A DNA stretch of 64,000 bases. Origin: Verrucomicrobiota bacterium. GTDB lineage: Bacteria; Verrucomicrobiota; Verrucomicrobiia; Chthoniobacterales; Terrimicrobiaceae. This document shows, in pieces, positions 1 through 64,000 of the stretch. Location of the stretch: contig JAGWWS010000012.1 in the NCBI GenBank assembly GCA_018970255.1, positions 1 to 64,000 of the forward strand, in the 5' to 3' direction. Under the pieces are notes generated by a model. It did no database searches. It was not told where the DNA came from and saw only the letters and a list, made by a program, of their open reading frames with translations. Every line of letters starts with the position of its first letter. Position 1 is the stretch's first letter. Position numbers and translations under genes: made by a program.

Positions 1-189
1 GGTGACACTCAGATTTCCACTCCCGCTGTTCCGGATTGAAAGCGTCCGGTTGGCTGTAGCGTTCACGGTGATGCTTCCAAACGAAAGGTTCCCGCTCAGG
101 CCAATGATCCGAGTTTGAGCTTGTGAAGACGAAATAGCCCCTATCAGAAAAACTCCCAAAAAGAACGATACTGGAGGCCAAAATTTCAT
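1..189 (-). CDS. Secreted choice-of-anchor D (ASH-like) protein, N-terminal part only
   Basis: The gene runs off the left edge, so only its first 63 codons are visible. It starts with ATG at 189 and encodes a signal peptide (Lys2, a hydrophobic core FFLGVFLIGA, then SSSQAQ as a likely cleavage region). After that comes a stretch reading NLSFGSITVNATANRTLSIR and then NSGSGNLSVT. This matches the start of the immunoglobulin-like choice-of-anchor D/ASPM-SPD2-Hydin fold, where L-FG-V and a TxxLxIxNxG pattern are typical. It is probably a surface or secreted protein. It lies 9 bases downstream of the broken RCC1-like gene in the same direction. Family recognition rests on a short segment. Confidence 0.6.
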   Translation of the reverse strand, partial: MKFWPPVSFFLGVFLIGAISSSQAQTRIIGLSGNLSFGSITVNATANRTLSIRNSGSGNLSVT

Positions 190-198
190 CCGCAACAA

Positions 199-643
199 TT
201 ACCAATTCAGCGCGGCGAAAGCTTGGGTGTTCGAATTAAATGGCGGTGACATTCGAAGAGATGCCGGAGGAGACGGCCGTGGCATTGCCGCCGAAATCAG
301 GATTCCCCCACGCGACGGTGGAGCCATTCGAAGTGATGGCGGCGAATGCGGAGGAGATGGGAAATTCCTGTCCGCTTCCAGCCATCCAGATTTTTCCGGA
401 GGCGGTGGTTTGGCTTCCGAAGGCACCGCGATAAACGCCTTGGACCAGGCTGGATGGTGCGGTGGAGACGATCGAGTAGGAGGTCGGGTTGCCTGTGGCG
501 TTGATGGTGTAGGCGAATGGCACTGCGATCTGACCGGTGGCATTGCCGGGGCTGGTGATGACGGGTGTTTGAGCGCGGAGTGCCGGAACAAAAACAACCA
601 GCAAAGCTCCAAGAAGCAGACGATACGAGCAGCGTAGATTCAT
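199..643 (-). pseudogene. Remnant of a secreted Ig-like/RCC1-like repeat protein, frameshifted and truncated
   Basis: Reading from ATG at 643 there is a signal peptide (LLLGALLVVFVPALRAQ), then a putative-Ig segment starting PVITSPGNATGQ, then one RCC1-like repeat unit containing FAAI, DGS-like NGSTVAWG and YGG-like FGG. The frame stops at 236-238 just after VTAI. Shifting by one base at about 236-240 continues the expected repeat as YSNTQAFAALNW, which ends in a stop at 199-201. The family pattern is VxAIYSTxxAFAALKxDG, so a one-base insertion is the simplest explanation. Family members have many repeats; this has barely one. What remains is therefore short as well as frameshifted. A programmed shift cannot be excluded but nothing suggests one. 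Confidence 0.6.
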
Positions 644-855
644 AAAAAATTGGGGACAAACTAACTAAACCTATACGCCACACAAAGCAACAGGCTTTGC
701 CTAATTTTTATCTCCAGCAGGGCGTTGGAGCTTTTTCAAAGCATGATTTTGAGAGTTCGGAATCATACCAGACTTGCAGGCAAGCCGCTGCCGTTCGCGC
801 TTATGAAGTCCACAATGGTTGCGCGACAAGTGGATGTTGTTTAGAGAACGCGGCG

Positions 856-1848
856 ATGCTGACTTCCTCGGAACTCCATCGTCCGGTTACGGATTTTTGC
901 TCGCGGGAATTTCCCGTGGTGGATGTTGCCGCGACCATCGGCCTGGCACTTGAGTCGATTCGGGCACGGGGGTTCGGCGACAAAATCATCTACTTTTATG
1001 TGACGGATGCCGACGGCGTTTTGAGGGGCGTGCTGCCGACACGGCGACTCCTTACCGAGCCGCTGGAGCGTCCAGTGGCGGAGTGCATGATCCAACGCGT
1101 GATGGCGATTCCGGAGACCGCCACGCTTCTCGAGGCCTGCGAACTCTTCGTGCTGCACAAATTCCTCGCCTTTCCCGTCGTCGACAAGGTGCGTCGTATC
1201 ATCGGCGTGGTGGATGTGAATGTGTTTCGGGAAGAGGTTCTTGATCTCGCGGAGCGGAAACAGACGGAGGACGTTTTTCAGTCTCTCGGTTTCCGTGTTT
1301 CGGAAGTCAGTCAGGCGTCGGCGCGAAAGGCGTTCATCCTGCGTTTTCCCTGGCTGCTGGCGACGATCGCGGGCGGCACACTCTGTGCGTTTCTCTCGGG
1401 GGTCTTCGCGGAAACCCTCGAGCAACAACTCCTCCTCGCCTTCTTTCTTACGCTCGTTCTCGGGCTTGGGGAAAGCGTGGCCGCGCAGTCACTCGCAGTC
1501 ACACTGCAGGCGATGCATTACAGTTCTCCCACCGTGAAATGGCTGCTGGGAGCGGTGAAAAAGGAATTTGCGACAGCCGTGTTTCTCGGCACGTCTTCCG
1601 GTCTTTTGGTCGGCACCGTCGTCTTCACCTGGCACCGCGACCTTCTGGCCGCGGGCTCGATTGCCTTGAGCATTCTCCTATCGATGACCACCGCTTGTTT
1701 GCTCGGCGTGCTGATTCCATCTATCTCGCGCTTCTTTAAAATGGATCCAAAGGTCGCTGCCGGTCCGCTCACGCTGGCGATCGCCGACATCTGCACGCTG
1801 CTGGCGTATTTCGGACTCGCGACTCTGTCACTGCACTTCTTCGGCTGA
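856..1848 (+). CDS. mgtE: MgtE-family Mg2+ transporter, short form
   Basis: Predicted magnesium channel of the inner membrane. The protein (330 residues from ATG 856) has a CBS-domain pair in about residues 20-145 and an MgtE transmembrane domain with about five segments in residues 165-330. Diagnostic features are GESVAAQSLAV in the first pore helix region and MDPKVAAGPLTLAIADICTL near the end, where the Asp corresponds to the Mg2+-coordinating Asp of the pore. The superhelical MgtE N-domain of classical members is missing. The frame is open back to a TTG at 697, but that extension (residues QQGVGAFSKHDF and on) does not resemble the family, so ATG 856 is preferred. The 212 bases upstream hold no M-box that can be recognised by eye. 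It converges on dnaE. Confidence 0.85.
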   Translation: MLTSSELHRPVTDFCSREFPVVDVAATIGLALESIRARGFGDKIIYFYVTDADGVLRGVLPTRRLLTEPLERPVAECMIQRVMAIPETATLLEACELFVLHKFLAFPVVDKVRRIIGVVDVNVFREEVLDLAERKQTEDVFQSLGFRVSEVSQASARKAFILRFPWLLATIAGGTLCAFLSGVFAETLEQQLLLAFFLTLVLGLGESVAAQSLAVTLQAMHYSSPTVKWLLGAVKKEFATAVFLGTSSGLLVGTVVFTWHRDLLAAGSIALSILLSMTTACLLGVLIPSISRFFKMDPKVAAGPLTLAIADICTLLAYFGLATLSLHFFG

Positions 1849-1853
1849 TTTTT

Positions 1854-4800
1854 TTATCCCGCCGAGGCTTTCTCCAAGGCGATGAGCAGCGGCTGATCCT
1901 CGGAGACGGAAAACTCGGCCCCGGCATGCAGGTCCACGGAACTCCCGCCGGGCATGGCGATTTCCAGGACCAACGGGCGTTTGCCGGGATTTTTTTTCGC
2001 GGCTTCCAGCAAGGCCTCGAGGGTTGAGGAATCCGAACGGGCATGCTCCAGGCGGATGCGCACCGGGCGGAGGCTTGCCTTGGGCTTGAGTGCGGAAATC
2101 GAGGAGGCGGTGGCGCGGACCATTTCGTCGCGGCGGGTGACGCGCACCGTGGCGGCGACAGCCGTTCCTTGGACGACCAGGGCCGAGTTTTTCGCCCAAG
2201 CCTCGTCCCACGCGGTGACCTCGAGCGCGCCGGTGAAATCCTCGAGCGTAAAAACGCCGAACGGCTTGGAGTCCTTTTTCGAAAACCGCTTCTCCACACC
2301 CGTCACGAGCCCGGCGAGTTTGAAGGTGCCGGGTTCCGTGGCGGCGCGCGCTTGGTCAACCGTATTGTATTTCCCGGAATCGAAATGCCCAGCGTAGCTG
2401 TCGAGCGGGTGGCCGCTCACATAGTAGCCGAGGAGTTCCTTCTCGTGGCGGAGGATTTCGAGGGCTGGCCACGGTTCGACTTTTGCAGCGCCGGCGCGCT
2501 TGGGCTGGGAGGCGGTGGGTTCGTCGCCGAACAACGAAACCTGCCCGCTCGCGCGGTCGCGCTGGACCGAGGCGGCGGAGGCCATCGCACCCTCGATGGT
2601 TGAAAACAGGGCGGCGCGGTTGGGCTCGAGCGAATCGAAGGCGCCGCATTTGACGAGGCTTTCGAGGACCTTGCGGTTGACCGTTCGGGAATCGAGCCGG
2701 CGGCAAAAATCCTCGAGCGAGCGGAACGGCCCCGATTTTCCGCGCTCCGCCACGGCGGCTTCCATGGCGCCTGAGCCGACATTTTTGATGGAGCCGAGGC
2801 CGAAGCGGATTCCGGGCCCTTCGGGGTCGGGCGCAAACTTCAATTCGCCGGCATTGATATCCGGCGGGAGGACGGCGAGCCCCATGCGGCGGCACTCGGC
2901 GAGGATTTGCGCAAGGCGGTCGGTGTCGTTCGCATCGAACGACAGCATCGCGGCCATGAACTCGCGGGGGTGGCGGGCCTTGAGCCATGCGGTTTGGTAG
3001 GAAATCCAGCCGTAGGCGGCGCTATGGGATTTGTTGAAGCCGTATTGCGCGAATTTTTCGATGAACCCGAAGATCGCCTCCGCGGTGGCCGGCGGGATGT
3101 TGTTCACTTTCCCGCAGCCTTCGATGAAGCGCTTGCGCTCCTTCTCCATTTTCTCGGCGTCCTTTTTCCCCATCGCGCGGCGGAGCAGGTCGGCCTCGCC
3201 GAGCGAGTAGCCGGCCAGGACGCTGGCGGCGCGCTGGACCTGCTCCTGGTAAACGATGATCCCGTGGGTCTCGGCGCAGACCTGCCCGAGGAGCGGGTGG
3301 ATGTATTCGACTTTTTTCAGCCCCTTCTTGCGCTCGATGTAGTCGGGGATGAATTGCATCGGGCCGGGCCGGTAGAGGGCGTTGAGGGCGATGATGTCGT
3401 TGAGCGACTGGAAATCGAAACTGCGGCACCACGAGGCCATGCCGCCGTCGATTTGGAAAACGCCGACCACCTCGCCGGTGTTGAGCAGGTCGAAGGCGGC
3501 CTTGTCGTCCATCGGGATCGAGGAAAGCTGGAAGGCGGGGTCCGCCACGCGGACGAGCCGCTCGGCTTCGCTCATCACGGTAAGCGTCTTGAGGCCGAGG
3601 AAGTCCATCTTCAGCAGCCCGAGGTCGGTGAGCGGCCCCATGGCGAATTGGGTGACCGTTTCGTTGTCCTTGCTGGCACAGAGGGGGACGAATTCGTCGA
3701 GCGGGCGGTCGCCGATGACGACGCCGGCGGCGTGGACGCCTGCGTTCCGGGAAAGACCCTCCAGCACGGTCGCGTAGTCCCACAACTGCCGGACGGGCGC
3801 CTCGGTCTCGAGGGCGTTTTTCAGCTCGGGGCTTTTTTCAACGGCTTTCGCGAGGTCGATGTTGAGTTCTGCGGGGATCATCTTGGCGATGCGGTCGCCC
3901 TCGCCGTAGCTCCATCCCAAAACGCGGCCGACATCGCGCACCACGCTCTTCGCGCCGAGCGTGCCGAAGGTGATGATCTGCGAAACCGCGCGCTCCCCGT
4001 ATTTGCGCCGGACGTAGTCGATCACCTCGCCTCGGCGGTCCATGCAGAAGTCCACATCGATATCCGGCGGGCTCACGCGCTCGGGGTTCAGGAACCGCTC
4101 GAAAATCAACCCGAACCGGAGCGGGTCGATATCGGTGATCCCGAGCACATACGCGATGATGGAGCCGGCCGCGGAGCCGCGGCCGGGTCCAACCGGAATT
4201 CCGATCTCCTTCGCGTGGCGGATGAAATCCCAGACGATGAGGAAATAGCTCGTGAAGCCGGTTTTTTCGATGACCGAGAGTTCGTAATCGAGCCGCTGGG
4301 CGAGGGCGGGGTCGGACCCGGCGCGTTCGCCGTAGCGGCGGTGCAGGCCCTCGTGGCAGAGGTCGCGGAGGTATTGTTCGCGGCTGCGCGAATCGGGCGA
4401 ATCGAAGTTCGGGAATTTCGGTTTCCCGAATTCCATTTGGAACGAGCAGCGTTCGGCGATGCGGAGCGTGTTGTCGCAGGCCCCGGGGAATTCCCGGAAG
4501 GCCGCGCGCATTTCCTCGGCGGACTTGAAGTAGAGTTCCGGGCTGTAGCGCTTGCGCTTTTCATCGACGAGGTTCGCCCCCGTGCCGATGCAGACCAGCA
4601 CATCGTGGGCTTCGTGGTGCGCGCGTTCGAGGAAATGGACATCGTTGGCGGCGGCGAGGCCGATCCCGAGTTTTTTGGAAATCCCCGCCAGCACGGGAAT
4701 CGTGCGGCGCTGGGCTTCGAGCCCGTGGTCGTGGAGTTCCAGGAAATAATTTTCCGCACCGAAAATATCGCGGTGGGCGGCGGCGGCTTTGAGGGCATCG

Positions 4801-5261
4801 GCTTCGCGGCCGGCGGCGGCGAGTTGGGGCACCTCGCCCTGGGCGCACCCGCTCAGCGCCACCAACCCCGCCGCGTGCGAGGCGAGGAATTCCCGGTCCA
4901 CGCGCGGCTTCTGTTGGAACCCCTCGAGGAATCCGGCTGTGGAAATTTTGACGAGGTTGCGGTAGCCGGTTTCGTCCAGTGCGAGGAGCGTGAGGTGGAA
5001 CGAATCGTCGTGGCCCGAACGCCCTGCGGGTTTGTCCCGCATCGAACCGGGGGCGACATAGATTTCGCAACCGATCACCGGTTTGATCCCCGCCGGGGCG
5101 GCTGCCTGGTGGAACTCGACGGCGGCATGGAGGTTCCCGTGGTCCGTGATGGCAACGGCCGGCATGCCCAACGCGGCCGCTTTTTTGACCAAGTCGCCCG
5201 GGCGGACGGTCGAATCGAGCAGCGAATACTCGGTGTGGCAGTGGAGATGGACGAACGGCAC
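1854..5261 (-). CDS. dnaE: DNA polymerase III alpha subunit
   Basis: Replicative polymerase catalytic subunit, 1135 residues, close to the usual DnaE length. The N-terminal PHP domain begins HLHCHTEYSLLDS. The polymerase active site is visible as PDIDVDF near residues 396-402 and KMDFLGLKTL near residue 550, which supply the three catalytic aspartates. Helix-hairpin-helix and OB-fold (tRNA_anti) regions follow, the OB part near FKLAGLVTGVEKRFSKKD. ATG at 5261 gives the canonical MPFVHLHCHTEYS start. It is transcribed towards mgtE and ends 5 bases from that gene's stop. It lies downstream of thiD with a 56-base gap. No proofreading exonuclease domain is inserted in PHP, so it is the DnaE rather than the PolC type. 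Confidence 0.97.
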   Translation of the reverse strand: MPFVHLHCHTEYSLLDSTVRPGDLVKKAAALGMPAVAITDHGNLHAAVEFHQAAAPAGIKPVIGCEIYVAPGSMRDKPAGRSGHDDSFHLTLLALDETGYRNLVKISTAGFLEGFQQKPRVDREFLASHAAGLVALSGCAQGEVPQLAAAGREADALKAAAAHRDIFGAENYFLELHDHGLEAQRRTIPVLAGISKKLGIGLAAANDVHFLERAHHEAHDVLVCIGTGANLVDEKRKRYSPELYFKSAEEMRAAFREFPGACDNTLRIAERCSFQMEFGKPKFPNFDSPDSRSREQYLRDLCHEGLHRRYGERAGSDPALAQRLDYELSVIEKTGFTSYFLIVWDFIRHAKEIGIPVGPGRGSAAGSIIAYVLGITDIDPLRFGLIFERFLNPERVSPPDIDVDFCMDRRGEVIDYVRRKYGERAVSQIITFGTLGAKSVVRDVGRVLGWSYGEGDRIAKMIPAELNIDLAKAVEKSPELKNALETEAPVRQLWDYATVLEGLSRNAGVHAAGVVIGDRPLDEFVPLCASKDNETVTQFAMGPLTDLGLLKMDFLGLKTLTVMSEAERLVRVADPAFQLSSIPMDDKAAFDLLNTGEVVGVFQIDGGMASWCRSFDFQSLNDIIALNALYRPGPMQFIPDYIERKKGLKKVEYIHPLLGQVCAETHGIIVYQEQVQRAASVLAGYSLGEADLLRRAMGKKDAEKMEKERKRFIEGCGKVNNIPPATAEAIFGFIEKFAQYGFNKSHSAAYGWISYQTAWLKARHPREFMAAMLSFDANDTDRLAQILAECRRMGLAVLPPDINAGELKFAPDPEGPGIRFGLGSIKNVGSGAMEAAVAERGKSGPFRSLEDFCRRLDSRTVNRKVLESLVKCGAFDSLEPNRAALFSTIEGAMASAASVQRDRASGQVSLFGDEPTASQPKRAGAAKVEPWPALEILRHEKELLGYYVSGHPLDSYAGHFDSGKYNTVDQARAATEPGTFKLAGLVTGVEKRFSKKDSKPFGVFTLEDFTGALEVTAWDEAWAKNSALVVQGTAVAATVRVTRRDEMVRATASSISALKPKASLRPVRIRLEHARSDSSTLEALLEAAKKNPGKRPLVLEIAMPGGSSVDLHAGAEFSVSEDQPLLIALEKASAG

Positions 5262-5317
5262 GCGGGGAATTTAGACCGAATCCGCCGCGGGGGAATGCGA
5301 AAACCGGGCCGCCGCCG

Positions 5318-6109
5318 CTACGGGTTCAGATGGAGCGCCGTGGTTTTTTTCCAACGCAGCGCCTCGTGGATGGCGCGGGTGATGTAGGCTTTCGCGCGGC
5401 TGACGGCCTGCGGGAGCGGGTAGCCTTTTGCGAGGCAGGCGGCGATCGCCGCGGAGAAAGTGCACCCCGTGCCGTGGGCGTCGATGTTCCGGCGGAAGGG
5501 GGCGGTGAAAGTCTCGGTGCCTTTCGGGGTCACGAGGATGTCGATGGCTTCCCTCGACTTCAGGTGGCCGCCCTTGAGCAGGAAGGCGCAACGGTGTTTG
5601 CGGACCAGCTTGCGGCCGGCTTCGGCCATTTCTTCGGGTGTGCGGCAGACTGCGCCTGAGAGAATTCGCAGTTCGTCGAGGTTCGGGGTAACGAGCGTGG
5701 CCAGCGGAAAGAGGAGGTCGCGGTAGGCACGGAGGGCAGATGGTTTCAGGAGCGGGTCTCCGCTGGATGCAACCATCACTGGATCAACAATCAGAGGTAT
5801 TTTTTTACGTTTTTTGAAAAGCAGCTCAGCAACGGCTTCTATGATCGGCGTAGAGAAGAGCATGCCTGTTTTGACGGCGGCTATTGGAAAGGCCTCGAAG
5901 CACATTCGGATTTGTTCGGCGACCAGCTCGGGTTTGACGGGTTGGATGGCCGAGACACGGCCGGGGACTTCCGCGACCACGCAGGTAATGGCCGTCTGCG
6001 CGTAGCAACCGAGGGCGGTGATAGCCTTGAGGTCGGCTTGCGCGCCCGCGCCGCAGGAATTGTCGGAGCCGGCGATCGTCAGGACGACGGGAGGGGAATT
6101 TTTAGCCAT
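5318..6109 (-). CDS. thiD: Hydroxymethylpyrimidine/phosphomethylpyrimidine kinase
   Basis: Thiamine biosynthesis enzyme that phosphorylates HMP and then HMP-P to HMP-PP, in the cytoplasm. The 263-residue protein is of normal length for the ribokinase-like ThiD family. It shows the start motif TIAGSDNSCGAGAQADLK, then the VDPVMVASSGDPLL segment, VTPNLDEL, and the C-terminal anion-hole motif HGTGCTFSAAIAA that carries the catalytic Asp/Gly region. ATG at 6109 is 6 bases from the stop of the AsmA-like gene upstream, suggesting cotranscription with the ExbB/ExbD block. No other thiamine gene is present in the window and no TPP riboswitch was seen. Confidence 0.93.
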   Translation of the reverse strand: MAKNSPPVVLTIAGSDNSCGAGAQADLKAITALGCYAQTAITCVVAEVPGRVSAIQPVKPELVAEQIRMCFEAFPIAAVKTGMLFSTPIIEAVAELLFKKRKKIPLIVDPVMVASSGDPLLKPSALRAYRDLLFPLATLVTPNLDELRILSGAVCRTPEEMAEAGRKLVRKHRCAFLLKGGHLKSREAIDILVTPKGTETFTAPFRRNIDAHGTGCTFSAAIAACLAKGYPLPQAVSRAKAYITRAIHEALRWKKTTALHLNP

Positions 6110-6115
6110 AGGTGG

Positions 6116-7426
6116 TTAGGGAATGAGTGGTGACAGTAGGTCGAAAACGCCCTTCGCGGCATCCACGGCGGTTTCGGGGACAGCTTCGACTGCGTTCGTG
6201 CCGTGTTTGATCAAAAGCCCGCCGGCGATCGATGCGGTCAATTTGCGCGAGAGGTCTTCGGTCGGATGCGCAACGGTTCCGCCAAGGGCGAGCGGCGCCC
6301 ACCAAAAATCGTCCTTCTCTTCTCGAAAAACGGTCTCCCGTGCTCCGGGAAGAGCGGAGAGGATGCGGTTCGCGACGCCCAGTTGGAGTTGGCCGGAGAG
6401 CTGTCCATCGGCGCCGATCCGCACGGAACCGCGTGCGGCGAGCTTTCCATCGGAGGCGAGATTGATATTCGAGAGATGCCAGACCCCGTCGTTGAACTCG
6501 AAGTCGGCAGAGAAGTTTTGGAAAGGAATCTCCAGGAACGAGCGATCTGCGAGGAAGTCCGAGATGTTTTTGAGGAGCGGGAGGTCGGCGAGGACTGCGT
6601 TGGAGATCGAGAACGAACCGCGCAGTGGTTCGTTGAGGCGGAGTTGAACCGATCCGCTCGCGAGGCCGCGCAGACATCCTGCGGGGAGACCAGGAATCAA
6701 TTCGCTGGGCAGGATGTCTTGGAATCTGGCATTGAGGGCGGCAGGTGTGGCAGATGTTCCCGTTGCGGAGACCGAACCGCTTCCGAGGCGGAAGCTCGAT
6801 GAGTCCAAGGTGAAAACTCCACCGGATTCACGAAGTTCGATTTTGGTAACTCCCAGCTTCGGGATGCCCGGAATGAAAAGTTCCCCGCCGCTGCCGACAA
6901 TGTCCCAGGAATTTTCAAATTGAGCCGCCGTGACTGCGACGCCGGAGAGGTTGAAACCCTTGTAGGAGATATCGGCGCTGCGAAGCGAGAAACGCCCGAT
7001 CTGAAAGCGCTCGTTTGAGGCATCGGAAGTTTGGGCTTCCAAACTGGATTCCTGAACAACTGGGTCTTTGAAGGAAACGACCACACGGCCGGCGCCAATC
7101 TCGTGGAGGTGGAGATTTCCTTGAAGCAAAGCGCGCCAATTGCACGGAGCGAAAAGCGACTCGGCACGGAGCGACTCGATCGGCGACTCGGGCATTCCGC
7201 GCAACTCCAGTCTTTCGGCGGCGGCGCCGATTCCCTCGGCACGAAGGCCAAGAATTCTGGCCTCGGCCTGAAGCGCCGAGCCGACAGCCTGCTCAAGAAA
7301 CCTAGCCGCCTGCGGACTACCAAGAAATCCGAGAAACCAAAGGACTCCACCACATAGGGCCGCAAGCGCTACCACGGAGAACCCGATCGCCAAAACCGAG
7401 GGAAAGTTGGATTTTTTCCGGCGCAC
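6116..7426 (-). CDS. AsmA-like membrane-anchored periplasmic protein, function unknown
   Basis: 436 residues from a GTG at 7426. The basic N-terminus is followed by one hydrophobic segment (residues about 12-34), then a long soluble region with repeating beta-strand-like stretches. The C-terminal half reads GQLQLGVANRILSALPG and the central part has FSADFEFNDGVWHLSNI, typical of AsmA/TamB-like proteins that span the periplasm. AsmA-like proteins are linked to lipid transport or outer-membrane homeostasis; here that is inference. It sits 9 bases downstream of the first exbD gene and 6 bases upstream of thiD, so it belongs to the same operon. The end contains a conserved-looking HPTEDLSRKL segment. 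Confidence 0.55.
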   Translation of the reverse strand: MRRKKSNFPSVLAIGFSVVALAALCGGVLWFLGFLGSPQAARFLEQAVGSALQAEARILGLRAEGIGAAAERLELRGMPESPIESLRAESLFAPCNWRALLQGNLHLHEIGAGRVVVSFKDPVVQESSLEAQTSDASNERFQIGRFSLRSADISYKGFNLSGVAVTAAQFENSWDIVGSGGELFIPGIPKLGVTKIELRESGGVFTLDSSSFRLGSGSVSATGTSATPAALNARFQDILPSELIPGLPAGCLRGLASGSVQLRLNEPLRGSFSISNAVLADLPLLKNISDFLADRSFLEIPFQNFSADFEFNDGVWHLSNINLASDGKLAARGSVRIGADGQLSGQLQLGVANRILSALPGARETVFREEKDDFWWAPLALGGTVAHPTEDLSRKLTASIAGGLLIKHGTNAVEAVPETAVDAAKGVFDLLSPLIP

Positions 7427-7435
7427 CGGAGCGGG

Positions 7436-7858
7436 TCAGCTAAAGGACAATTTTGTGACACCCGCAGCGGAGGCTGCGTTCAGAACATCCATCACGCGCT
7501 CGTGCTTGGTCTGCGGGTCAGGGCGAAGAATCACAGGGTCCTTATCCCCGAATTTCTGAATGGTCTGCTTCAGCCACGCTCGCAATTCGGGCAGTTCCTT
7601 GCTCGTGGGGTTGTCGTAAACTTGATTGTTCATCTGGATTTTCCCGTCGGGAAGAATGTCAATGATGATTGGAGTGGTGGGAATGCCTCCTGCGGCCGAG
7701 GCCGATTTTCCACTCGGCAGGCTGATGTTGAGTTCCTTTTCGATGACTTGGGAACCGGCCGAGGCCATGAAGAAAAGCAGGAGAACAAAGACCACATCCA
7801 CCATGGGTGCGATCTGGAATCCCACATCTCCGTCTTCGGATGTGCCGCCGCCGCCCAT
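7436..7858 (-). CDS. exbD: ExbD/TolR-family biopolymer transport protein (first copy)
   Basis: 140-residue inner-membrane protein. The N-terminal segment FQIAPMVDVVFVLLLFFM is the signature single membrane helix of ExbD/TolR. Its Asp is the proton-pathway residue. A periplasmic domain follows. Together with ExbB/TolQ it would form a proton-motive-force-driven motor energising TonB- or TolA-like partners. It lies 62 bases downstream of the second exbD copy and 9 bases upstream of the AsmA-like gene. Two ExbD copies next to one ExbB is common in PVC bacteria. No TonB gene is seen in the window. Confidence 0.9.
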   Translation of the reverse strand: MGGGGTSEDGDVGFQIAPMVDVVFVLLLFFMASAGSQVIEKELNISLPSGKSASAAGGIPTTPIIIDILPDGKIQMNNQVYDNPTSKELPELRAWLKQTIQKFGDKDPVILRPDPQTKHERVMDVLNAASAAGVTKLSFS

Positions 7859-7920
7859 GCGTCAGGAAAGAAACCCCGCGGAAATTGCTCCAGCGCGGAC
7901 CGGGTTGATGGTTGAAGAAA

Positions 7921-8400
7921 TCATGTCGGGGATGCGGCTTTGGGGTCTTTGTCCACGACCGAGAAAGTCACATTGCCGACACCGGACTGGCCGACGGCTT
8001 CGAGAATTTTCCGGATGTAATCGTAGCGCACCTCGCGGTCTGCGCGGATGAGCACTCGCACAAGGGGGTTCGCGGCGACCTTGTTTTTGAGCATGGGAAC
8101 AATGTCCGCAGGCATGCCGTAGTCTTTTTGGTCCACCTCGATGCCGGTGGAATCGTTGATGGCGGCGTAGGTGACATTGATGATCACCTGCCCGGGATTG
8201 TCCTTCGCCTCCTTGGCTTCCTTGGCGACGGGCAGGGCGATTTCCTTGTTCGACTGCAGAACTTCCGTGGAGCTGATCGACATGAAAAAGACCAGCAACA
8301 CGAGCAGGATATCGATCATCGGAGCGATCTGGAACTCCGGATCGTGCTCGGTGTCCGGCGGGCGGACTTTTTTGTTTTTTTTGCCAGTGTGTTCGGACAT
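7921..8400 (-). CDS. exbD: ExbD/TolR-family biopolymer transport protein (second copy)
   Basis: 159 residues. A charged lysine-rich N-terminus (GKKNKKVRPPDTEHDPE) precedes the membrane helix FQIAPMIDILLVLLVFFM, with the conserved Asp in the helix. The rest is the periplasmic domain with the usual VLIRADREVRYDYIRKILE segment. It diverges clearly from the neighbouring copy, so the pair probably forms a heteromeric stator rather than a recent duplication. The stop of ExbB lies upstream by 6 bases, giving the order secreted TPR protein, ExbB, ExbD, ExbD, AsmA-like, thiD. Confidence 0.9.
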   Translation of the reverse strand: MSEHTGKKNKKVRPPDTEHDPEFQIAPMIDILLVLLVFFMSISSTEVLQSNKEIALPVAKEAKEAKDNPGQVIINVTYAAINDSTGIEVDQKDYGMPADIVPMLKNKVAANPLVRVLIRADREVRYDYIRKILEAVGQSGVGNVTFSVVDKDPKAASPT

Positions 8401-8406
8401 GGGCGA

Positions 8407-9342
8407 TCAACCCCATTCGAGGACCGCGCCGCAATGCGGGCAGGGCGTCTGGCCAGCGGAAATCCCGCCTCCACAGACCGGGCAGGCGGTGTCAGTGAGG
8501 GAGACTTTTTGAGATAGACCAGCGCTGAGCGAAGCTGAGGAGGTTGTTGTTTTCGAAGAACCACCACGCGGGCGGGCGGGTTGGAAATTTTCCCCGATCA
8601 CGATGCCATCCAATTCCTCGTAGGGAATGTCCTCAACGAGCCTGCGCATGATTTCGTCTACGCGGACGAGCACGATCGTGCAGAGGTTCCGGAAGTAGTA
8701 GTAGTAAATGAATGCGGGGATCGCGATGAAGAGGCCGCTCGCCGTGGCCATCAAAACTTCGCCGATCCTGAGCGCCAGCCCGCGCGGGTCCGCCACGCCG
8801 GAAGAACCCAACACGGCGAACGCGCCCATCATTCCGATGACCGTTCCAAGGAGGCCGATCATCGGGGCGATGACGCCAATAACCGAAACATAGCTGATTT
8901 TTGTTTTGAGGATCTGGCCTTCGCGCTGGCCGTATTCGATGAGGGCGGTTTCGACGGCATCGCGCCCGCGGCCGAGGCGTTCCATCGCGCCGCGGATGAC
9001 TTCGGCGAGGTAGACCTTTTTGTTCGCCTTGCAGATTTCCCAAACCTCCTGGTAGTTGCCGGCCTTGATCGTGGAATCGATCGACTCCACCAGCGCCTTT
9101 GGCGCCAAAGCATCCACCCGCAGCGCAAAGTAGAGCTGGATGATGAACATGATCAGGACGACCGATGTTCCCAGAATGCAGATCCAGATCATGATGATCA
9201 GCGGTCCGCCGTGGAGGATCATCTGGATGATGCTCATCTGTTCGGTGCCGCCCTCCGCGGCGCGCGCCGGTGCGGCGGCCGAGAGGAGCATCAGCAAGAC
9301 CAAGGGGATGGTGTTTCGAAGTGCGGGGTGGTTGTGTTTCAT
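8407..9342 (-). CDS. exbB: MotA/TolQ/ExbB proton channel protein with C-terminal zinc ribbon
   Basis: Inner-membrane proton channel partner of the two ExbD proteins. Starting at ATG 9342 gives a signal-like segment (LVLLMLLSAAAPARAAE), a first membrane helix near LIIMIWICILGTSVVLIMFI, and two later helices around IGVIAPMIGLLGTVIGMMGA and ATASGLFIAIPAFIYYYYF. This is the TolQ/ExbB pattern. An unusual extra is the C-terminus, which has CPVCGG and CPHCGA 12 residues apart: a CxxC...CxxC zinc ribbon. The frame is open back to 9390, but those 16 residues precede the signal sequence and overlap the upstream stop, so 9342 is preferred. That start lies 7 bases below the stop of the TPR gene. Confidence 0.88.
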   Translation of the reverse strand: MKHNHPALRNTIPLVLLMLLSAAAPARAAEGGTEQMSIIQMILHGGPLIIMIWICILGTSVVLIMFIIQLYFALRVDALAPKALVESIDSTIKAGNYQEVWEICKANKKVYLAEVIRGAMERLGRGRDAVETALIEYGQREGQILKTKISYVSVIGVIAPMIGLLGTVIGMMGAFAVLGSSGVADPRGLALRIGEVLMATASGLFIAIPAFIYYYYFRNLCTIVLVRVDEIMRRLVEDIPYEELDGIVIGENFQPARPRGGSSKTTTSSASLSAGLSQKVSLTDTACPVCGGGISAGQTPCPHCGAVLEWG

Positions 9343-9349
9343 GGGTGAG

Positions 9350-10093
9350 TCAAGGGACGAGGACTTTTTCGCCTTCCAAAGCCGATGCACGCTCGGCAGC
9401 CGAGGCGGTGGATTTCGGATCGTCGTTGAAAATGTTTGTCACGAGCAGGTAGTTCTCCAGGGCGAGGGGTTTGTCGCCGGACGCCTCTTCGATCCGGCCC
9501 ATCAAAAACAACGCTTGGCTCTGGACGGCGGCCTCGCTTCCGGCGGGGAGCTTCGACTGGCGCGCAGCGGCCGCGAGCGGTTCGATTTTTTGCCGCGCGG
9601 AGGAAATGTCCTGCCGAGAGAGCGCGAGTTGCCCCAGCAAGAGGTCCAAGCTCGATGCGGCCCCAGGGTAAAAAGTGCGGAAATCCTTCAGAACGGCATC
9701 CGCCTCGGCGGTTTTGCCTTCGGCAAGGTAGATTTCGGCGAGCATCGAAAGGCTCCGCTGCGCCCAAGGCGTGGACAGGCCCTTAAAATTCTCGGCCAAC
9801 GGTTCCAGCGCAGCCAAGGCGGCCGCGGCATTTCCGGTGCTCCAATTCTCGGTGGCTTTCCCGAACGCGGGAGGGGCCTCTTTTTCCACCGACGCGACTT
9901 TGTCGAGCGGAACGCCCGTTTCCGCGGGACCGATCTTGATTCGCACGGAGCCCCCGCGAACGCCGGTCACCTGACCTTCACGCCGTCCGCCGTCTTTTTG
10001 GACCACCGTATCCTGCGCCCAAGCGCCGACCGGGACCACGCACAAGCCCGCCGCCAGAACCGTGGCGAGGAAACGGGGGACACTTGCTTTCAT
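9350..10093 (-). CDS. Secreted TPR-like protein of the ExbB/ExbD operon
   Basis: 247 residues with a clear signal peptide (FLATVLAAGLCVVPVGAWAQ). A small beta-rich region (VVQKDGGRREGQVTGVRGGSVRIKIG) follows, then helical repeats with TPR-like spacing, for example AEIYLAEGKTAEADAVLKDF and LMGRIEEASGDKPLALENYL. It is the first gene of the operon that continues with exbB and exbD, so it is probably a periplasmic partner of that motor. The exact role is unknown. It is divergent from the SurA/PpiD-like gene, with 55 bases between the starts that must hold both promoters. Confidence 0.65.
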   Translation of the reverse strand: MKASVPRFLATVLAAGLCVVPVGAWAQDTVVQKDGGRREGQVTGVRGGSVRIKIGPAETGVPLDKVASVEKEAPPAFGKATENWSTGNAAAALAALEPLAENFKGLSTPWAQRSLSMLAEIYLAEGKTAEADAVLKDFRTFYPGAASSLDLLLGQLALSRQDISSARQKIEPLAAAARQSKLPAGSEAAVQSQALFLMGRIEEASGDKPLALENYLLVTNIFNDDPKSTASAAERASALEGEKVLVP

Positions 10094-10148
10094 CGACTGG
10101 AATCCCTAATGCTTCGCCCCCGCTGAATCAACCTTTTCGTCAAAAACC

Positions 10149-11660
10149 ATGATCGAAGTCTTCCGGAAAAACCAACGCGGCCTGATGTTGCTCGTCGCGA
10201 TCCTCACGATTGTTTCCTTCATCATCCTCTATAATACAACCCAGCTCGAGCAGCTCGCCGACAACCGCACCCCGTCGATCTATGGCCGCGCACTGGACCA
10301 GGCGGCCATCGAGCGGCAGGTAAAAAACTACCAGCTCACCCTCGCGCTCGGGCAGCTCGGCCTGATTCAAAAACTCGGCGGCGCCTCCGAGGACCGCGAC
10401 ATGGCGTTGACGAACTTCATCTGGAACCTCCTCGTCCTCCAGCACGAGTCGGCGAAGATGGGCATCCACCCGACCGACTCCCAAGTCGCCGCCCGCATCA
10501 AGGAAATGGAAACCTTCCAAACCAGCGGGCAGTTCGACCCCGTGAAGTATTCCAAGTTCCTCGCCGAGCAACTCACGCCGCGCGGGTTCACCGAGCGCCA
10601 GCTCGAGGAAGTCGTCCGCGACGCGCTGCGCCTCGAGGAAGTGGAAAAAGTCGTCCAGGCACCCGCCGCGCTCGGCTCCGGGGAGGTGGAGGCAACGAAG
10701 CGGATCTTCCAGCCGGTCACCGCCTCGTATGTGAAATTCGACAAAAGCAAGGCGGCCGACGGCATCACGACCACCCCCGAGGAAATCAATTCCATCTACG
10801 AGCAAAACAAGGCGAACCTCCTGACCCAGGAAACCCGCGGGGTCGAAGCGGTCGTTTTCGAGCTTCCCGCCGATTCCAATCCGGAGGGCAAGGAAAAGGT
10901 CGAAGCGCTCCAAGCCCTCGCCAACGCCGCCAGTTCGTTCGTGGAATCGATTTCGAAAGAAGGGCTCGATTTCCAAAAAGCCGCCGGAAAAGCGGGGAAG
11001 CCGGTCCAGAAAATCTCGCCATTCGACCGCACAGGCCTGCAGGAAACCCCGGACACCGGAGCCATCGCATCCGCGCTCCCCGAACTTGCGCCCTACGCGT
11101 TCCAACTCGCAGGCCCCGGCGGAACCACGGATGTCATCCAGGCAGGCGACGCCTTTTACATCCTCCACCTCACGGCGGTGGATCCGGTGCGCCAGCTCAC
11201 GCTCGACGAATCCCGCGGGCGCATCGAAGCCCAGATCCGCGCCAACAAAGCCGAGCAGGCATTCGCCACGTCGGCGAACTCCGCCTTCAACGCCTTCAAG
11301 GCGGCCATCGATGGAGGCAAATCCTTCGCGGAAGCAGCCGCCGCCCAAAACCTCGAGGTCCAGAAAATCTCGAATGTCATCCCGGCCGGCAAGGACACCA
11401 AACCCGAAGACCAAATGCTCGCCGCGGGCACGCTGTTGTTGAGGGACGGCGAACTCTCCGGCCTCGAGCGCGCCCCGTGGGGCGCCTTCGCCATCCAACT
11501 CGACTCGCGCGGGCCGATCGACCCCAAGGAACTCGAGGGCCGCGAAACGGAAATCCGCGAGGGGCTGCTGGCGAACAAGCGCGATGTCCTCTTCGCCGAA
11601 TGGCTCCGCAGCCGGCGCGAACAGGCGGGCATCACCGTCCCCGCGGCCAACCAAGGCTGA
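10149..11660 (+). CDS. SurA-N/PpiD-like membrane-anchored peptidyl-prolyl isomerase or chaperone
   Basis: 503 residues. One N-terminal membrane helix (LMLLVAILTIVSFIILY) is followed by a SurA-N-like helical domain. There Asp-Ala-type PPIase chaperones have FxxNLxVLQxE; here it is FIWNLLVLQHESAKMGI with SDSQVAARI-like TDSQVAARI. The C-terminal half has segments like AFYILHLTAVDPVRQLTLDE, as in the parvulin region of PpiD, but a complete parvulin active site is not obvious. It would act at the periplasmic face on outer-membrane protein folding. The stop TGA at 11658-11660 overlaps the ATG of the TPR gene by one base, so the two are translationally coupled. Confidence 0.75.
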   Translation: MIEVFRKNQRGLMLLVAILTIVSFIILYNTTQLEQLADNRTPSIYGRALDQAAIERQVKNYQLTLALGQLGLIQKLGGASEDRDMALTNFIWNLLVLQHESAKMGIHPTDSQVAARIKEMETFQTSGQFDPVKYSKFLAEQLTPRGFTERQLEEVVRDALRLEEVEKVVQAPAALGSGEVEATKRIFQPVTASYVKFDKSKAADGITTTPEEINSIYEQNKANLLTQETRGVEAVVFELPADSNPEGKEKVEALQALANAASSFVESISKEGLDFQKAAGKAGKPVQKISPFDRTGLQETPDTGAIASALPELAPYAFQLAGPGGTTDVIQAGDAFYILHLTAVDPVRQLTLDESRGRIEAQIRANKAEQAFATSANSAFNAFKAAIDGGKSFAEAAAAQNLEVQKISNVIPAGKDTKPEDQMLAAGTLLLRDGELSGLERAPWGAFAIQLDSRGPIDPKELEGRETEIREGLLANKRDVLFAEWLRSRREQAGITVPAANQG

Positions 11661-11998
11661 TGCCGGAAGCGCTTGAGGAAATTTTCGACGCCGCCACCGG
11701 CGACATCGCCCTCGGCGACTTGGATGCGGCAGTGGAAAAATACCGGCGCTGCGTGGAAATCGACCCAGCCTTTTTCGATGGCTGGCACGCGCTCGGCATG
11801 GCGCTCATGAAGAGCGGCCGCCACGCCGAGGCGGTCGAAGCTGGGCTACGCGCCGTGCAACTCGACCCGCAAAACCAACTCGCCTGGTCGAGCCTCTCGC
11901 TCTTCCATGTGCGCAACGGAAACATCAAGGAAGCCGAAGCCGCCGGCGGCAAGGCCCGCATCCTCTCCTGGGGCGGAAAAATCAAAACCGATGACTGA
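11660..11998 (+). CDS. Small TPR protein
   Basis: 112 residues made almost entirely of TPR units: ALGDLDAAVEKYRRCVEIDP, ALGMALMKSGRHAEAVEAGL and SLFHVRNGNIKEAEAAGG. No signal peptide, so probably cytoplasmic. ATG at 11660 shares its A with the stop of the upstream chaperone gene (TGATG). The 3-prime end overlaps the likely start of metG. Small TPR proteins act as protein-binding adaptors; the partner here is unknown. Confidence 0.75.
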   Translation: MPEALEEIFDAATGDIALGDLDAAVEKYRRCVEIDPAFFDGWHALGMALMKSGRHAEAVEAGLRAVQLDPQNQLAWSSLSLFHVRNGNIKEAEAAGGKARILSWGGKIKTDD

Positions 11999-13547
11999 CA
12001 TGGCCCGCACTTTCTCCATCACCACCGCGATTGACTACACGAACGGAGCGCCGCACATCGGCCACGCCTACGAGAAAGTCCTCACCGACGCCATCGCCCG
12101 CCACCGCAGGCTCCGCGGGCAACCGGTTTTTTTTCTGACCGGCGTCGACCAGCACGGCCAAAAAGTCCAGCAGTCCGCGCAAAAACTCGGGCTCGAACCG
12201 AAGGCATTCGTCGACGGCATCACCGCACAGTTCCTCGCGCTTTGGTCGAAGCTCGGGATTTCGCACGACGCCTGGGCCGCCACCACCGAGCCCGTCCACA
12301 TCCGTTGCGTGCAGGGCATGCTCCAGCGCCTCTGGGACTCCGGGCATTTCTATAAGGACAAGCGCGGCGGCCACTACAGCGTCCGGCAGGAACAATTCCT
12401 CACCGAAAAGGAACGCGGCCCCGACGGCGAATTCGGCCCCGAGTGGGGCGAGGTCGTCTACATCGAGGAGGAGAACTACTACTTCAAACTCGCCGAACAC
12501 CGCGATTGGCTCCTCGGCCTCATCGACTCGCGCTCGAAATCCGCCCACCCGCTCGTCATCCCCGAATTCCGCGCCGCCGAATTGCGAAACGCCGTTGAAA
12601 AGCTTTCCGGCGACCTCTGCATCTCGCGCCCGAAATCGCGCCTCACCTGGGGAATCGAAATGCCGTTCGACCCCGGCTTCGTCACCTATGTGTGGTTCGA
12701 CGCACTCTCGAACTACATCAGCTTCGCGGGCTACGACCCCTCCCCCGGCGCCGATCTTTCCACCTTCCAATCCCTCTGGCCCGCCGTCCATGTCATCGGC
12801 AAGGACATCCTCGTCCCGCCCCATGGAATCTACTGGCTCGCCATGCTCCGCGCGCTCGGTTTCGCGGACAACGAAATGCCCACCCTGCTCGTCCACGGGT
12901 GGTGGAACATCGCCGGCGCTAAGATGAGCAAGAGCCTCGGCAATATCGTCGACCCCGCCGCCTTGGCGGAAAAATACGGGCCCGCCGCGCTCCGTTGGTA
13001 TCTGCTCGCCGACATCGCCACCGGCCGCGATGCCGACTTCAGCATCGAGCGCCTCGAGCAGCGCTACAATGCGGAACTCGCGAACAACATCGGTAACCTC
13101 CTGAACCGCACGCTCAACATGACGCGACGCTACCGCGGCGGAACCCTGAAAAAGTGCGGCTCCCCCCTCGCAGGCTTCGTCTCGGAAAAAGCCAAAGCCT
13201 GGGACGCCGCCATGGAATCCTACCAACCGCACGCCGCCATCGAGGCGGCCATGGAAATCGCCGTCCGCTGCAACGCCCATGTCGAAGAAACCGCCCCCTG
13301 GAAACTCGCGAAGGACGAAGCGCAGGCCGCCCAACTCGACGGCGTTCTCTACACCCTCTCCGAGTCCCTCCGCATCCTTTCCATCCTTCTCGAGCCCTTC
13401 ATCCCGGAACAAGCCGCCGCCATGCGCGCACAGCTGAACTGGACTGCCGAACCTTCCACCGCCGCCACCGAATGGGGATTGCTCCCGGACGGTCACCAAC
13501 TTTCCGAGCCCGTTCCCCTCTTTCCGCGAATCGAGCTGCAGCCGTGA
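11991..13547 (+). CDS. metG: Methionyl-tRNA synthetase, zinc-less type
   Basis: Charges tRNA-Met. The class I signature motifs are both present: HIGH within APHIGHAYEKVLTD near residues 20-35 and KMSKS within AKMSKSLGNIVD near residue 310. Length (518 residues) fits forms that lack the C-terminal tRNA-binding domain. The connective-peptide region (HYSVRQEQFLTEKE) has no CxxC zinc knuckle, so it is the zinc-less, mitochondrial-like MetG2 kind. The start is either ATG 11991, which overlaps the TPR stop, or ATG 12000 (MARTFSITTAIDY). Neither has a strong Shine-Dalgarno sequence. The stop overlaps the GTG of the acyltransferase gene (GTGA). Confidence 0.95.
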   Translation: MTDMARTFSITTAIDYTNGAPHIGHAYEKVLTDAIARHRRLRGQPVFFLTGVDQHGQKVQQSAQKLGLEPKAFVDGITAQFLALWSKLGISHDAWAATTEPVHIRCVQGMLQRLWDSGHFYKDKRGGHYSVRQEQFLTEKERGPDGEFGPEWGEVVYIEEENYYFKLAEHRDWLLGLIDSRSKSAHPLVIPEFRAAELRNAVEKLSGDLCISRPKSRLTWGIEMPFDPGFVTYVWFDALSNYISFAGYDPSPGADLSTFQSLWPAVHVIGKDILVPPHGIYWLAMLRALGFADNEMPTLLVHGWWNIAGAKMSKSLGNIVDPAALAEKYGPAALRWYLLADIATGRDADFSIERLEQRYNAELANNIGNLLNRTLNMTRRYRGGTLKKCGSPLAGFVSEKAKAWDAAMESYQPHAAIEAAMEIAVRCNAHVEETAPWKLAKDEAQAAQLDGVLYTLSESLRILSILLEPFIPEQAAAMRAQLNWTAEPSTAATEWGLLPDGHQLSEPVPLFPRIELQP

Positions 13548-14527
13548 AACACCCGCTCCGCGATTGGCTGGAATACGCGGGCCTCTCCGCCGCCGCATGG
13601 CTCGTGGTCCAACTCCCGCACAAAACGCTCCGCCCGCTTGCGGATTTGATGGGCGCCATCGTATACCGCCTCGACCCCCGCGGCCGCCGCACCGCCCTCG
13701 CCAACATCGAAGCCGCATTCCCTCAAAAATTTTCCCCGACGGAAAAATCCCGCATCGCCCGCGGGTCCTACCGCAGCTTCGCCCGGACGATGCTCGAACT
13801 TTTCTGGTCGCCAAACATGGATGCCGAATTCGTCCGCGAAAACATCGTCTTCGAGGGCTGGGAGCACGACACCTGCCGGAAAAACCCCGAAAAACCCGCG
13901 ATCTACTGTTGTTTCCACTACTCGAACTTCGAACTCCTCTCGCTCGTCAGCGCATGGTCGATCGAGAACGGCCCCGTCATCGCACAGCGCTTCAAAAACC
14001 CGCTTCTCGGTCCCGTCTTCGATCGCCTCCGCGCCAGCACCGGCAACACAGTGATCCCCCAGGAGCGCGCGATGCTGCGGATGCTCAAACACCTGCGCGC
14101 CGGCGGGAAATTCGGAATGCTCGTGGACCTCAACATCCACCCGCACGAGGGTAGCGTCGCTGTGATGTCGTTCGATGGCCTGCTCGTCAGCGCCACACCG
14201 GCCCATATCGCCATCGCGAAAAAAACGGGTGCCGCCATTGTCCCCATCGAATGCCGCCCATTGCCCGACGGCCGTTACCGCATCATCCACCATAAACCCA
14301 TCGAGTGCCCGGAGGATGCCGATACCAGCGCCCTCGTCCAGCAATGCTGGAACGCTCTGGAACCCGCAGTCCGCGAACATCCCGAATGCTGGCTTTGGGC
14401 CTACAAGCACTGGCGCTACCGCCCCTCGAAAAACGACAGCCGCTATCCATTTTACGCGAATCCCTCCACACGCTTCGATGCACTCGCCACATCCCTTTTG
14501 GTTGAAAAGCCCTTTTCCGCGAACTAA
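13544..14527 (+). CDS. LpxL/HtrB-like lysophospholipid (lipid A) acyltransferase
   Basis: 327 residues starting at GTG 13544, which overlaps the metG stop by 4 bases. The family is recognised by an N-terminal hydrophobic stretch and TALANIEAAFP. In the region where the family has an NHxxxxE-type active site there is FHYSNFELL, that is H-x4-E. GGKFGMLVDLNIHPHEGSVAVMSFDG follows, where LpxL enzymes have the conserved D(Q/L) and F(F/D)G segments. The C-terminal WLWAYKHWRYRP matches the family's W-x-HxRW ending. Such enzymes add secondary acyl chains to lipid A at the inner membrane. Substrate specificity cannot be read from the sequence. Confidence 0.82.
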   Translation: MKHPLRDWLEYAGLSAAAWLVVQLPHKTLRPLADLMGAIVYRLDPRGRRTALANIEAAFPQKFSPTEKSRIARGSYRSFARTMLELFWSPNMDAEFVRENIVFEGWEHDTCRKNPEKPAIYCCFHYSNFELLSLVSAWSIENGPVIAQRFKNPLLGPVFDRLRASTGNTVIPQERAMLRMLKHLRAGGKFGMLVDLNIHPHEGSVAVMSFDGLLVSATPAHIAIAKKTGAAIVPIECRPLPDGRYRIIHHKPIECPEDADTSALVQQCWNALEPAVREHPECWLWAYKHWRYRPSKNDSRYPFYANPSTRFDALATSLLVEKPFSAN

Positions 14528-14542
14528 GCCTGCCCCATTCCG

Positions 14543-16234
14543 ATGCTCGAACTCGCAAATGTCTCCATCGAAACAAACGGGCACCGGCTTTTGGAAAACA
14601 TCAGCGCCACGTTTCCAAAAGGACACTTCGGCGCAATCATCGGTCCATCGGGGTGCGGCAAGACGACTTTACTGAAACTGGTCGCCGGCATTGCCCCCGG
14701 AGACGAGGAAGGCACCGTCCTGTGGAAAACCCGCGATCTTTCCCAGCAAGATTTCGCCGCCTCGGAGATCGCCTATGTTCCGCAGTTTGGAGTCGCCCAC
14801 GAGGAACTGACGGCCCGCGAATGCATCCACTTCGCCCTGCGCCTCCGCGTCCGTCGCGCGGACCGGCCCGACTCCGAGGCCACGATCGAATCGCTCCTTG
14901 AAGAAACCGGAATGCGGGACTTCGCGGACCAGCCCGTTAAAACGCTCTCTGGCGGTCAACGCCGGCGGCTCGCCCTTGCGATGGAGCTAACCTGCCAGCC
15001 CGAGATTCTGCTTTGTGACGAGGTCACCAGCGGTCTCGACCCGCATTCCGAAAACGAAATCGTCCGCCTGCTCCACGGTCTATCACGCCGCGCAGGACGT
15101 CTTGTCTTGTCCGTCACACATAGCCTGGAACACCTCAGCCTCTATGATTCGGTTACGGTTCTCTACAAAGGAGCGCTCGCCTATCAGGGGCCGCCGGATT
15201 TCCTCGCACACTACTTTGGCGTGGATAGCCCCGATCAACTTTACGCCCGCCTAGCCCTGCGCGAACCCGCTGAATGGGCGGCATCTTGGACGAAGCACCG
15301 AAACGCCCTCGCTGACGCAGCAAAATCCAATTCCCAGCCGAATGATCCGTCACCTGAAACTGATGCCGATCTTCCCTCAAGTCCTGGCCCCGTTTCGCAA
15401 TTTCTCACACTTTTCCAGCGCCGCCTGTTGGTCTTCTCGCGCTCCGGCCCTCAACTCTTGCTCCAAGCCGGACTCGTGCTTGGCTTTCCTCTTCTCGTAG
15501 CGGTCTTCGCACTCGACGGTATCCCGGCGGTGAAAAACCTCAGCATGGGTCTCGACCTCGATGTCCTCACTCGCCTCAATGAAGCCAGAGAGTTTCTGAT
15601 TCAATCCAGCAAAGTCGGCAGCCTCGTTTCGGGTATCGTCATGTTCCAGGTGATCCTTCTGACCCTCATGGGCGCCAACAATTCTGGCCGCGAAATCGCC
15701 GCAGAGCGCGGGATTTTTGAGCAGGAAAAACTCTCGGGCCTTAGTCCTCTCGCCTATGTCGCCTCGAAGGCGGTCTTTCTTTCGGTCCTCGTCGCCGTCC
15801 AGTCCACATGGATGGGAGTCTTCGTCCACCATGTTTGTGGATTCCCGGGCAACCTCGGCTCGCAACTTGTCATGCTTCTTCTTGTCAATGCCGCCATGAC
15901 CTCGATTTGCCTGGCCGTTTCGAGCCTTCTCTCATCGCCCGAGCAAGCGTCGCTCGTTTCGATTTACCTCGTGGGCTTCCAACTCCCGCTTTCCGGCGCC
16001 GTCCTCGCGCTCCCAGATCTGCTGGGCACAGCCGTCCGTCCGTTCATCTCGGCTTACTGGAGTTGGTCCGGAATTCTGCAAACACTCCGCGGCGAGCGCT
16101 ACTACGACATCGTGCAAACTGTGGTCCAAAGTCCGCTCGCGCCGGCAGCGCTCTGCATCGCGGTTCTCTCGATCCACATCGCTGCCGGCCTAGTCATCGC
16201 TTGGATCGGGTGCGAACGCCGCAAACTCGCCTGA
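14543..16234 (+). CDS. ABCG-type ABC transporter: ATPase fused to ABC2 permease
   Basis: 563 residues. The N-terminal ATPase has Walker A GPSGCGKTT (residues about 33-41), the signature LSGGQRRRLALAMEL, Walker B ILLCDEVTSGLD and the switch histidine in SVTHSLEHL. The C-terminal half (from about residue 290) has six membrane segments of the ABC2 type, for example LVAVFALDGIP and VASKAVFLSVLVAVQSTWMG. An ATPase-then-permease half transporter resembles the ABCG/ABC2 exporters, which would dimerise. It begins 15 bases after the acyltransferase stop and ends 4 bases before dgt. Substrate is unknown; the neighbouring acyltransferase makes a lipid-related role possible, but that is inference. Confidence 0.85.
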   Translation: MLELANVSIETNGHRLLENISATFPKGHFGAIIGPSGCGKTTLLKLVAGIAPGDEEGTVLWKTRDLSQQDFAASEIAYVPQFGVAHEELTARECIHFALRLRVRRADRPDSEATIESLLEETGMRDFADQPVKTLSGGQRRRLALAMELTCQPEILLCDEVTSGLDPHSENEIVRLLHGLSRRAGRLVLSVTHSLEHLSLYDSVTVLYKGALAYQGPPDFLAHYFGVDSPDQLYARLALREPAEWAASWTKHRNALADAAKSNSQPNDPSPETDADLPSSPGPVSQFLTLFQRRLLVFSRSGPQLLLQAGLVLGFPLLVAVFALDGIPAVKNLSMGLDLDVLTRLNEAREFLIQSSKVGSLVSGIVMFQVILLTLMGANNSGREIAAERGIFEQEKLSGLSPLAYVASKAVFLSVLVAVQSTWMGVFVHHVCGFPGNLGSQLVMLLLVNAAMTSICLAVSSLLSSPEQASLVSIYLVGFQLPLSGAVLALPDLLGTAVRPFISAYWSWSGILQTLRGERYYDIVQTVVQSPLAPAALCIAVLSIHIAAGLVIAWIGCERRKLA

Positions 16235-16238
16235 CGCC

Positions 16239-17357
16239 ATGAAAAACGATTTCAAAAAAATCCCTTCAGCTGCGTGGGCAGTCCCGACAAACGGCTCGGC
16301 CGGGCGCGCCTTCCCGGAGCCGCTGCACGGCTACCGCGGGGAAATCCAGCGCGACCGCGCCCGCATCATCCACTCGACCTCCTTCCGGCGCCTCGACGGG
16401 AAGACCCAGGTCTTCCTCAACGGCACCGGCGACCACTACCGCACGCGCCTCACCCACACGATCGAGGTCGCCTCGATCAGCCGCACAGTCGCCCGCGCTC
16501 TGCATTTGAACGAGGACCTCGCCGAAGCCATCGCACTCGCCCACGACCTCGGGCACCCGCCCTGCGGGCACCGCGGCGAAGAGGAACTCGACCGGTTGCT
16601 CAAGGACCACGGCGGCTTCGACCACAATGTCCAAAGCCTGCGCGTCGTCGAAGTCCTCGAGGAAAAATACCCGCAGTTCCCGGGGCTCAACCTCGTTTGG
16701 GATGTCCGCGAGGGAATCCAAAAACACGCCGAGGGCTACACCGACCCCCTCGACGGTTCGCGATACCCCTCCCCTTCCCTCGAAGCGCAAATCGCCGACC
16801 TCGCCGACGAAATCGCCTATTCCAGCCACGACCTCGACGACGGCATCGATGCGGAACTCCTCAAAACCGCCGACCTCGCCGAAGTCCCGCTCTGGCGCCG
16901 CGCCCTGGACCGCGCACACTCGGAAGCCGCCGCCATCGACCCCCACCGCCACCGGGGCTTCATCATCCGCTGCCTCGTGAACATGCTGGTGGACGACCTG
17001 GTCACAACGACCCGCCAAGCCATCGCCGGCGCCCGCATCGAAACCCTCCGCGCCGTCCGCGAACACCCGCACCGCCTCGCATCCTTCAGCCGGGAAATGC
17101 GAGCCGAACTCTCCGGGCTCCGCCGCCACCTCTTCGCGAAGTTCTACCACCACCCCGCAGTCTCGGGCGCCAACGAGGAAGCCGCCCGCCTGATTTCCGA
17201 ACTTTTCGCCCACCTTGCCGCCCACCCCGAAAAAATGGGGCGCAAAGCCCGGGGGCGCATCGACCGCGACGGTCTCCACCGCAGCGTGGGTGATTACATC
17301 TCGGGCATGACCGACCGCTACCTCGCCCGCCAACACGCCGAACTCGTCGGCAAATAA
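16239..17357 (+). CDS. dgt: dGTP triphosphohydrolase-like HD-domain protein
   Basis: 372 residues. Cytoplasmic dNTPase that releases triphosphate from dGTP or other dNTPs. The HD metal site is visible as RTRLTHTIEVASI (H of the first motif) and ALAHDLGHPPCGHRGEEEL (HD), with EIAYSSHDLDDGI supplying the last Asp. The N-terminal RDRARIIHSTSFRRLDGKTQVF is the typical Dgt opening. It belongs to the shorter bacterial Dgt type 2. It closes the forward operon that begins with the SurA/PpiD-like gene and is followed at once by a strong hairpin terminator. Confidence 0.92.
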   Translation: MKNDFKKIPSAAWAVPTNGSAGRAFPEPLHGYRGEIQRDRARIIHSTSFRRLDGKTQVFLNGTGDHYRTRLTHTIEVASISRTVARALHLNEDLAEAIALAHDLGHPPCGHRGEEELDRLLKDHGGFDHNVQSLRVVEVLEEKYPQFPGLNLVWDVREGIQKHAEGYTDPLDGSRYPSPSLEAQIADLADEIAYSSHDLDDGIDAELLKTADLAEVPLWRRALDRAHSEAAAIDPHRHRGFIIRCLVNMLVDDLVTTTRQAIAGARIETLRAVREHPHRLASFSREMRAELSGLRRHLFAKFYHHPAVSGANEEAARLISELFAHLAAHPEKMGRKARGRIDRDGLHRSVGDYISGMTDRYLARQHAELVGK

Positions 17358-17392
17358 AAAACCCCTCCAGCGCGGACGCAGGAGGGGTTTTT
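17357..17392. terminator. Bidirectional intrinsic terminator between dgt and the SWIB gene
   Basis: AAAAACCCCTCC at 17357-17368 pairs with GGAGGGGTTTTT at 17381-17392 across a 12-base loop. This gives a stem with A-tract and T-tract ends, so it can terminate transcription in both directions. It lies between the convergent genes dgt and SWIB. Confidence 0.92.
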
Positions 17393-17405
17393 GGAAAAGG
17401 TTCCG

Positions 17406-17681
17406 TTATTTCACGTGTGCCGAGACGTGCTTGGTCATCTCGAACATGGTGACGGAGGATTTGCCGCCGAAGACAGCCTTCAGCGCGGCGTCCGCGTTGA
17501 TTTGGGTCTTTTTCTTGGGGTCTTGGAGCTTGTGCTTCTTGATGTAGTCCCAAACCTTTTTGGTGAGCTGGCCGCGGGGCAGCGGGGTCGAGCCCACGAT
17601 CACCGCGAGGGTGGCGTCGGGCTGGACGGGTTTGAGGAGGGCTGGGTTGGCTTTGCGCTTCGGTTTGGTGGCAGTTGGCAT
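17406..17681 (-). CDS. SWIB/MDM2-domain protein
   Basis: 91 residues. A basic N-terminus (TATKPKRKANPALLKP) is followed by one SWIB domain: LAVIVGSTPLPRGQLTKKVW, DYIKKHKLQDPKKKTQINAD, ALKAVFGGKSSVTMFEMTKH. The SWIB fold is known from eukaryotic SWI/SNF complexes and MDM2. In bacteria it is mostly found in chlamydiae and relatives, alone or fused to topoisomerase. It may be a DNA- or chromatin-associated protein; its role here is not known. The frame is open to 17795, but ATG 17681 is preferred because the extension is proline-rich and unlike the family. The start has no Shine-Dalgarno sequence, only a CA-rich leader. Confidence 0.88.
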   Translation of the reverse strand: MPTATKPKRKANPALLKPVQPDATLAVIVGSTPLPRGQLTKKVWDYIKKHKLQDPKKKTQINADAALKAVFGGKSSVTMFEMTKHVSAHVK

Positions 17682-17822
17682 GTTGTTTTTGTTGGGTTGG
17701 ATTGTCGCCGGGTTCGCCGGCGGTTTGGGAAACGAACCTTCCGTCGTGGAGGGCGGGGGGCTCGAACTTGGGGGCGTGTTAACAACTCCCCCCACCTTCG
17801 TCCACCATTTCTTTGGGCAAAA

Positions 17823-18851
17823 TCACGGCGCGCCAGACCGGGTCAACTCGGCGCTGTGGGCGGCAAAGCCCGCCCCGAATGCGGTCATCCACACATTTTC
17901 CGTGTCCGGCCGCAGCCCACGCTCCAGCGCCGCCAGCACGCTCGGGCTGCTGATGTTCCCGTGCTCGCCCAAAATCCCGCGGCTTGCATCGAGGCAAATC
18001 CCCGGGATCTTGCGCCCGATCGCATCCAGCACATCGCGTCCGCCGGTGTGGGAAACCACCAGGTCCGGCCCGCAGGTCCGCTGCGCGTAAAGCCCCGCCA
18101 CAGCCTGCGCGGCAAGCTCGGGAACTTCCCGGTGGAGTTGGTTCTTCAAAAACCCGTCGGCATTCACGAAACGGATTTTCTCGCGGTGCTGGGGTTGGTG
18201 AAGCGTGCGGAACCCATGGAAGCGCAGCTGCCCGCCCGAATCCGACCCGCGCCAAACCGCCGCCGCCGCCCCGTCCCCGAAAAGGCAGAGGCTCACCAGC
18301 ACGCCCGGCTCGTCATTCAAATAAAACGCCGCCGAACAAACCTCGACAGCCACCGTGGCAACCACCGCATCCGGCTTCGCCGCCAAAATCCCGCGCGCCG
18401 CCTCAAGCATCGGGATCGCCGCGCCGCACCCCAGCCCGAGCAAATCCTGTAAAAACGCATCCGGTCGAAGCCCGAGCCGTTCGGACAAATGGCCGCTCAC
18501 CCCGGGGCACAAATACCCCGTGCAGGTGCAAACCAGCAGAGCATCGATAGCCGACGCCTTGATGCCCGCCCGCCCGCAAGCCCTCTGCAACGCATCCATC
18601 GCAAGCAGCGGCGCATGGACCTCAAAAATCCGGTGCAAATCCCCGGCACTGCATCCGAAAACCCGCGAAAGGTCGGGGATGCAAAACTGCCGCGCCGCAA
18701 TCCCCGAATCGCCCGAGAGGATTTTTTCGAGGATCGAACGCGAACCGCTGCGCAGGCGCCCCATCGCCCCCGATTCCCGCAACGCCGAAAGGCAATCCGC
18801 CTGCGAAAACGAATTCGGCGGGAATGCGGTGGCGAGCGATTGCAGGAACAT
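17823..18851 (-). CDS. Type III polyketide synthase (chalcone/stilbene synthase family)
   Basis: 342 residues from ATG 18851. The catalytic triad of the family is readable: Cys142 in LLGLGCGAAIPMLE, His268 in LVVSHTGGRDVLDAIG and Asn299 in LGEHGNISSPSVLAAL. FGAGFAAHS near the C-terminus matches the GFGPG loop. The enzyme should condense an acyl-CoA starter with malonyl-CoA units to form a pyrone, resorcinol or phloroglucinol. The ATG overlaps the stop of the FAD oxidoreductase (TGATG), so the gene is the last of an operon with a methyltransferase and an oxidoreductase. The upstream open frame (to 19478) is a shadow of the oxidoreductase. The product cannot be predicted. Confidence 0.88.
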   Translation of the reverse strand: MFLQSLATAFPPNSFSQADCLSALRESGAMGRLRSGSRSILEKILSGDSGIAARQFCIPDLSRVFGCSAGDLHRIFEVHAPLLAMDALQRACGRAGIKASAIDALLVCTCTGYLCPGVSGHLSERLGLRPDAFLQDLLGLGCGAAIPMLEAARGILAAKPDAVVATVAVEVCSAAFYLNDEPGVLVSLCLFGDGAAAAVWRGSDSGGQLRFHGFRTLHQPQHREKIRFVNADGFLKNQLHREVPELAAQAVAGLYAQRTCGPDLVVSHTGGRDVLDAIGRKIPGICLDASRGILGEHGNISSPSVLAALERGLRPDTENVWMTAFGAGFAAHSAELTRSGAP

Positions 18852-19849
18852 CAGCGGACGAGTTGCAACAGGGTTTGGAACGGAACGCAACGCCGCCGTG
18901 CGAGCGCGAGCACGGTTCGCAGCGCCAGCGGAACCGTCAAAAACACATGCAGCCCCATCGCCGCCGCCATCCGCTTGCGGAAACGCCGCCGTTGCGAACG
19001 CTCCACCGCCTTCGCCGCCGAATCCCAATCCGATTTGCCCAGCGCATAGTCCAAAGCCGGCTGCAGCGCACATTCCGCGGACTCGAATGCCATCGTCATT
19101 CCATTCCCCGTGAACGGCGGGATCATCCAAGCCGCATCCCCGATGGAAAACGCCGGTCCCCGCTGAGAGCCGGGCTGGAAACCCGCAACACCGCAAAAAC
19201 TGCCCGCATCCGCCTCCGCATTTCGAAGCCGCCCTGCGAGGTTCCCGAGACCCATCGACTCCAAAATCCCGATCAGCATTTGCGGACCCTTCAAGCCATT
19301 CGAATGCCGCTCCGTGAAAAGCCCGCAGGCATTCACCACCCCATTCCCGATTCGCGCCAACCCGAGATACCCGCCCGGCGCCGCGAACATCTCGAGATCC
19401 CGCCGGAGTTCCAATCCGCGGAAATGGCACTTCAACCCAATCCAACCCCCCCGCGCCCTCGGACGCCCCGCCGACCAAACAATCCCCTCGCCCGCAGAAA
19501 TCCGCGAACCCGTGTGCAACACGCCGCCCAGGTTTTCAAACTCGCACCTCAACCGCCCATCCAAATCCCAGCGCGAAATCCCAAGCCCGCGCACTTCCAT
19601 CTCGGAAACCAAACCCCTGCCATCATTCCAAGAAGCCGTCGCGAGCCGCTCGGCATCAGCCAAAGCCCCGGCGATTCCCAAGTTCCCGAGCGTGCCATCC
19701 GAAACCCCACTGATGAACTCCCCGCAGACCCGGTGCCGCGGATAAGCCAGAGCCTCGTGGAGTTCCACCGCAACACCCCGCTTCAAAAGCGCAATCCCCA
19801 GCGAGAGCCCCGCCAACCCGCCGCCCGCGATTTTGATCCGCCGCGTCAT
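18851..19849 (-). CDS. FAD-dependent oxidoreductase (geranylgeranyl-reductase-like)
   Basis: 332 residues from ATG 19849. The N-terminal FAD-binding Rossmann motif is IAGGGLAGLSLGIALLKRG, and PRHRVCGEFIS follows as in geranylgeranyl reductase/halogenase-like flavoproteins. The second FAD motif is SIGDAAWMIPPFTGNGMTMA. The C-terminus has a basic helix and hydrophobic stretch (LHVFLTVPLALRTVLALARR), possibly a membrane contact. The ATG overlaps the methyltransferase stop by 4 bases and the stop overlaps the PKS start by 1. The likely role is oxidative or reductive tailoring of the type III PKS product or its lipid starter; that is inferred from context. Confidence 0.82.
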   Translation of the reverse strand: MTRRIKIAGGGLAGLSLGIALLKRGVAVELHEALAYPRHRVCGEFISGVSDGTLGNLGIAGALADAERLATASWNDGRGLVSEMEVRGLGISRWDLDGRLRCEFENLGGVLHTGSRISAGEGIVWSAGRPRARGGWIGLKCHFRGLELRRDLEMFAAPGGYLGLARIGNGVVNACGLFTERHSNGLKGPQMLIGILESMGLGNLAGRLRNAEADAGSFCGVAGFQPGSQRGPAFSIGDAAWMIPPFTGNGMTMAFESAECALQPALDYALGKSDWDSAAKAVERSQRRRFRKRMAAAMGLHVFLTVPLALRTVLALARRRCVPFQTLLQLVR

Positions 19850-20481
19850 AATTTCACGGCATGGAACCGCAGCGATCCGCGCAGGGTGGCTTGCTCGGAA
19901 ATCTTCCACCGCCCCCGGTCCAATTTGAGAAACCGCCCCAACTCCCCGCGGACAAAGCCCGCCCGGATGCTCGCCGCCATGTCATGCCGCGTGACCTTTC
20001 CAAAAACCGGCGCCGCCACCTTCGAAAACCACAGCGGAACCCGCGAGCGCAGCGGCTCGCTAAAAACCAACGACGAAAACCCAACCAGCCGCGCACCCAA
20101 GTTCGCCAGCGCCTCCTCCCCGAAATGGTGCAAAACCAAACTCCCCATGCACACCCCGCCCGCCGCTGGCAGCGCCCCGAAAAAATCCCCCCTCACCCAC
20201 CCCACCCCATCCGGGATTCCCGCTGGTCGGGGACACAAATCCAGCCCCGTTACCGAAGCCCCCGGAAACTCCCGAAAAACCCGCCTGCACAAATTCCCCT
20301 CGCCCGCCCCGAGTTCAACAACCCCGCCGCGCACATTTCCATCCGCCCTCAGCCTGCGCAAAATCCAACGCGAGTTCCCCAAAAACGCATCCACCACCCG
20401 CAAGTCCGCCCGGCTCCGGCGCGCCTCGGGGTCATCCGCCGGAAGCGAATCGAGAATTTCCGGAACGACGACCCGTTCCAT
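19846..20481 (-). CDS. SAM-dependent methyltransferase of the type III PKS operon
   Basis: 211 residues from ATG 20481. The SAM-binding motif I is VVELGAGEGNLCRRV, followed by VTGLDLCPRP (motif II acidic end) and MGSLVLHHFGEEAL, the post-motif typical of class I small-molecule methyltransferases. The start MERVVVPEILDSLPADDPEA fits a defined N-terminus better than the open frame to 20547. It begins 5 bases after the riboflavin synthase stop and runs into the FAD oxidoreductase by an ATGA overlap. Probable O- or C-methylation of the polyketide; inferred from position. Confidence 0.78.
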   Translation of the reverse strand: MERVVVPEILDSLPADDPEARRSRADLRVVDAFLGNSRWILRRLRADGNVRGGVVELGAGEGNLCRRVFREFPGASVTGLDLCPRPAGIPDGVGWVRGDFFGALPAAGGVCMGSLVLHHFGEEALANLGARLVGFSSLVFSEPLRSRVPLWFSKVAAPVFGKVTRHDMAASIRAGFVRGELGRFLKLDRGRWKISEQATLRGSLRFHAVKL

Positions 20482-20486
20482 TCCCC

Positions 20487-21086
20487 TCACCCGCCACCCG
20501 GGCGCGATGCCAGGATCCGTTCCACATACTTCGCCAGCATGTCGCACTCGAGGTTCACCACATCGCCCGCTTTCAACACACCGAGGTTCGTGGCGGTCGC
20601 CGTGTGGGGAATGATCCAGACTGCGAACGAACCCTCGCCCGCCTCCGCCACCGTCAGGCTTACGCCATTCAGCGCCACCGAGCCCTTGTAGGCGAGATAC
20701 CCGCGGAACGCCGCCGGCAATTCGAAATCCAGCCGCAAATCCGCCCCCTGCGCCTTCGCCGACAAAACCTTCACCGTCGCATCCACATGCCCCTGCACAA
20801 AATGCCCGCCCATCCGCGCCCCCGCCGCCAGCGCGCGTTCGAGGTTCACCGCCGCCCCGTTCGCCAGCCCGCCAAGGTTCGTCAGCCGCAGGCTCTCCTC
20901 CAAAAGGTCAAACGCCAGAACCCCGCCGGAATTCGAGACTGCCGTGAGGCAACACCCGTTCACCGAAACGCTGTCCCCGATCGCCACCTCCTCCGCAAAA
21001 CCCGCCCGAACCGAAATCCTCGCCCCCGCAGCGCTGCGGACGAACGATTCGACCCTTCCGACTTCCTCGACAAGTCCCGTGAACAT
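20487..21086 (-). CDS. ribE: Riboflavin synthase alpha chain
   Basis: 199 residues. Converts two 6,7-dimethyl-8-ribityllumazine molecules to riboflavin. It starts MFTGLVEEVG and has two lumazine-binding barrel repeats. The first carries VNGCCLTAV and GGHFVQGHVD; the second carries YKGSVALNGVSLTVAE. ATG at 21086 is the canonical start; the open frame upstream runs across the divergent promoter region of the antiporter gene. Placed directly before the methyltransferase, FAD oxidoreductase and PKS genes, it may supply flavin to that operon, although shared transcription is only suggested by the 5-base gap. Confidence 0.93.
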   Translation of the reverse strand: MFTGLVEEVGRVESFVRSAAGARISVRAGFAEEVAIGDSVSVNGCCLTAVSNSGGVLAFDLLEESLRLTNLGGLANGAAVNLERALAAGARMGGHFVQGHVDATVKVLSAKAQGADLRLDFELPAAFRGYLAYKGSVALNGVSLTVAEAGEGSFAVWIIPHTATATNLGVLKAGDVVNLECDMLAKYVERILASRPGGG

Positions 21087-21188
21087 GCCGCGACTATCCG
21101 CCGCCGACCGCCGCACGCGCAAACATTTCCCGCACCGCCACCAATCGGTTGTGGCACGCCGCGCCTTTCTGGTATTCCACAGACCGCC

Positions 21189-22691
21189 ATGAGCCGCCTC
21201 ATCACAGCACTCCTCGCATTGCTCCTGCTTGCCACGCCAGCCGCACCCGCTGCCGAACAACCCGAGGAGGAATTCCCCACGCCGCTCGAAGCCTACGCGG
21301 ATACCGGCACCACCGATATCGGCACCAAACTCCTCGGTCGCATCAAAGCAGACCCGTTCAACCTCGTCGCCACCCTCATTTTCTTCGCCGCCATCATCCA
21401 CACCTTCCTCGCGGCGCGTTTCCGGAAAATCTCGCACCACTTCGAGCACGAATACGAAGCCCTCTCGCGCCAAACGCCGCCGCCCGGACCCGAAGCCGCC
21501 GCGCACTACCGGAAGATGGACCGCAAAAAATTCGCCGAAGTCGCATTCCACTTCCTCGGCGAGGTCGAAGCGGTTTTCGGCATTTGGCTCATTCCCCTCA
21601 CCATCGCCATCGTGACGATGAAGAGCCCGGATACCGCCAAACACTACATCAACGGCGTGAATTTCACCGAACCGATCTTCGTTGTCGTGATCATGGCGAT
21701 GGCATCCACGCGCCCGGTCCTCGTCTTTGCGGAAGCCGCCCTGCGCCGTTTTGCCGACCTCGGAAAAGGGACGCCAGCCGCCTGGTGGGTTTCGATCCTC
21801 ACCGTCGGACCGATCCTTGGCTCTCTCATCACCGAGCCCGCCGCGATGACGATTTGCGCCCTGCTCCTCGTCTCAAAGTTTTTCCGACTCCAGCCTTCGA
21901 TGTCCTTGCGCTACGCCACGCTCGGTCTTTTATTCGTGAACATTTCGATCGGCGGAACCCTCACCCATTTCGCCGCTCCGCCCGTGGTGATGGTCGCTGG
22001 CACCTGGGGCTGGGACACCCTTTTCATGCTGCAGCACTTCGGATGGAAATCCGTTCTTTCGATCCTCATTGCGAACGCCGCCGTATTTCTGGTTTTCCGC
22101 AAGGAACTCGCCTCCCTCCGCGTGCCGGATTTGGAGCCCGCCAGCGAGCAAAACGGAACGCCCGCATCACTCATCGCCGCCCATTTGATTTTCATGGGAT
22201 TCGTCGTCTATGTCGCCCATTACGCGGCGATGGTCATTTTGGCATTCATGTTCTTTCTGGCATTTGTCGCGGCGACGCGGCGCAACCAGGAAGACCTCAG
22301 CCTGCGCGGACCCGTGCTGGTCGGCTTTTTCCTCGCGGGGCTTGTGATCCACGGGCGCTGCCAGCAATGGTGGATCGAGCCTGTCCTCACCAGCCTCAAC
22401 CCCACCGAACTCCTGCTCGGCGCGACCGTGCTCACGGCATTCAACGACAACGCCGCTATTACCTATCTCGCCTCGCTCGTCCCTGGGTTTACCGATGCCG
22501 CAAAACTTGCGGTCGTCGCCGGAGCCGTGGCTGGCGGCGGTCTCACGGTGATCGCCAACGCCCCGAACCCCGCCGGTCAATCCATCCTGCAATCCCACTT
22601 CGGCACAAACGGCATCGAGCCCCTGAAACTCTTCCTTGGCGCCCTGATGCCGACGGTGGTCTGCGTGTTGATCTTCCTGCTCACGACATGA
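21189..22691 (+). CDS. Putative Na+/H+ antiporter (DUF1504 family)
   Basis: 500 residues. A signal-like first helix (LITALLALLLLATPAAPAA) is followed by about ten membrane segments. The two family hallmark regions are TVGPILGSLITEPAAMTICALLL with ISIGGTLTHFAAPPVVMVA, and NPTELLLGATVLTAFNDNAAITYLASLVPG with VIANAPNPAGQSIL. The half-helix prolines and Asn/Asp residues fit ion-transporter-superfamily antiporters, a type common in chlamydiae and relatives. ATG 21189 is chosen because the open frame to 20604 is antisense to riboflavin synthase. The stop overlaps the HAD gene (ATGA). Confidence 0.83.
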   Translation: MSRLITALLALLLLATPAAPAAEQPEEEFPTPLEAYADTGTTDIGTKLLGRIKADPFNLVATLIFFAAIIHTFLAARFRKISHHFEHEYEALSRQTPPPGPEAAAHYRKMDRKKFAEVAFHFLGEVEAVFGIWLIPLTIAIVTMKSPDTAKHYINGVNFTEPIFVVVIMAMASTRPVLVFAEAALRRFADLGKGTPAAWWVSILTVGPILGSLITEPAAMTICALLLVSKFFRLQPSMSLRYATLGLLFVNISIGGTLTHFAAPPVVMVAGTWGWDTLFMLQHFGWKSVLSILIANAAVFLVFRKELASLRVPDLEPASEQNGTPASLIAAHLIFMGFVVYVAHYAAMVILAFMFFLAFVAATRRNQEDLSLRGPVLVGFFLAGLVIHGRCQQWWIEPVLTSLNPTELLLGATVLTAFNDNAAITYLASLVPGFTDAAKLAVVAGAVAGGGLTVIANAPNPAGQSILQSHFGTNGIEPLKLFLGALMPTVVCVLIFLLTT

Positions 22692-23302
22692 TCCGGAATG
22701 TCCTGCTCGATTGGTCGGGCACCCTTGCCGACGACCTCGGCAGCGTGCTTGTGGCGACCAACAAGATTTTCGCCGAATACGGGCGCGATCCCCTCACCCT
22801 CGAGGATTTCCGCCGCCACTTCCGCCTGCCGTTCTCGGAGTTCTACGCGGAGCTGCTGCCCGAAGCGACGCTCGAAGGTCTCGAGGAACTCTACGAGCGG
22901 TTTTTCCTCGGCATGAACGACCGCATCGAACTCCTGCCCGGAGCCCGCGAGTTTTTGGAATTCTGCCAAGCGACCGGGCGCCGAGCCTTCCTGCTCAGTT
23001 CGATCAAGACCTCGCATTTCCAAATCCAGGCGGAGCGCAACGGCGTCGCCGGGTTTTTCGAAGTCGCCTACACCGAGGTCATGGACAAGCGCGCCAAGAT
23101 CCGCGAAATCCTGAAAACCCACCACCTCGACCCGCGCGAGACGATGTTCGTGGGCGACATGGTCCACGATATCGAAACCGCCAAGCACGGCGGCGTCCTC
23201 GATGTGGCGCTCCTCAGCGGCTTCGACCGGCTCGAAAAACTCGCCACCGCCCACCCGACCATCATCGCGCGCGACATTGCCTGCGTGCAAAGGCTCCTGT
23301 GA
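22688..23302 (+). CDS. HAD-superfamily hydrolase (phosphoglycolate-phosphatase-like)
   Basis: 204 residues. HAD motif I is LLDWSGTLADD: the nucleophile Asp is kept but the usual second Asp is Ser (DxSGT instead of DxDGT). This variant exists in some HAD subfamilies. Motif II is LLSSIK, motif III includes KRAKIREIL, and motif IV is FVGDMVHDIETAKHGG. A four-helix cap lies between motifs I and II. The substrate is unknown. It overlaps the antiporter stop by ATGA and the folB start by GTGA, giving a three-gene operon. Confidence 0.82.
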   Translation: MIRNVLLDWSGTLADDLGSVLVATNKIFAEYGRDPLTLEDFRRHFRLPFSEFYAELLPEATLEGLEELYERFFLGMNDRIELLPGAREFLEFCQATGRRAFLLSSIKTSHFQIQAERNGVAGFFEVAYTEVMDKRAKIREILKTHHLDPRETMFVGDMVHDIETAKHGGVLDVALLSGFDRLEKLATAHPTIIARDIACVQRLL

Positions 23303-23652
23303 ACGAAATCCTGGTTAATGGGCTGCGTGTCCAAACGCGCATCGGCGTCCCGGATGAGGAACGCGCGAAGTTGCAGGACATCGAAATCGACCTACGCATC
23401 GGGTTGAAAAAAAACTTCGGCGAAATGGCGGATGCGATTTCGGAAACCATCGACTACGCCGCCGTGTGCGAAGCCGTCGGTGAACTCGCCATGCTCCGCC
23501 CCCGCGCCCTCGTGGAAACCCTCGCCGAGGAATTTTGTGAAATGCTCATCGGGCGTTTCGGAGCCGATTCCGCCGAAGTGGAGATCCGAAAGTTCGTCCT
23601 GCCAAACACCCGCTCCGTAGGAGTCCGCTGCCGAGCCGCGAAATCAAAATAA
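23299..23652 (+). CDS. folB: Dihydroneopterin aldolase
   Basis: 117 residues. Folate pathway enzyme that cleaves dihydroneopterin to 6-hydroxymethyl-dihydropterin. The start NEILVNGLRVQTRIGVPDEER matches FolB, with the catalytic Glu in the GVPDEER region. TIDYAAVCEAV is the conserved TIDY segment, LVETLAEEF is also typical, and VEIRKFVLPN is the usual VxKP-type end motif. Start is GTG 23299, overlapping the HAD stop. It is the last gene of the antiporter-HAD-folB operon. Confidence 0.9.
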   Translation: MNEILVNGLRVQTRIGVPDEERAKLQDIEIDLRIGLKKNFGEMADAISETIDYAAVCEAVGELAMLRPRALVETLAEEFCEMLIGRFGADSAEVEIRKFVLPNTRSVGVRCRAAKSK

Positions 23653-23666
23653 AGTGTCACCAGGAG

Positions 23667-23685
23667 GGCGCCGCTGGTCGGCGCC
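23667..23685. other. Short GC-rich inverted repeat in the convergent gap after folB
   Basis: GGCGCC at 23667-23672 can pair with GGCGCC at 23680-23685 over a 7-base loop. It lies in the 101-base gap between the convergent genes folB and DUF2851. There is no T-tract, so it is only a possible transcription end. Nothing else recognisable is in this gap. Confidence 0.3.
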
Positions 23686-23753
23686 AGGGCGGCTCGCGCC
23701 ATCACGACAATTCCGGTGCTGACAATCAGCGCCCACCTCGCAAAGCGCAATCC

Positions 23754-25043
23754 TCACCCAATCCTCTCCAGCGCCTCCGCGGCGGGAAGGTGACCGAAGT
23801 CCGCATGCAGTTGCATCAACCCCTGCTGGTCCACCGCCGAACGGACCAACTCCGCGCGAAAACCGCCCACGAGCCAATCGCACGCCCGCCTCACCCGCCC
23901 GCTCGGGCTCGGTCCCCGCATCGCCGCCAGTTCGCGCAACCCCCGCTCCGGCGGAAGCGACGGAATGAAGGCATTGATCACCAAATCCAAAATCCGGTCG
24001 CTGCCGACCAGCGCCGTCTTCTTTCCCAGCGAACCCACCGAAAGGTTCCAGTGGAAACTCCAATACGGGTGGTCCAACGATTCGAAGAAATCCCGGAACC
24101 CCGCCATGCCGCCCTGCGAAACGAGCCGCCGCAGTCGGTCAAACCTCGATGCCACCACAGCAAGGGCGCCCAGCCGACGGTGCGGATGGTTCGACGGGCG
24201 GATCCCCGAGAGCTTCCACATCGCCGGATCGAGGACCAGCAGCGCATGGGCATCGCGCACCATCCACCACTCGTCCCAGAGAGGCTTCAGGTATTTCTTC
24301 GTGGTTTCGTCCGCGTTGTCGAAATTCCGCGGCGCAAGGAACCCCGCAAGACCGAACAACAGCGCCTCGCCGGATGCCGACCCGGCACGCTTCAACCCCG
24401 CACGCCCGGCGATGAGCAGGAATGGAATCGAGTTGTTCTTGTAGCCAAGCGCCGTTGCGACGGCATGGAACATCGCACCATCGGCACCGTGGAGGGATTC
24501 GGCGGAAAGGTGCGCCGCGTGTTTCGTCCGCAAACGGAAAGCCGCCGCCTCCGCAACCATGCGCTTCGCATCTTCGGGCCCCACGAATCCACCACGCGGC
24601 TCGGGAACCGGGCGCTGCGGCGCGTCGATTTGCAGGCGGACTTGTGAAACTTGGCGGTTGTCATGCGTGCGGGCGAAGAAGGTTTCGCGCCCCTGCGTGA
24701 GGAAAAATTGCAGGACGACATTTCCGTAGGCGGGATTGGAAAAATGCGCGTGCCGTTCCCAGTCCCGCACATCGGGATCGATCTCGATATCCCCTCGAAT
24801 CTCCCCGCCGCCGTCGAAGCAAACGACCGCGCCCTTGAAATCCGGTCCCGCCTCGCGGTTCCAATCCCCGAAGTGCCGCACCACCACCTGCCTGCCACAA
24901 AGCGTCGTCCACTCGCAGCCGAAACCGCCATTGAACAACCGCGCCTGGATTTCCAACTCCCCAGGCAAGCGCACCGGGGAATCCTCGGCAACGGAGCACC
25001 CCAAGCGCGCAGCCGCGTAGGCGGAACCGTCGGACAGATTCAC
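23754..25043 (-). CDS. DUF2851-family protein
   Basis: 429 residues beginning at GTG 25043. The family is recognised from early segments such as LPGELEIQARLFNGGFGCEW, HFGDWNREAGPDFKGAVV and GDIEIDPDVRDWERHAH. The mid-protein MFHAVATALGYKNNSIPF is nearly diagnostic for DUF2851. The biochemical function of the family is not established. It may be nuclease-like, judging from the E/D-rich GDIEIDP region, but that is speculation. The GTG overlaps the stop of the TIGR03790 gene by 4 bases, so it is cotranscribed with that gene and the metallo-hydrolase. Confidence 0.82.
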   Translation of the reverse strand: MNLSDGSAYAAARLGCSVAEDSPVRLPGELEIQARLFNGGFGCEWTTLCGRQVVVRHFGDWNREAGPDFKGAVVCFDGGGEIRGDIEIDPDVRDWERHAHFSNPAYGNVVLQFFLTQGRETFFARTHDNRQVSQVRLQIDAPQRPVPEPRGGFVGPEDAKRMVAEAAAFRLRTKHAAHLSAESLHGADGAMFHAVATALGYKNNSIPFLLIAGRAGLKRAGSASGEALLFGLAGFLAPRNFDNADETTKKYLKPLWDEWWMVRDAHALLVLDPAMWKLSGIRPSNHPHRRLGALAVVASRFDRLRRLVSQGGMAGFRDFFESLDHPYWSFHWNLSVGSLGKKTALVGSDRILDLVINAFIPSLPPERGLRELAAMRGPSPSGRVRRACDWLVGGFRAELVRSAVDQQGLMQLHADFGHLPAAEALERIG

Positions 25044-26677
25044 AAATCGGGATACGGCAAATTCGGAATCTCTTCCGGCATCGCCGGGACAACGGTTGCG
25101 GGCTTCACGAGCGGCGAGTCTTTCGATTCCGTCTCGAATTCCCCGGGAACCGGTTGGACGCCGCCCGTCTCTGGCTCCGCAGGCTCGGGCGCCGCTTCCA
25201 CCACGCGGATGGGATAGCGTTCCTCAAGCGGCATGCGGCGCTTTGCGGCTTCGATTTCCATTTCGAGGCGCTTCTGGACCGCAGGCGTGTTCGCAAACGA
25301 CATCGCAGATTCGAAAGTCTTCACCGCCGCCCCCGGTTGCCCCGCGTCCGCCTGCGCCGCCCCGAGCGCTTCGAGGAACATGCTGTCGCCCGTCTCGCGG
25401 GCGGCTTCATGGATGGGCAGGATGGCATTCAGGATATTCGAGCGCGCATTGGCGGTGATCCCGCGAAAGAGCCGGTAGGGGTTGAGGGGCTGGCGGCGGT
25501 CGGGAAAATCGCCCCAGGCTTTATAGGGCTTGTAGAGCGGATCTCCGATCGTCACCGCCATCCACGAAAGACCGCGGATCGCCATGTGTCCGCTTTCCGC
25601 GAGCGTGAGCCCGGTCATGAGCCGGTCCTGGAACACATCGAGGTTCGCGGTGAGCGAAAGGTAGGGCTCGTAAACATTCCCCAGCGTGGCAGCCGCCCCG
25701 CGGGCGATGAGCGGGCCGCACCAATTCAGGGAAGTGCTGCGAAGTGTGCTCGCGCTGTAGGAGTGGAGGTGGACGGCCACCGCGCCGGGCTTGAATGCGA
25801 AACCCTCGGTGGCAAACGGCCCGTTCAGATCGCCAGCATACCAACCGTAGTAGAGCGCCGCTTCGGTCACGGGGAAATCGGCGGAGATCGTCTGGGGGTA
25901 GTCGTCGAAAATGACCGGCACGCCGCGCTGGCGGAGCATCTCGACGAGGTTGCGCATCCACCCGTCGCCCTCGGCGTATCCGCCGTCGGTGATGTTGCGC
26001 CCGTCGATGTATGCCCAGCCCCACAGCCCCGTTTTTTCCGCCATGATGGAATCGTCGACCATCGCGCGGACCATTGAAGCCGTGGGCGCGTCCAGCCTCG
26101 CAGGCAGGAGCAGGCCGGGCGTGACGGTTTCGTCGAGGATGGGCGTGAAGCGACCGAAATACGGGTTCGGCATCAACCCCGCGGGGGTGAAGTCCTCGAG
26201 GCCAAGCGCGGCGATTTCCCCGTCCACCGAGGCGTCGTTGCGCGAGGCAATGGCGATCGGCACGCCTTTGACATGCGTGGCGTTCCCGATCGAGGGGTCG
26301 CTGGAAATTTTCAACGGCATCCCGCGAATGAGTGCGACGAACCGGATCGTGGTGTCTGTGACGATTTGCCTGCCGTTCGAAACATTGCGGACTTTCCACC
26401 AACCTTCCCCGACCATTTTTTTGCGGAGCGGGTTCGCGATGGTGCGGTTGAAATCGGCACGCGAGATTTCCTCGGTGTTCGGGCAATCCAATCCGACAAC
26501 CTGCGCGGCGGGGATGCCGCGTTTCCCGGCATAGTATTCGGCGAGCGGTTTCGAATCGGGGTCGCCCGTATTGTAGAGGACGAGCGTGGCAGCGGCCTGG
26601 CGGTCCTGCGCGAAGAGCGCGGCGGCGGGGAGCAGCAGGGCTGCGGCGACCCTAAAAATCCAGGCGGAGGCCGTCAT
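25040..26677 (-). CDS. Secreted TIGR03790-family protein
   Basis: 545 residues from ATG 26677, with a signal peptide (IFRVAAALLLPAAALFAQ). The family pattern is clear: LVLYNTGDPDSKPLAEYYAG, KRGIPAAQVVGLDCPNTEEI and the later VRGIP-like LIRGMPLKI. TIGR03790 proteins are exported, occur in Acidobacteria, Planctomycetes and Verrucomicrobia, and have no assigned function. The C-terminal 120 residues look TPR-like (ALGAAQADAGQPGAAVKTFE) and then proline/glutamate-rich. The preferred ATG overlaps the end of the metallo-hydrolase gene by 26 bases, an unusually long overlap. The frame is open to 26839, but that part is antisense-like and lacks a signal. Confidence 0.8.
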   Translation of the reverse strand: MTASAWIFRVAAALLLPAAALFAQDRQAAATLVLYNTGDPDSKPLAEYYAGKRGIPAAQVVGLDCPNTEEISRADFNRTIANPLRKKMVGEGWWKVRNVSNGRQIVTDTTIRFVALIRGMPLKISSDPSIGNATHVKGVPIAIASRNDASVDGEIAALGLEDFTPAGLMPNPYFGRFTPILDETVTPGLLLPARLDAPTASMVRAMVDDSIMAEKTGLWGWAYIDGRNITDGGYAEGDGWMRNLVEMLRQRGVPVIFDDYPQTISADFPVTEAALYYGWYAGDLNGPFATEGFAFKPGAVAVHLHSYSASTLRSTSLNWCGPLIARGAAATLGNVYEPYLSLTANLDVFQDRLMTGLTLAESGHMAIRGLSWMAVTIGDPLYKPYKAWGDFPDRRQPLNPYRLFRGITANARSNILNAILPIHEAARETGDSMFLEALGAAQADAGQPGAAVKTFESAMSFANTPAVQKRLEMEIEAAKRRMPLEERYPIRVVEAAPEPAEPETGGVQPVPGEFETESKDSPLVKPATVVPAMPEEIPNLPYPDL

Positions 26678-27425
26678 AGGCGAGTTGGATTCCGTCCGGG
26701 AGCGAGGCTTCCGTTTCGGCGTGCCCGAGTTCGTGGCACATGTGGATGAAGTAGGTTTTGGCGGCACCGATCCGGCGCGCGGCTTCGATGGCACCCTGGA
26801 CCGTGAAATGGGTCGAGTGGGCGTTGTGGCGCAGGGCATCGATCACAAGGACCTCGGCACCGCGCGCGGCTTCCTCGGCTTCGGGCGGCACGCCGGCGCA
26901 ATCGGTGTAATACGCAAAAAGCCGCTTCCCGTTTTTTTCAAAGACGAACCCGTTCGTGACCATGCGCCCGTGGGGAAGTTCGACGGGAACCACGCGCAGC
27001 CTGCCGAGTTCGAACGGGCCCTCGATGGTTCGCGGCGAAGGGCGGACATAGTTCGGGAATTTCGAGGAGCCATCGAAGGCATATTCAAAAACCCGGCGGA
27101 GCGCAGAAAGGGTCGCGGGCGAACCGAAGACCGGCATGTCTTTTTTTTCCAATTCGCAAAAGCGCCGCAGGTCGTCGAACCCGAGGATGTGGTCCACATG
27201 CGAGTGCGTGTAGATGACCGCATCGAGCCGCGAGATGCCCTCGCGAAGGCATTGGGTGCGGAAGTCGGGGGTCGTGTCCACTGCGATGGAGATGTCGGGC
27301 GCCTGGATGTGCACCGCCGTGCGCAGGCGGCGGTCGCGGGCGTCGCTGGAATGGCAAACGGCGCAGCCGCAGCCGATCACCGGGATGCCGTGCGAGGTGC
27401 CGGTCCCCAGGAATGTAACCTCCAT
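26652..27425 (-). CDS. MBL-fold metallo-hydrolase (PhnP-like)
   Basis: 257 residues from ATG 27425 (MEVTFLGTGTSHGIP). The beta-lactamase-fold metal motif is YTHSHVDHILG (HxHxDH), with further ligands in VVPVELPHGRM, FAYYTDCAG and the C-terminal FIHMCHELGHAE. GCGCAVCHSSDARDRR near residues 18-35 is the cysteine-rich segment typical of PhnP-like phosphodiesterases (cyclic phosphate ester hydrolases). The true substrate is unknown, and no phosphonate genes are nearby. The gene is divergent from recN with 45 bases between start codons. Confidence 0.83.
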   Translation of the reverse strand: MEVTFLGTGTSHGIPVIGCGCAVCHSSDARDRRLRTAVHIQAPDISIAVDTTPDFRTQCLREGISRLDAVIYTHSHVDHILGFDDLRRFCELEKKDMPVFGSPATLSALRRVFEYAFDGSSKFPNYVRPSPRTIEGPFELGRLRVVPVELPHGRMVTNGFVFEKNGKRLFAYYTDCAGVPPEAEEAARGAEVLVIDALRHNAHSTHFTVQGAIEAARRIGAAKTYFIHMCHELGHAETEASLPDGIQLAYDGLRLDF

Positions 27426-27436
27426 GTCCCGCATTC

Positions 27437-27464
27437 TTGGAATCGCGGCGGAGCGTGGCATACT
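27437..27464 (+). promoter_or_regulatory. Possible promoter for recN
   Basis: TTGGAA at 27437-27442 and CATACT at 27459-27464 are spaced 16 bases apart and each match 4 of 6 consensus positions. Transcription would begin about base 27471, the A of the recN ATG, implying a leaderless message. Weak evidence, by eye only. Confidence 0.25.
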
Positions 27465-27470
27465 CGCCCC

Positions 27471-29138
27471 ATGTCCGCAACGCTGGTATCCCTTCGCATC
27501 AAGAACCTCGCGCTCGTCGAGGAGATGTTGTGGGAACCTCCGGGCGGATTCGTGGCGGTGACCGGCGAGACGGGAGCAGGCAAATCAGTGATCCTCGGCG
27601 CCGTGAAATTGCTGCTCGGCGAGCGGGCGGACAAATCGGTGGTCCGGTCCGGCTCGGAACAATGCATCGTGGAAGGCGTGTTCCAAGTGCCCGGGGATTC
27701 CCCGGCACACGCGGTCCTTGAAAATGCGGGCGCCGAGCCGTGCGAGGAGGGCGCGCTGATTGTGAAACGCACGGTGCCGGCGGCGGGTTCGGGGCGGCAG
27801 TTCGTCAACGGCTCCGCCTGCACGCTGGGATTGCTGCAGGAACTCGGCGACATGCTGGTCGACCTGCACGGACCCCACGACCACCAGAGCCTTTTTTCCA
27901 AGGACCGCCAACTCGCCCTGCTCGACCATTTCGCCGGCGCCACGGAACTCCGCGCCGCACACGCAAATCTCCGCAGCGCTTGGCAAAGCCTCGTCGCCGA
28001 GCGCGACAGGATTTCCGCAAACTCGGAAGCCATCGCCCGCGAGATGGAACTCCTCGAGCACCAGACCGCCGAAATCGACGGAGCCGCCCTGCGCGAGGGC
28101 GAGGAGGAGGAACTCGTCGAGCGCCAGCGCGCCGCCGCGAACTCCAAACGCATCTGCGAACTCTGCTCGCAACTCTCCGCGCTGCTCGGCGATTCCGAGG
28201 ATTCGATCCCGTCGAAGTGGTTCGATGTGGCGAGGGTCGCGCGCGAACTCCAGCGCCTCGATGCCCGCACGGAATCGCTCGGCGCCGCCGCGCTCTCAAT
28301 ATCGGACTCGATCCGTGACCTCGCCTCCGAAGTCGACCGCCACGCTTTGTCCATCGATGCCGACCCACGAAGCCTTGCCGCGATGGACGAACGACTCGAT
28401 ACGATCCAAACACTCAAAAGGAAATATGGAGCCTCGGTGGCGGCAGTCCTGGATTTCGGCGCGAAGGCAGCGGAACGGCTCTCCACGCTGAAATCCGCCA
28501 CAGACACCGAAGGCGGGCTCGAAGCCCGGATCGAATCCGCCCACGCGGAACTCCTCGCCGCCGCAAAAAAACTTTCCGCCGCCCGCCGCAAAGCCGCCCC
28601 TAAACTGGAAAAGCTCGTCCAATCCAGCCTCGCGGACCTCGGCTTCGCGAAAGCCGGATTTTCCATTGCGATCACCGACTCCCCCGCCGAGTCGCCCTCG
28701 GGCGCGGAGTCCGTCGAATTCCTTTTCTCCCCCAACCCCGGCGAGCCCGAGCGCCCGCTCCGCGCCATCGCCTCGAGCGGCGAAATCTCGCGCGTCATGC
28801 TCGCGCTGAAAACCGCGATCACCTCGAACGACAGCGTGCCGATCCTGATCTTCGACGAGATCGATGCGAATGTCGGCGGCGAGGTCGGCTCGAAGGTCGG
28901 GCGCAAATTGAAGGAACTCTCCGGGCGCCACCAGGTCTTCTGCATCACCCACCTTCCCCAGGTCGCCGCTTTTGCGGGTTCACACTTCCTCGTTCGGAAA
29001 GACACTTCGGGAAAGAGGACGACGACGAACCTCGAAGCCGCATCCGGTCCCGCCCGCGAGGCAGAGGTCGCCCGCATGCTCGGCGGAGGTGGGGAGTCCG
29101 CCCTGCGCCATGCGAGGAGCCTCTTGGAAGCAAAATAA
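27471..29138 (+). CDS. recN: DNA repair protein RecN
   Basis: 555 residues, normal RecN size. SMC-like ATPase that helps repair double-strand breaks. It starts with LVSLRIKNLALVEEM, the family's typical opening. Walker A is VTGETGAGKSVILGA, Q-loop-like DLHGPHDHQSLF follows, then a coiled-coil middle (residues about 160-370). The C-terminal signature is IASSGEISRVMLALKT, Walker B is ILIFDEIDANVGGEV, and the H-loop is FCITHLPQVAAFA. The long open frame upstream of ATG 27471 is antisense to the metallo-hydrolase gene and is not used. No LexA-like operator was recognised. Confidence 0.95.
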   Translation: MSATLVSLRIKNLALVEEMLWEPPGGFVAVTGETGAGKSVILGAVKLLLGERADKSVVRSGSEQCIVEGVFQVPGDSPAHAVLENAGAEPCEEGALIVKRTVPAAGSGRQFVNGSACTLGLLQELGDMLVDLHGPHDHQSLFSKDRQLALLDHFAGATELRAAHANLRSAWQSLVAERDRISANSEAIAREMELLEHQTAEIDGAALREGEEEELVERQRAAANSKRICELCSQLSALLGDSEDSIPSKWFDVARVARELQRLDARTESLGAAALSISDSIRDLASEVDRHALSIDADPRSLAAMDERLDTIQTLKRKYGASVAAVLDFGAKAAERLSTLKSATDTEGGLEARIESAHAELLAAAKKLSAARRKAAPKLEKLVQSSLADLGFAKAGFSIAITDSPAESPSGAESVEFLFSPNPGEPERPLRAIASSGEISRVMLALKTAITSNDSVPILIFDEIDANVGGEVGSKVGRKLKELSGRHQVFCITHLPQVAAFAGSHFLVRKDTSGKRTTTNLEAASGPAREAEVARMLGGGGESALRHARSLLEAK

Positions 29139-29183
29139 CCCTTTCGCCCAAAGGAATCCGCGCTTATCGATTCCCCTGCCACC

Positions 29184-30746
29184 GTGGAAAAACCGATACC
29201 CAACCGCGCAACAACCCCCGAGGCGCTCCGCGAAAAGGAGGACGCAGTCGAACGCGACCTGCGAGGATTGCGCCAGTGGCGCTTGCGGGCCGAGGGGGCC
29301 ATTGAATCCTCGGGCCACATCCTCCGCGAGTGGGACACGGCGCGCGATGAATCGCTTTATTGCGGCGCGATGGAATCGATCCTCGGCATCTACCCGCACG
29401 AGATGTCGGGCACTTTCGAAACCTGGGCCGCCCTGATCCACCCGGACGACCGCCCCGGCTACCGCCGCGAGATCCAGCGCGTCCTCACCGAGGGTGGACC
29501 CTTCCAGGTCGAATACCGCGCCAAGCGCCGCAACGGCCAATACATCCAACTCCTCGAGCGAGGGTATTTCATCAGCCAACTCCAGGGCACCACCCCCGTG
29601 CTTTCATCGATGATCACGGATGTCTCGGAACTCCGCGAACTCGAATCCCGCTTGCGCCAAGCCCAGCGCGTCGAAGCCTTCAGTCAGCTCACGGGCGGCG
29701 TTGCACACGATTTCAACAACATGCTTTCCGTGGTCGTGGGCTACACCCAAATCCTGCTCGAGGACATTCCTGCGGATGACGACCGGCGGACATTTCTCGC
29801 GGAGATCGAGAAAGCCGCCATGCGAGCCTCGTCGCTCACGAACCAACTCCTCGCCTTCACCAAGCCGGCCACCGTCCGTCGCGCCTCGGTTCAAGCAAAC
29901 GATGTTCTCAATGATGTCTCGAAAATGCTGCGCCGACTCCTCGGGGAGCAAATCACCCTGGAACTCAAAACCGGCGACCAAATCTGGCCGATCCAAGTGG
30001 ATCGCGCTCAACTCGAACAAGTGCTCATCAACCTCGCCGCCGCCTCGCGCGAGTCGATGCCCGGCGGCGGATCACTGACACTCTCCACCTCGAATGAAAC
30101 CATCGCGGAGGCTCGCAGTGTCGGCCACGAGCAACTGCCGCCCGGCCGCTATGTCTGCGTTCGAATTCTCCTCGAACCCGAATCCGGCCGTGCGGGTTCC
30201 AAGGCATTTGAAAAAAAACGTGGTGTCTCGGCTGCCGCAGACACGATCGAAAAGAACGATGGCGTCTTTGCCGTCCTGCCTGCGGATGATGGCAGGATCA
30301 TGATCGAGCTCTATTTGCCGAGCGCTGCCGAGTCCGAGAAACCCAAGCTTAAAAAGCCAGCTCCCAGCACGGCTCCAAAATCTGCAAAGATTCTTTTGGT
30401 GGAAGACGACACCGCCATGCGCCAACTGGCGAAAATCGTTCTCTCCCGTCTTGGCCATCAGGTGATCGAGGCGGTCGATGGCGAAAACGCACTGGAGATT
30501 CTCAGCGGGCCCCAACCTCTTCACCCCGATCTGATCATCACCGACATCGTCATGCCGCGAATGGGTGGAATCGAATTGGCAAAAAAGGTTTCGAATTTGT
30601 TTCCCGACACTCCGGTGCTCCTGGCGACCGGATATCCGGAGCAAGAGGCCGTGGCGACCTCCACGGCACCGCAATTCGAGTTGCTGAGAAAGCCCTTCGC
30701 CGTGGGCGACCTGATTTCGAAGGTCGGCGCGTTGCTCGACTCCTGA
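29184..30746 (+). CDS. Hybrid sensor kinase with PAS, H-box, degenerate ATPase and receiver domain
   Basis: 520 residues from GTG 29184. Order: coiled N-terminus; PAS_3-like domain (residues about 50-148, with MSGTFETWAALIHPDD); dimerisation/H-box QLTGGVAHDFNNMLSVVVGY with His175; ATPase-like region (240-380); receiver 402-520 with Asp454 in IITDIVMPRMGG and Lys in LLRKPF. The N-box reads NLAAASRESMPGGG, where active kinases have NLAVNARDAM, so the metal-binding Asn is Ala287. The G1 (DxGxGM), F and G2 (GxGLGL) boxes cannot be found; only the final strand IMIELYLP fits. The phospho-acceptor His and receiver Asp remain. It likely relays or accepts phosphate rather than autophosphorylating. Convergent with the next gene (3 bases apart). 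Confidence 0.82.
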   Translation: MEKPIPNRATTPEALREKEDAVERDLRGLRQWRLRAEGAIESSGHILREWDTARDESLYCGAMESILGIYPHEMSGTFETWAALIHPDDRPGYRREIQRVLTEGGPFQVEYRAKRRNGQYIQLLERGYFISQLQGTTPVLSSMITDVSELRELESRLRQAQRVEAFSQLTGGVAHDFNNMLSVVVGYTQILLEDIPADDDRRTFLAEIEKAAMRASSLTNQLLAFTKPATVRRASVQANDVLNDVSKMLRRLLGEQITLELKTGDQIWPIQVDRAQLEQVLINLAAASRESMPGGGSLTLSTSNETIAEARSVGHEQLPPGRYVCVRILLEPESGRAGSKAFEKKRGVSAAADTIEKNDGVFAVLPADDGRIMIELYLPSAAESEKPKLKKPAPSTAPKSAKILLVEDDTAMRQLAKIVLSRLGHQVIEAVDGENALEILSGPQPLHPDLIITDIVMPRMGGIELAKKVSNLFPDTPVLLATGYPEQEAVATSTAPQFELLRKPFAVGDLISKVGALLDS

Positions 30747-30749
30747 GCC

Positions 30750-32009
30750 TCAGCAGTAAACGAGCAACTGGCGCGGCAGGGCGGAACTCAGGTTGAAATT
30801 CCGGATTTTCTTAATCGAGTTTTCGTCGAGGTGATATCCCTCGGCAACGATCAGCACCCCGGTCGGGCTGTAAATTCCGCTCGCGAGTTGCATACCCACA
30901 TCGAGTTCATCGACCATCACTTCACGCACGAGGCGCGGGAGCGGCGAGGCTTGGGCACAGCGCAGGAAGAGCCTTACGGCATCGGGATCGAAAACGGTTC
31001 CGCTTTGCTCGAGAATCCGGTCGACCGCCTGTTCGTGCGGCAACCCGCAGGTGACGTAGTAAACCACCACCGCCAGGCAGCGTGCGGTCCAAGGAATCAT
31101 TTCGCCCGCCAAGCCGTCCGGGAAGCCCTTTCCGTCGAATCTCTCGTGGTGCGCGCGGATCGTGTCGCCGACCGGTTTCAGCAAATCCACGAACGAGGCG
31201 AGCGTTTGCCCATGGATCGTATGGTTAAGGAAAACCGTCTTCAGCTCCGGCGCCATGTCCTCAGAGTTCGATTGCACCACATTCATAAACCCGGTGGGCA
31301 CTGCCGAAAGGCCGATGTCGTAAAGTCGCGCACTCACATCGAGCACGTGCTTTTGTTCGTCGTTGAAATAATGCGTATCCGCCATCGTCGCGCAGATCTT
31401 CGTAGCGGCATCGGCCTGTTCGCCGAGGAGCGGATTGAAAGTGGTGAGGATGCGGTGGCAGAGCTCGAGTGAGCGGCTGAAGTTTGTCTTTAGAGCATCG
31501 TGGGAGATGTCGATCTCGCGCTTGCTGGCCTCGAGCATTTTGACCTGCTTCTCGAGCTGCGCGTTGGCATCGGAGAGCCGCTGATTGAGGTCTTTCGAGG
31601 TTTTTTCCAAAGCGCTGTTCGACTCGATGAGCTCGAACCGCTGAACCGCATTGTGCAAGGTCGCGACCATCTCTGCCGAGATCCATGGCTTTGTGACAAA
31701 GCGGAAAATTTCTCCGCTGTTCACCGCGGCAGTCACCACATCGAGCGACTTGATGCCAGTGATGAGGATGCGGGATGCGGCTGGCTGAATTTGCGCGAAG
31801 CGGCTGAGAAGTTCGGCCCCCATCATTTCCGGCATGTTGTGGTCGGCGATGACCACGGCGAATTTCTTCTCCACCGCGAGCTTGAGCGCCTCCTCGGGAC
31901 TCGCGGTGCCGAAGAATTGATACCCGGCTCGAGTGACCAGATCTTCGAGGACCTTGAGGATCAAAGGATCGTCATCGATGGAGAGAATGGCTCGGGAGGA
32001 TGGGTTCAT
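30750..32009 (-). CDS. Response regulator with receiver and degenerate HD-GYP output domain
   Basis: 419 residues. Receiver domain in residues 1-125 with IDDDP, phospho-acceptor Asp56 in VVIADHNMPEMMG and Lys107 in FVTKPW. A coiled coil spans 125-180. The C-terminal HD-GYP-like domain keeps HHERFDGKGFPDGL (HHExxDGxGYP, Tyr to Phe), but the HD pair reads YD in ARLYDIGLSAVP. One metal ligand of the c-di-GMP phosphodiesterase site is thus missing. It may bind c-di-GMP or signal through protein contacts instead of hydrolysing it; this is inference. It starts 6 bases downstream of the stop of the small kinase-like gene. Confidence 0.85.
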   Translation of the reverse strand: MNPSSRAILSIDDDPLILKVLEDLVTRAGYQFFGTASPEEALKLAVEKKFAVVIADHNMPEMMGAELLSRFAQIQPAASRILITGIKSLDVVTAAVNSGEIFRFVTKPWISAEMVATLHNAVQRFELIESNSALEKTSKDLNQRLSDANAQLEKQVKMLEASKREIDISHDALKTNFSRSLELCHRILTTFNPLLGEQADAATKICATMADTHYFNDEQKHVLDVSARLYDIGLSAVPTGFMNVVQSNSEDMAPELKTVFLNHTIHGQTLASFVDLLKPVGDTIRAHHERFDGKGFPDGLAGEMIPWTARCLAVVVYYVTCGLPHEQAVDRILEQSGTVFDPDAVRLFLRCAQASPLPRLVREVMVDELDVGMQLASGIYSPTGVLIVAEGYHLDENSIKKIRNFNLSSALPRQLLVYC

Positions 32010-32015
32010 AAGTGG

Positions 32016-32771
32016 CTAGGCTTGGAGGTCGTAGATCGGAAGCACAAGCATAATTTTGCTGCTGCTACGATCGGCGCCAGGGCAAATCGCAACGCGACCA
32101 CCGAATGCCGCGCAGATCACCTCCACGTTCTTGAGCGAGATGTCGCCCGGAGTGGCGCAGAAAAGAAACTCGTCGATTTCCTCGGTGGTTTCCGCAAGGC
32201 ACGGGATTGAGATTTCAACGGCAGCAAATCCGCCTTTTTCACCAGTCGCCTTCGAGACTTCTTCGGGACCGAGGATCGCCAGCCGGATGTCGTTTTTTCC
32301 AGCGGGGAACAACCCGCGAAGCCGCGCTGCCATGGTGAGGAGCGCCACACGAAAGGGAAACTCCGCAGTGCGGACATGAATCGTTTGGGAGCTGGGAGTG
32401 AGGTTGATTTTCGAAGTTTTCGGGAAAACGATCCTCATCAAATCCAACTGACCGGCGACCAGCGCCTCGAGATCGTGGTAGCTGACTTCCCTCTCGGCCG
32501 AATTCAGCTGAATCTGCGTGGCTCGCCCGAGGATCTCCTTGATGCGTTCGACGCCGCGGTTGATTTCCTTGATCAACTCGATGGCGTGGCTCGAGGGGTC
32601 GAGAGCTTCCTGGCAACCCTCCAGGTTGAAGTAGATTCCAGTGAGAATGTTGTTCACCTCATGAATCAGTCCCGGCGAGAGTTCCGAATTCAACTCATTC
32701 GAGAGGCGCTTAAGAAGGAGTTGGGACTCGTCAATCTCCTCGCGGGAGGGATGGTTGGTTGAGGACGCCAT
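32016..32771 (-). CDS. Histidine-kinase-like protein with H-box but no recognisable ATP-binding motifs
   Basis: 251 residues from ATG 32771. ELSPGLIHEVNNILTGIYFN, with His37, is an H-box of the type found in sensor kinases. The region after it has the layout of a GHKL ATPase domain, with the last strand KIMLVLPIYD. The N-box position (FRVALLTMAARLRG) has no Asn, and G1, F and G2 boxes are absent. So it probably serves as a phosphotransfer or scaffold protein for the adjacent receiver/HD-GYP protein. Calling it a kinase would overstate it. The open frame extends to 32837, but ATG 32771 (MASSTNHPSREE) gives a cleaner soluble start. Confidence 0.65.
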   Translation of the reverse strand: MASSTNHPSREEIDESQLLLKRLSNELNSELSPGLIHEVNNILTGIYFNLEGCQEALDPSSHAIELIKEINRGVERIKEILGRATQIQLNSAEREVSYHDLEALVAGQLDLMRIVFPKTSKINLTPSSQTIHVRTAEFPFRVALLTMAARLRGLFPAGKNDIRLAILGPEEVSKATGEKGGFAAVEISIPCLAETTEEIDEFLFCATPGDISLKNVEVICAAFGGRVAICPGADRSSSKIMLVLPIYDLQA

Positions 32772-32886
32772 CAGATGTTTGGATGCATTCCGCGTGTCGG
32801 GCAAAGGGGGAAGGTAGGCACGCACAAATACCGCCAAAAGTGCGGCCTCAACTCAAGTAGTATTCCTCCCAGCGCAGCGAAAATCC

Positions 32887-33651
32887 TCACCGGTTGGTCA
32901 CCGGAGGAGGTGGCGGGGGCGCCAGCGAAGCGAAGGCTTCGTGCGCCACGAACATCGCGAAGAGTCTCGGAGATTGGAGAACGATTTGATTCCCGCTCGC
33001 GTAGTCCCGGGTTTGTCCCTTCGGAATCGTCGGGCTGATGTAGCCCATCTTCAGGCTGGAGTCGGCGAATTGCGAAGCGAGCGCCGCCACATCGGGCTCG
33101 GCCGCATCCAAGACCCCGTCGGCCATCCACAGGATTTCCATATTCGAAAGGTCGACGATTTTCGCACGAACACCGATCGCCATTGGCCGGTAAGGACGGA
33201 AGAGCGTGAAATCAATAAACATCACCGCATTCGCGGCATACTTTTGGCGCAGGGCAGTGACCAAATGCTGTGGCAAGACCTCGGTGGACGAAATCGACTC
33301 CCGGTTGATCAACTTCATCATTTCCGGCCTGCTGACTTGCACGATCTCGTATTTGACGACCTTCGAAAGCTCTCCGCGGAAGACCCCATCCATGTCGCGC
33401 TGGGTTTCATTGACCGGCCTGACCGCATCCACAGGCAAAATCGCCAATCTCCGCATCCCCGCGGGCCAGTTGATGGCAGATGGCGGGGCTTGGGGAACCT
33501 GCTGAACTTGTTTTATGCGCCCCGATTTGTCGTGCACGGCGCGCTCGGTTTGATTCGAGCAGGCGCTAACGAGAATACAGGATGCGAAAAAAACGCCTCG
33601 GGTGAGATGGGCAAATCGGGTCGACATACACCGATTCGCAGCAATTTTCAT
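32887..33651 (-). CDS. Lipoprotein with CsgG/LpoB-like periplasmic domain
   Basis: 254 residues from ATG 33651, or 246 from ATG 33627 (MSTRFAHL). The signal peptide ends in a lipobox, SCILVSACSNQ. The soluble part begins AGMRRLAILPVDAV and continues with YEIVQVSRPEMMKLI, LRQKYAANAVMFIDFTLFRPYRP and AKIVDLSNMEILWMADGVLDA. This order of strands resembles CsgG/LpoB/FlgT-like lipoproteins, which sense or assemble envelope structures. The match is structural guesswork from pattern. It ends in a proline run (LAPPPPPPVTNR). It is divergent from the next lipoprotein gene by 114 bases, where nothing else was recognised. Confidence 0.55.
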   Translation of the reverse strand: MKIAANRCMSTRFAHLTRGVFFASCILVSACSNQTERAVHDKSGRIKQVQQVPQAPPSAINWPAGMRRLAILPVDAVRPVNETQRDMDGVFRGELSKVVKYEIVQVSRPEMMKLINRESISSTEVLPQHLVTALRQKYAANAVMFIDFTLFRPYRPMAIGVRAKIVDLSNMEILWMADGVLDAAEPDVAALASQFADSSLKMGYISPTIPKGQTRDYASGNQIVLQSPRLFAMFVAHEAFASLAPPPPPPVTNR

Positions 33652-33765
33652 GCCTCATGCAAAAACCAGTCAAGAAAAGCTCCGCCTGGAACTTTGCAGG
33701 ATTTCTTTCCTTGCGGCATTCCGGAAAAGGGTTAAGTTTTCGGTGTTTTGTTCGATAGGAAAGAC

Positions 33766-34257
33766 ATGATTCTCAACAAAACCTCATTTCCCCCCACCTC
33801 GAACCGCACCATGATTCCGAAACTTTTTTCGACTTTTATCATCTTAAGCATCTCCCTGGGAGGCGCTTCCTGCTCATCCGCACCTAAAAAACCCACTCCT
33901 ATTGCTTCTCCGAACCTCTCCCAACGTCTGCCAAAACCCGCTCCGATGCGTGTAGCCAAAGACGATGCCAACCGCCGAAACGCCCCGAAACTCCCGAACA
34001 TCACGGTGAATATCCCCACCGAAAGCGAAGAGGAGGCCGCACGGATCGCAGCCGAGACTCCCGCCGATACCAAAGAAACCATCAGCCAGACCGATCCGAA
34101 GTTTATCAACAACGAGCAGCCACAGGACTTCTTCCAAGGCGTTGGCGACGCCCCGGCCGGCCAAGCCCTCTTCGGCCCGGCCTTCGACTCGATGTTTACC
34201 CCCCCCACCCCGGCGAACCAACCCGTCAGCAGCACCTCCTACGAACAACTCCCGTGA
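33766..34257 (+). CDS. Small lipoprotein, unknown function
   Basis: 163 residues. ATG 33766 has a good Shine-Dalgarno sequence (AGGA at 33757-33760, 5 bases upstream), rare in this window, and it decides the start against the open frame from 33748. The hydrophobic segment IPKLFSTFIILSISLGGASC ends in a lipobox Cys. The mature part is proline- and charge-rich (TESEEEAARIAAETPAD) without a recognisable domain and is probably disordered. The stop overlaps the GTG of the TPR gene by 4 bases, so both are translationally coupled and presumably work together. Confidence 0.6.
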   Translation: MILNKTSFPPTSNRTMIPKLFSTFIILSISLGGASCSSAPKKPTPIASPNLSQRLPKPAPMRVAKDDANRRNAPKLPNITVNIPTESEEEAARIAAETPADTKETISQTDPKFINNEQPQDFFQGVGDAPAGQALFGPAFDSMFTPPTPANQPVSSTSYEQLP

Positions 34258-35723
34258 AATTGATATCCCACCCTGCCCTCCTTGCCACATTGCTCGCGGC
34301 CACGAGCGTCTTTGCCGAAATTTCCTCTCCCCCTCCCCTCACGGAAAACAACACAGCTACTCGCAGCTCCGGTTACTCGGAACAACCCGCCCTACCACCG
34401 GGCATCGAACTTGATGCTCTCGAGATCGAGCTTGAAGACAGCCCCGACGCGGCGCGCAACGACGGCCTCGACACCGGTGAAATCGAATCCGAGGAGCTCG
34501 ACTTCAAAATTCAGCAGGCTCTCGAGACCGGCGACACCGCCGAGGCCGAGCGTCTCCTTACCCGCCTGCTTGGCGTAAGGGCCTCGCCGGCCATGAAGCG
34601 CGACGCCGTCCTGAAAATGGCGCGCAAATTTGATGAGAAAAACGAGGACGCCAAGGCCCTCGTCCTCTACGAACAGTTCCTCAAACTTTACCCCACTGAT
34701 CCCGAGGCCCCGGCCGTCCTCATGAGCTCCGGCCGCATCTATCGAGAGACCGGAGCGTTCACCGCCGCGCTGAACAAATTCTACAACGTCCTCTACTCCG
34801 AGCTTCAGGTGAAAACCGGCGAAAAAAAAGAGGACACCTCCCTCCGCGCAAAAATGGAAATCGCCCACACCCACTTCGCGAAGGGCGACTACGAAACCGC
34901 CGCGCAGCTCTACGACCGCATTCAACTCATCGACATGACGCAGACCGAGGCCAGCGAAGTTGCCTTCCGCCTCGCGTTCATTTCCTACCTGAACAAGGAC
35001 TACCCGAAAGCACTCACCCGCGCCGAAACCTTCCTCGCCACTTACCCCTCCAGCCCCCTCGCCCCCGAGGCGCAATACATCAACATCCAGTCCTTACGCG
35101 GACTCGGCCGCAACGATGAAGCCATGCGCGAAACGCTCGAACTGCTCCGTTCCGGCAAGGAATACGGCAAGAAAAAGCCAGCCGTCTGGGTTTATTGGCA
35201 GCGCAAAACAGGTAACGAAATCGCAAACGACCTCTACGAATCCGGCGATGTCCTCGGCGCCCACGCGGTCTTTTTAAAACTCGCGGAAATCGAGGACGAC
35301 CCGAGCTACCGCGGCGCCGCCGTTTATCAGATCGGCCTTTGCTTCGAGCGCCTCCGCCACCTCGACCGCGCGCGGGATGCCTACAAATGGATCCTCGACA
35401 AAATTCCCGCCACTCCGCCCGCGGAATCCGGCCAATTCTACGGCAGCAACCTCACCATGCTCCGCGAGATGGCCCAGTGGCGTCTCGACAACCTCACCTG
35501 GCTCGAGAAGACCGAGAAAGAAATGTTCCCACTCCTCGACAAGCCCGTCCCGATGCCGGACACCCAGCCTGTGTTCATGCGCGCGGACGCGGCCAAGGCC
35601 GGAGCCACGATTCAGTCCACTGACGCCGCAATGAAGAAGGAGTTGCCGGAGGCCCAGAAACCTGCAGCTCCAGCCGCCACGCCTGCAGCGGCTCCACAAC
35701 CCGCCGCTACTCCGGCGCGCTGA
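34254..35723 (+). CDS. Secreted TPR protein (BamD/tol-pal-like repeats)
   Basis: 489 residues from GTG 34254. It has a signal peptide (HPALLATLLAATSVFA), an acidic region, then at least seven TPR-like repeats between residues about 85 and 400. Examples are ALVLYEQFLKLYPTDPEAPA, HTHFAKGDYETAAQLYDRI and ALTRAETFLATYPSSPLAPE. The spacing and the YP-x-S-xxxP pattern resemble BamD/YbgF-type periplasmic TPR proteins. The C-terminus is a low-complexity Ala/Pro tail (PAATPAAAPQPAATPAR). Coupled to the upstream small lipoprotein. Likely an envelope scaffold; specific partners unknown. Confidence 0.7.
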   Translation: MKLISHPALLATLLAATSVFAEISSPPPLTENNTATRSSGYSEQPALPPGIELDALEIELEDSPDAARNDGLDTGEIESEELDFKIQQALETGDTAEAERLLTRLLGVRASPAMKRDAVLKMARKFDEKNEDAKALVLYEQFLKLYPTDPEAPAVLMSSGRIYRETGAFTAALNKFYNVLYSELQVKTGEKKEDTSLRAKMEIAHTHFAKGDYETAAQLYDRIQLIDMTQTEASEVAFRLAFISYLNKDYPKALTRAETFLATYPSSPLAPEAQYINIQSLRGLGRNDEAMRETLELLRSGKEYGKKKPAVWVYWQRKTGNEIANDLYESGDVLGAHAVFLKLAEIEDDPSYRGAAVYQIGLCFERLRHLDRARDAYKWILDKIPATPPAESGQFYGSNLTMLREMAQWRLDNLTWLEKTEKEMFPLLDKPVPMPDTQPVFMRADAAKAGATIQSTDAAMKKELPEAQKPAAPAATPAAAPQPAATPAR

Positions 35724-35734
35724 TTTTCCGCCGC

Positions 35735-36601
35735 TCAGCGGTGCGGAACGACCGGCGCGGGTTCGAGCGCGAGCCTTCGGGCGTGGGAGCGCAGGAATGC
35801 CCTCCCCCTCCTCGCACGGGCCATGATGGTTTCCGGGTCGGCGGAACCTCCGGCGATTTCCAGGACCAGCGCGCCTTGGAATTCGATTTGAACCAACTCC
35901 CGGAGGAACGCGCCCCAGTCGATCCTCCCCTCGCCGGGGGGGGAGTGGTCGTCCGCGAATCCTTTGTTGTCGTGGACATGCAGCATGCGCAAATAGGGCG
36001 CGAGCTTGTAAACGAGGTTGTAAAGGTCCCCGGCGAGGAACGCGTGCCCGGTGTCCATGCAGGCGCCGACCTGCGTGCTCTCGACCGCGCCAAGGATCCA
36101 CAGGATGTCGCTGGAATTTCCGAAAAGCAGGTGCGGCAATTTGTTTTCGACCACGCAGCGGATTCCCGCCTCCGCGCAGCGCAGGGCCACGCGGTTGAGC
36201 ACGGAGACCACATTCTCGATCCGCAACAGCCGCTCCTCGCGCGAGGGGGTGTCGGCATCCTCGGGCCCGGGATGGATGACAAAGTAATGCACGCCAAGCA
36301 GCGCCGCCGCTTCCACGGCCCTGAGGATTTCATCGAGTGCATTTTCGCGCGCGGCGGGGTCGGGCGAGGAAATGTCGATGTCCTTGGCGAACGGCGCGTG
36401 GAACGAGAACGCCTCCATGCCGAGCCCGTCGATGCGCATGGCCGCCTCGCGGACGGAATCGGGGTTCCTGTAATCGAGGTGCCCGGGCGAAAAAACCACC
36501 TCCACCATGCTGAAGCCGCTCGCACGGATCGTTTCCAGGCAATCGACCAGCGGGATGCTGTGGAAGCACCCGGTTGAAATTCCAATCGGCCAGTTGGTCA
36601 C
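35735..36601 (-). CDS. Sugar phosphate isomerase/epimerase (AP-endonuclease-2 TIM barrel)
   Basis: 288 residues from GTG 36601. It begins WPIGISTGCFHSIPLVDCL, a typical opening of xylose-isomerase-like TIM barrels. Metal-ligand candidates are the Glu in MVEVVFSPGHLDYRN, His in FVIHPGPEDADT, Glu in RCVVENKLPHLLFG, Asp/His in GACMDTGHAFLAGD, His in LRMLHVHDNKG and Glu in LVLEIAGG. The substrate is unknown. GTG overlaps the stop of the primase-like gene by 4 bases, so the two are coupled. The longer open frame to 36856 is antisense-like. Confidence 0.8.
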   Translation of the reverse strand: MTNWPIGISTGCFHSIPLVDCLETIRASGFSMVEVVFSPGHLDYRNPDSVREAAMRIDGLGMEAFSFHAPFAKDIDISSPDPAARENALDEILRAVEAAALLGVHYFVIHPGPEDADTPSREERLLRIENVVSVLNRVALRCAEAGIRCVVENKLPHLLFGNSSDILWILGAVESTQVGACMDTGHAFLAGDLYNLVYKLAPYLRMLHVHDNKGFADDHSPPGEGRIDWGAFLRELVQIEFQGALVLEIAGGSADPETIMARARRGRAFLRSHARRLALEPAPVVPHR

Positions 36602-37980
36602 AGCCTCAACACCTCCGTTCCGCCGGGAATGGGTTCTTGTGGCGCGGCAGCAGGCCGCACGCCCCTCGGGAACAGCCCGGCTTCGGCGGCGCGCACCTCG
36701 CCCGCCTCGCGGCAAACGCTGGCCCGCCGGGCAGAAAAAATCCTCGCGTAGAAATCGGCGCGCATCGCGGGGGAATACTCCCTCCACTGCGCGCCCCACC
36801 CGTGGTCCCGCTCGAACTTCGAGCGGATCAACCCGGCGATGTGGCGGGGATGCCAACCGCGGTCGAGCAGCGCCTCGACCACCGCGCGCATCCCGGTCGG
36901 CCGCAGGAGGAGGTCATTCGGGAAAACCAAGGCTTCGCGGGCGGCTTCCGGCAAGTCCCCGAGCGGGGTCCGGTCGTAGGTCCCAGGCCAGAGGCGGGGT
37001 GGATCGTGCTGCGCCGAGTAAAAAAAATCATGGAAGCGCCGCAACGCCGAACCCCGGTAGTGCGAAAGCAGGGCGCCCGTCCCGTCCGTTCCGTCGGGAA
37101 TGCGTGCGGAAATCCTCTCGGCCAGCAGCGCGGCTTGCCTGGGGTCGCGCATGGCGACCATTCCCTGGCGGATATCCACGCCGTCCAAGGGAATGAAAAT
37201 GATGGGGCCAATTCGCGGAATGTTGTTTGCGCCGACGGCGTGCATTTGTTGCCAAGGCTTGAGGTAGGCGCTGAACGGGACGCGCACGGTGCGGGTGTGC
37301 AGCGGGTCGCCGTATTCCGAGATGTCGATCGAAACCATTTCGCGCCCGCGCCCGGAGGGGCCGACTTCGACGGCGGTCAAATCCACTGGGATCGTGCTTT
37401 CCGGTGCGGCAAGTTCGATGGCGAGGCGCCCCACGAATTCCATTGCCAGCCCAAGGCCCGCGAACCCCTTTGCAAGCTTTCCATCGCCGGGGGGCGCCTG
37501 CGGTCCGGTTTCGGCGCATGCCCGCGACCCCATTTCCGCAAGCCTCGAAAAAACCGGGGAGCCGCGGTCGATCCTCCAAGCAAAATGGTGCCCGCGCCCG
37601 CTCAGCACATGCAGCGCGTGGATGCCGTAAAACGAAAGGATCCTGTGGATCGCGCGCTCCACGGGTTCCTGCAGTTCGAAGGTCCTCTCCGGGTCGAGGT
37701 AGGCTTCGGCGGCGAAATCGAAATTCACATACTCGATGTCGAGGTGCGCGATGAGCGACTCGCGGTCCCAGAGCGAGCGGCAGATGTCGAGCCCCTCGTC
37801 GAGTTGCCCGAAAAGCTGCTCCGGCCTCTGCGGCGTCCTGGCCGGCCACGACACTCCGTCCGCCGTGATGTATTCGCAGGTCGCGCTCTCGGGGGTGTCC
37901 CCGCCGAGGAACTCGAGGATGCGCGCGCGCACGGCGGGCTTTTTGTAGTAGTCGCGGAATGTTTGCAGGATTTCTTCCAT
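36598..37980 (-). CDS. Putative archaeo-eukaryotic-primase-like (AEP-fold) protein
   Basis: 460 residues. No household family is obvious, but the pattern fits AEP primases. LIAHLDIEYVNFD (Asp81, Glu83) matches the hDhD/E motif I. HVLSGRGHHFAW (Ser127-His132) matches the sxH motif II. IPVDLTAVEVG (Asp200) or VSIDISEYGD (Asp219) could be motif III, and TRTVRVPFSAYLKPW resembles the arginine/SLH nucleotide-binding strand. The C-terminal 100 residues (GWHPRHIAGLIRSKFERDHGWG and on) form a separate helical module of unknown function. No helicase or nuclease partner is adjacent; it is coupled to an isomerase gene. Alternative: a non-catalytic AEP relative. Confidence 0.45.
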   Translation of the reverse strand: MEEILQTFRDYYKKPAVRARILEFLGGDTPESATCEYITADGVSWPARTPQRPEQLFGQLDEGLDICRSLWDRESLIAHLDIEYVNFDFAAEAYLDPERTFELQEPVERAIHRILSFYGIHALHVLSGRGHHFAWRIDRGSPVFSRLAEMGSRACAETGPQAPPGDGKLAKGFAGLGLAMEFVGRLAIELAAPESTIPVDLTAVEVGPSGRGREMVSIDISEYGDPLHTRTVRVPFSAYLKPWQQMHAVGANNIPRIGPIIFIPLDGVDIRQGMVAMRDPRQAALLAERISARIPDGTDGTGALLSHYRGSALRRFHDFFYSAQHDPPRLWPGTYDRTPLGDLPEAAREALVFPNDLLLRPTGMRAVVEALLDRGWHPRHIAGLIRSKFERDHGWGAQWREYSPAMRADFYARIFSARRASVCREAGEVRAAEAGLFPRGVRPAAAPQEPIPGGTEVLRL

Positions 37981-37997
37981 GGCGTGTCGGGGGGATG

Positions 37998-38026
37998 GGC
38001 GCGCGCCCGCAAAGCGGGCGCGCGCC
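37998..38026. repeat. Perfect 13-bp hairpin between hsp20 and the primase-like gene
   Basis: Bases 37998-38010 (GGCGCGCGCCCGC) pair perfectly with 38014-38026 around a loop of three A. The hairpin sits in the 64-base gap between the hsp20 stop and the primase-like ATG, both on the minus strand. No T-tract follows, so it may be an attenuator or mRNA-stability element rather than an intrinsic terminator. Confidence 0.6.
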
Positions 38027-38044
38027 GGCGGCTGCCCCTGCGCC

Positions 38045-38494
38045 TCAGGCCACCGGGATTTCCAGTGCCTTCCGCTGTGCCGACTCGCCTTTCGGCAAGT
38101 GCACCTTCAGGAGCCCGTCCCTGAATTCCGCCGAGACGCCCTTGCGCTCGGTGCCTTCCGGCAGGGTGAAGGTGCGCTCGAATGCGCCGTAGCTCCGCTC
38201 GAGGCGGTGGAAACGGCGGCCCGTCTCCTGCTTCTCGAGCTTCCGCTCCCCGGAGATCCGGATCGAGCCGTTCTCCAGCTCGACCTTCACATTCTCCTTC
38301 TTCACCTCGGGCAGCTCCGCCTTGATGGTGTATTCCTTGTCGTTCTCCTCGACATCCACGAGCGGGCACCATTCGGAGGAGCCGATCGGCTCGTCGAAGG
38401 TGGCCGGAAGCAGCGACCTCGTGAGAAGGTTGTTCATCCGGTTGCTCATGAGTTCGAATTCCCTAAAGGGATTCCATTTGATCAGTGTGTTCAT
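38045..38494 (-). CDS. Hsp20/alpha-crystallin small heat-shock protein
   Basis: 149 residues. ATP-independent chaperone that binds unfolding proteins. The alpha-crystallin domain is clear: WCPLVDVEENDKEYTIKAEL, PEVKKENVKVELENGSIRIS, GERKLEK, RSYGAFERTFTLPEGT, then AEFRDGLLKVHLPK. The C-terminal ALEIPVA holds the I-x-V oligomerisation motif. ATG 38494 gives MNTLIKWNPFREFELMSNRM, the usual N-terminus; the frame upstream is open but unlike the family. The start has a CA-rich leader without Shine-Dalgarno. The GGGG-N-CCCCAT element lies 127 bases upstream. Confidence 0.95.
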   Translation of the reverse strand: MNTLIKWNPFREFELMSNRMNNLLTRSLLPATFDEPIGSSEWCPLVDVEENDKEYTIKAELPEVKKENVKVELENGSIRISGERKLEKQETGRRFHRLERSYGAFERTFTLPEGTERKGVSAEFRDGLLKVHLPKGESAQRKALEIPVA

Positions 38495-38621
38495 GTTTGT
38501 GTTTGCGCGGCCATTTGGTGGACCGGGCTGCGGCGGCCGCTGCCGCACCGCCCGGCGTGGCGGGGCTGCCGATGGCATTCCATCCACAGCCCCACCGAAC
38601 TCCATGGCGCCCCCCGGCGAA

Positions 38622-38635
38622 ATGGGGTGAACCCC
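38622..38635 (-). promoter_or_regulatory. GGGG-N-CCCCAT element upstream of hsp20
   Basis: Reading towards hsp20 on the minus strand: GGGG-TTCA-CCCCAT. It is 127 bases before the hsp20 start and 16 bases past the glycosidase stop. It is one of about nine such elements in the 38-60 kb island. Confidence 0.5.
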
Positions 38636-38650
38636 CGGGAGGCGCGGCGG

Positions 38651-40768
38651 CTACGGGTTTTGCCTCACCGTGAAGACGGACTGGTCGGTGCTCGTCCAGG
38701 AAACCGCACCGCTTTCGAAACCGGGGTTCAAAACGCGGTTCGCGCCGCCGGTTGAGCCAAGGAAAACCTCGTCGAGATACATTGTCCCGGCGGCGTTGCT
38801 GTAGGCGTTGTCGAAACTCAGCCACACGCGCGTGCGGCCGCCGGTGTTGAAGGCGGGCGTGGTGACCTTCGTCCAATTCGCGCCGGCGTTGACCCGCACA
38901 CCGGCGAGCTTGCGCGTCCAGGCGGAATCCCCCCAGACCTGCAGTTCGACGGACCCCGTGCCTTTGACCCAGACGCTCGCGCTCACTTGTGTGTTCGCGG
39001 TCACCGCGACGCGTTGGTAGAAGTCCCGGTAGGTCGCCGTTGCAGGGATCGTTCCCCGGACCGCCCAGGTGCCATTGAAGACATTGCTTCCCGGCGAGGG
39101 GCTGGGAGTTGGGCTCGGGCTCGGACTTGGTTTTGGCGACGGGCTTGGCAACGGGCTCGGTGTGGGGGTCGGGGAAGGTTGCGGCGACGGCGAAGACGAT
39201 GGGGACGGGCTCGGTGAAGGAGTGGCGGTCGGCGTAGGCGTGGGCGTTACGCCTCCTGAGTTCAGGATGTCACGGACGCGCGTGACGGTTTGCTGCATCG
39301 CGGTGTTGGTTTTGAAATCCGTGATGAATTCCCACCAGAAGACGCCGCCGATGCTTCCAGCGTAGTCGAACGCCGCACCGTGGTATTGCGCGGAGATGGC
39401 GAGCTTGGCCGCCGCCACATCGGTTTCGTTGTAGGCCCACCAGAACCTCTGCCCCGCGATCCAATACCCGAGTTCGCCGAGGCCGATCTTTTGCGTCGGG
39501 AATTCCGCGCGCAGCGTCCTCATCACCTGGTCGAACGCCACGCCCATCGGGGCCTGCTCCTGGTATTGCGAGAAGGTCACCACATCGATCTTCGAGCGAG
39601 TGGAGGCGGGAAGGTTGTTGGCGATCCAGTTGAACATCGAGTTCGCCACCGTGTCCGTGTTGATTTGCCAAAAGAATGTCACGAGCGTGAGGGCGCCGGG
39701 CGCGCGCGCCTTGACCTCTGTGGCGGCATCGTCGATCCGCAGCGCGATGTCGCTGCTCAGCCAGGTGCCGTTGACTTCGTTGCCCACCTCCCAGGCGTCG
39801 ATTTGCGGGAAGGCGGTGATGAAATCGATGAACCGCTGCTTGTATTGCGCCCGCGTGTATTGCCGGTCGTAGCTGGAGTCCACGGGCTGCCCGAGGATTT
39901 TGAGCCCCTTCGATTTTGCGTAGGCGACGAGCGCCGAGTAGGTGGACGGCCCGACGCCGGCGTCGAAAACGATCCGGATCCATCCGTAGGGCGCGGTGAG
40001 GCTTGCGGCGAGGTCGAGGTTCGCCTGGTAGTTCGAGACCGTATCAATCGTGAAACCCAACCAGGGCATGAGGGTGGCTTTGTTGTTGCGGGCGAAAACG
40101 GGGCCGTGTTCCGCGAGCAGGGCATCGAACGCCACGCCGAGCTGGTCGAGCGCCAACTGGCCGGCTTTGCCCTTCGCGGACTCGGGGCTGTAAACATCCA
40201 CAGAGTTCAACTGCGCTGCCGCCGCGTCATAGGCAGTGGAGAATTTCGCCGAGCGCACATAGTCCGCCCGCGCCGCGAGGGCTGCATCGAGCCGCCGCTT
40301 CACATCCCGCGCCGCCTGGTAGGTGAAGTTGATGGTCCCGCCCGTCGTGAAGCCTCCCCCGCCGTTGTCGAGGATGAGCAAGTGGAACCCGCCCGGGAGC
40401 GTCGGCCAGTTGAACGCCAGCGCCACCGGCTGCGACGGGATGTTGAACGCAAGGTTCGTCCCCGAGGTGTAGAGCGGCCCGCTGGAGACCGCCCGCAGGT
40501 TGGCCGGGTTCAAAAGGAAGTCGCTGTTGTAGGCGAGCCCGTTGTTGTTCGAGACCGCCCGGACCTGCGCAGGCGCGAGCTGCGCCCCGTTGCGGTCGAA
40601 AAACAGGAGCGTCACGGTCCCCCCCGCTTGTGCGGCGCCCCGCAGGGCGAGGAAGAGCCATACCAAGGCCGCCAGCAAAAGCAGGACAGCCCCGGGGAGC
40701 AGGATTTTCTTGGTGATGCCGCCGCGCCGGAGCGGGCCGCCTTCTTCGTTGGTCGGGATGGTCTTCAT
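38651..40768 (-). CDS. Membrane-anchored clan-A glycoside hydrolase (GH39/PslG-like) with CBM-like C-terminus
   Basis: 705 residues. N-terminal signal anchor ([23 protein letters not shown]), a beta region, then a TIM-barrel hydrolase. The acid/base Glu lies in [11 protein letters not shown] (near residue 330) and the nucleophile Glu in [10 protein letters not shown] (near 429), the clan GH-A arrangement. A Pro/Ser/Thr linker of about 45 residues follows (near 505-555), then a carbohydrate-binding-like beta-sandwich ending in [16 protein letters not shown]. PslG-type enzymes cut exopolysaccharides during export or biofilm remodelling. With a polysaccharide operon 10-20 kb away, such a role is likely but inferred. 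Exact family (GH39, GH5 or other) is unsettled. Confidence 0.72.
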
Positions 40769-40803
40769 CGCGGCGAACCTCGGTCCGCCCGCCCCGCGGG
40801 GCG

Positions 40804-40818
40804 ATGGGGTGATGCCCC
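40804..40818 (-). promoter_or_regulatory. GGGG-N-CCCCAT element upstream of the glycosidase
   Basis: Minus-strand reading GGGG-CATCA-CCCCAT, 35 bases before the glycosidase ATG. It also lies in the divergent region to the carboxypeptidase gene but points to the glycosidase. Confidence 0.5.
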
Positions 40819-40899
40819 AAAGCGCCCGCTACCCACTTACCCTGCCTATGCGTTCGCCCCGTTGAGGGCGGGTTGCCACGGCGTTTCCTTGCCCCCGCA

Positions 40900-41892
40900 A
40901 TGAAAACGCAAACACAGCGCCACGGGCGCAACGAGCAGGAAACAACCCCCCGCAGCCGCGACTTCCTTGCGGCATATGGGGCAGTGGCGGCGGGTTTGGC
41001 CGCCTTGATGTGGGGATGCTCGGTCTTCACCCCGCCGGACACGACCGTCGAGCCCGGCTTCGTGCCGGCGGCGAGTGTCGCCAACTCGCTGGCACCGGGC
41101 AACGCCCCGCGGCGCGCGCCGGACATCGTCGCCCGCAGCGCGATCCTCATCGATGCGGTCACGGGCGAGAGCCTTTACGAGAAAAACCCCGACCTCCGCC
41201 TGCCGGTCGCGAGCACCCAGAAGCTCCTCACCGCGATGGTGGCGATCGAGGAGGGGAGCCTCGAAGCGAAAATCCCGATCTCGCTCACCGACGCCCTCCA
41301 GCCGCCGACGAAACTCGGCTTGCCGCCCGGCTCGCACCAGCGGCGCATGGACCTGCTCTCGAGCATGCTCGTCAGCAGCGCCAATGACGCCGCCAGCGCC
41401 CTCGCCTCGAACGGGAACGGTTCCTACAAGGACTTCGTCGCCCGCATGAACGCGAAAGCGCGCAACCTCGGCGCCTCGAATTCGAGTTTCAAAAACCCGC
41501 ACGGGCTGGACGAAGCCGGGCAGTTCTCGACCGCCCGCGACTCGGCGGTCATCGCCTACCACGCCTACCGCGTCCCGCTCATCCGGCACTTCGCCGCCCA
41601 GCGGACGGTCCCCTTCCGGTTCGGCGACGGCCACAGCAGGCTCCTCGAAAACACAAACTGGCTCGTCTGGAGCCGCCCCGCCTACTTCAACGGCCTGAAG
41701 GGCGGCTTCACGCTCTGGGGCGGGAAATGCCTCGTCGCCTCCGCGAAGCACAACGGCAGCGAAATCATCATCGTCCTCCTCGGCAGCACGCCGGACGATG
41801 TGTTCAACGATGCCCGCCGCTTGTTCAAGTGGCACCAAACCAAACTCCGCACCGGCTACGGCGACGCGCCCGTCCGCGTGTTCACGGAATAG
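40900..41892 (+). CDS. D-alanyl-D-alanine carboxypeptidase (PBP5-like)
   Basis: 330 residues from ATG 40900. Trims peptidoglycan stem peptides outside the membrane. An N-terminal hydrophobic segment (YGAVAAGLAALMWGCSV) may be a lipoprotein or anchor signal (Cys after WG). The active-site triad motifs are SxxK in VASTQKLLTAM, SxN in VSSANDAASAL, and KGG in GLKGGFTLWGGKC where KTG is usual. The KGG change occurs in some members but may affect activity. The frame is open from a TTG at 40873, but ATG 40900 is the natural start. Followed by the convergent glmS terminator. Confidence 0.88.
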   Translation: MKTQTQRHGRNEQETTPRSRDFLAAYGAVAAGLAALMWGCSVFTPPDTTVEPGFVPAASVANSLAPGNAPRRAPDIVARSAILIDAVTGESLYEKNPDLRLPVASTQKLLTAMVAIEEGSLEAKIPISLTDALQPPTKLGLPPGSHQRRMDLLSSMLVSSANDAASALASNGNGSYKDFVARMNAKARNLGASNSSFKNPHGLDEAGQFSTARDSAVIAYHAYRVPLIRHFAAQRTVPFRFGDGHSRLLENTNWLVWSRPAYFNGLKGGFTLWGGKCLVASAKHNGSEIIIVLLGSTPDDVFNDARRLFKWHQTKLRTGYGDAPVRVFTE

Positions 41893-41925
41893 AAAAAGGC
41901 GGCATCCGTTTTCGCGGATGCCGCC
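41893..41925 (-). terminator. Intrinsic terminator of glmS
   Basis: GGCGGCATCCG at 41898-41908 pairs with CGGATGCCGCC at 41915-41925 around a 6-base loop. On the minus strand the hairpin is followed by five T (AAAAA at 41893-41897). It lies 22 bases past the glmS stop. The carboxypeptidase converges here but has no T-tract on its side. Confidence 0.88.
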
Positions 41926-41946
41926 CCCTTCCCCCTGTGGCGCCGG

Positions 41947-43797
41947 TCACTCGACCGTCACGCTCTTCGCGAGGTTCCGCGGCTTGTCGACATCGCAGCC
42001 CAGCAGGACCGCGATATGGTAGGCGAGCAACTGCAGCGGAACGACGGTCAGGATGGGCGCCAGGAATTCCGGGACCTTGGGCACCGGGATGAAGGCGTCG
42101 CAGATTGCCTCCAACTCGCCATCGCCGGCGTTCCCGACAGCAATGACCGGTCCCCGGCGCGCACGGACCTCCTCGATGTTCCCGAGGTTTTTTTCGAACA
42201 ACCCGTCGCGCGGCGCGATGAACACGCTCGGCGTGCGTTCGTTCACCAGCGCGATCACCCCGTGCTTCAGCTCCGCGCTCGGATGGGCGCAGGTCGAAAT
42301 GTAGCTGACCTCCTTGAGCTTCAGCGCCCCCTCGAGCGCAACGGGGAAATGCGCCTGGCGCCCGAAGAACAGGAACGACCCGGAATCCGCATATTTCTCG
42401 GCGATCCCGCGGACGAGCCCCTCGGTCCCGAGGACCTCGGCCACCATGTCGGGGAGCCTCGAGAATGCCTCGAGGATTTCCATCCCCTCCCCACGCTCCA
42501 TGTCGTGCATGCGGCCAAGCAGCAATCCCAGCATGGCAAGCACCGCGACTTGCGAGGTGAAGGTCTTCGTCGCCGCCACGCCGATCTCGGCCCCGGCGCG
42601 GATGTCCACGCCGCCGCGGGTCTCGCGCGCGAGCGAACTGAACGCGTTGTTCACAATGCCGAAGGTGGGAATCCCCCGGCGCCGGCATTCGCGAACGGCG
42701 GCCAGCGTGTCGGCCGTCTCGCCGCTTTGGCTTAGGGCAAAAACCGCCGCCCCCCCGTCGAGTGGCGAATTCCGGTATCGGAACTCGCTCGCGTATTCGC
42801 ATTCGACGGGAATCCGAGCCATCGACTCGATGAGGTATTCACCCGCCAGTGCCGCGTGGAACGAAGTCCCGCACGATGTCAAGATCAATTGCCCCCAGCC
42901 GCGAATGTCCTCCGGCGGGCAGTCCAGGCCGGCAAGCCGCGCGGTCGCTTCATCGCTGTCCAGCCTTCCCATCATCACATCGCGGAGCGTCTGCGGCTGC
43001 TCGTGGATTTCCTTGAGCATGTGGTGCTCAAAGCCCCCGAGTTCCGAGGGACCCGCAGCGGCCTCGACTTCGCGGAAAACCGGCTGTGGCGCGGCTGATC
43101 CATCGATGCGGTCGACGCGGAGTTCCCCGCCATCCAGCAGCGCGATCTCCCCGTCGTTCAGGAAGACGACCTCGTCCACCCATCCGGAAAGCGCACCGGG
43201 GTCGCTCGCGAGGAATTGGCCCCCGGACCCCGAGCCGACGACCAACGGGCTCGCCCGCCGTGCCGCGACCATGGCATTGGCGGCATCCGCGTGGATCACG
43301 CCGACGGCAAAGGATCCCTTCGCCTGCAGGAGCGCCACCCTCACCGCTTCGCGCAAGGATTCGCCATCCCTCGACGGCATGGATTCAAACGCCTCGCCAA
43401 CGAGCCGCGCGAGAACCTCGGTGTCCGTGGTGGATGCGAATTCGTGCCCGCGTTCCTCGAGCATGGCGCGCAATTCCCGGTGGTTTTCGACCACCCCGTT
43501 GTGCACCAGCGCGAGGCGCCCGGTGGCGTCCACATGCGGGTGCGCGTTTTCCAGCGTCACCTCGCCATGCGTGGCCCAGCGCGTGTGGCTAATCCCGGGC
43601 GCCCCGGCCAGCGGCCTTGCCGAGATCTCGCAGGCAAGCGCCGCGACATTTCCGACCGCTTTGCGCACGGAGAGCCCGCCGTTTTCGACAACGGCGAGCC
43701 CGGCCGAATCATACCCGCGGTATTCCAACCGCTCCAATCCCCCGAGCAGGAACGGCACCGCGTCCGACTTGCCCGCGTATCCTACGATTCCGCACAT
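41947..43797 (-). CDS. glmS: Glutamine-fructose-6-phosphate aminotransferase (isomerizing)
   Basis: 616 residues. Makes glucosamine-6-phosphate, the first step to UDP-GlcNAc. The N-terminal Cys2 nucleophile is present (MCGIVGYAG), with SHTRWATHG and LVHNGVVENHRELR of the glutaminase domain. Two SIS domains follow: ILTSCGTSFHAALAGEYL with ALSQSGETADTL, then FFGRQAHFPVALEGALKLKE. The C-terminal DKPRNLAKSVTVE is canonical. It starts 6 bases after the DUF2334 gene and is probably cotranscribed with it. That placement, next to amino-sugar polysaccharide genes (wecB, nfrB), fits precursor supply. No glmS ribozyme was recognised upstream. Confidence 0.97.
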   Translation of the reverse strand: MCGIVGYAGKSDAVPFLLGGLERLEYRGYDSAGLAVVENGGLSVRKAVGNVAALACEISARPLAGAPGISHTRWATHGEVTLENAHPHVDATGRLALVHNGVVENHRELRAMLEERGHEFASTTDTEVLARLVGEAFESMPSRDGESLREAVRVALLQAKGSFAVGVIHADAANAMVAARRASPLVVGSGSGGQFLASDPGALSGWVDEVVFLNDGEIALLDGGELRVDRIDGSAAPQPVFREVEAAAGPSELGGFEHHMLKEIHEQPQTLRDVMMGRLDSDEATARLAGLDCPPEDIRGWGQLILTSCGTSFHAALAGEYLIESMARIPVECEYASEFRYRNSPLDGGAAVFALSQSGETADTLAAVRECRRRGIPTFGIVNNAFSSLARETRGGVDIRAGAEIGVAATKTFTSQVAVLAMLGLLLGRMHDMERGEGMEILEAFSRLPDMVAEVLGTEGLVRGIAEKYADSGSFLFFGRQAHFPVALEGALKLKEVSYISTCAHPSAELKHGVIALVNERTPSVFIAPRDGLFEKNLGNIEEVRARRGPVIAVGNAGDGELEAICDAFIPVPKVPEFLAPILTVVPLQLLAYHIAVLLGCDVDKPRNLAKSVTVE

Positions 43798-43803
43798 GTG
43801 GCG

Positions 43804-45411
43804 TTATTTGAGCTCCCCGTTGAGCGCGGTGAATTCGTAGCCGAGGCCCTTCAAGCCCTGCACCGTTTGCCGCAGCAGCTCGGGGTCCAAATACCAGTGG
43901 AAATAGAACCCCGCCCAACCGTCGCGCACGACCTTGAGCGCCTTCGCGCGCTTGATGAGGTCCTCGGGCATGCTCGGCGGCTGGAGCTCATACCAGCCGA
44001 ACGGGTCGATGTAGCCGATCGTTTCGGGAATCCGCTTCAGCCCGTAGGTGTCGCGGAAAATGTAGGGCGAGTTCAGCTCGCTCGCCTGCGTTTTCCCCGC
44101 GGAATCCTTCACGAACAGGATCGTGCGGTCGCAAGCAAATGGATACAGCCCCGCAAAAACCTGGTAGCCCAGCGGCGAGGACAGGTAGTGCGGCGTGAGC
44201 CACCCGGTCGGCGTGAAGCCCGCGTTCTTGAGGATGTTTTGCCCGCGCACCACGCGGGAGCGCGTGCCGGAGCGCGTCTCGCCCGGCAGCGGGCCAATCA
44301 GCGTGAGGAACCCGAACTGGTCCGCCGTCACGCGGTAGAATTCATAGTCGTCGCCGCTCACGCCGTTGTAGGGGTTCAGCAACCCGTCGATCTGGTGCGT
44401 GGTGCCGTGCTGCAGCACCTGGCCGCCGAAGCCCACCCAGCGCTTCATCTCCTTCGCGATCGGGTTCGACGCCGTGAACCGCACGGCCTCGGGGACGCCG
44501 TTGTTATAGATGCCGGACCAATCGCGGTATTCCGGAATCATGCTGATCGTGAACGGCACATCGAGCGAATCGAGCACATTGCCAAGCTGCTTGAGTGTCT
44601 CGAGGTCGCCCACCGGCGCCACATCCTCGATGCGGAAAAACGCGCGGTGCTTCTCCTCGTGGAAAATCCCGAGCATGTCGTGCAGCAGGTCCTGGAACGC
44701 GAGCGAACGGTTTTCGAACGAGGTCGAGATCATCGGCATGTCGCCGACGACCCAGAAATTCCCGCTCTGGATGATGTAGGGCCATGCCGTTCCGTTGAGG
44801 TCATTGCATGTTGCGCGGACCACGGCTTTCGCCGGGTCGGTGATTTCGTAGCGCATGAGCCCGAGGTCGAACTGCTCCTTCTCGAGTTCGGTCTCCTTGT
44901 AAACGACGCTCCCGTGCCGCTCGCCCGAATAGGACAGCAAACGGAACCCGTATTTTTGCTCGAACGCCGGCTTCTGCGCGTAGGTGGACAGGTCCCACGC
45001 GTATCGCCACAGGTTCACGCCCATCCAGACGAACGGGCGCGTCGTGGCGTCGATGTCGTTCTGCAGCGTGGCTGCGAGCGGCGACTCGTTCCAGACAGCC
45101 GCGACATAGAATGCCGCGTCGTGCTTGGAGAGGTCCCCGGCCGCGTATTGCGCGAGCGGTTTCCTCGTCACCCGCGCCTCGAAGTGCCCGAGCAGGTTCT
45201 GGAGCTTCGACGAATAGATTTCGCCCAGCCAGCCGTATTGGCCCTCGTTGTCGTAAAGGACCAGCACGGATGGCCCGGCCGGCACCGTGGCGGTTGTCCC
45301 GGCGGTTTGCGCGAACAGGAATGTTCCCGCAGCCGCCAGGGCGACCACGGTGCCGCACAGGATCAGGAATGCGGACGGTCGGCCCGCTTTGGTTTTGTAT
45401 GGTGTGTTCAT
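43804..45411 (-). CDS. DUF2334-family (polysaccharide-deacetylase-like) exported protein
   Basis: 535 residues from ATG 45411, which has a good Shine-Dalgarno (GGAGG 7 bases upstream). A signal/anchor segment (FLILCGTVVALAAAGTFLFA) is followed by a domain that begins PSVLVLYDNEGQYGWLGE, like a glycosidase or ligand-binding fold. The DUF2334 part begins HRAFFRIEDVAPVGDLETL and has FTISMIPEYRDWSG and LQHGTTHQID, where the Asp and His residues match metal ligands of the polysaccharide deacetylase superfamily. It may de-N-acetylate the island's polysaccharide. It is followed by glmS with 6 bases between. Confidence 0.72.
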   Translation of the reverse strand: MNTPYKTKAGRPSAFLILCGTVVALAAAGTFLFAQTAGTTATVPAGPSVLVLYDNEGQYGWLGEIYSSKLQNLLGHFEARVTRKPLAQYAAGDLSKHDAAFYVAAVWNESPLAATLQNDIDATTRPFVWMGVNLWRYAWDLSTYAQKPAFEQKYGFRLLSYSGERHGSVVYKETELEKEQFDLGLMRYEITDPAKAVVRATCNDLNGTAWPYIIQSGNFWVVGDMPMISTSFENRSLAFQDLLHDMLGIFHEEKHRAFFRIEDVAPVGDLETLKQLGNVLDSLDVPFTISMIPEYRDWSGIYNNGVPEAVRFTASNPIAKEMKRWVGFGGQVLQHGTTHQIDGLLNPYNGVSGDDYEFYRVTADQFGFLTLIGPLPGETRSGTRSRVVRGQNILKNAGFTPTGWLTPHYLSSPLGYQVFAGLYPFACDRTILFVKDSAGKTQASELNSPYIFRDTYGLKRIPETIGYIDPFGWYELQPPSMPEDLIKRAKALKVVRDGWAGFYFHWYLDPELLRQTVQGLKGLGYEFTALNGELK

Positions 45412-45442
45412 GGTTTTTCCTCCGCAGCAACCCTCGGGCACG

Positions 45443-45488
45443 AAAAAACCGGCCGCCATGGGGTCATCGCCCATTGGCAGGCCGGTTT
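45443..45488 (-). terminator. Intrinsic terminator of the NarL-type regulator gene
   Basis: AAACCGGCC at 45446-45454 pairs with GGCCGGTTT at 45480-45488. The inner bases (GCCATGGGG with CCCATTGGC) extend the stem with a bulge. On the minus strand it ends in six T (A-tract 45443-45448), 25 bases past the regulator stop. Confidence 0.8.
45458..45472 (-). promoter_or_regulatory. GGGG-N-CCCCAT-like element nested in the terminator upstream of the DUF2334 gene
   Basis: Minus-strand reading GGG-CGATGA-CCCCAT, 46 bases before the DUF2334 start. It is inside the terminator stem, so it may simply be part of that hairpin. Confidence 0.3.
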
Positions 45489-45512
45489 GGGGGCTCGGCG
45501 TTGCGCGTTGCG

Positions 45513-46298
45513 CTACGCGAGGGGGAGCGGGAGCTGGACCATGTTGTCGATCACGCCGGACGAGATCGCGTAGCGCGTGAGGCTCGCGGTGTCGTGGATG
45601 TGGAGCTTGTCCATCAGGTTCTGGCGGTGCTTTTCCACCGTCTTGATGCTGATGCCGAGTTCCCCGGCGATCTGCTTGTTGGCCGCCCCCTCGGCGATCA
45701 ACTGCAGCACCTCGACCTCGCGGCTCGTGAGTTTGACATTGGGCTTTCCGCCGTTGCCGTTCGGCGCCGCGGCGGAAATCTTGCGGATGCGGTGGGAGAT
45801 GACCGGGCTGAAAAACCTTTTCCCGCCCGCCACCTCGCGGATCGCGTGCGTGACCAGGCTCGCGGGCGAATCCTTCAAAATGTAGGCGTCGATGTCGCCG
45901 TCCACCACCTGCTGGATGTATTGGTCGTTCCCGAATGCGGTAAGCAGGACCACCCGAACGCCGGGCGCCACCTGCCGGATCTGGCGCGCGGCCTCGATCC
46001 CGTTCAACCGCGGCATCCCGATATCCATGAGGATCACATCGGGGCGCTCGGCCACCGCCATCTCGATTGCCTTCCTGCCGTTTTCGGCCTCGCCCACCAC
46101 GCGGATCGAATCGTCGGTGGAGAGGACCGAGCGGAGCGCCTCGCGGATGAAAGTGTGGTCGTCCGCGATTCCCACGGAGAGCGTCTTGGCGCGGGTGGCG
46201 GGTTTGTCCTGGTGGCGGAGGGGCGGGCGCGCAGGGGGTTTCCCGGGCGGCTTCTTGGCTTTGGCCGGGGGGCGCTTCGTGAGGTGGATTTTTGTCAT
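45513..46298 (-). CDS. NarL/FixJ-family response regulator with basic N-terminal extension
   Basis: 261 residues from ATG 46298. A Lys/Pro-rich extension (TKRPPAKAKKPPGKPPARPP, residues about 7-26) precedes the receiver domain, which has IADDHTFIREAL, phospho-acceptor Asp in VILMDIGMPRLNG, Thr in VVLLTAFG and Lys in AYILKDSP. The C-terminal LuxR-type HTH is LTSREVEVLQLIAEGAANKQ with SIKTVEKHRQNLMDKL. It is a DNA-binding regulator in the island and a candidate to read the GGGG-N-CCCCAT elements (speculative). No partner kinase is adjacent. A terminator follows. Confidence 0.88.
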   Translation of the reverse strand: MTKIHLTKRPPAKAKKPPGKPPARPPLRHQDKPATRAKTLSVGIADDHTFIREALRSVLSTDDSIRVVGEAENGRKAIEMAVAERPDVILMDIGMPRLNGIEAARQIRQVAPGVRVVLLTAFGNDQYIQQVVDGDIDAYILKDSPASLVTHAIREVAGGKRFFSPVISHRIRKISAAAPNGNGGKPNVKLTSREVEVLQLIAEGAANKQIAGELGISIKTVEKHRQNLMDKLHIHDTASLTRYAISSGVIDNMVQLPLPLA

Positions 46299-46377
46299 GC
46301 GTTGCTGATGTCGTATTGGGTTTGGGTTTTGGATCGGGCGTTGTCCGCCCGGGTTCCCCTGCGCTTTTGCAGGGGGT

Positions 46378-46394
46378 GTGGGGATTTTCCCCAC
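46378..46394. promoter_or_regulatory. Palindromic variant of the GGGG-N-CCCCAT element upstream of the NarL-type regulator
   Basis: GTGGGG-ATTTT-CCCCAC is a near-perfect palindrome 80 bases before the regulator start. It has AC instead of AT at the end. A second hairpin (CCCCTGC 46356-46362 with GCAGGGG 46369-46375) lies between it and the gene. Confidence 0.45.
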
Positions 46395-46419
46395 GGGAGG
46401 AAATCGGTAGCCGGCGGGT

Positions 46420-46635
46420 TCATGCCCCCCAGCCGAGCGCCGCAAGCCTTTTGGCGGTTTCCGCCTCGGATGCGGTCATGACCATTTCGGTCCGCGAACG
46501 GGCGGCGAGCGCCCGCCCTTCGCTGCGGACTTTGCTGTCCGCGGTTTTCCCGGCGTTCGTCCGGGCACGGTCGTCCCGGGAAACATGGATCCGCGGGGCC
46601 TGCGCGGCCGGCTTTTTGCGTTTTCGTTTTTTCAT
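46420..46635 (-). CDS. Small basic protein, unknown
   Basis: 71 residues from ATG 46635 (MKKRKRKKPAAQAPRIHVSR). Strongly basic N-terminus; the C-terminal part (MVMTASEAETAKRLAALGWG) could be an amphipathic helix. No family recognised. It may bind nucleic acid. The reading frame is open to 46779, but the ATG with a CA-rich leader and a GGGG-N-CCCCAT element 56 bases upstream supports this start. Coding status is uncertain because it is short. Confidence 0.4.
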   Translation of the reverse strand: MKKRKRKKPAAQAPRIHVSRDDRARTNAGKTADSKVRSEGRALAARSRTEMVMTASEAETAKRLAALGWGA

Positions 46636-46690
46636 GTTGTCCGTTTGGGTTCGCGGGGCGGGACAATTGCCCACCGGCTCCCGGGCCTCC

Positions 46691-46706
46691 ATGGGGCGTT
46701 CACCCC
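46691..46706 (-). promoter_or_regulatory. GGGG-N-CCCCAT element upstream of the small basic gene
   Basis: Minus-strand reading GGGG-TGAACG-CCCCAT, pointing to the 71-residue gene 56 bases away. Confidence 0.45.
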
Positions 46707-46747
46707 CGCAGACGCGACGTGGCTGCGGCTGTTCGGTCCGCCGAACC

Positions 46748-47044
46748 ATGAACCCGCCAATGCTCGCCAAATTCGCCATCAGCTACACCGTCTTCCCGGA
46801 GCACAACAAACGCGTGGATGTCCACCACACCGACGATCCCGTGGAGGCGGAATCGTTCCTTTCGCGGCTGCTCGCCAGCGGTTGCCGGATCCACGAGGTC
46901 AAGCACGACGGAATCGCGCTCGAGCCGCACGCGTTCGACCGCATGGTCCGGATCGCCGCGGAGCGCCATGTCGCCGCGCTCATCGGGGCATCGCTCGCAC
47001 TGGACTACGCGGAAGTGCGGCACCGGTTCGGTTTCGCCGCCTGA
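46748..47044 (+). CDS. Hypothetical 98-residue protein
   Basis: MNPPMLAKFAISYTVFPEHNKRV and onwards; an ATG at 46760 is an alternative start. The region ESFLSRLLASGCRIHEVKHD and RMVRIAAERHVAALIGASLAL looks like a small alpha/beta fold. No family is recognised and no signal or membrane segment is present. It is the only forward gene between two reverse genes and the hydrolase operon, whose start is 104 bases on. Codon usage resembles its neighbours, which supports coding. Confidence 0.5.
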   Translation: MNPPMLAKFAISYTVFPEHNKRVDVHHTDDPVEAESFLSRLLASGCRIHEVKHDGIALEPHAFDRMVRIAAERHVAALIGASLALDYAEVRHRFGFAA

Positions 47045-47053
47045 GGCGCGGAA

Positions 47054-47068
47054 GGGACTTCACCCCAT
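47054..47068 (+). promoter_or_regulatory. GGG-N-CCCCAT element upstream of the hydrolase operon
   Basis: Plus-strand reading GGG-ACTTCA-CCCCAT, 80 bases before the hydrolase ATG and 9 bases after the previous stop. Confidence 0.5.
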
Positions 47069-47148
47069 TGGGCGCAGCGCCGCCCCGCGCTCAGATGCCG
47101 GTGCGGGCGGAACAAAAACACCGCCGCCCGCGGAGAAACCCACAAACC

Positions 47149-47877
47149 ATGCAAACCACACTCGAAAAAACCAAAACCCGCCTGCGGGAACCGGAGGACG
47201 GATTTTCCGGGATCGTCCAGATCCCGGCCGGCCCGAAACACATCGAAGGCGTCTGGACCATGCCGGCCGAGGCCTCGGGCATCGTCCTCTTCGCCCACGG
47301 CAGCGGAAGCAGCCGTCACAGCCGGCGCAACCGCTTCGTCGCATCGAAGCTCGTCGATGCCGGAATCGGAACCCTGCTCCTCGACCTCCTCACTTCCGAC
47401 GAGGAAACCGAGGATTCGGGTGACGCCCGCTTCCGTTTCGACATCGAGTTCCTGACGGACCGCCTCATCGCCGCAACGCGGTATGTCCAAAACCACCCGT
47501 TCAAAAACGGAAACCCGCTCGGCTACTTCGGGGCGAGCACGGGGGCCGCAGCGGCCATCTCCGCGGCATCGATCCTCGACGGGGAGATTACCGCCGTTGT
47601 CTCGCGCGGGGGGCGCCCGGACCTCGCCTACGGGCACCTCAAGAGTGTCAAGGCGCCCACGCTTTTGATCGTGGGCGGGCACGACGAAGCGGTCCTCCAG
47701 TTGAACCGCGACGCCTACGACCAACTCCGCTGCATCCGGCGCCTGGCGGTCGTCCCGGGCGCCACGCACCTCTTCGAGGAGCCCGGCGCCCTTGAGAAGG
47801 TCGCCGAGCTCGCCGCGAAATGGTTTTCGCGCCACCTCGCCAAGCAACCAGAACCCGAATCCTCACCCACCATCTGA
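47149..47877 (+). CDS. Dienelactone-hydrolase-like alpha/beta hydrolase
   Basis: 242 residues. Alpha/beta hydrolase with oxyanion region LFAHGSGSSRHSRRNRFVA, nucleophile elbow GYFGASTGAAAAI (Ser in GxSxG), acid Asp in LLIVGGHDEAVL and His in PGATHLFEEPGA. Proteins of this kind often accompany or are fused to phosphoribosyltransferases like the next gene. The natural substrate is unknown. First gene of an operon with the phosphoribosyltransferase (4 bases apart) and the erythromycin-esterase-like gene. Confidence 0.87.
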   Translation: MQTTLEKTKTRLREPEDGFSGIVQIPAGPKHIEGVWTMPAEASGIVLFAHGSGSSRHSRRNRFVASKLVDAGIGTLLLDLLTSDEETEDSGDARFRFDIEFLTDRLIAATRYVQNHPFKNGNPLGYFGASTGAAAAISAASILDGEITAVVSRGGRPDLAYGHLKSVKAPTLLIVGGHDEAVLQLNRDAYDQLRCIRRLAVVPGATHLFEEPGALEKVAELAAKWFSRHLAKQPEPESSPTI

Positions 47878-47881
47878 TTCC

Positions 47882-48547
47882 ATGAATGCACGCTTCAAAA
47901 ACCGCCGCGACGCCGGCCGCATCCTTGCCGGCAAACTCTCGAAATATGCAAACCACCCGGATGTGGTCGTCCTCGCGCTCCCGCGCGGCGGCGTCCCGGT
48001 CGGGCACGAGGTTGCGAAATCCCTCAACGCGCCGCTCGATGTGATGCTGGTCCGCAAGCTCGGCGTCCCGGGCAACGAGGAACTCGCCATGGGCGCCATC
48101 GCCAGCGGCGGCTTCCGGTTCCTGAACCGCACGGTCATCGAGAGCCTGCGCATCCCGCCGGAAAGCATCGAGGAATCCGAACGCCGCGAGCGCTTGGAGT
48201 TGATGCGCCGCGAAGCCCTCTACCGCGGAAACCGCCCGCCGATCGGCATCGATGGCAAAACGGTGGTCCTCGTGGACGACGGGATCGCCACCGGCTCGAC
48301 CATGCGCGTCGCAATCCAGATGCTCCGGTCGCAAAAAGCCGCCCGCATCGTGGTCGCAACCCCGGCCGCACCGCCATCGGTCGTCTGGGAAATGCAGCCG
48401 CTCGTGGACGAATTCATCGCCGTCATCCAGCCGGGGGACTTCCTCGGGGTCGGCCAGTGGTATGACGACTTCACCCAAACGGACGACGACACCGTCTACG
48501 AACTCCTCAGGTCCGGCTCGAAAATCCGCCACCACGCCAACGCATGA
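47882..48547 (+). CDS. Phosphoribosyltransferase-domain protein
   Basis: 221 residues. PRPP-binding loop VVLVDDGIATGSTMRVAI (the DDGxATGxT motif) is clear, and the early VVVLALPRGGVPVGHEVA is the N-terminal PRTase strand. The family resembles the orphan type I PRTases that occur next to dienelactone-hydrolase and erythromycin-esterase genes, whose base substrate is unknown. The stop overlaps the next ATG by 4 bases. Confidence 0.87.
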   Translation: MNARFKNRRDAGRILAGKLSKYANHPDVVVLALPRGGVPVGHEVAKSLNAPLDVMLVRKLGVPGNEELAMGAIASGGFRFLNRTVIESLRIPPESIEESERRERLELMRREALYRGNRPPIGIDGKTVVLVDDGIATGSTMRVAIQMLRSQKAARIVVATPAAPPSVVWEMQPLVDEFIAVIQPGDFLGVGQWYDDFTQTDDDTVYELLRSGSKIRHHANA

Positions 48548-49875
48548 ACATCGACACAGAAACCATCCGCCACGCCGTCCAACCCCTGAACGGCTCGCCC
48601 GCCGACTACGACGGGCTGTTGGAACTTTGCGCGAACGCCCGGGTCGTCCTCATCGGCGAGGCGACCCACGGCACGCACGAGTTTTACTCCATCCGCTGCG
48701 CCGCCACGGTGCGCCTGCTCTCCGAACTCGGCTTCCACGGGGTCGCGATCGAGGCGGATTGGCCGGACACCTGGCGCCTGAACCGCTTCGTGAAGGGGGT
48801 CGACGAACACGAAACCGCCTCGGACGCCCTCGCGGGCTTCCGGCGTTTCCCGCAATGGATGTGGCGGAACAGCGACATCCTCGACTTCGCCGGCTGGATG
48901 CTCGACCACAACAGCCGCTTCGCCGGCGCTTCCTCGAAGCGCGGGATCTACGGGCTCGATATCTACAGCCTCAACGAATCGATGAAGGCGGTCATCGACT
49001 ACCTCACGCACAAGGACCCCGCCGCGGCGCGGGAGTTCTCGCACCGCTACGCGTGCTTCGACCACTTCGGCGGCGATGTCCGCAAATACGGGCTTTTCAC
49101 CGGCACCGGCGCGGCCAAGGGGTGCGAAAACGAGGTGGTCGGCGCGCTCGCGGAACTCCGCCGGAGCCGGGCGTCCTACCTCGCGATGGACGGGCACGCG
49201 GCTGAGGAGGACTTTTTCCAGGCGGAGCGGAACGCGAATGTCGTCGCCGATGCGGAGAAATACTACCGCACGATGCTCCGCGGGGATGTGCAGTCCTGGA
49301 ACCTGCGGGACCGCCACATGGTGGACACCCTCCTCGCGCTCATGGACCACCTCGACCGCATCCACGAAAAATCGCGCCTCGTCATTTGGGCCCACAATTC
49401 CCATGTCGGCAACGCGCAGGCGACCGAGATGTCGAAACGCGGCGAGGTCAACATCGGGCAGCTCTGCCGCGAGCGGTTCGGGAACGAAGCCGTCCTCATC
49501 GGGTTCACGACCTACGCGGGAACCGTCACCGCCGCCTCGCAGTGGGACGGCCCCGCGGAGCACATGGAACTCCGCCCGGCACTCCCCCAAAGCATCGAGT
49601 CGGTTTTCCACCATTCGGAAATCCCCTCGTTCTGGCTGGATTTCAAATCCCAGCCCGCCATCGCCAACATGCTCCGGGAGCCGGTGCTCGAGCGAGCGGT
49701 CGGCGTCATCTACAGCCCGGAGACCGAGCGCAGGAGCCACTATTTCAAGGCGTCGGTGCCGGACCAGTTCGACGCCGTTTTCCACATCGACACCACCCGT
49801 GCGGTGGAACCCCTCGAGCGCACGGCCCTCTGGCAACCGGGCGAACTCGAGGAGACCTACCCCACGGGGCTTTGA
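48544..49875 (+). CDS. Erythromycin-esterase-family protein
   Basis: 443 residues. The EreA/EreB-like family is recognised by VVLIGEATHGTHEFYSIRC, which holds the Glu/His of the active site, and by VAIEADWPDTWRLNRFV, GIYGLDIYSLNESM and LVIWAHNSHVGNA, the second catalytic His. Macrolide esterases belong here, but most family members lack demonstrated antibiotic activity. Its operon with a phosphoribosyltransferase and hydrolase is the common genomic setting, and it suggests a metabolic or stress role. It converges on wecB, 18 bases apart, with no recognisable terminator. Confidence 0.88.
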   Translation: MNIDTETIRHAVQPLNGSPADYDGLLELCANARVVLIGEATHGTHEFYSIRCAATVRLLSELGFHGVAIEADWPDTWRLNRFVKGVDEHETASDALAGFRRFPQWMWRNSDILDFAGWMLDHNSRFAGASSKRGIYGLDIYSLNESMKAVIDYLTHKDPAAAREFSHRYACFDHFGGDVRKYGLFTGTGAAKGCENEVVGALAELRRSRASYLAMDGHAAEEDFFQAERNANVVADAEKYYRTMLRGDVQSWNLRDRHMVDTLLALMDHLDRIHEKSRLVIWAHNSHVGNAQATEMSKRGEVNIGQLCRERFGNEAVLIGFTTYAGTVTAASQWDGPAEHMELRPALPQSIESVFHHSEIPSFWLDFKSQPAIANMLREPVLERAVGVIYSPETERRSHYFKASVPDQFDAVFHIDTTRAVEPLERTALWQPGELEETYPTGL

Positions 49876-49893
49876 TCCCCATTCCCCCGCCCG

Positions 49894-51069
49894 CTACTCG
49901 CGGAGGAGCGGCGCGGGGGGATTCCCGGGGAATGGCAGCGTGGAACCGAGCCCCACCAGCTTTTCCTCGAGCACCGCACGGATGCGCTTCGAGGCGCGGC
50001 CGTCGCCGTAAACGCTCGATCCGTTCGACATCGCCCGATGGGCTTCGTCGTTCACCAGCAATTCGTGCGCGCCGCCCATGATGTCCTGAACATCGGTGCC
50101 GACGAGCCGCAGCGTTCCGGCCATGACGCCCTCGGGCCGCTCCGTTTCGCGCCGCAGCACAAGCACCGGCTTGCCCAGGGCGGTCGCCTCCTCCTGCACG
50201 CCGCCGGAATCCGAGAGGACAAAGTGGGATTGCTGCAAAACGGAGAGGAACTCCTCGTAGTTGAGCGGCTCGCAAAGCGTGACCCCCCGTTGGTTCGAAA
50301 GGACCGGCATGACGAGTTCGCGCACGCCGGGGTTCGGGTGGACCGGGAAGAGGAAATGCGTATCCGGGTGCGATTCCGCGAGGTGCTTCACGGCGAGCGC
50401 AACCGAGCGCATCGGGAGCCCGAGGTTTTCGCGCCGATGGCATGTCACAAGGACGAGGCGCTTCCGTCCGTCGCCGAGCCCCGCCGGCAGCTCGCGGCCA
50501 CGCAGCCGCGACACCATCCACTTCAGCGCATCCACGACCGTGTTCCCGCAAACATAGATCGAATCGCCATCCACATTTTCCCGCCGGAGCTTGTCCGCGG
50601 CGTATTCGGTCGGCGCAAAGTTCCAATCCGCCAACCGCCCGAGGAGCGTGCGGTTCAATTCCTCAGGAAACGGGGAGTAGCGCCGGTGCGAGCGCAGGCC
50701 GGCCTCGACATGCCCGACGGGAATCTGGTGGTAGAACGCGGCGAGCCCGCCGACGAGTGCGCTGGTCGTGTCGCCCTGGACCAAAACGGCCGCTACGGGG
50801 CGCGACCCGAAAAGCTCACCCAGTTCGCGCGAGAGCACGGCCGTGAGGTCCCACAGCTTCTGCCGCGGGCGCATGACATGCATGTCGATGTCCGGCACGA
50901 TCCCGAAATTGTCGAAAATCTGCGCCACCATATCCCCGTGCTGCGAAGTGGAGACCGTAAATGGAACAAGCGAAGCCGACTCCGAAAGCTCCCGGATCAC
51001 GGGGGCGAGCTTGATGGCTTCCGGGCGTGTTCCGACGACAATGGCGATGGTTTTTTTGGCGTTTCTCAT
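49894..51069 (-). CDS. wecB: UDP-N-acetylglucosamine 2-epimerase (non-hydrolysing)
   Basis: 391 residues. Converts UDP-GlcNAc to UDP-ManNAc in the cytoplasm. Hallmarks: IAIVVGTRPEAIKLAPVI, VLVQGDTTSALVGGLAAFY, VGHVEAGLRSHRRYSPFPEE with catalytic Asp/Glu residues, VTCHRRENLG, and LSDSGGVQEEATALGKPVLVLR. The ATG overlaps the nfrB stop by 4 bases, making it the last gene of the bcsB-DUF2334-nfrA-nfrB-wecB operon. In E. coli UDP-ManNAc from WecB is the substrate of the NfrB pathway, so the linkage is functionally telling. Confidence 0.95.
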   Translation of the reverse strand: MRNAKKTIAIVVGTRPEAIKLAPVIRELSESASLVPFTVSTSQHGDMVAQIFDNFGIVPDIDMHVMRPRQKLWDLTAVLSRELGELFGSRPVAAVLVQGDTTSALVGGLAAFYHQIPVGHVEAGLRSHRRYSPFPEELNRTLLGRLADWNFAPTEYAADKLRRENVDGDSIYVCGNTVVDALKWMVSRLRGRELPAGLGDGRKRLVLVTCHRRENLGLPMRSVALAVKHLAESHPDTHFLFPVHPNPGVRELVMPVLSNQRGVTLCEPLNYEEFLSVLQQSHFVLSDSGGVQEEATALGKPVLVLRRETERPEGVMAGTLRLVGTDVQDIMGGAHELLVNDEAHRAMSNGSSVYGDGRASKRIRAVLEEKLVGLGSTLPFPGNPPAPLLRE

Positions 51070-53735
51070 GGAGCGGCGAATTCAAAGTGCAGCGGGACCC
51101 CGGCGCACCGGCGGCGGATCTCTGCAAGGTCGGCGGCGGCGGGAATCGACCCGAGGCGGAAGGTGATCCCGGCGGAGTTGAAATCATGGACGCGGATTCC
51201 CGTGCGCTCGGCGAAACCCGGCGCAAGGATTCCACCGCCGTCAGGGTCCGAGGGGGAATCGTCGAACCCCGCCGTGTCCAAGCCCGAAACCCTTTGCAGC
51301 GCCGCGGCAACCTGCGCGCGGGTCGCAAGCCCAAGCTGGATCACCAGGCGGTCCACAGGACCCGTGACATGCCTGGACATGTTCGCAAGGCGCCTTGCAT
51401 TGTCTGCGGACAGCGCGCCGGAGCGGTGCAATTCCCCGATGAGCGATTGCGCCGTGGTGCGCAACTGGGCGAAGCGTTGCCACGGAACTGCAAACCCGGA
51501 CGGCGCATCGGCGGAAAACACCAGCGCCCCGTTCAAAAATCGTTTCACACCCGCTTCGACCGCCGGATGCATGGGTTCGCAAATGCCGAGCGTGCCATCG
51601 TGGAGCGGAAGGATCCGGTGGACCTCGCAAAACAGCGACCCGAGCGCCCCGATCAGCGACAGGCTCGGCGTGGCATGCGAAATGTCTGCGGCGTTCGCGC
51701 GGCAAGCTTCAGCCAAGGCGTCACGCACCTTTCCGGCGGAGACCATTTTGAGGGTTACAAGGGCCTCGGCGGTGGAAACGCCCTGCAGGAAGCGGTGGGT
51801 GTCCAACCTTGCGCGCTGTTCCGCGGAAAGATCCCCCAGGATTTCCGCCAAGGGATCCGCAAACCTTTCCCCGAGCGCCCGCGCCGGGTAAACCGCCTCG
51901 CGGACAAAACGGAAATTCGACGGGCGAACGAGACAAGCCTGCAGCGGCTTCCCGATGGTTTTGGAAATCTCCCCCGTCTTCTCGTGGTCCGGGGCTTCCA
52001 CAAACGCGAACACCTGCGCGCCGTCGCTCCCCATCCAAAGCGGCATCGCCCCTTCGCGGACAGCCATTTCCTCGGTCCAAACCCCAAGCAACGCGGGATC
52101 CACATCGCGCGAAACCATCGACCGCACGGCGAGCCCGGACTGCTTGGCCCAAGCCTCCGAAAAGCCATCCTCGTCGATTTTCCCCGCATCGAGGAGCGCC
52201 ATGGCGGCGGAGCGCCCGTGGTTCCGCTCGAGGAGCTTCGCGAGTTCCGCCCTCGTGGTGTGCCCGTCCTCGACCAGCACATCCTCGATCGTTTTCCCGA
52301 AACCGCCGAGTTCGGCCGCGCCGGGGAAGGTGTGCCGGGTTTTCACCCACGCGAGGGGGCTGTTGAACAAACGGTGGCGGGCGTAGAGCGCCGATGCCAC
52401 CAGCGTCGCCCCCATGTTGACGATGTTTGCCACCGGATACCTCGGGACCGCGAACAGCCCCTGCTTCAGGCCATAGACCTCGGAAACGCAAGCGACCTTC
52501 TGCCCGACGCGGTAGGTCAGGAGCGCCGTGTCCACGAGGACGATGTTCCAAAGGACCGAATTCCCCTCGAAAAGCGGCCGCAAGAAAAACGAGTTCGAGA
52601 GCTGGGTTTGCCGGATGCCGAATTCGGCCAGCATGTAGGCGACCACGCAGTAGCCAGCGGCGTTCACGGTGTGGACCAGCGGTGTCCGGCGGTCGCGGAC
52701 GAGCGTGTATTTCACCGCTGCGTTCCCCTTCCAGCCGCCCATCTCCCAGCCTTGGAATGCCGTTCCGATGATCCAGCGTGCCTTTTGCCGGACCGCGGCA
52801 ACAAAGCGGGTGGGGAAATTTTCGCGCACGGCGACCCTCTCCCTTACCACCCTCGGCTCCCTTGCCTTTCCGTCCTTGGTGGGCCTGAGCACGCGCCGTT
52901 GGACCAGGTTGTCCACAAAACCAACGCGGAACCCGGTCCGCCGGAGTTCCAGCCCGACCAGGTAATCTTCGGCGAGCGAACCCACGGCAAACGGGCACTG
53001 TTCATGCATGGATGCAAGGTGATCGATCGCGCGCCGCGAGAAAGCCGTCCCGACGCCTGCCGACGGCACCACGCCGCCGAGCGCCTCGCGGCTGCACATA
53101 TCCTTCAGGTGGAGTTCGCTGAATTCGTCGATGTAGCAATTCCCGACCCAATTCGCCAGCGGCGGCAAGGCGAGTGGCAGCACCGGCAACTGCGCCATGT
53201 CGAACTCGGCCGGCACATGCTTGTTGTAAACCTTCAGCGTGAGCGGGTGCAGGATGTCCTCGGCATCGTGCAGGGCGATGATGTCGTATTGCTTCCGCCC
53301 CGGGATTTCCGCGGCCTTCATCGCGCGGAAAATCCAATTCAGGCAGTCCGCCTTCGAAGTCGGCCCCGGGTGCGGCACCACGGCCTTGTGGATGCGGCCG
53401 GATGCCGCGACGAGCCCGTCCACGCAGCGGTTCGTCTCGGCATCGTTTTCATAAACGCCGATAAAGATGTCGTAGCGCTCGTAAAGGAGCGTGCGCCCGG
53501 CGTATTCGGCCATCTTGTTGACGATGCCGCCCTCACGCCACGCGGGGATGAACAGCGCGATTTGGCGTTCCGGTTCCCGCGTGAGGTCGCCGACCGTCAG
53601 GGGCGGCTCGGACCGCCTCTTCCGCAGGTGGCGCAGGAATTGCATGTCGAAAAAAACATCGTCCACGCCGAACACGAAAAACCCGATTGCAGCGGTGTAG
53701 GCGAGGACCAGGAAAATGGTGTGGATGGTATCCAT
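51066..53735 (-). CDS. NfrB-like glycosyltransferase (GT2) with tandem MshEN/GspE-N modules
   Basis: 889 residues from ATG 53735. Order: N-terminal membrane helix; GT2 domain (residues about 60-330) with IALHDAEDILHP (DxD-like), SLAEDYLVGLELRR (ED) and VRQKARWIIG (QxxRW); membrane helices (about 340-460); then from about 475 a regulatory tail. The tail begins KTIEDVLVEDGHTTRAEL, matching the MshEN c-di-GMP-binding pattern, and has further MshEN-like units, one near QSLIGELHRSGALSADNA and another near VDRLVIQLGLATRAQVAAAL, with GspE-N-like segments between. E. coli NfrB, in my recollection, has a single such module. It should polymerise UDP-ManNAc-derived sugar under c-di-GMP control. The longer open frame is antisense-like. 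Confidence 0.83.
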   Translation of the reverse strand: MDTIHTIFLVLAYTAAIGFFVFGVDDVFFDMQFLRHLRKRRSEPPLTVGDLTREPERQIALFIPAWREGGIVNKMAEYAGRTLLYERYDIFIGVYENDAETNRCVDGLVAASGRIHKAVVPHPGPTSKADCLNWIFRAMKAAEIPGRKQYDIIALHDAEDILHPLTLKVYNKHVPAEFDMAQLPVLPLALPPLANWVGNCYIDEFSELHLKDMCSREALGGVVPSAGVGTAFSRRAIDHLASMHEQCPFAVGSLAEDYLVGLELRRTGFRVGFVDNLVQRRVLRPTKDGKAREPRVVRERVAVRENFPTRFVAAVRQKARWIIGTAFQGWEMGGWKGNAAVKYTLVRDRRTPLVHTVNAAGYCVVAYMLAEFGIRQTQLSNSFFLRPLFEGNSVLWNIVLVDTALLTYRVGQKVACVSEVYGLKQGLFAVPRYPVANIVNMGATLVASALYARHRLFNSPLAWVKTRHTFPGAAELGGFGKTIEDVLVEDGHTTRAELAKLLERNHGRSAAMALLDAGKIDEDGFSEAWAKQSGLAVRSMVSRDVDPALLGVWTEEMAVREGAMPLWMGSDGAQVFAFVEAPDHEKTGEISKTIGKPLQACLVRPSNFRFVREAVYPARALGERFADPLAEILGDLSAEQRARLDTHRFLQGVSTAEALVTLKMVSAGKVRDALAEACRANAADISHATPSLSLIGALGSLFCEVHRILPLHDGTLGICEPMHPAVEAGVKRFLNGALVFSADAPSGFAVPWQRFAQLRTTAQSLIGELHRSGALSADNARRLANMSRHVTGPVDRLVIQLGLATRAQVAAALQRVSGLDTAGFDDSPSDPDGGGILAPGFAERTGIRVHDFNSAGITFRLGSIPAAADLAEIRRRCAGVPLHFEFAAP

Positions 53736-53740
53736 GTGGG

Positions 53741-55342
53741 TTACCAGCGGAGCGAAAGCGAAGCCGTGATGCGGAAGTCCGAGTAGGTCGGGCCCGCACC
53801 TCCGCGCGTGTCGTCGAAATTCCTGCCGAGGTAGGCGCCGAGCACATAGTCCACGCTCGTCGTCAGCACCGCCGCCCCCACGGGCGCCGTCACAAACCTC
53901 ACGCCGGGCCCGCCCTCGAGGTAGTTGTCGTAATAGTTCCCGGTGGTGTCCATCGCCACATTGCCGAGCGCATAGGCGTCCACCGCCCCCGCGCGCCCGA
54001 ACTGCAGCACGCGCACGCCCTGCCGGGTTTGCCCGTAGCCGATGCAATCCGAGAGCCGCGTGTAGTAGGCCGCGTCGCCGCCGGCCTCGACGAACCAATC
54101 GAACCTCCCCTGCACGGGCGCCCAGCTGCGCGGAACCCAATTCCCGCCATTGGGCGGGAGCGGGGGCAACCCGCCGGGCGACAGCGTCCCCAAATCCGCC
54201 GAAGCCCACTCGCGCCCCGGACCCCATGCCCAGAAGCCGTTCAAACCGGTGACCAGTTCGGCAAACCAGATGCCGTCGTAGCGCGGCAAGCCCCGGAGGT
54301 TGTTCTGCACGCCGCCGAGCACATAGAGCGTGAAGGATTGGTCCGCGAACGGCCGGATCCGCGCGCCCGCGTGGAAACCCGCAAGGTTCTCGTTGTAAAC
54401 GGTGGGAATCCCCTCCTGGTCCTGGGCATCGCTGGAATCGAGGCTGAAGTCCGCCTGCACGAACGGTTCGATCCACCGGGCGCCCGGGACGAATGTCCCC
54501 TGCCGCAACCGCCCGCTGGCGACGCCGATGTCGTATCGCGACAGGTAAACCCCATACAGGTCGAGTTCGCCCCAGCTCCAGCGCTCCAGGTTGAGCGGTG
54601 GCGACAACGCGGCGATCTCGCGCGCCGCGGCGGCGCCCTCCGCCGAGTCGCCATGTTTGTCGCGCAGGTCCTGCCAAATCGAAAAAGCCTCTTCGTGCGC
54701 GCCCTGGCGGTTGAGGAGGGAGGCCAGTTGAGAGCGGGTCGACAGCGCGGGGTTTTCCTTCAGGGAAAGGTCCCTCAAAACCTGGACCGCTTCTTCCGTT
54801 TGCCCCATCCGGTCAAGCGCAGCCGCCTTTGCCCGCAGCAAGTCCGGCGTTGCCTCCCCTTCGTCCTCGAGGCGCCCGACCGCGGCGACCGCCGCCGCAT
54901 CGTTCCCTTCGGCCGCCAAATCATAGGCGGCCTGCTGCCGTTCGAGCCGGGCTTTCCGGGCTGCGTATTCGCGCTCGCGGCGGAGTTGTTCGGCGGATGG
55001 CGGTTTCGCCTTGGCGGCGAGCTCCTCCGCCTCGGCGCGGTCGAGCGCGGCGAGGCTGCTCGACGCCATCGATGCGACCTGCGGGTCCCAGGATTGCTTG
55101 AGTTGTTCGAACCGCGCGCGCGCCTCGGCATTCCGGCGCTGGAAAACAAGCGCCGTTGCGAGCCGGAACGAAACCCCTTCGTTGCCGGGTTCGGCGGCGG
55201 CGGCTTCCTCCAGCACGCGCACCGCATCGGCGTGGCGGCCTTGGTTGGAGTATTCGATGGATTTTTGAACGGCTTCGTGCGGCTCCGCGCGGACCGGAAC
55301 TGCGAGCGCCGCCACGGCAAGGATCAGTGGAATGGGTCTCAT
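53741..55342 (-). CDS. NfrA-like outer-membrane export protein with TPR region
   Basis: 533 residues from ATG 55342. A signal peptide (ILAVAALAVPVRA) is followed by TPR-like repeats to about residue 260 (EYSNQGRHADAVRVLEEAAA, FRLATALVFQRRNAEARARF). The C-terminal half alternates polar and aromatic residues and ends ITASLSLRW with a terminal aromatic Trp, typical of outer-membrane beta-barrels such as BcsC or NfrA. It is shorter than E. coli NfrA (about 990 residues). It starts 5 bases after the DUF2334-like gene's coupling region and precedes nfrB. Assignment rests on domain order plus linkage to NfrB and WecB. Confidence 0.72.
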   Translation of the reverse strand: MRPIPLILAVAALAVPVRAEPHEAVQKSIEYSNQGRHADAVRVLEEAAAAEPGNEGVSFRLATALVFQRRNAEARARFEQLKQSWDPQVASMASSSLAALDRAEAEELAAKAKPPSAEQLRREREYAARKARLERQQAAYDLAAEGNDAAAVAAVGRLEDEGEATPDLLRAKAAALDRMGQTEEAVQVLRDLSLKENPALSTRSQLASLLNRQGAHEEAFSIWQDLRDKHGDSAEGAAAAREIAALSPPLNLERWSWGELDLYGVYLSRYDIGVASGRLRQGTFVPGARWIEPFVQADFSLDSSDAQDQEGIPTVYNENLAGFHAGARIRPFADQSFTLYVLGGVQNNLRGLPRYDGIWFAELVTGLNGFWAWGPGREWASADLGTLSPGGLPPLPPNGGNWVPRSWAPVQGRFDWFVEAGGDAAYYTRLSDCIGYGQTRQGVRVLQFGRAGAVDAYALGNVAMDTTGNYYDNYLEGGPGVRFVTAPVGAAVLTTSVDYVLGAYLGRNFDDTRGGAGPTYSDFRITASLSLRW

Positions 55343-56541
55343 GGTTTGAAAAAAGTTTGTGTGTCGCCCGCGGGGACGCCCGCGGACCTTGCGGCATCGA
55401 CGATGTCGCGCATGGATTGGAACGGCATCCAGGCGGGGATGACCACGCCGGCGATTCCGCCGCGCAGGAGCCCGATGTCCCGCACATGGTACGCCACGAT
55501 TTCCAATGCCTGCCCGTCCACCCCGCCGCGCACATTTTCGGGGAACAGCGTCCCGCCTCCGGGCAATTTCAATGCGGTGGAAGCCGCGAACGGCTCGGGC
55601 TCGGAATCCGGGGTGGGTTTGTAGAAAACGCGGCCGATCTGCAATGGCAGCCCCGCTTGCCCCGCCGCGTTCTCGAACCCTGCGGCTTCGATCCCTTCGC
55701 TGCGCAGTTTTTCGATATCCGCCGCCGAATCCTTGCCGCGAAGCAGCACCACCCCTCCCCTCGCCTGGATGTGCCGCAGCGCATCCATGAACTCCCCGCG
55801 GGGCACGGGCTCCACGCCCGCGGGAATTTCGCGGAGTTGGACCGAAACCGTAAACGGCGCCTTGCAATGCGCGAGGTAGTCCGCGAGCCGCCGCACCGAT
55901 GCGGTCCCGGATCCGGGGTTGAAATCCTCAATGAGGTAAAACACGCGCGCCGGGCGTTCCGTTTGCCCGAAGAAATCCACCAGCAGGTCCGAAAAAACAT
56001 GGGCCAGCCGCCCGGTGCCAGGCAATGCCGCGAATCCAAACCGCGTGCCATTGCCCCAGGCAAGAGGCTCCGCCCCGCCCGAGTCCGCCACCTCGGCGAG
56101 AACCGTCCCTCCATGCGCCTCCACGGGATAAAACGGATCGACCCTCACCGGCCATTCCCGCCCGCGGAAGCGGAGCTTCCCGTCCGTAACGGGTCGGGAC
56201 TTCACGCCGGCCGCCTTGCCTTCCGCCAGCGGCGCGGCCGCCCCGACGGCGAGCAGCGGCTTTTTCAGGATCTCGGAAAGGACGCCGTTTTTGAAAACCG
56301 GCATCCCGCCCACACCGACCACCACCACGCGTTCCGAGGCGGCGACATCCCCGGAATCCAATTCCCCGGCGGAACGCCGCAAGGGCTCGGCGTCGTATCG
56401 GGAGAGCAGGATCGCGACGGGCTCGACTTCATCGACCATCGAGAACGGCTTCGCAACCGCATCGTAAACCAACAGGGTTTTTCCAAACGCCCCGGAGGGC
56501 GCCAGCGCTGCAAGGATTGCGGCGAAAACCAGCCGCCTCAC
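55339..56541 (-). CDS. Second DUF2334-like (deacetylase-like) exported protein
   Basis: 400 residues from ATG 56541 with a signal peptide (LVFAAILAALAPSGAFG). RVFYLIEDFNPGSGTASVRR, LADYLAHCKAPFTVSVQL and the later VVIPAWMPFQSM parallel the DUF2334 pattern seen in the other member of the island, but the sequence is more diverged. Metal ligands are not all apparent, so it may be a non-catalytic partner. It overlaps bcsB and nfrA by 4 bases on each side (ATGA), so it belongs to the polymer operon. Confidence 0.6.
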   Translation of the reverse strand: MRRLVFAAILAALAPSGAFGKTLLVYDAVAKPFSMVDEVEPVAILLSRYDAEPLRRSAGELDSGDVAASERVVVVGVGGMPVFKNGVLSEILKKPLLAVGAAAPLAEGKAAGVKSRPVTDGKLRFRGREWPVRVDPFYPVEAHGGTVLAEVADSGGAEPLAWGNGTRFGFAALPGTGRLAHVFSDLLVDFFGQTERPARVFYLIEDFNPGSGTASVRRLADYLAHCKAPFTVSVQLREIPAGVEPVPRGEFMDALRHIQARGGVVLLRGKDSAADIEKLRSEGIEAAGFENAAGQAGLPLQIGRVFYKPTPDSEPEPFAASTALKLPGGGTLFPENVRGGVDGQALEIVAYHVRDIGLLRGGIAGVVIPAWMPFQSMRDIVDAARSAGVPAGDTQTFFKP

Positions 56542-58799
56542 AGCTCACCGCCTTCCTCGGCGCCGTGTTTTTTGCGCGTGCGGCGGACCATGAACCTCTG
56601 CGAAAAAAACAGCGCCCCGAGCACCACGATCGCCACGGAGAGGACCAAAATGCTGCCACCCGCCGCTGCGATTCCGGCCTCGGTTTTTTTGATCAGGCGG
56701 TCCTCGGGGTCGCCCTTTCCACCCCCTCGGGCGAAGGACGCACCGAATTCCTCGGCGAGCGACGCCTCCTGCACCGACCGCACATCGTAGGTCACGACCG
56801 TTTTGCCGTCATAGGCGGCGACCGTCCCGCGCAGCCGTTCGCACACGGCGGGCTCCGTGAGCATGGCGAGCGTGTTGTTCCCGCCGAAGCCGGACAATCC
56901 GCCCACGGCGGCAAAAACCTCCCCGCCGCTCCAGGGCGATGGCAGGAGCTGCGCGATGCTGATCCCGGGGTCGAACGAATCCTTCGGCACATCCTCGCCG
57001 CGCATCAGCAAGCGGTCCGGGTTCGACGCCGATTCCTCCACGACGAGCCGCGCCTTTTCGCCAAACGCCTCGGACCATTGGTTTGCGGACCCCAGCACCA
57101 CGCCCGAGCGCGACGCGACGCGGTTCCGGTCCGGCGGCGTGATCGCGCTGTAGGTCGCCAACTCGGGCCAAAGCACGGGCATGTGCGCGAGGCGCGAGCC
57201 GAGGTGCATCCCGATCGCCTTGACCAAACCGTCGCGCTCGCCGCCGGGTTCTCCGGGCACGATGAGCGCAGCCCGCCGCAGGAAGGCATCGCGCAAAAGG
57301 ATGCGGTCGAGCTTGCGCAGGTCGCCGATTTCGATCGGCGCGGTCCGCAGGTCGATGAGCGAATCGCCCGAAATATCCACCCAGGCGCGCTCGTTCGTCC
57401 GGTGCGCGCAATCGGTGCTCCCGATGTCGAGGTAGCTCGACACCGCCAGCAGCGACGGGTCCCGCCCGGAAATCCCCGCCGGGATCGCCATCCGGCGCCG
57501 CGACGGCCCCGTATTCCCCGCATCCAGGGAAACCCCGCCCACCGGCGCGTCGTTCAGCAAAACCTGGAATGCCGAGGTTTTCGAGAGGTTCTCCGCGTGG
57601 TTGAAATACAATTCCAGAAATCCGCCCGCCGCCGTCTCGTATCCCGGAGGGAATTCCAGCTCGCGCGCCCCTGCGTTCCGGAACAACCCGCGCAGCGACA
57701 GCCCGCCGCCATCGAGCGTCCCGAGTTGGAGTGGCGCCCCGGGCGGGTGGGCGAGGCGCTCCACGAGCGGCGACAACACCGGCACCCCCGAGACCGTCCA
57801 GCAATTCGACGGCGCGTTCTTCAGCGCAACGGAACTCCCGAGCGAAAGCGCCGCCTTTTCGAGGCCCGCCGGGTCCGCCCCGGCCACAATGACCCAACGC
57901 CGCTCCGGCCCGCCATCGCGGCCCACGATTTCCTCGGAGAGCAACCCCTCGCCATCCCCGAGTTTTTCCAGCGCCATCGCCGTCGCGGCGGGCAGCGGGA
58001 GTTCCAGCAATTCCTCGCGCAGCCCGATGAGGATTCCGTTGCGCTTGGGCGAAACCGCGGTGAATTCCGAAATGTCGCCGATGCCCACCGCTTCCTCCGG
58101 TAGGTAGCCCGTTTGCCCGAGCCGGGCCGCGGCGATCAAAAGGGTCCGGAGTTCCGAATCGCCGGCGTCCCACGGCAGCAACAGCGAGACGAGCGGTTCG
58201 GGAACCGTTTCCTTCGGCGACAGGAACCCCGGAAGCTCCAGCAGCGCCGCCTCCGCGATCGAATCGGGGAAGCGCTGCAACTCCGCAAAAAGTGGCTGCC
58301 CAGCCGCGGAGACCGAAACCCGGCTCGTGTCGTCGATTTCGATCCACGCCGCCGGATTGTCCACATCCCGGCAATTCATCGCCGTCGTCTGGAGAAGGCA
58401 ATCGATGGACACCCTGTTCCACCCGGGCTGCAGCATTCCCCCGGGGATCTCCGCCGCGAGCGTCCGCCGGTCCTGCGATTCCGCCTCGCCCGCCGCGTGC
58501 CCGACCCGCGCGCTCGCGAGCTGGCGCCCGTTCAGCGAGACCGTGAGCGTCGAGACATCCATGAGCAGCGGGGAGCCGCGCCAGGCGAGCGAGAGTCCGC
58601 TCCCCCCGCTGTAGCGCACATGCTCGGGGAGCCGGAACGCGAATTCCTTTTTCGCGAGCACGCCTTCGAGCCGCCCTTCGCCGGGGCGCACGATCGGGGC
58701 ATCGAACCGGATTTCCGCGTCGGAGCCGGCCGCGGACGCCGGAAAAAACGCCGCCAGCAGGGTTGCCGCGGCGGCGAGGAGAGTGGGTTTGGTTTTCAC
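56538..58799 (-). CDS. BcsB-like cellulose-synthase regulatory subunit
   Basis: 753 residues from GTG 58799. A signal peptide (LLAAAATLLAAFFPASAA) precedes a BcsB-type periplasmic protein with carbohydrate-binding and flavodoxin-like repeats. Examples are RLPEHVRYSGGSGLSLAWRG, VSTLTVSLNGRQLASA, YLDIGSTDCAHRTNERAWVD and AFQVLLNDAPVGG. A C-terminal membrane helix near ILVLSVAIVVLGALFFSQRF anchors it. In cellulose synthesis BcsB supports the BcsA synthase; no BcsA is seen, so here it likely serves NfrB. First gene of the five-gene operon, with a GGGG-N-CCCCAT element 36 bases upstream. Confidence 0.8.
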   Translation of the reverse strand: MKTKPTLLAAAATLLAAFFPASAAGSDAEIRFDAPIVRPGEGRLEGVLAKKEFAFRLPEHVRYSGGSGLSLAWRGSPLLMDVSTLTVSLNGRQLASARVGHAAGEAESQDRRTLAAEIPGGMLQPGWNRVSIDCLLQTTAMNCRDVDNPAAWIEIDDTSRVSVSAAGQPLFAELQRFPDSIAEAALLELPGFLSPKETVPEPLVSLLLPWDAGDSELRTLLIAAARLGQTGYLPEEAVGIGDISEFTAVSPKRNGILIGLREELLELPLPAATAMALEKLGDGEGLLSEEIVGRDGGPERRWVIVAGADPAGLEKAALSLGSSVALKNAPSNCWTVSGVPVLSPLVERLAHPPGAPLQLGTLDGGGLSLRGLFRNAGARELEFPPGYETAAGGFLELYFNHAENLSKTSAFQVLLNDAPVGGVSLDAGNTGPSRRRMAIPAGISGRDPSLLAVSSYLDIGSTDCAHRTNERAWVDISGDSLIDLRTAPIEIGDLRKLDRILLRDAFLRRAALIVPGEPGGERDGLVKAIGMHLGSRLAHMPVLWPELATYSAITPPDRNRVASRSGVVLGSANQWSEAFGEKARLVVEESASNPDRLLMRGEDVPKDSFDPGISIAQLLPSPWSGGEVFAAVGGLSGFGGNNTLAMLTEPAVCERLRGTVAAYDGKTVVTYDVRSVQEASLAEEFGASFARGGGKGDPEDRLIKKTEAGIAAAGGSILVLSVAIVVLGALFFSQRFMVRRTRKKHGAEEGGEL

Positions 58800-58834
58800 G
58801 GCGCGGACCCTATTTCCGCGGCGGCGGGGGCGGT

Positions 58835-58848
58835 ATGGGGTCTTCCCC
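58835..58848 (-). promoter_or_regulatory. GGGG-N-CCCCAT element upstream of the BcsB-nfrAB-wecB operon
   Basis: Minus-strand reading GGGG-AAGA-CCCCAT, 36 bases before the bcsB GTG, in the 66-base gap after the CFA synthase. Confidence 0.5.
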
Positions 58849-58865
58849 GCCGCGCGCGGAAAACC

Positions 58866-60050
58866 TCACTGGATGCGCAACGGCTCGGCACCCTCGACCC
58901 CGTGCGGCGAGAGCAGGAACTGGAACACCTGCAGGCTCCGCGCGCGGAACGCCCCGGCGCAGCTCAGCAGGTAGAGCCGCCACATCCTCACGAACTCCTC
59001 GCCGAACTGCGCGCGGAAGTCCGCATACGACCTCATGAACCCCGCCTCCCAGGCCCGCAGCGTGGGCACATAGTATTGACCCAGGTTGTGCAGGTCCTCG
59101 ACGACAAAGAGCCCCTCCGCGGCCTGCAGGACGCGCGATGCGGTCGGCAGCGCGGAATTCGCGAAGATGTATTTCGAAATCCACCGGTCGCACACGCGCG
59201 ACGCCTCGTTCGCCGTGATGGTGTGCAAAAGGAACAGCCCGTCGCCGCCGAGCAGCCCGCCCGCCGCCTGCATGAACGCGCGGTGGTTCTTCGGCCCCAC
59301 ATGCTCGAACATCCCCACGCAGGAGATGCGGTCGAACTTCCCCTCCACATCGCGGTAGTCCTGCATCCGGATTTCCACAGGCAGCCCGGCGCAAACAGCC
59401 TCCGCGTGCCGCTTCTGCTCCTTGGAAATGGTGATGCCCACCACCTCGCAGCCGTGGTTCGCCGCCATGTGGCGCGCGAGCCCGCCCCAGCCGCACCCGA
59501 TGTCCAGCACCCGCATCCCGGGGGTGAGCCCGAGCTTGCGGCACACCAGCTCCATCTTCAATTCCTGCGCGGTCGCGAGGTCGGTTGTGTTGTGGAAATA
59601 CGCGCACGAGTATTGCATCGCCGGGTCGAGCATCACCCCGAAGAAATCGTTCCCGAGGTCGTAGTGCCGCCGCCCCACCACCCGCGCCCGCGTGCGCGTT
59701 TGCAGGTTCAACAGGAGCGACAGCGAGATTTCCACGAGTGCCCGGAAGTTCGGGCGGAACCGCGTGTGGATGCGGCTCCGGATGGCGCGGTAGCAAAGCT
59801 CCTCCAGGTCGTCGCAATCCCACCAGCCCTCCATGTAGGCTTCGCCGAAACCCAGCGTTCCGTCCGCGAGCACCCGCTGGTAGAATTTCGGGTTGTTCAC
59901 CCGGATGTCGCAAGGCCGCACCCCGCCGACCTCGATGTCCGCCTCTGCGAAAAGCTCCGTTACGATTTGCTCGGCCCGCGGCGCCTTCCGGGCGCTTCCG
60001 CGCCCCGCGGCGGCGCGCGCGCCCCCTTGGGTCAAAACCCCGGCCGTCAT
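58866..60050 (-). CDS. cfa: Cyclopropane-fatty-acyl-phospholipid synthase
   Basis: 394 residues from ATG 60050. Adds a methylene bridge to unsaturated phospholipid acyl chains using SAM. Hallmarks: GLGFGEAYMEGWWDCDDLEE, RRHYDLGNDFFGVMLDPAMQ, YSCAYF, SAM site VLDIGCGWGGLARHMA, and CVGMFEHVGPKNH. The ATG overlaps the stop of the 69-residue gene (ATGA), so the start is secure and the extra open frame is not used. It may be transcribed in common with the small gene. Typical of stress and envelope responses, fitting the island. Confidence 0.94.
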   Translation of the reverse strand: MTAGVLTQGGARAAAGRGSARKAPRAEQIVTELFAEADIEVGGVRPCDIRVNNPKFYQRVLADGTLGFGEAYMEGWWDCDDLEELCYRAIRSRIHTRFRPNFRALVEISLSLLLNLQTRTRARVVGRRHYDLGNDFFGVMLDPAMQYSCAYFHNTTDLATAQELKMELVCRKLGLTPGMRVLDIGCGWGGLARHMAANHGCEVVGITISKEQKRHAEAVCAGLPVEIRMQDYRDVEGKFDRISCVGMFEHVGPKNHRAFMQAAGGLLGGDGLFLLHTITANEASRVCDRWISKYIFANSALPTASRVLQAAEGLFVVEDLHNLGQYYVPTLRAWEAGFMRSYADFRAQFGEEFVRMWRLYLLSCAGAFRARSLQVFQFLLSPHGVEGAEPLRIQ

Positions 60051-60256
60051 GCCCGGCGGAACCCCGGTGTGTGTTGCAGGATTTCGAGGAGGATGCGCAA
60101 TTGGTCCTCGGATTGCCGCCGGAGCCACTCCACATGCGGCTCGCCGCGGAATGCTCCAGCGGAATTCGGTGACGGCAGCGGCCGATCGGGCACGATGTCG
60201 AATAGTTCCAGTTGTTCCTCGGTGGTGTTCGGGATGTCGGGGTCTTTGGTTCTCAT
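60047..60256 (-). CDS. Small protein, unknown, coupled to cfa
   Basis: 69 residues from ATG 60256 (MRTKDPDIPNTTEEQLELFD). The end RGEPHVEWLRRQSEDQLRIL and LEILQHTPGFRRA is helical and charged. No family recognised, no signal peptide. Its stop overlaps the cfa ATG by 4 bases, which supports real translation. The GGGG-N-CCCCAT element lies 37 bases upstream. Confidence 0.55.
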   Translation of the reverse strand: MRTKDPDIPNTTEEQLELFDIVPDRPLPSPNSAGAFRGEPHVEWLRRQSEDQLRILLEILQHTPGFRRA

Positions 60257-60293
60257 ACGCCGCCGCCGATACACCGCCGCCCCTCGTTACGAC

Positions 60294-60339
60294 ATGGGGC
60301 GAAAACCCCTCCCCCGCCCTTGCGGGGTTTTCACCCCAT
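60294..60339. promoter_or_regulatory. Double, divergent GGGG-N-CCCCAT elements forming a 16-bp inverted repeat
   Basis: Left arm 60294-60309 (ATGGGG-CGAAAA-CCCC) and right arm 60324-60339 (GGGG-TTTTCA-CCCCAT) are inverted copies with one mismatch, 14 bases apart. Each arm points away from the centre: the left to the 69-residue gene and cfa, the right to the 60407 gene. The arrangement looks like a shared divergent control region. The whole unit could also form a long hairpin. Confidence 0.6.
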
Positions 60340-60406
60340 AGGAATCAAACCGCCACCACGGGCATAAGAGCCACCCGCAGCGCAATCAACCAAACCACTT
60401 CATTCC

Positions 60407-61054
60407 ATGGACCACCTCATCGAGAAATGCTCGGACATCGCCGCCCCGGCGCGCCCCGCGCGGAAATTCAGCATCACGATTATCTACGAGAACCTCGTCT
60501 CCGCCGCCCGCGCCCTCCGCGCCTGCGAACTCCTCCGCAGCGAGGTGGCCGGCGGCTCGAGCCTCGATGTGAATGTCTGGAACATGGCTGTCCTCGGCGA
60601 GGACGCCATTCGCACCCAGGCCGCCTCCGCCGCCTCGCTCGCAGATGTCGTCATTGTCTCCGCCTCCGCGCGCGAAGGCGTCCCCCCGGCCTTCCGCTCT
60701 TGGGTAAATTCCTGGCTCTGGCTGAATCAAAACCGCCGCTGCGCCCTCTTCGCCCTGTTCGGCGACCACACCGGCCCCGCCGCCGTCTCGATGGCCTCCT
60801 ACCTTCGCCGTCAGACACTCCCGCGCGGCATCGATTTCTTTTGCCACCCCGCCATCGACGAACGCGCACTCAGCGCCGTCTCGGTCTTCCAACCCGCCCT
60901 CGCCGCCAGCCCGGGCACCGCGAACGACGAATGGCGCCCCGGTTTGGCCAATTCCGAGACCGCCACCACACGCCAAACCGCCTTCGAACTCGTCGAAGAA
61001 TTCGCCGAAAGCCTCCGCTCCCGCCTCCGCACCCTCAAAGAAAATGCCGCCTGA
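60407..61054 (+). CDS. Hypothetical protein next to a two-component system
   Basis: 215 residues, no signal or membrane segment. The order KFSITIIYENLVSAARALRA, LDVNVWNMAVLGEDAIRTQA, ADVVIVSASAREGVPPAFRS and RCALFALFGDH looks like an alpha/beta Rossmann-type or receiver-like fold, but the acidic phospho-acceptor of a receiver is not clear. Function unknown. It precedes the kinase/regulator pair by 56 bases and may belong to the same signalling module. It has its own GGGG-N-CCCCAT element 67 bases upstream. Confidence 0.6.
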   Translation: MDHLIEKCSDIAAPARPARKFSITIIYENLVSAARALRACELLRSEVAGGSSLDVNVWNMAVLGEDAIRTQAASAASLADVVIVSASAREGVPPAFRSWVNSWLWLNQNRRCALFALFGDHTGPAAVSMASYLRRQTLPRGIDFFCHPAIDERALSAVSVFQPALAASPGTANDEWRPGLANSETATTRQTAFELVEEFAESLRSRLRTLKENAA

Positions 61055-61110
61055 TTGCACGAAAGTGAAAAAAATCCTGCAAGAATCTCCCTTTTCCGCG
61101 TTTGCACTAT

Positions 61111-62658
61111 GTGAAGGCAAAGTCACCCACGCAATTGTCTGATTCGCCCATCCATAACGCCCTACCGGCTGTCAATCATCGGTTCGAAGCCCTCTCCGAG
61201 TGCTCGCCCGACATCATCCTGGAAATCACAGCCGATGGAGTCATCTCCTACGCCAACCCCCAGTCCATCAATATGCTTAGCGTTCCCCCCGATACCATTA
61301 TTGATAAAAACCCCTCTGAAGTCGGTCTCCCTGCAAGTTTTTGCGAGTTTTTAAAAACACTCACCATCTCCACCCTCCGCACCGGGCACACCATGGAGCG
61401 CGACTACGAGTTCATCACCCCCGGCGGCATCCGCATCTTCAATATCCGCACAGCTCCGGTCTCCATGCACGGCCGCGACCCCCTCTCCATCATCGCGAGC
61501 ATCCGCGACCGCACGGACCGCCACCGCCGCGAGGCGGAACTCGAGGCCGCCAGCCAGCGCCTCATGCTCCATGCGAGCAATTCGCCGCTCGCAGTCGTGG
61601 AGTTCGACCGAGACGGGCGCTGCACCACCTGGAACCACCGCGCCGAGGAACTCTTCGGCCCGCGCCCCAATTCCGTCCTTTGGATGTGGAGCGCCGTCAT
61701 CCACCCCGACGACCGCCCGCGCTTTGAGGAGGTTTACCAGCGCCTCCACCGGGGCTCCGAGGCCAGCGCGTTCGCCAGCGCCCGCTTCACCGGGCGCGAC
61801 GGCTCCACCTTTTACGGCGAGTGGCACCTCTCCTGCCTGTTCGACCCCGACGGCCGCCCCGCTTCCGTCCTTTGCTTCGTCAACGACGCCACCGCCCGCG
61901 TGAAGGCGGAGACCGCGCTGCAGCAGTCGAAGGAGCAGCTCGAGGAAACCGTCGCGAACCGCACCTCCCAGCTCCGCAAGACCACCGAGCGCCTCCAAAA
62001 CGAAATCGAAGTGCGCCGCCGCCTCGAGCGCGACCTCATCGAAATCAGCGAGCGCGAGCACCGCCGCATCGGCCAGGACCTCCACGACGGCGTCTGCCAG
62101 GAACTCGCCGGCATCCGTTTTTCCATCGAGGCGATGTCGAAGTCCCGCGCTCCCGCGAAGGCGCTCTCGAAGCAACTCGCCGAACTCGCCGCCGCCGCCA
62201 GCCGCGCCGTCCACCACACCCGCCTCATCTCCCGCGGCCTCGCCCCGCTCGCGCTGGAATCCGTCGAAATTTCCGACGCCCTCGAGGAACTCGCCGCCAA
62301 TTCCTCCACGCTTTTCCAAACCGAATGCTCCTTCACCGCGAAGGGCGCCATCCCGAAGCTCGGCCTCGAGCGCTCCACGAACCTCTACCGCATCGCGCAG
62401 GAGTGCATCCAGAATGCCATCAAGCACGGCGGCGCCACCCGCATCCGCATCCTCCTCGATTGCTCGGGCTCGAAAGGCATCCTCGCCGTCACCGACAACG
62501 GCAGCGGCCTCCCCGAATCCGCCGCGGCGAACGGCGCCCACGCCGGCATGGGCCTCAAAATCATGGGCCACCGCGCCGAAATCCTCCGCGGCACCGTCTC
62601 CTTCCTCTCGCCGAAGGAAGGCGGGCTCTGCGTCCACTGCGTCTTTGAGAAACCATGA
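61111..62658 (+). CDS. PAS-containing NarL-type (HisKA_3) sensor histidine kinase
   Basis: 515 residues from GTG 61111 (a TTG at 61102 is possible). Two PAS domains (residues about 20-140 and 150-275, the second with SVLWMWSAVIHPDDRPRFEE) are followed by a coiled coil and HisKA_3 with phospho-acceptor His in HRRIGQDLHDGVCQELAGI. The ATPase is intact: N-box IAQECIQNAIKHGGA, G1 VTDNGSGLP, G2 GMGLKIMGHRAE. No membrane segment, so a cytoplasmic sensor. It overlaps the response regulator gene by 4 bases, so they form a two-component pair. The start is uncertain because no Shine-Dalgarno is seen. Confidence 0.88.
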   Translation: MKAKSPTQLSDSPIHNALPAVNHRFEALSECSPDIILEITADGVISYANPQSINMLSVPPDTIIDKNPSEVGLPASFCEFLKTLTISTLRTGHTMERDYEFITPGGIRIFNIRTAPVSMHGRDPLSIIASIRDRTDRHRREAELEAASQRLMLHASNSPLAVVEFDRDGRCTTWNHRAEELFGPRPNSVLWMWSAVIHPDDRPRFEEVYQRLHRGSEASAFASARFTGRDGSTFYGEWHLSCLFDPDGRPASVLCFVNDATARVKAETALQQSKEQLEETVANRTSQLRKTTERLQNEIEVRRRLERDLIEISEREHRRIGQDLHDGVCQELAGIRFSIEAMSKSRAPAKALSKQLAELAAAASRAVHHTRLISRGLAPLALESVEISDALEELAANSSTLFQTECSFTAKGAIPKLGLERSTNLYRIAQECIQNAIKHGGATRIRILLDCSGSKGILAVTDNGSGLPESAAANGAHAGMGLKIMGHRAEILRGTVSFLSPKEGGLCVHCVFEKP

Positions 62659-63335
62659 AAAAAGCCCGCAAGCCCCGCCACCGCATCCTCCTTGTCGATG
62701 ACCACCCCATGACCCGCATGGGCCTGAAAATGCTCATCGCCTGCGAGCCCGACCTCGAAGTCTGCGGCGAGGCCGAGTCCGCCGCCGCCGGGCTCGACGC
62801 CTGCATCCGCCTCTCGCCCTCGCTCGTCCTCAGCGATGTCAGCCTCCCCGGCCGCAGCGGGTTTGAACTCGTCCAGGACCTCGCCGCCCGCTGCCCCGGC
62901 ACCCCGGTCCTCATCGTCTCGATGCACCCGGAGGCCGCCTACGCCCGCCGCGCCCTCGAAATCGGCGCCCGCGGCTATGTCATGAAAAGCGAGGATGGCG
63001 GCAGCCTCCTCTCCGCCATCCGCACCGTCCTCTCCGGCCGCATCCATGTGAGCGAATCCGTCGCCGGCCGCCTCCTGGAATTCATCGGCCCCAGGAAAAA
63101 CGGCCACCACACCGGCGTCGAGGCCCTCACCCCGCGCGAATTCGAGGTCTTCAAGCTCCTCGGCGAGGGGCTGCCCACCCGGCTGGTCGCGAGGCGCCTG
63201 AACATGAGCCCGAAGACCGTCGATACCCACTGCTCCCGCATCAAGGAGAAGATGGACGCCCCGACCATGCCGGCCCTCGTGGCCTCCGCCGCCCAATGGC
63301 TCGCGCTGCAAAATGTGGCGCCCGCGGGCGCATGA
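62655..63335 (+). CDS. LuxR/NarL-type response regulator
   Basis: 226 residues. Receiver domain with ILLVDDHPMTRMGLKML, phospho-acceptor Asp in VLSDVSLPGRSGFE, Ser/Lys in VLIVSMHPE and GYVMKSEDG. HTH of the LuxR type is LTPREFEVFKLLGEGLPTRL and SPKTVDTHCSRIKEKM. It is the cognate partner of the preceding kinase (ATGA overlap). The downstream CheB-like gene starts 16 bases on, so all three probably belong to one module. Confidence 0.92.
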   Translation: MKKARKPRHRILLVDDHPMTRMGLKMLIACEPDLEVCGEAESAAAGLDACIRLSPSLVLSDVSLPGRSGFELVQDLAARCPGTPVLIVSMHPEAAYARRALEIGARGYVMKSEDGGSLLSAIRTVLSGRIHVSESVAGRLLEFIGPRKNGHHTGVEALTPREFEVFKLLGEGLPTRLVARRLNMSPKTVDTHCSRIKEKMDAPTMPALVASAAQWLALQNVAPAGA

Positions 63336-63351
63336 ATGGTAATTTCCGCCG

Positions 63352-64000
63352 GTGCCCTCGCAGCCGGTAAAAAAACAAGCCCCACCGAAAAAACATCCCG
63401 CCTTCCCGGTCGCGGTCGTCGCCTGCCCCCCCGGCGATCCCGCGCCGCTCCGCGAATTCCTCGCCGCCCTGCCGAAAACCTTCCCCGGCGCCCTCCTCGT
63501 CGCCGGAGGCTCCCCGGCCCCCACGGGAAAAAAATCCGCCGCCAGTGCCGGCACACGCATCGCCCCGGGGAAAATCCTCCACATCCCCGCTGGAAAAACC
63601 TTCACCGCCACCGGCGGCAAACTCTCAGCCACGCGCAGCCGGCGCCAGCCCCCGCTCGACACCCTCCTTGGCTCGGTCGCCGCGGAATTCGGCGACCATT
63701 CCGCCGCCGTCGTCCTCTCCGCCCATGGCAGCGATGGCGCCCTCGGCACGCGCGCCGTGAAGGAAGCCGGCGGCCTCGTCCTCCTCCAAACCCCGGACCC
63801 GAACGATACCGGATCGCTCCCTGCCAGCATCCTCCTCACGGCATCCGCCGACATCGTTGAATCCCCGCGCACCCTTGCGCTGGAACTCGCCCGCCTCGCC
63901 GCCGCGGCGCACCCGCAGCCCCCACGGACCGGCGCCGCCAGGCACCACTCCTCCGCCGAACAACTCCGCAAACTCGAGGCCATCCTCAAGCGCCAAACCG
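63352..64000 (+). CDS. CheB-CheR fusion, N-terminal part with inactive CheB domain
   Basis: 216 codons from GTG 63352 to the right edge; the rest is outside the window. The CheB-like region reads AFPVAVVACPPGD where active enzymes have PxVxIGASAGG, so the nucleophile Ser is replaced. The VVQHLxPxH strand is replaced by LLVAGGSPAP, with no His. The Asp end is kept as HGSDGALGTRAVKEAGGLVL. This CheB should be inactive. The last residues (AEQLRKLEAILKRQT) look like the start of a CheR domain, so a CheB-CheR fusion is likely. It follows a kinase/regulator pair and is not in a normal chemotaxis cluster. Confidence 0.65.
   Translation, partial: MPSQPVKKQAPPKKHPAFPVAVVACPPGDPAPLREFLAALPKTFPGALLVAGGSPAPTGKKSAASAGTRIAPGKILHIPAGKTFTATGGKLSATRSRRQPPLDTLLGSVAAEFGDHSAAVVLSAHGSDGALGTRAVKEAGGLVLLQTPDPNDTGSLPASILLTASADIVESPRTLALELARLAAAAHPQPPRTGAARHHSSAEQLRKLEAILKRQT

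Follow-up and report, generated by a model that had tools for sequence, protein, structure and literature searches.

The closest described counterparts of the proteins discussed here come from several bacterial signalling systems. A CckA-ChpT-CtrA/CpdR relay of the alphaproteobacterial type governs flagella in Ruegeria (PMC3692519). ChpT has a DHp plus ATPase-like plan, does not use ATP and bound none in crystals (PMC3433190), and PhyT transfers phosphate with a degenerate ATPase domain (PMC5898713). DivL has no autokinase activity and acts via receiver binding (PMC4211667). Among HD-GYP proteins, H189, H221 and K225 are each required for the activity of PmGH and Bd1817 is inactive (PMC4159591), while Burkholderia NosR carries a degenerate HD-GYP motif (PMC12570481).

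The 64,000-nucleotide stretch of DNA analysed here (the window) encodes three neighbouring proteins, P0001, P0002 and P0003, whose reading frames are intact in the checked translations. P0003 and P0002 are co-directional with 6 bp between them, and P0001 converges on the pair with 3 bp from stop to stop, ruling out a single transcription unit for all three. Their parts are of known kinds and their combination is new. We consider it somewhat probable (roughly 55%) that they form a conserved, flagellum-associated module of the phosphorelay type in Chthoniobacterales, in which catalysis on ATP and c-di-GMP has been lost and phosphoryl chemistry kept. The module resembles the alphaproteobacterial relay in its CckA-like hybrid (P0001), a receiver close to CpdR by NCBIfam, a ChpT-like transferase (P0003) and the flagellar link. 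It differs in that P0001 has no ATPase domain, where CckA combines PAS, DHp, intact ATPase and receiver domains, and in that the regulator P0002 bears a pseudo-HD-GYP domain where the known system has a DNA-binding domain; no CtrA partner for the module was identified.

Two kinase-like proteins and their ATP-binding regions

P0001 (29184-30746, + strand; 520 aa, GTG start) is a CckA-like hybrid pseudokinase with the order PAS, DHp, pseudo-ATPase, receiver, as evidenced by Pfam and NCBIfam searches and an orthologue alignment. Pfam matches were PAS_3, HisKA and Response_reg, with no match to HATPase_c, and the best NCBIfam match was CckA at 241 bits, below the cut-off of 1000. The DHp domain (29661-29879, +; alignment) retains the phospho-acceptor motif H175-DFNN (His175 codon 29706-29708). 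The pseudo-ATPase region (29880-30323, +) carries Ala287 (codon 30042-30044) at the N-box position within LINLAAASRESM and has no G1, F or G2 box, neither DxGxG nor GxGLG being found in the translation. The C-terminal receiver (30384-30740, +; Pfam Response_reg) is intact, with D408, D454 (codon 30543-30545) and K503 all invariant in the orthologue alignment. Translation and Pfam thus bear out the first-pass annotation, which had read the hybrid as keeping its histidine, with Ala287 in place of the N-box Asn and no G1, F or G2 boxes.

HDFNN, including His175, is invariant among aligned P0001 orthologues, and mean pairwise identity within the genus is 90% in the His box and 34% in the former G-box region beyond the N box. 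The losses exceed chance: all 17 orthologues that cover the region are without the N-box Asn, G1 and G2. Among the 12 next-best matches from the same order, G1 is present in every one and the N-box Asn is visible in 11, the search pattern having caught no N box in the twelfth (L067). The degenerate hybrids of the P0001 type form one clade (support 100/100) that extends to another family, and P0001 orthologues were found only in the genus and in family f2.

P0003 (32016-32771, − strand; 251 aa) is a DHp-type histidine phosphotransferase-like protein with a pseudo-ATPase fold, as judged from its model and orthologues. The model comprises a hairpin and an ATPase-like sandwich (pLDDT 83) with the CckA DHp-CA as best PDB match, and together with the alignment it shows an acceptor-His DHp hairpin and, after it, an ATPase-like fold in which ATP motifs are lacking. 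The HEVNNILTG motif noted earlier in this small protein is indeed present, as H37-EVNNILTG (His37 codon 32661-32663), alongside the degenerate ATPase fold. HisKA, below threshold, was the sole Pfam match. Orthologues occur in the genus and in G046, G026, G036, G313 and G359; their acceptor His is invariant in the alignment, and identity is 77% in the His helix against 45% in the pseudo-ATPase. P0003 is like the degenerate kinases ChpT, Spo0B and PhyT in joining a small acceptor-His DHp hairpin to an ATPase-like domain without ATP motifs. It differs from ChpT in lying outside PF10090, in having the CckA DHp as nearest sequence match and in coming from another phylum, and transfer is a proposal in the case of P0003. 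Membership of the ChpT family was rejected: with E values up to 1 allowed, PF10090 did not match P0003, and a scan of 58 genomes, for which Caulobacter served as positive control, found no PF10090 hit at the P0003 locus.

Structure prediction of the ATPase regions, which had been suggested as a check, returned kinase-core-like folds. Although the models fold as kinase cores, the N-box, G1 and G2 residues are absent in every orthologue, and on this sequence evidence P0001 and P0003 are predicted to contain no hidden ATP site; global confidence in the P0001 model is low (pTM 0.36).

P0001 and P0003 might instead act like DivL and RetS, binding receivers in their phosphorylated state, or an active kinase whose activity they would alter, without phosphoryl transfer of their own. 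DivL is established as a pseudokinase sensor (PMC4211667) and, like P0001, a PAS-containing kinase fold; the P0001 model resembles many kinase cores, DivL and RetS included, and P0001 retains its PAS domain and a conserved DHp. However, DivL has a Tyr for the acceptor His and no C-terminal receiver, whereas P0001 retains both. Docking of this kind is unlikely given that the His is invariant and the most conserved spot in P0001 and P0003, and that the receivers of P0001 and P0002 retain their Asp.

Histidine kinase phosphatase activity needs no autophosphorylation, and both P0001 (HDFNN, invariant) and the P0003 proteins of the genus (HEVNN or HDVNN) carry the H-[ED]-x-x-N signature. These proteins could accordingly serve mainly to dephosphorylate a P0002 receiver that a different kinase, or a small donor, has loaded. 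We find this doubtful, and a good deal less credible than docking, as the acidic residue after the acceptor His is lost in the P0003 of four other genomes (Lys in G046 and G313, Arg in G036, Gln in G026), and PhyT, initially taken for a phosphatase, turned out to be a transferase (PMC5898713).

The receiver and pseudo-HD-GYP protein

P0002 (30750-32009, − strand; 419 aa; Pfam Response_reg and HD_5) combines a receiver with an HD-GYP-like domain that appears catalytically dead. The receiver (31641-31994, −) is complete, with D12, D13, D56 (codon 31842-31844), T84 and K107. The pseudo-HD-GYP domain (30960-31463, −) has Y230-D231 in place of HD (Tyr230 codon 31320-31322). We compared it with the metal ligands of PmGH (E185, H189, H221, D222, H250, H276, H277 and D305) and with K225. 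By this sequence comparison P0002, which has no equivalents of H189, H221, D305 and K225, does not qualify as an HD-GYP phosphodiesterase; the D305 equivalent is Val316, and only G313 among the compared orthologues has Asp there. The first-pass annotation was right that YD replaces HD and placed too much weight on it: metal ligands beyond YD and the K225 equivalent are gone almost family-wide among P0002 orthologues, so YD is not the key loss. Judged by these residues, HD-GYP catalysis has been lost throughout the family and YD is secondary.

That P0002 is nevertheless a working or binding-competent HD-GYP phosphodiesterase, still engaged in c-di-GMP signalling, is very improbable. Equivalents of D222, H250, H276 and H277 and a GYP-like motif remain, and NosR and other degenerate HD-GYP proteins may affect c-di-GMP indirectly (PMC12570481), but the equivalents of H189, H221 and K225, on each of which PmGH activity depends (PMC4159591), are missing, and so is that of D305. 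Moreover, no GGDEF was found in the window's genome or in 11 of 16 genomes of the genus, where gaps in the MAGs could hide one. P0002 shares its receiver plus HD-GYP architecture with the NosR family (NF053512) and an inactive HD-GYP with Bd1817. It differs from NosR in scoring 296 bits, below the curated cut-off of 400 bits, in sitting in flagellar operons and in belonging to a genus mostly without GGDEF.

Across the genus P0002 is 77-84% identical, and the mean pairwise identity of the pseudo-HD-GYP domain is 85%. The receiver Asp is present in nearly all receiver-bearing orthologues; in G320 the phospho-acceptor position holds Asn, and the matches in G339 and G341 lie outside the receiver only, so the pseudo-HD-GYP domain is able to function independently of the relay.

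Conservation, proposed relay and phosphoryl donor

Fourteen of 15 same-genus genomes hold P0001, P0002 and P0003 together with identical losses. Combined with dN/dS values of 0.02-0.22 for the module genes, a sign of purifying selection, and the single 100/100 clade of degenerate hybrids, this strongly supports the earlier view that the losses are not random decay. They proved common to all orthologues tested, and the case in which orthologues keep intact ATP boxes and this genome alone is mutated was not encountered. Decay under way in the window's genome, for which the motif loss itself is the one argument, can be dismissed, as decay limited to one genome is refuted by the orthologues (identical losses, intact frames, conserved synteny) and by dN/dS.

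We infer phosphotransfer, its direction, its donor and the binding of a partner as follows. In the phosphorelay reading that we favour, P0003 would be akin to ChpT, Spo0B and PhyT, with His37 shuttling phosphoryl groups between receivers, and P0002 would be the response regulator whose receiver accepts one. Its dead, strongly conserved HD-GYP-like domain would bind a partner in flagellar assembly, export or the motor and would not hydrolyse c-di-GMP. P0001 would be a CckA-derived hybrid pseudokinase forming a second node; because its His175 and Asp454 could be loaded or unloaded solely by exchange with other members, it is probably under PAS control and serves as a phosphate sink, a reverse transferase or a phosphatase.

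A separate kinase would supply the energy of ATP. An intact Rec-HisKA-HATPase gene lies immediately upstream of P0003-P0002 in two relatives (G026 and G036), with the same Rec-DHp-CA order as the LvrB-type Rec-controlled kinases (PMC13269768). The window's genome yielded no orthologue of this gene, and matches in the genus were weak (E 1e-13, best 3e-18). Here the donor is possibly, as a guess, an orphan PAS-PAS-kinase-receiver protein on contig C22. The original suggestion of a relay or scaffold supplied by a different kinase is plausible because conservation is highest in the parts that handle phosphoryl groups and because a Rec-kinase stands upstream in two genomes.

Flagellar context

A P0002 orthologue is carried by 35 of 213 Chthoniobacterales genomes, often within or adjoining flagellar operons (fliD/fliS, flgB-flgC-fliE-fliF; flgK-flgL-fliW-csrA). 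Flagellin and P0002 were each found in 18 of 58 genomes, 17 of which have both. Against the favoured reading speak the absence of P0003 from many flagellar operons that carry P0002, the finding of P0001 in the genus and family f2 only, and the receiver exceptions in G320, G339 and G341. The three proteins are probably a flagellum-associated relay that controls swimming, and not the products of decaying genes; flagellar control would be the output. Our literature search, incomplete in coverage, returned no account of flagella being regulated in this way in Verrucomicrobiota.

More tentatively, and with the odds against it, the module may be an order-wide flagellar checkpoint of Verrucomicrobiota, in which two kinases that degenerated separately, one a ChpT analogue and the other a CckA-derived hybrid working in reverse, form an ATP-less relay that sets the state of a dead HD-GYP regulator of the core operon without c-di-GMP. 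If the phosphorelay reading is right, a flagellum-tied ChpT-like relay has evolved independently of its alphaproteobacterial counterpart, and flagellar operons have taken up a dead c-di-GMP phosphodiesterase fold in genomes where c-di-GMP synthesis is mostly absent. The roles of pseudo-HD-GYP domains and of ATP-less hybrid kinases would then become directly testable.

The flagellar connection had been missed in the first-pass annotation. Within the window, synteny places recN rather than flagellar genes next to the module, a further point against the favoured reading. Upstream of P0003 lies a putative lipoprotein gene (32887-33651, −) that has no match in Pfam or NCBIfam and that is conserved alongside P0002 in flagellar operons throughout the order.

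Locus, domains and conservation

Three adjacent open frames make up the module: P0001 (29184-30746, + strand), a CckA-like hybrid pseudokinase, converges with a stop-to-stop gap of 3 bp on P0002 (30750-32009, - strand), a response regulator with receiver and HD-GYP-like domains, and P0003 (32016-32771, - strand), a small DHp-type protein 6 bp from P0002 and on its strand. The assembly that holds the window, as contig C58, spans 2.56 Mb and is 93% complete. Pfam detects PAS_3, HisKA and Response_reg but not HATPase_c in P0001; in P0003 its sole match is a weak HisKA. The residues named in the first-pass annotation are present, including Ala287 at the P0001 N-box position, P0001 His175, P0002 Asp56, Tyr230-Asp231 replacing HD in P0002, and HEVNNILTG in P0003. 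A separate ordinary two-component pair, a PAS-PAS-HisKA_3 kinase followed by a LuxR-type regulator, lies at 61102-63335 (+).

The P0003 structure model (pLDDT 83) comprises a helical hairpin and an alpha/beta sandwich, with the CckA DHp-CA core as best PDB match; the P0001 model, of low global confidence, matches kinase cores including DivL and RetS. Among NCBIfam families P0001 is nearest to CckA, with its receiver close to CpdR, and P0002 to NosR, all with scores under the curated cut-offs.

Orthologues of all three genes are co-located in 14 of 15 same-genus genomes, with identities to the window proteins of 42-52% (P0003), 51-56% (P0001) and 77-84% (P0002). The remaining genome, G004, yielded only the first half of P0001; this match stops 19 bases short of a contig end, so the second half may just be absent from the assembly. 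The N-box Asn, G1 and G2 are missing from all 15 genus P0001 copies that reach the ATPase region and likewise from two orthologues of another family (G026, G036); among the next 12 matches in the order, G1 occurs in all and the N-box Asn is visible in 11. The degenerate P0001-type sequences form one clade (support 100/100), and pairwise dN/dS between close relatives is 0.02-0.04 for P0002, 0.04-0.12 for P0001 and 0.12-0.22 for P0003. The earlier view that the losses are not random decay is thus upheld by the same losses in orthologues, their single clade and dN/dS of 0.02-0.22. Mean identity across the genus is 90% in the P0001 His-box, 61% in its receiver and 34% in its G1-F-G2 segment, and 77% in the P0003 His helix versus 45% in its pseudo-ATPase; constraint in both proteins tracks phosphoryl chemistry. 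The P0002 pseudo-HD-GYP domain averages 85%.

Candidate phosphate source and a possible relay

Every lineage with P0003 retains its His, and none has G boxes. Outside the genus the following residue is K, K, R and Q in G046, G313, G036 and G026, and E in G359, a pattern that suits a transferase better than a kinase. The G359 homologue (L293:3690-4469) carries an N-box-like Asn (GLTLNIRDAL) and no G1 or G2, possibly an intermediate of degeneration. Degenerate kinases work as transferases in ChpT, Spo0B and PhyT (PMC3433190, PMC5898713), and DivL is a pseudokinase sensor (PMC4211667). P0003 failed a sequence test for the ChpT family and therefore works at most like ChpT, outside that family by sequence. 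Literature searches, incomplete in coverage, turned up no account of a system of this type in Verrucomicrobiota.

In G026 and G036, two genomes of another family, P0003-P0002 is directly preceded by an intact Rec-HisKA-HATPase gene (L108:4111-5256, L109:4025-5182), whose product is a candidate for a natural phosphate source. This kinase has no orthologue in the window's genus; in the window's genome, contig C22 encodes an orphan hybrid kinase whose boxes are intact, a candidate donor only. Given the retained P0003 His, the intact upstream kinase and the C22 candidate, we favour a relay. The kinase, or its receiver, would pass phosphate to P0003 and on to the P0002 receiver, and P0001 would be a second, PAS-controlled node swapping phosphoryl groups.

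The HD-GYP domain of P0002

Many P0002-bearing operons lack P0003, Asn replaces the phospho-acceptor residue in one orthologue (L296, in G320), and those of G339 (L301) and G341 have no receiver match. These observations suggest that the pseudo-HD-GYP part has its own role and that phosphorylation may be an added control in some lineages.

Scored against PmGH (PMC4159591), P0002 lacks equivalents of H189, H221, D305 and K225 and retains those of D222, H250, H276 and H277. Distant relatives of other phyla (titled Nitrospirae, Oryzomonas, Desulfuromonadaceae and Desulfurivibrio) keep HD and the other ligands. Among aligned P0002 family members, Leu invariably occupies the K225 position, the H189 equivalent is retained only in G398 and that of D305 only in G313; HD persists in G046, G313, G314, G329, G398 and G339, with YD in all others. 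Catalysis is thus predicted to be lost throughout the family, and YD is a distinct change of patchy distribution. A search for GGDEF domains came up empty in the window's genome and in 11 of 16 genus genomes, including one rated 100% complete. One genome, G316, carries two P0002 copies (L291, L299).

Association with flagellar genes

The window module adjoins recN rather than flagellar genes, so a flagellar link is not visible there; the window's genome has flagellin and a flagellar cluster on contig C50. Flagellin scores above cut-off in 18 of 58 related genomes and P0002 occurs in 18, with 17 common to both (naive Fisher p = 2e-12, the genomes not being independent), and both mismatches are fragmented assemblies. 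The match recurs separately in no fewer than three lineages, namely the genus, family f2 and genus g22 of family f6, and both genes are missing from other genera of families f1 and f6. An order-wide survey found P0002 in 35 of 213 genomes.

In G046, lipoprotein-P0003-P0002 adjoins csrA-fliW-flgL-flgK-flgN-flgI-flgH-flgG (Pfam), an arrangement that similarity also indicates for G313. P0002 lies between fliD or fliS and flgB-flgC-fliE-fliF in G318 and G240, a layout backed by Pfam for FliD, FliE, FliF and two rod proteins in G318 and for FliS in G240. It precedes flgG, flgH, flgI, flgN, flgK and flgL in G359, and in G005, of the window's genus, flgK-flgL-fliW-csrA-lipoprotein-P0003-P0002 share one strand. 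At several further loci, FliD- or FliS-like neighbours were recognised by reading alone. Ruegeria flagella are under CckA-ChpT-CtrA control (PMC3692519).

The putative lipoprotein adjoining P0003/P0002 (32887-33651, - strand) has no match in Pfam or NCBIfam and is conserved both beside this gene pair and in flagellar operons across the order, making it a candidate uncharacterised flagellar lipoprotein. Relatives of a TPR protein at 34254-35723 (+) adjoin the same module in G046, G313, G398 and G339.
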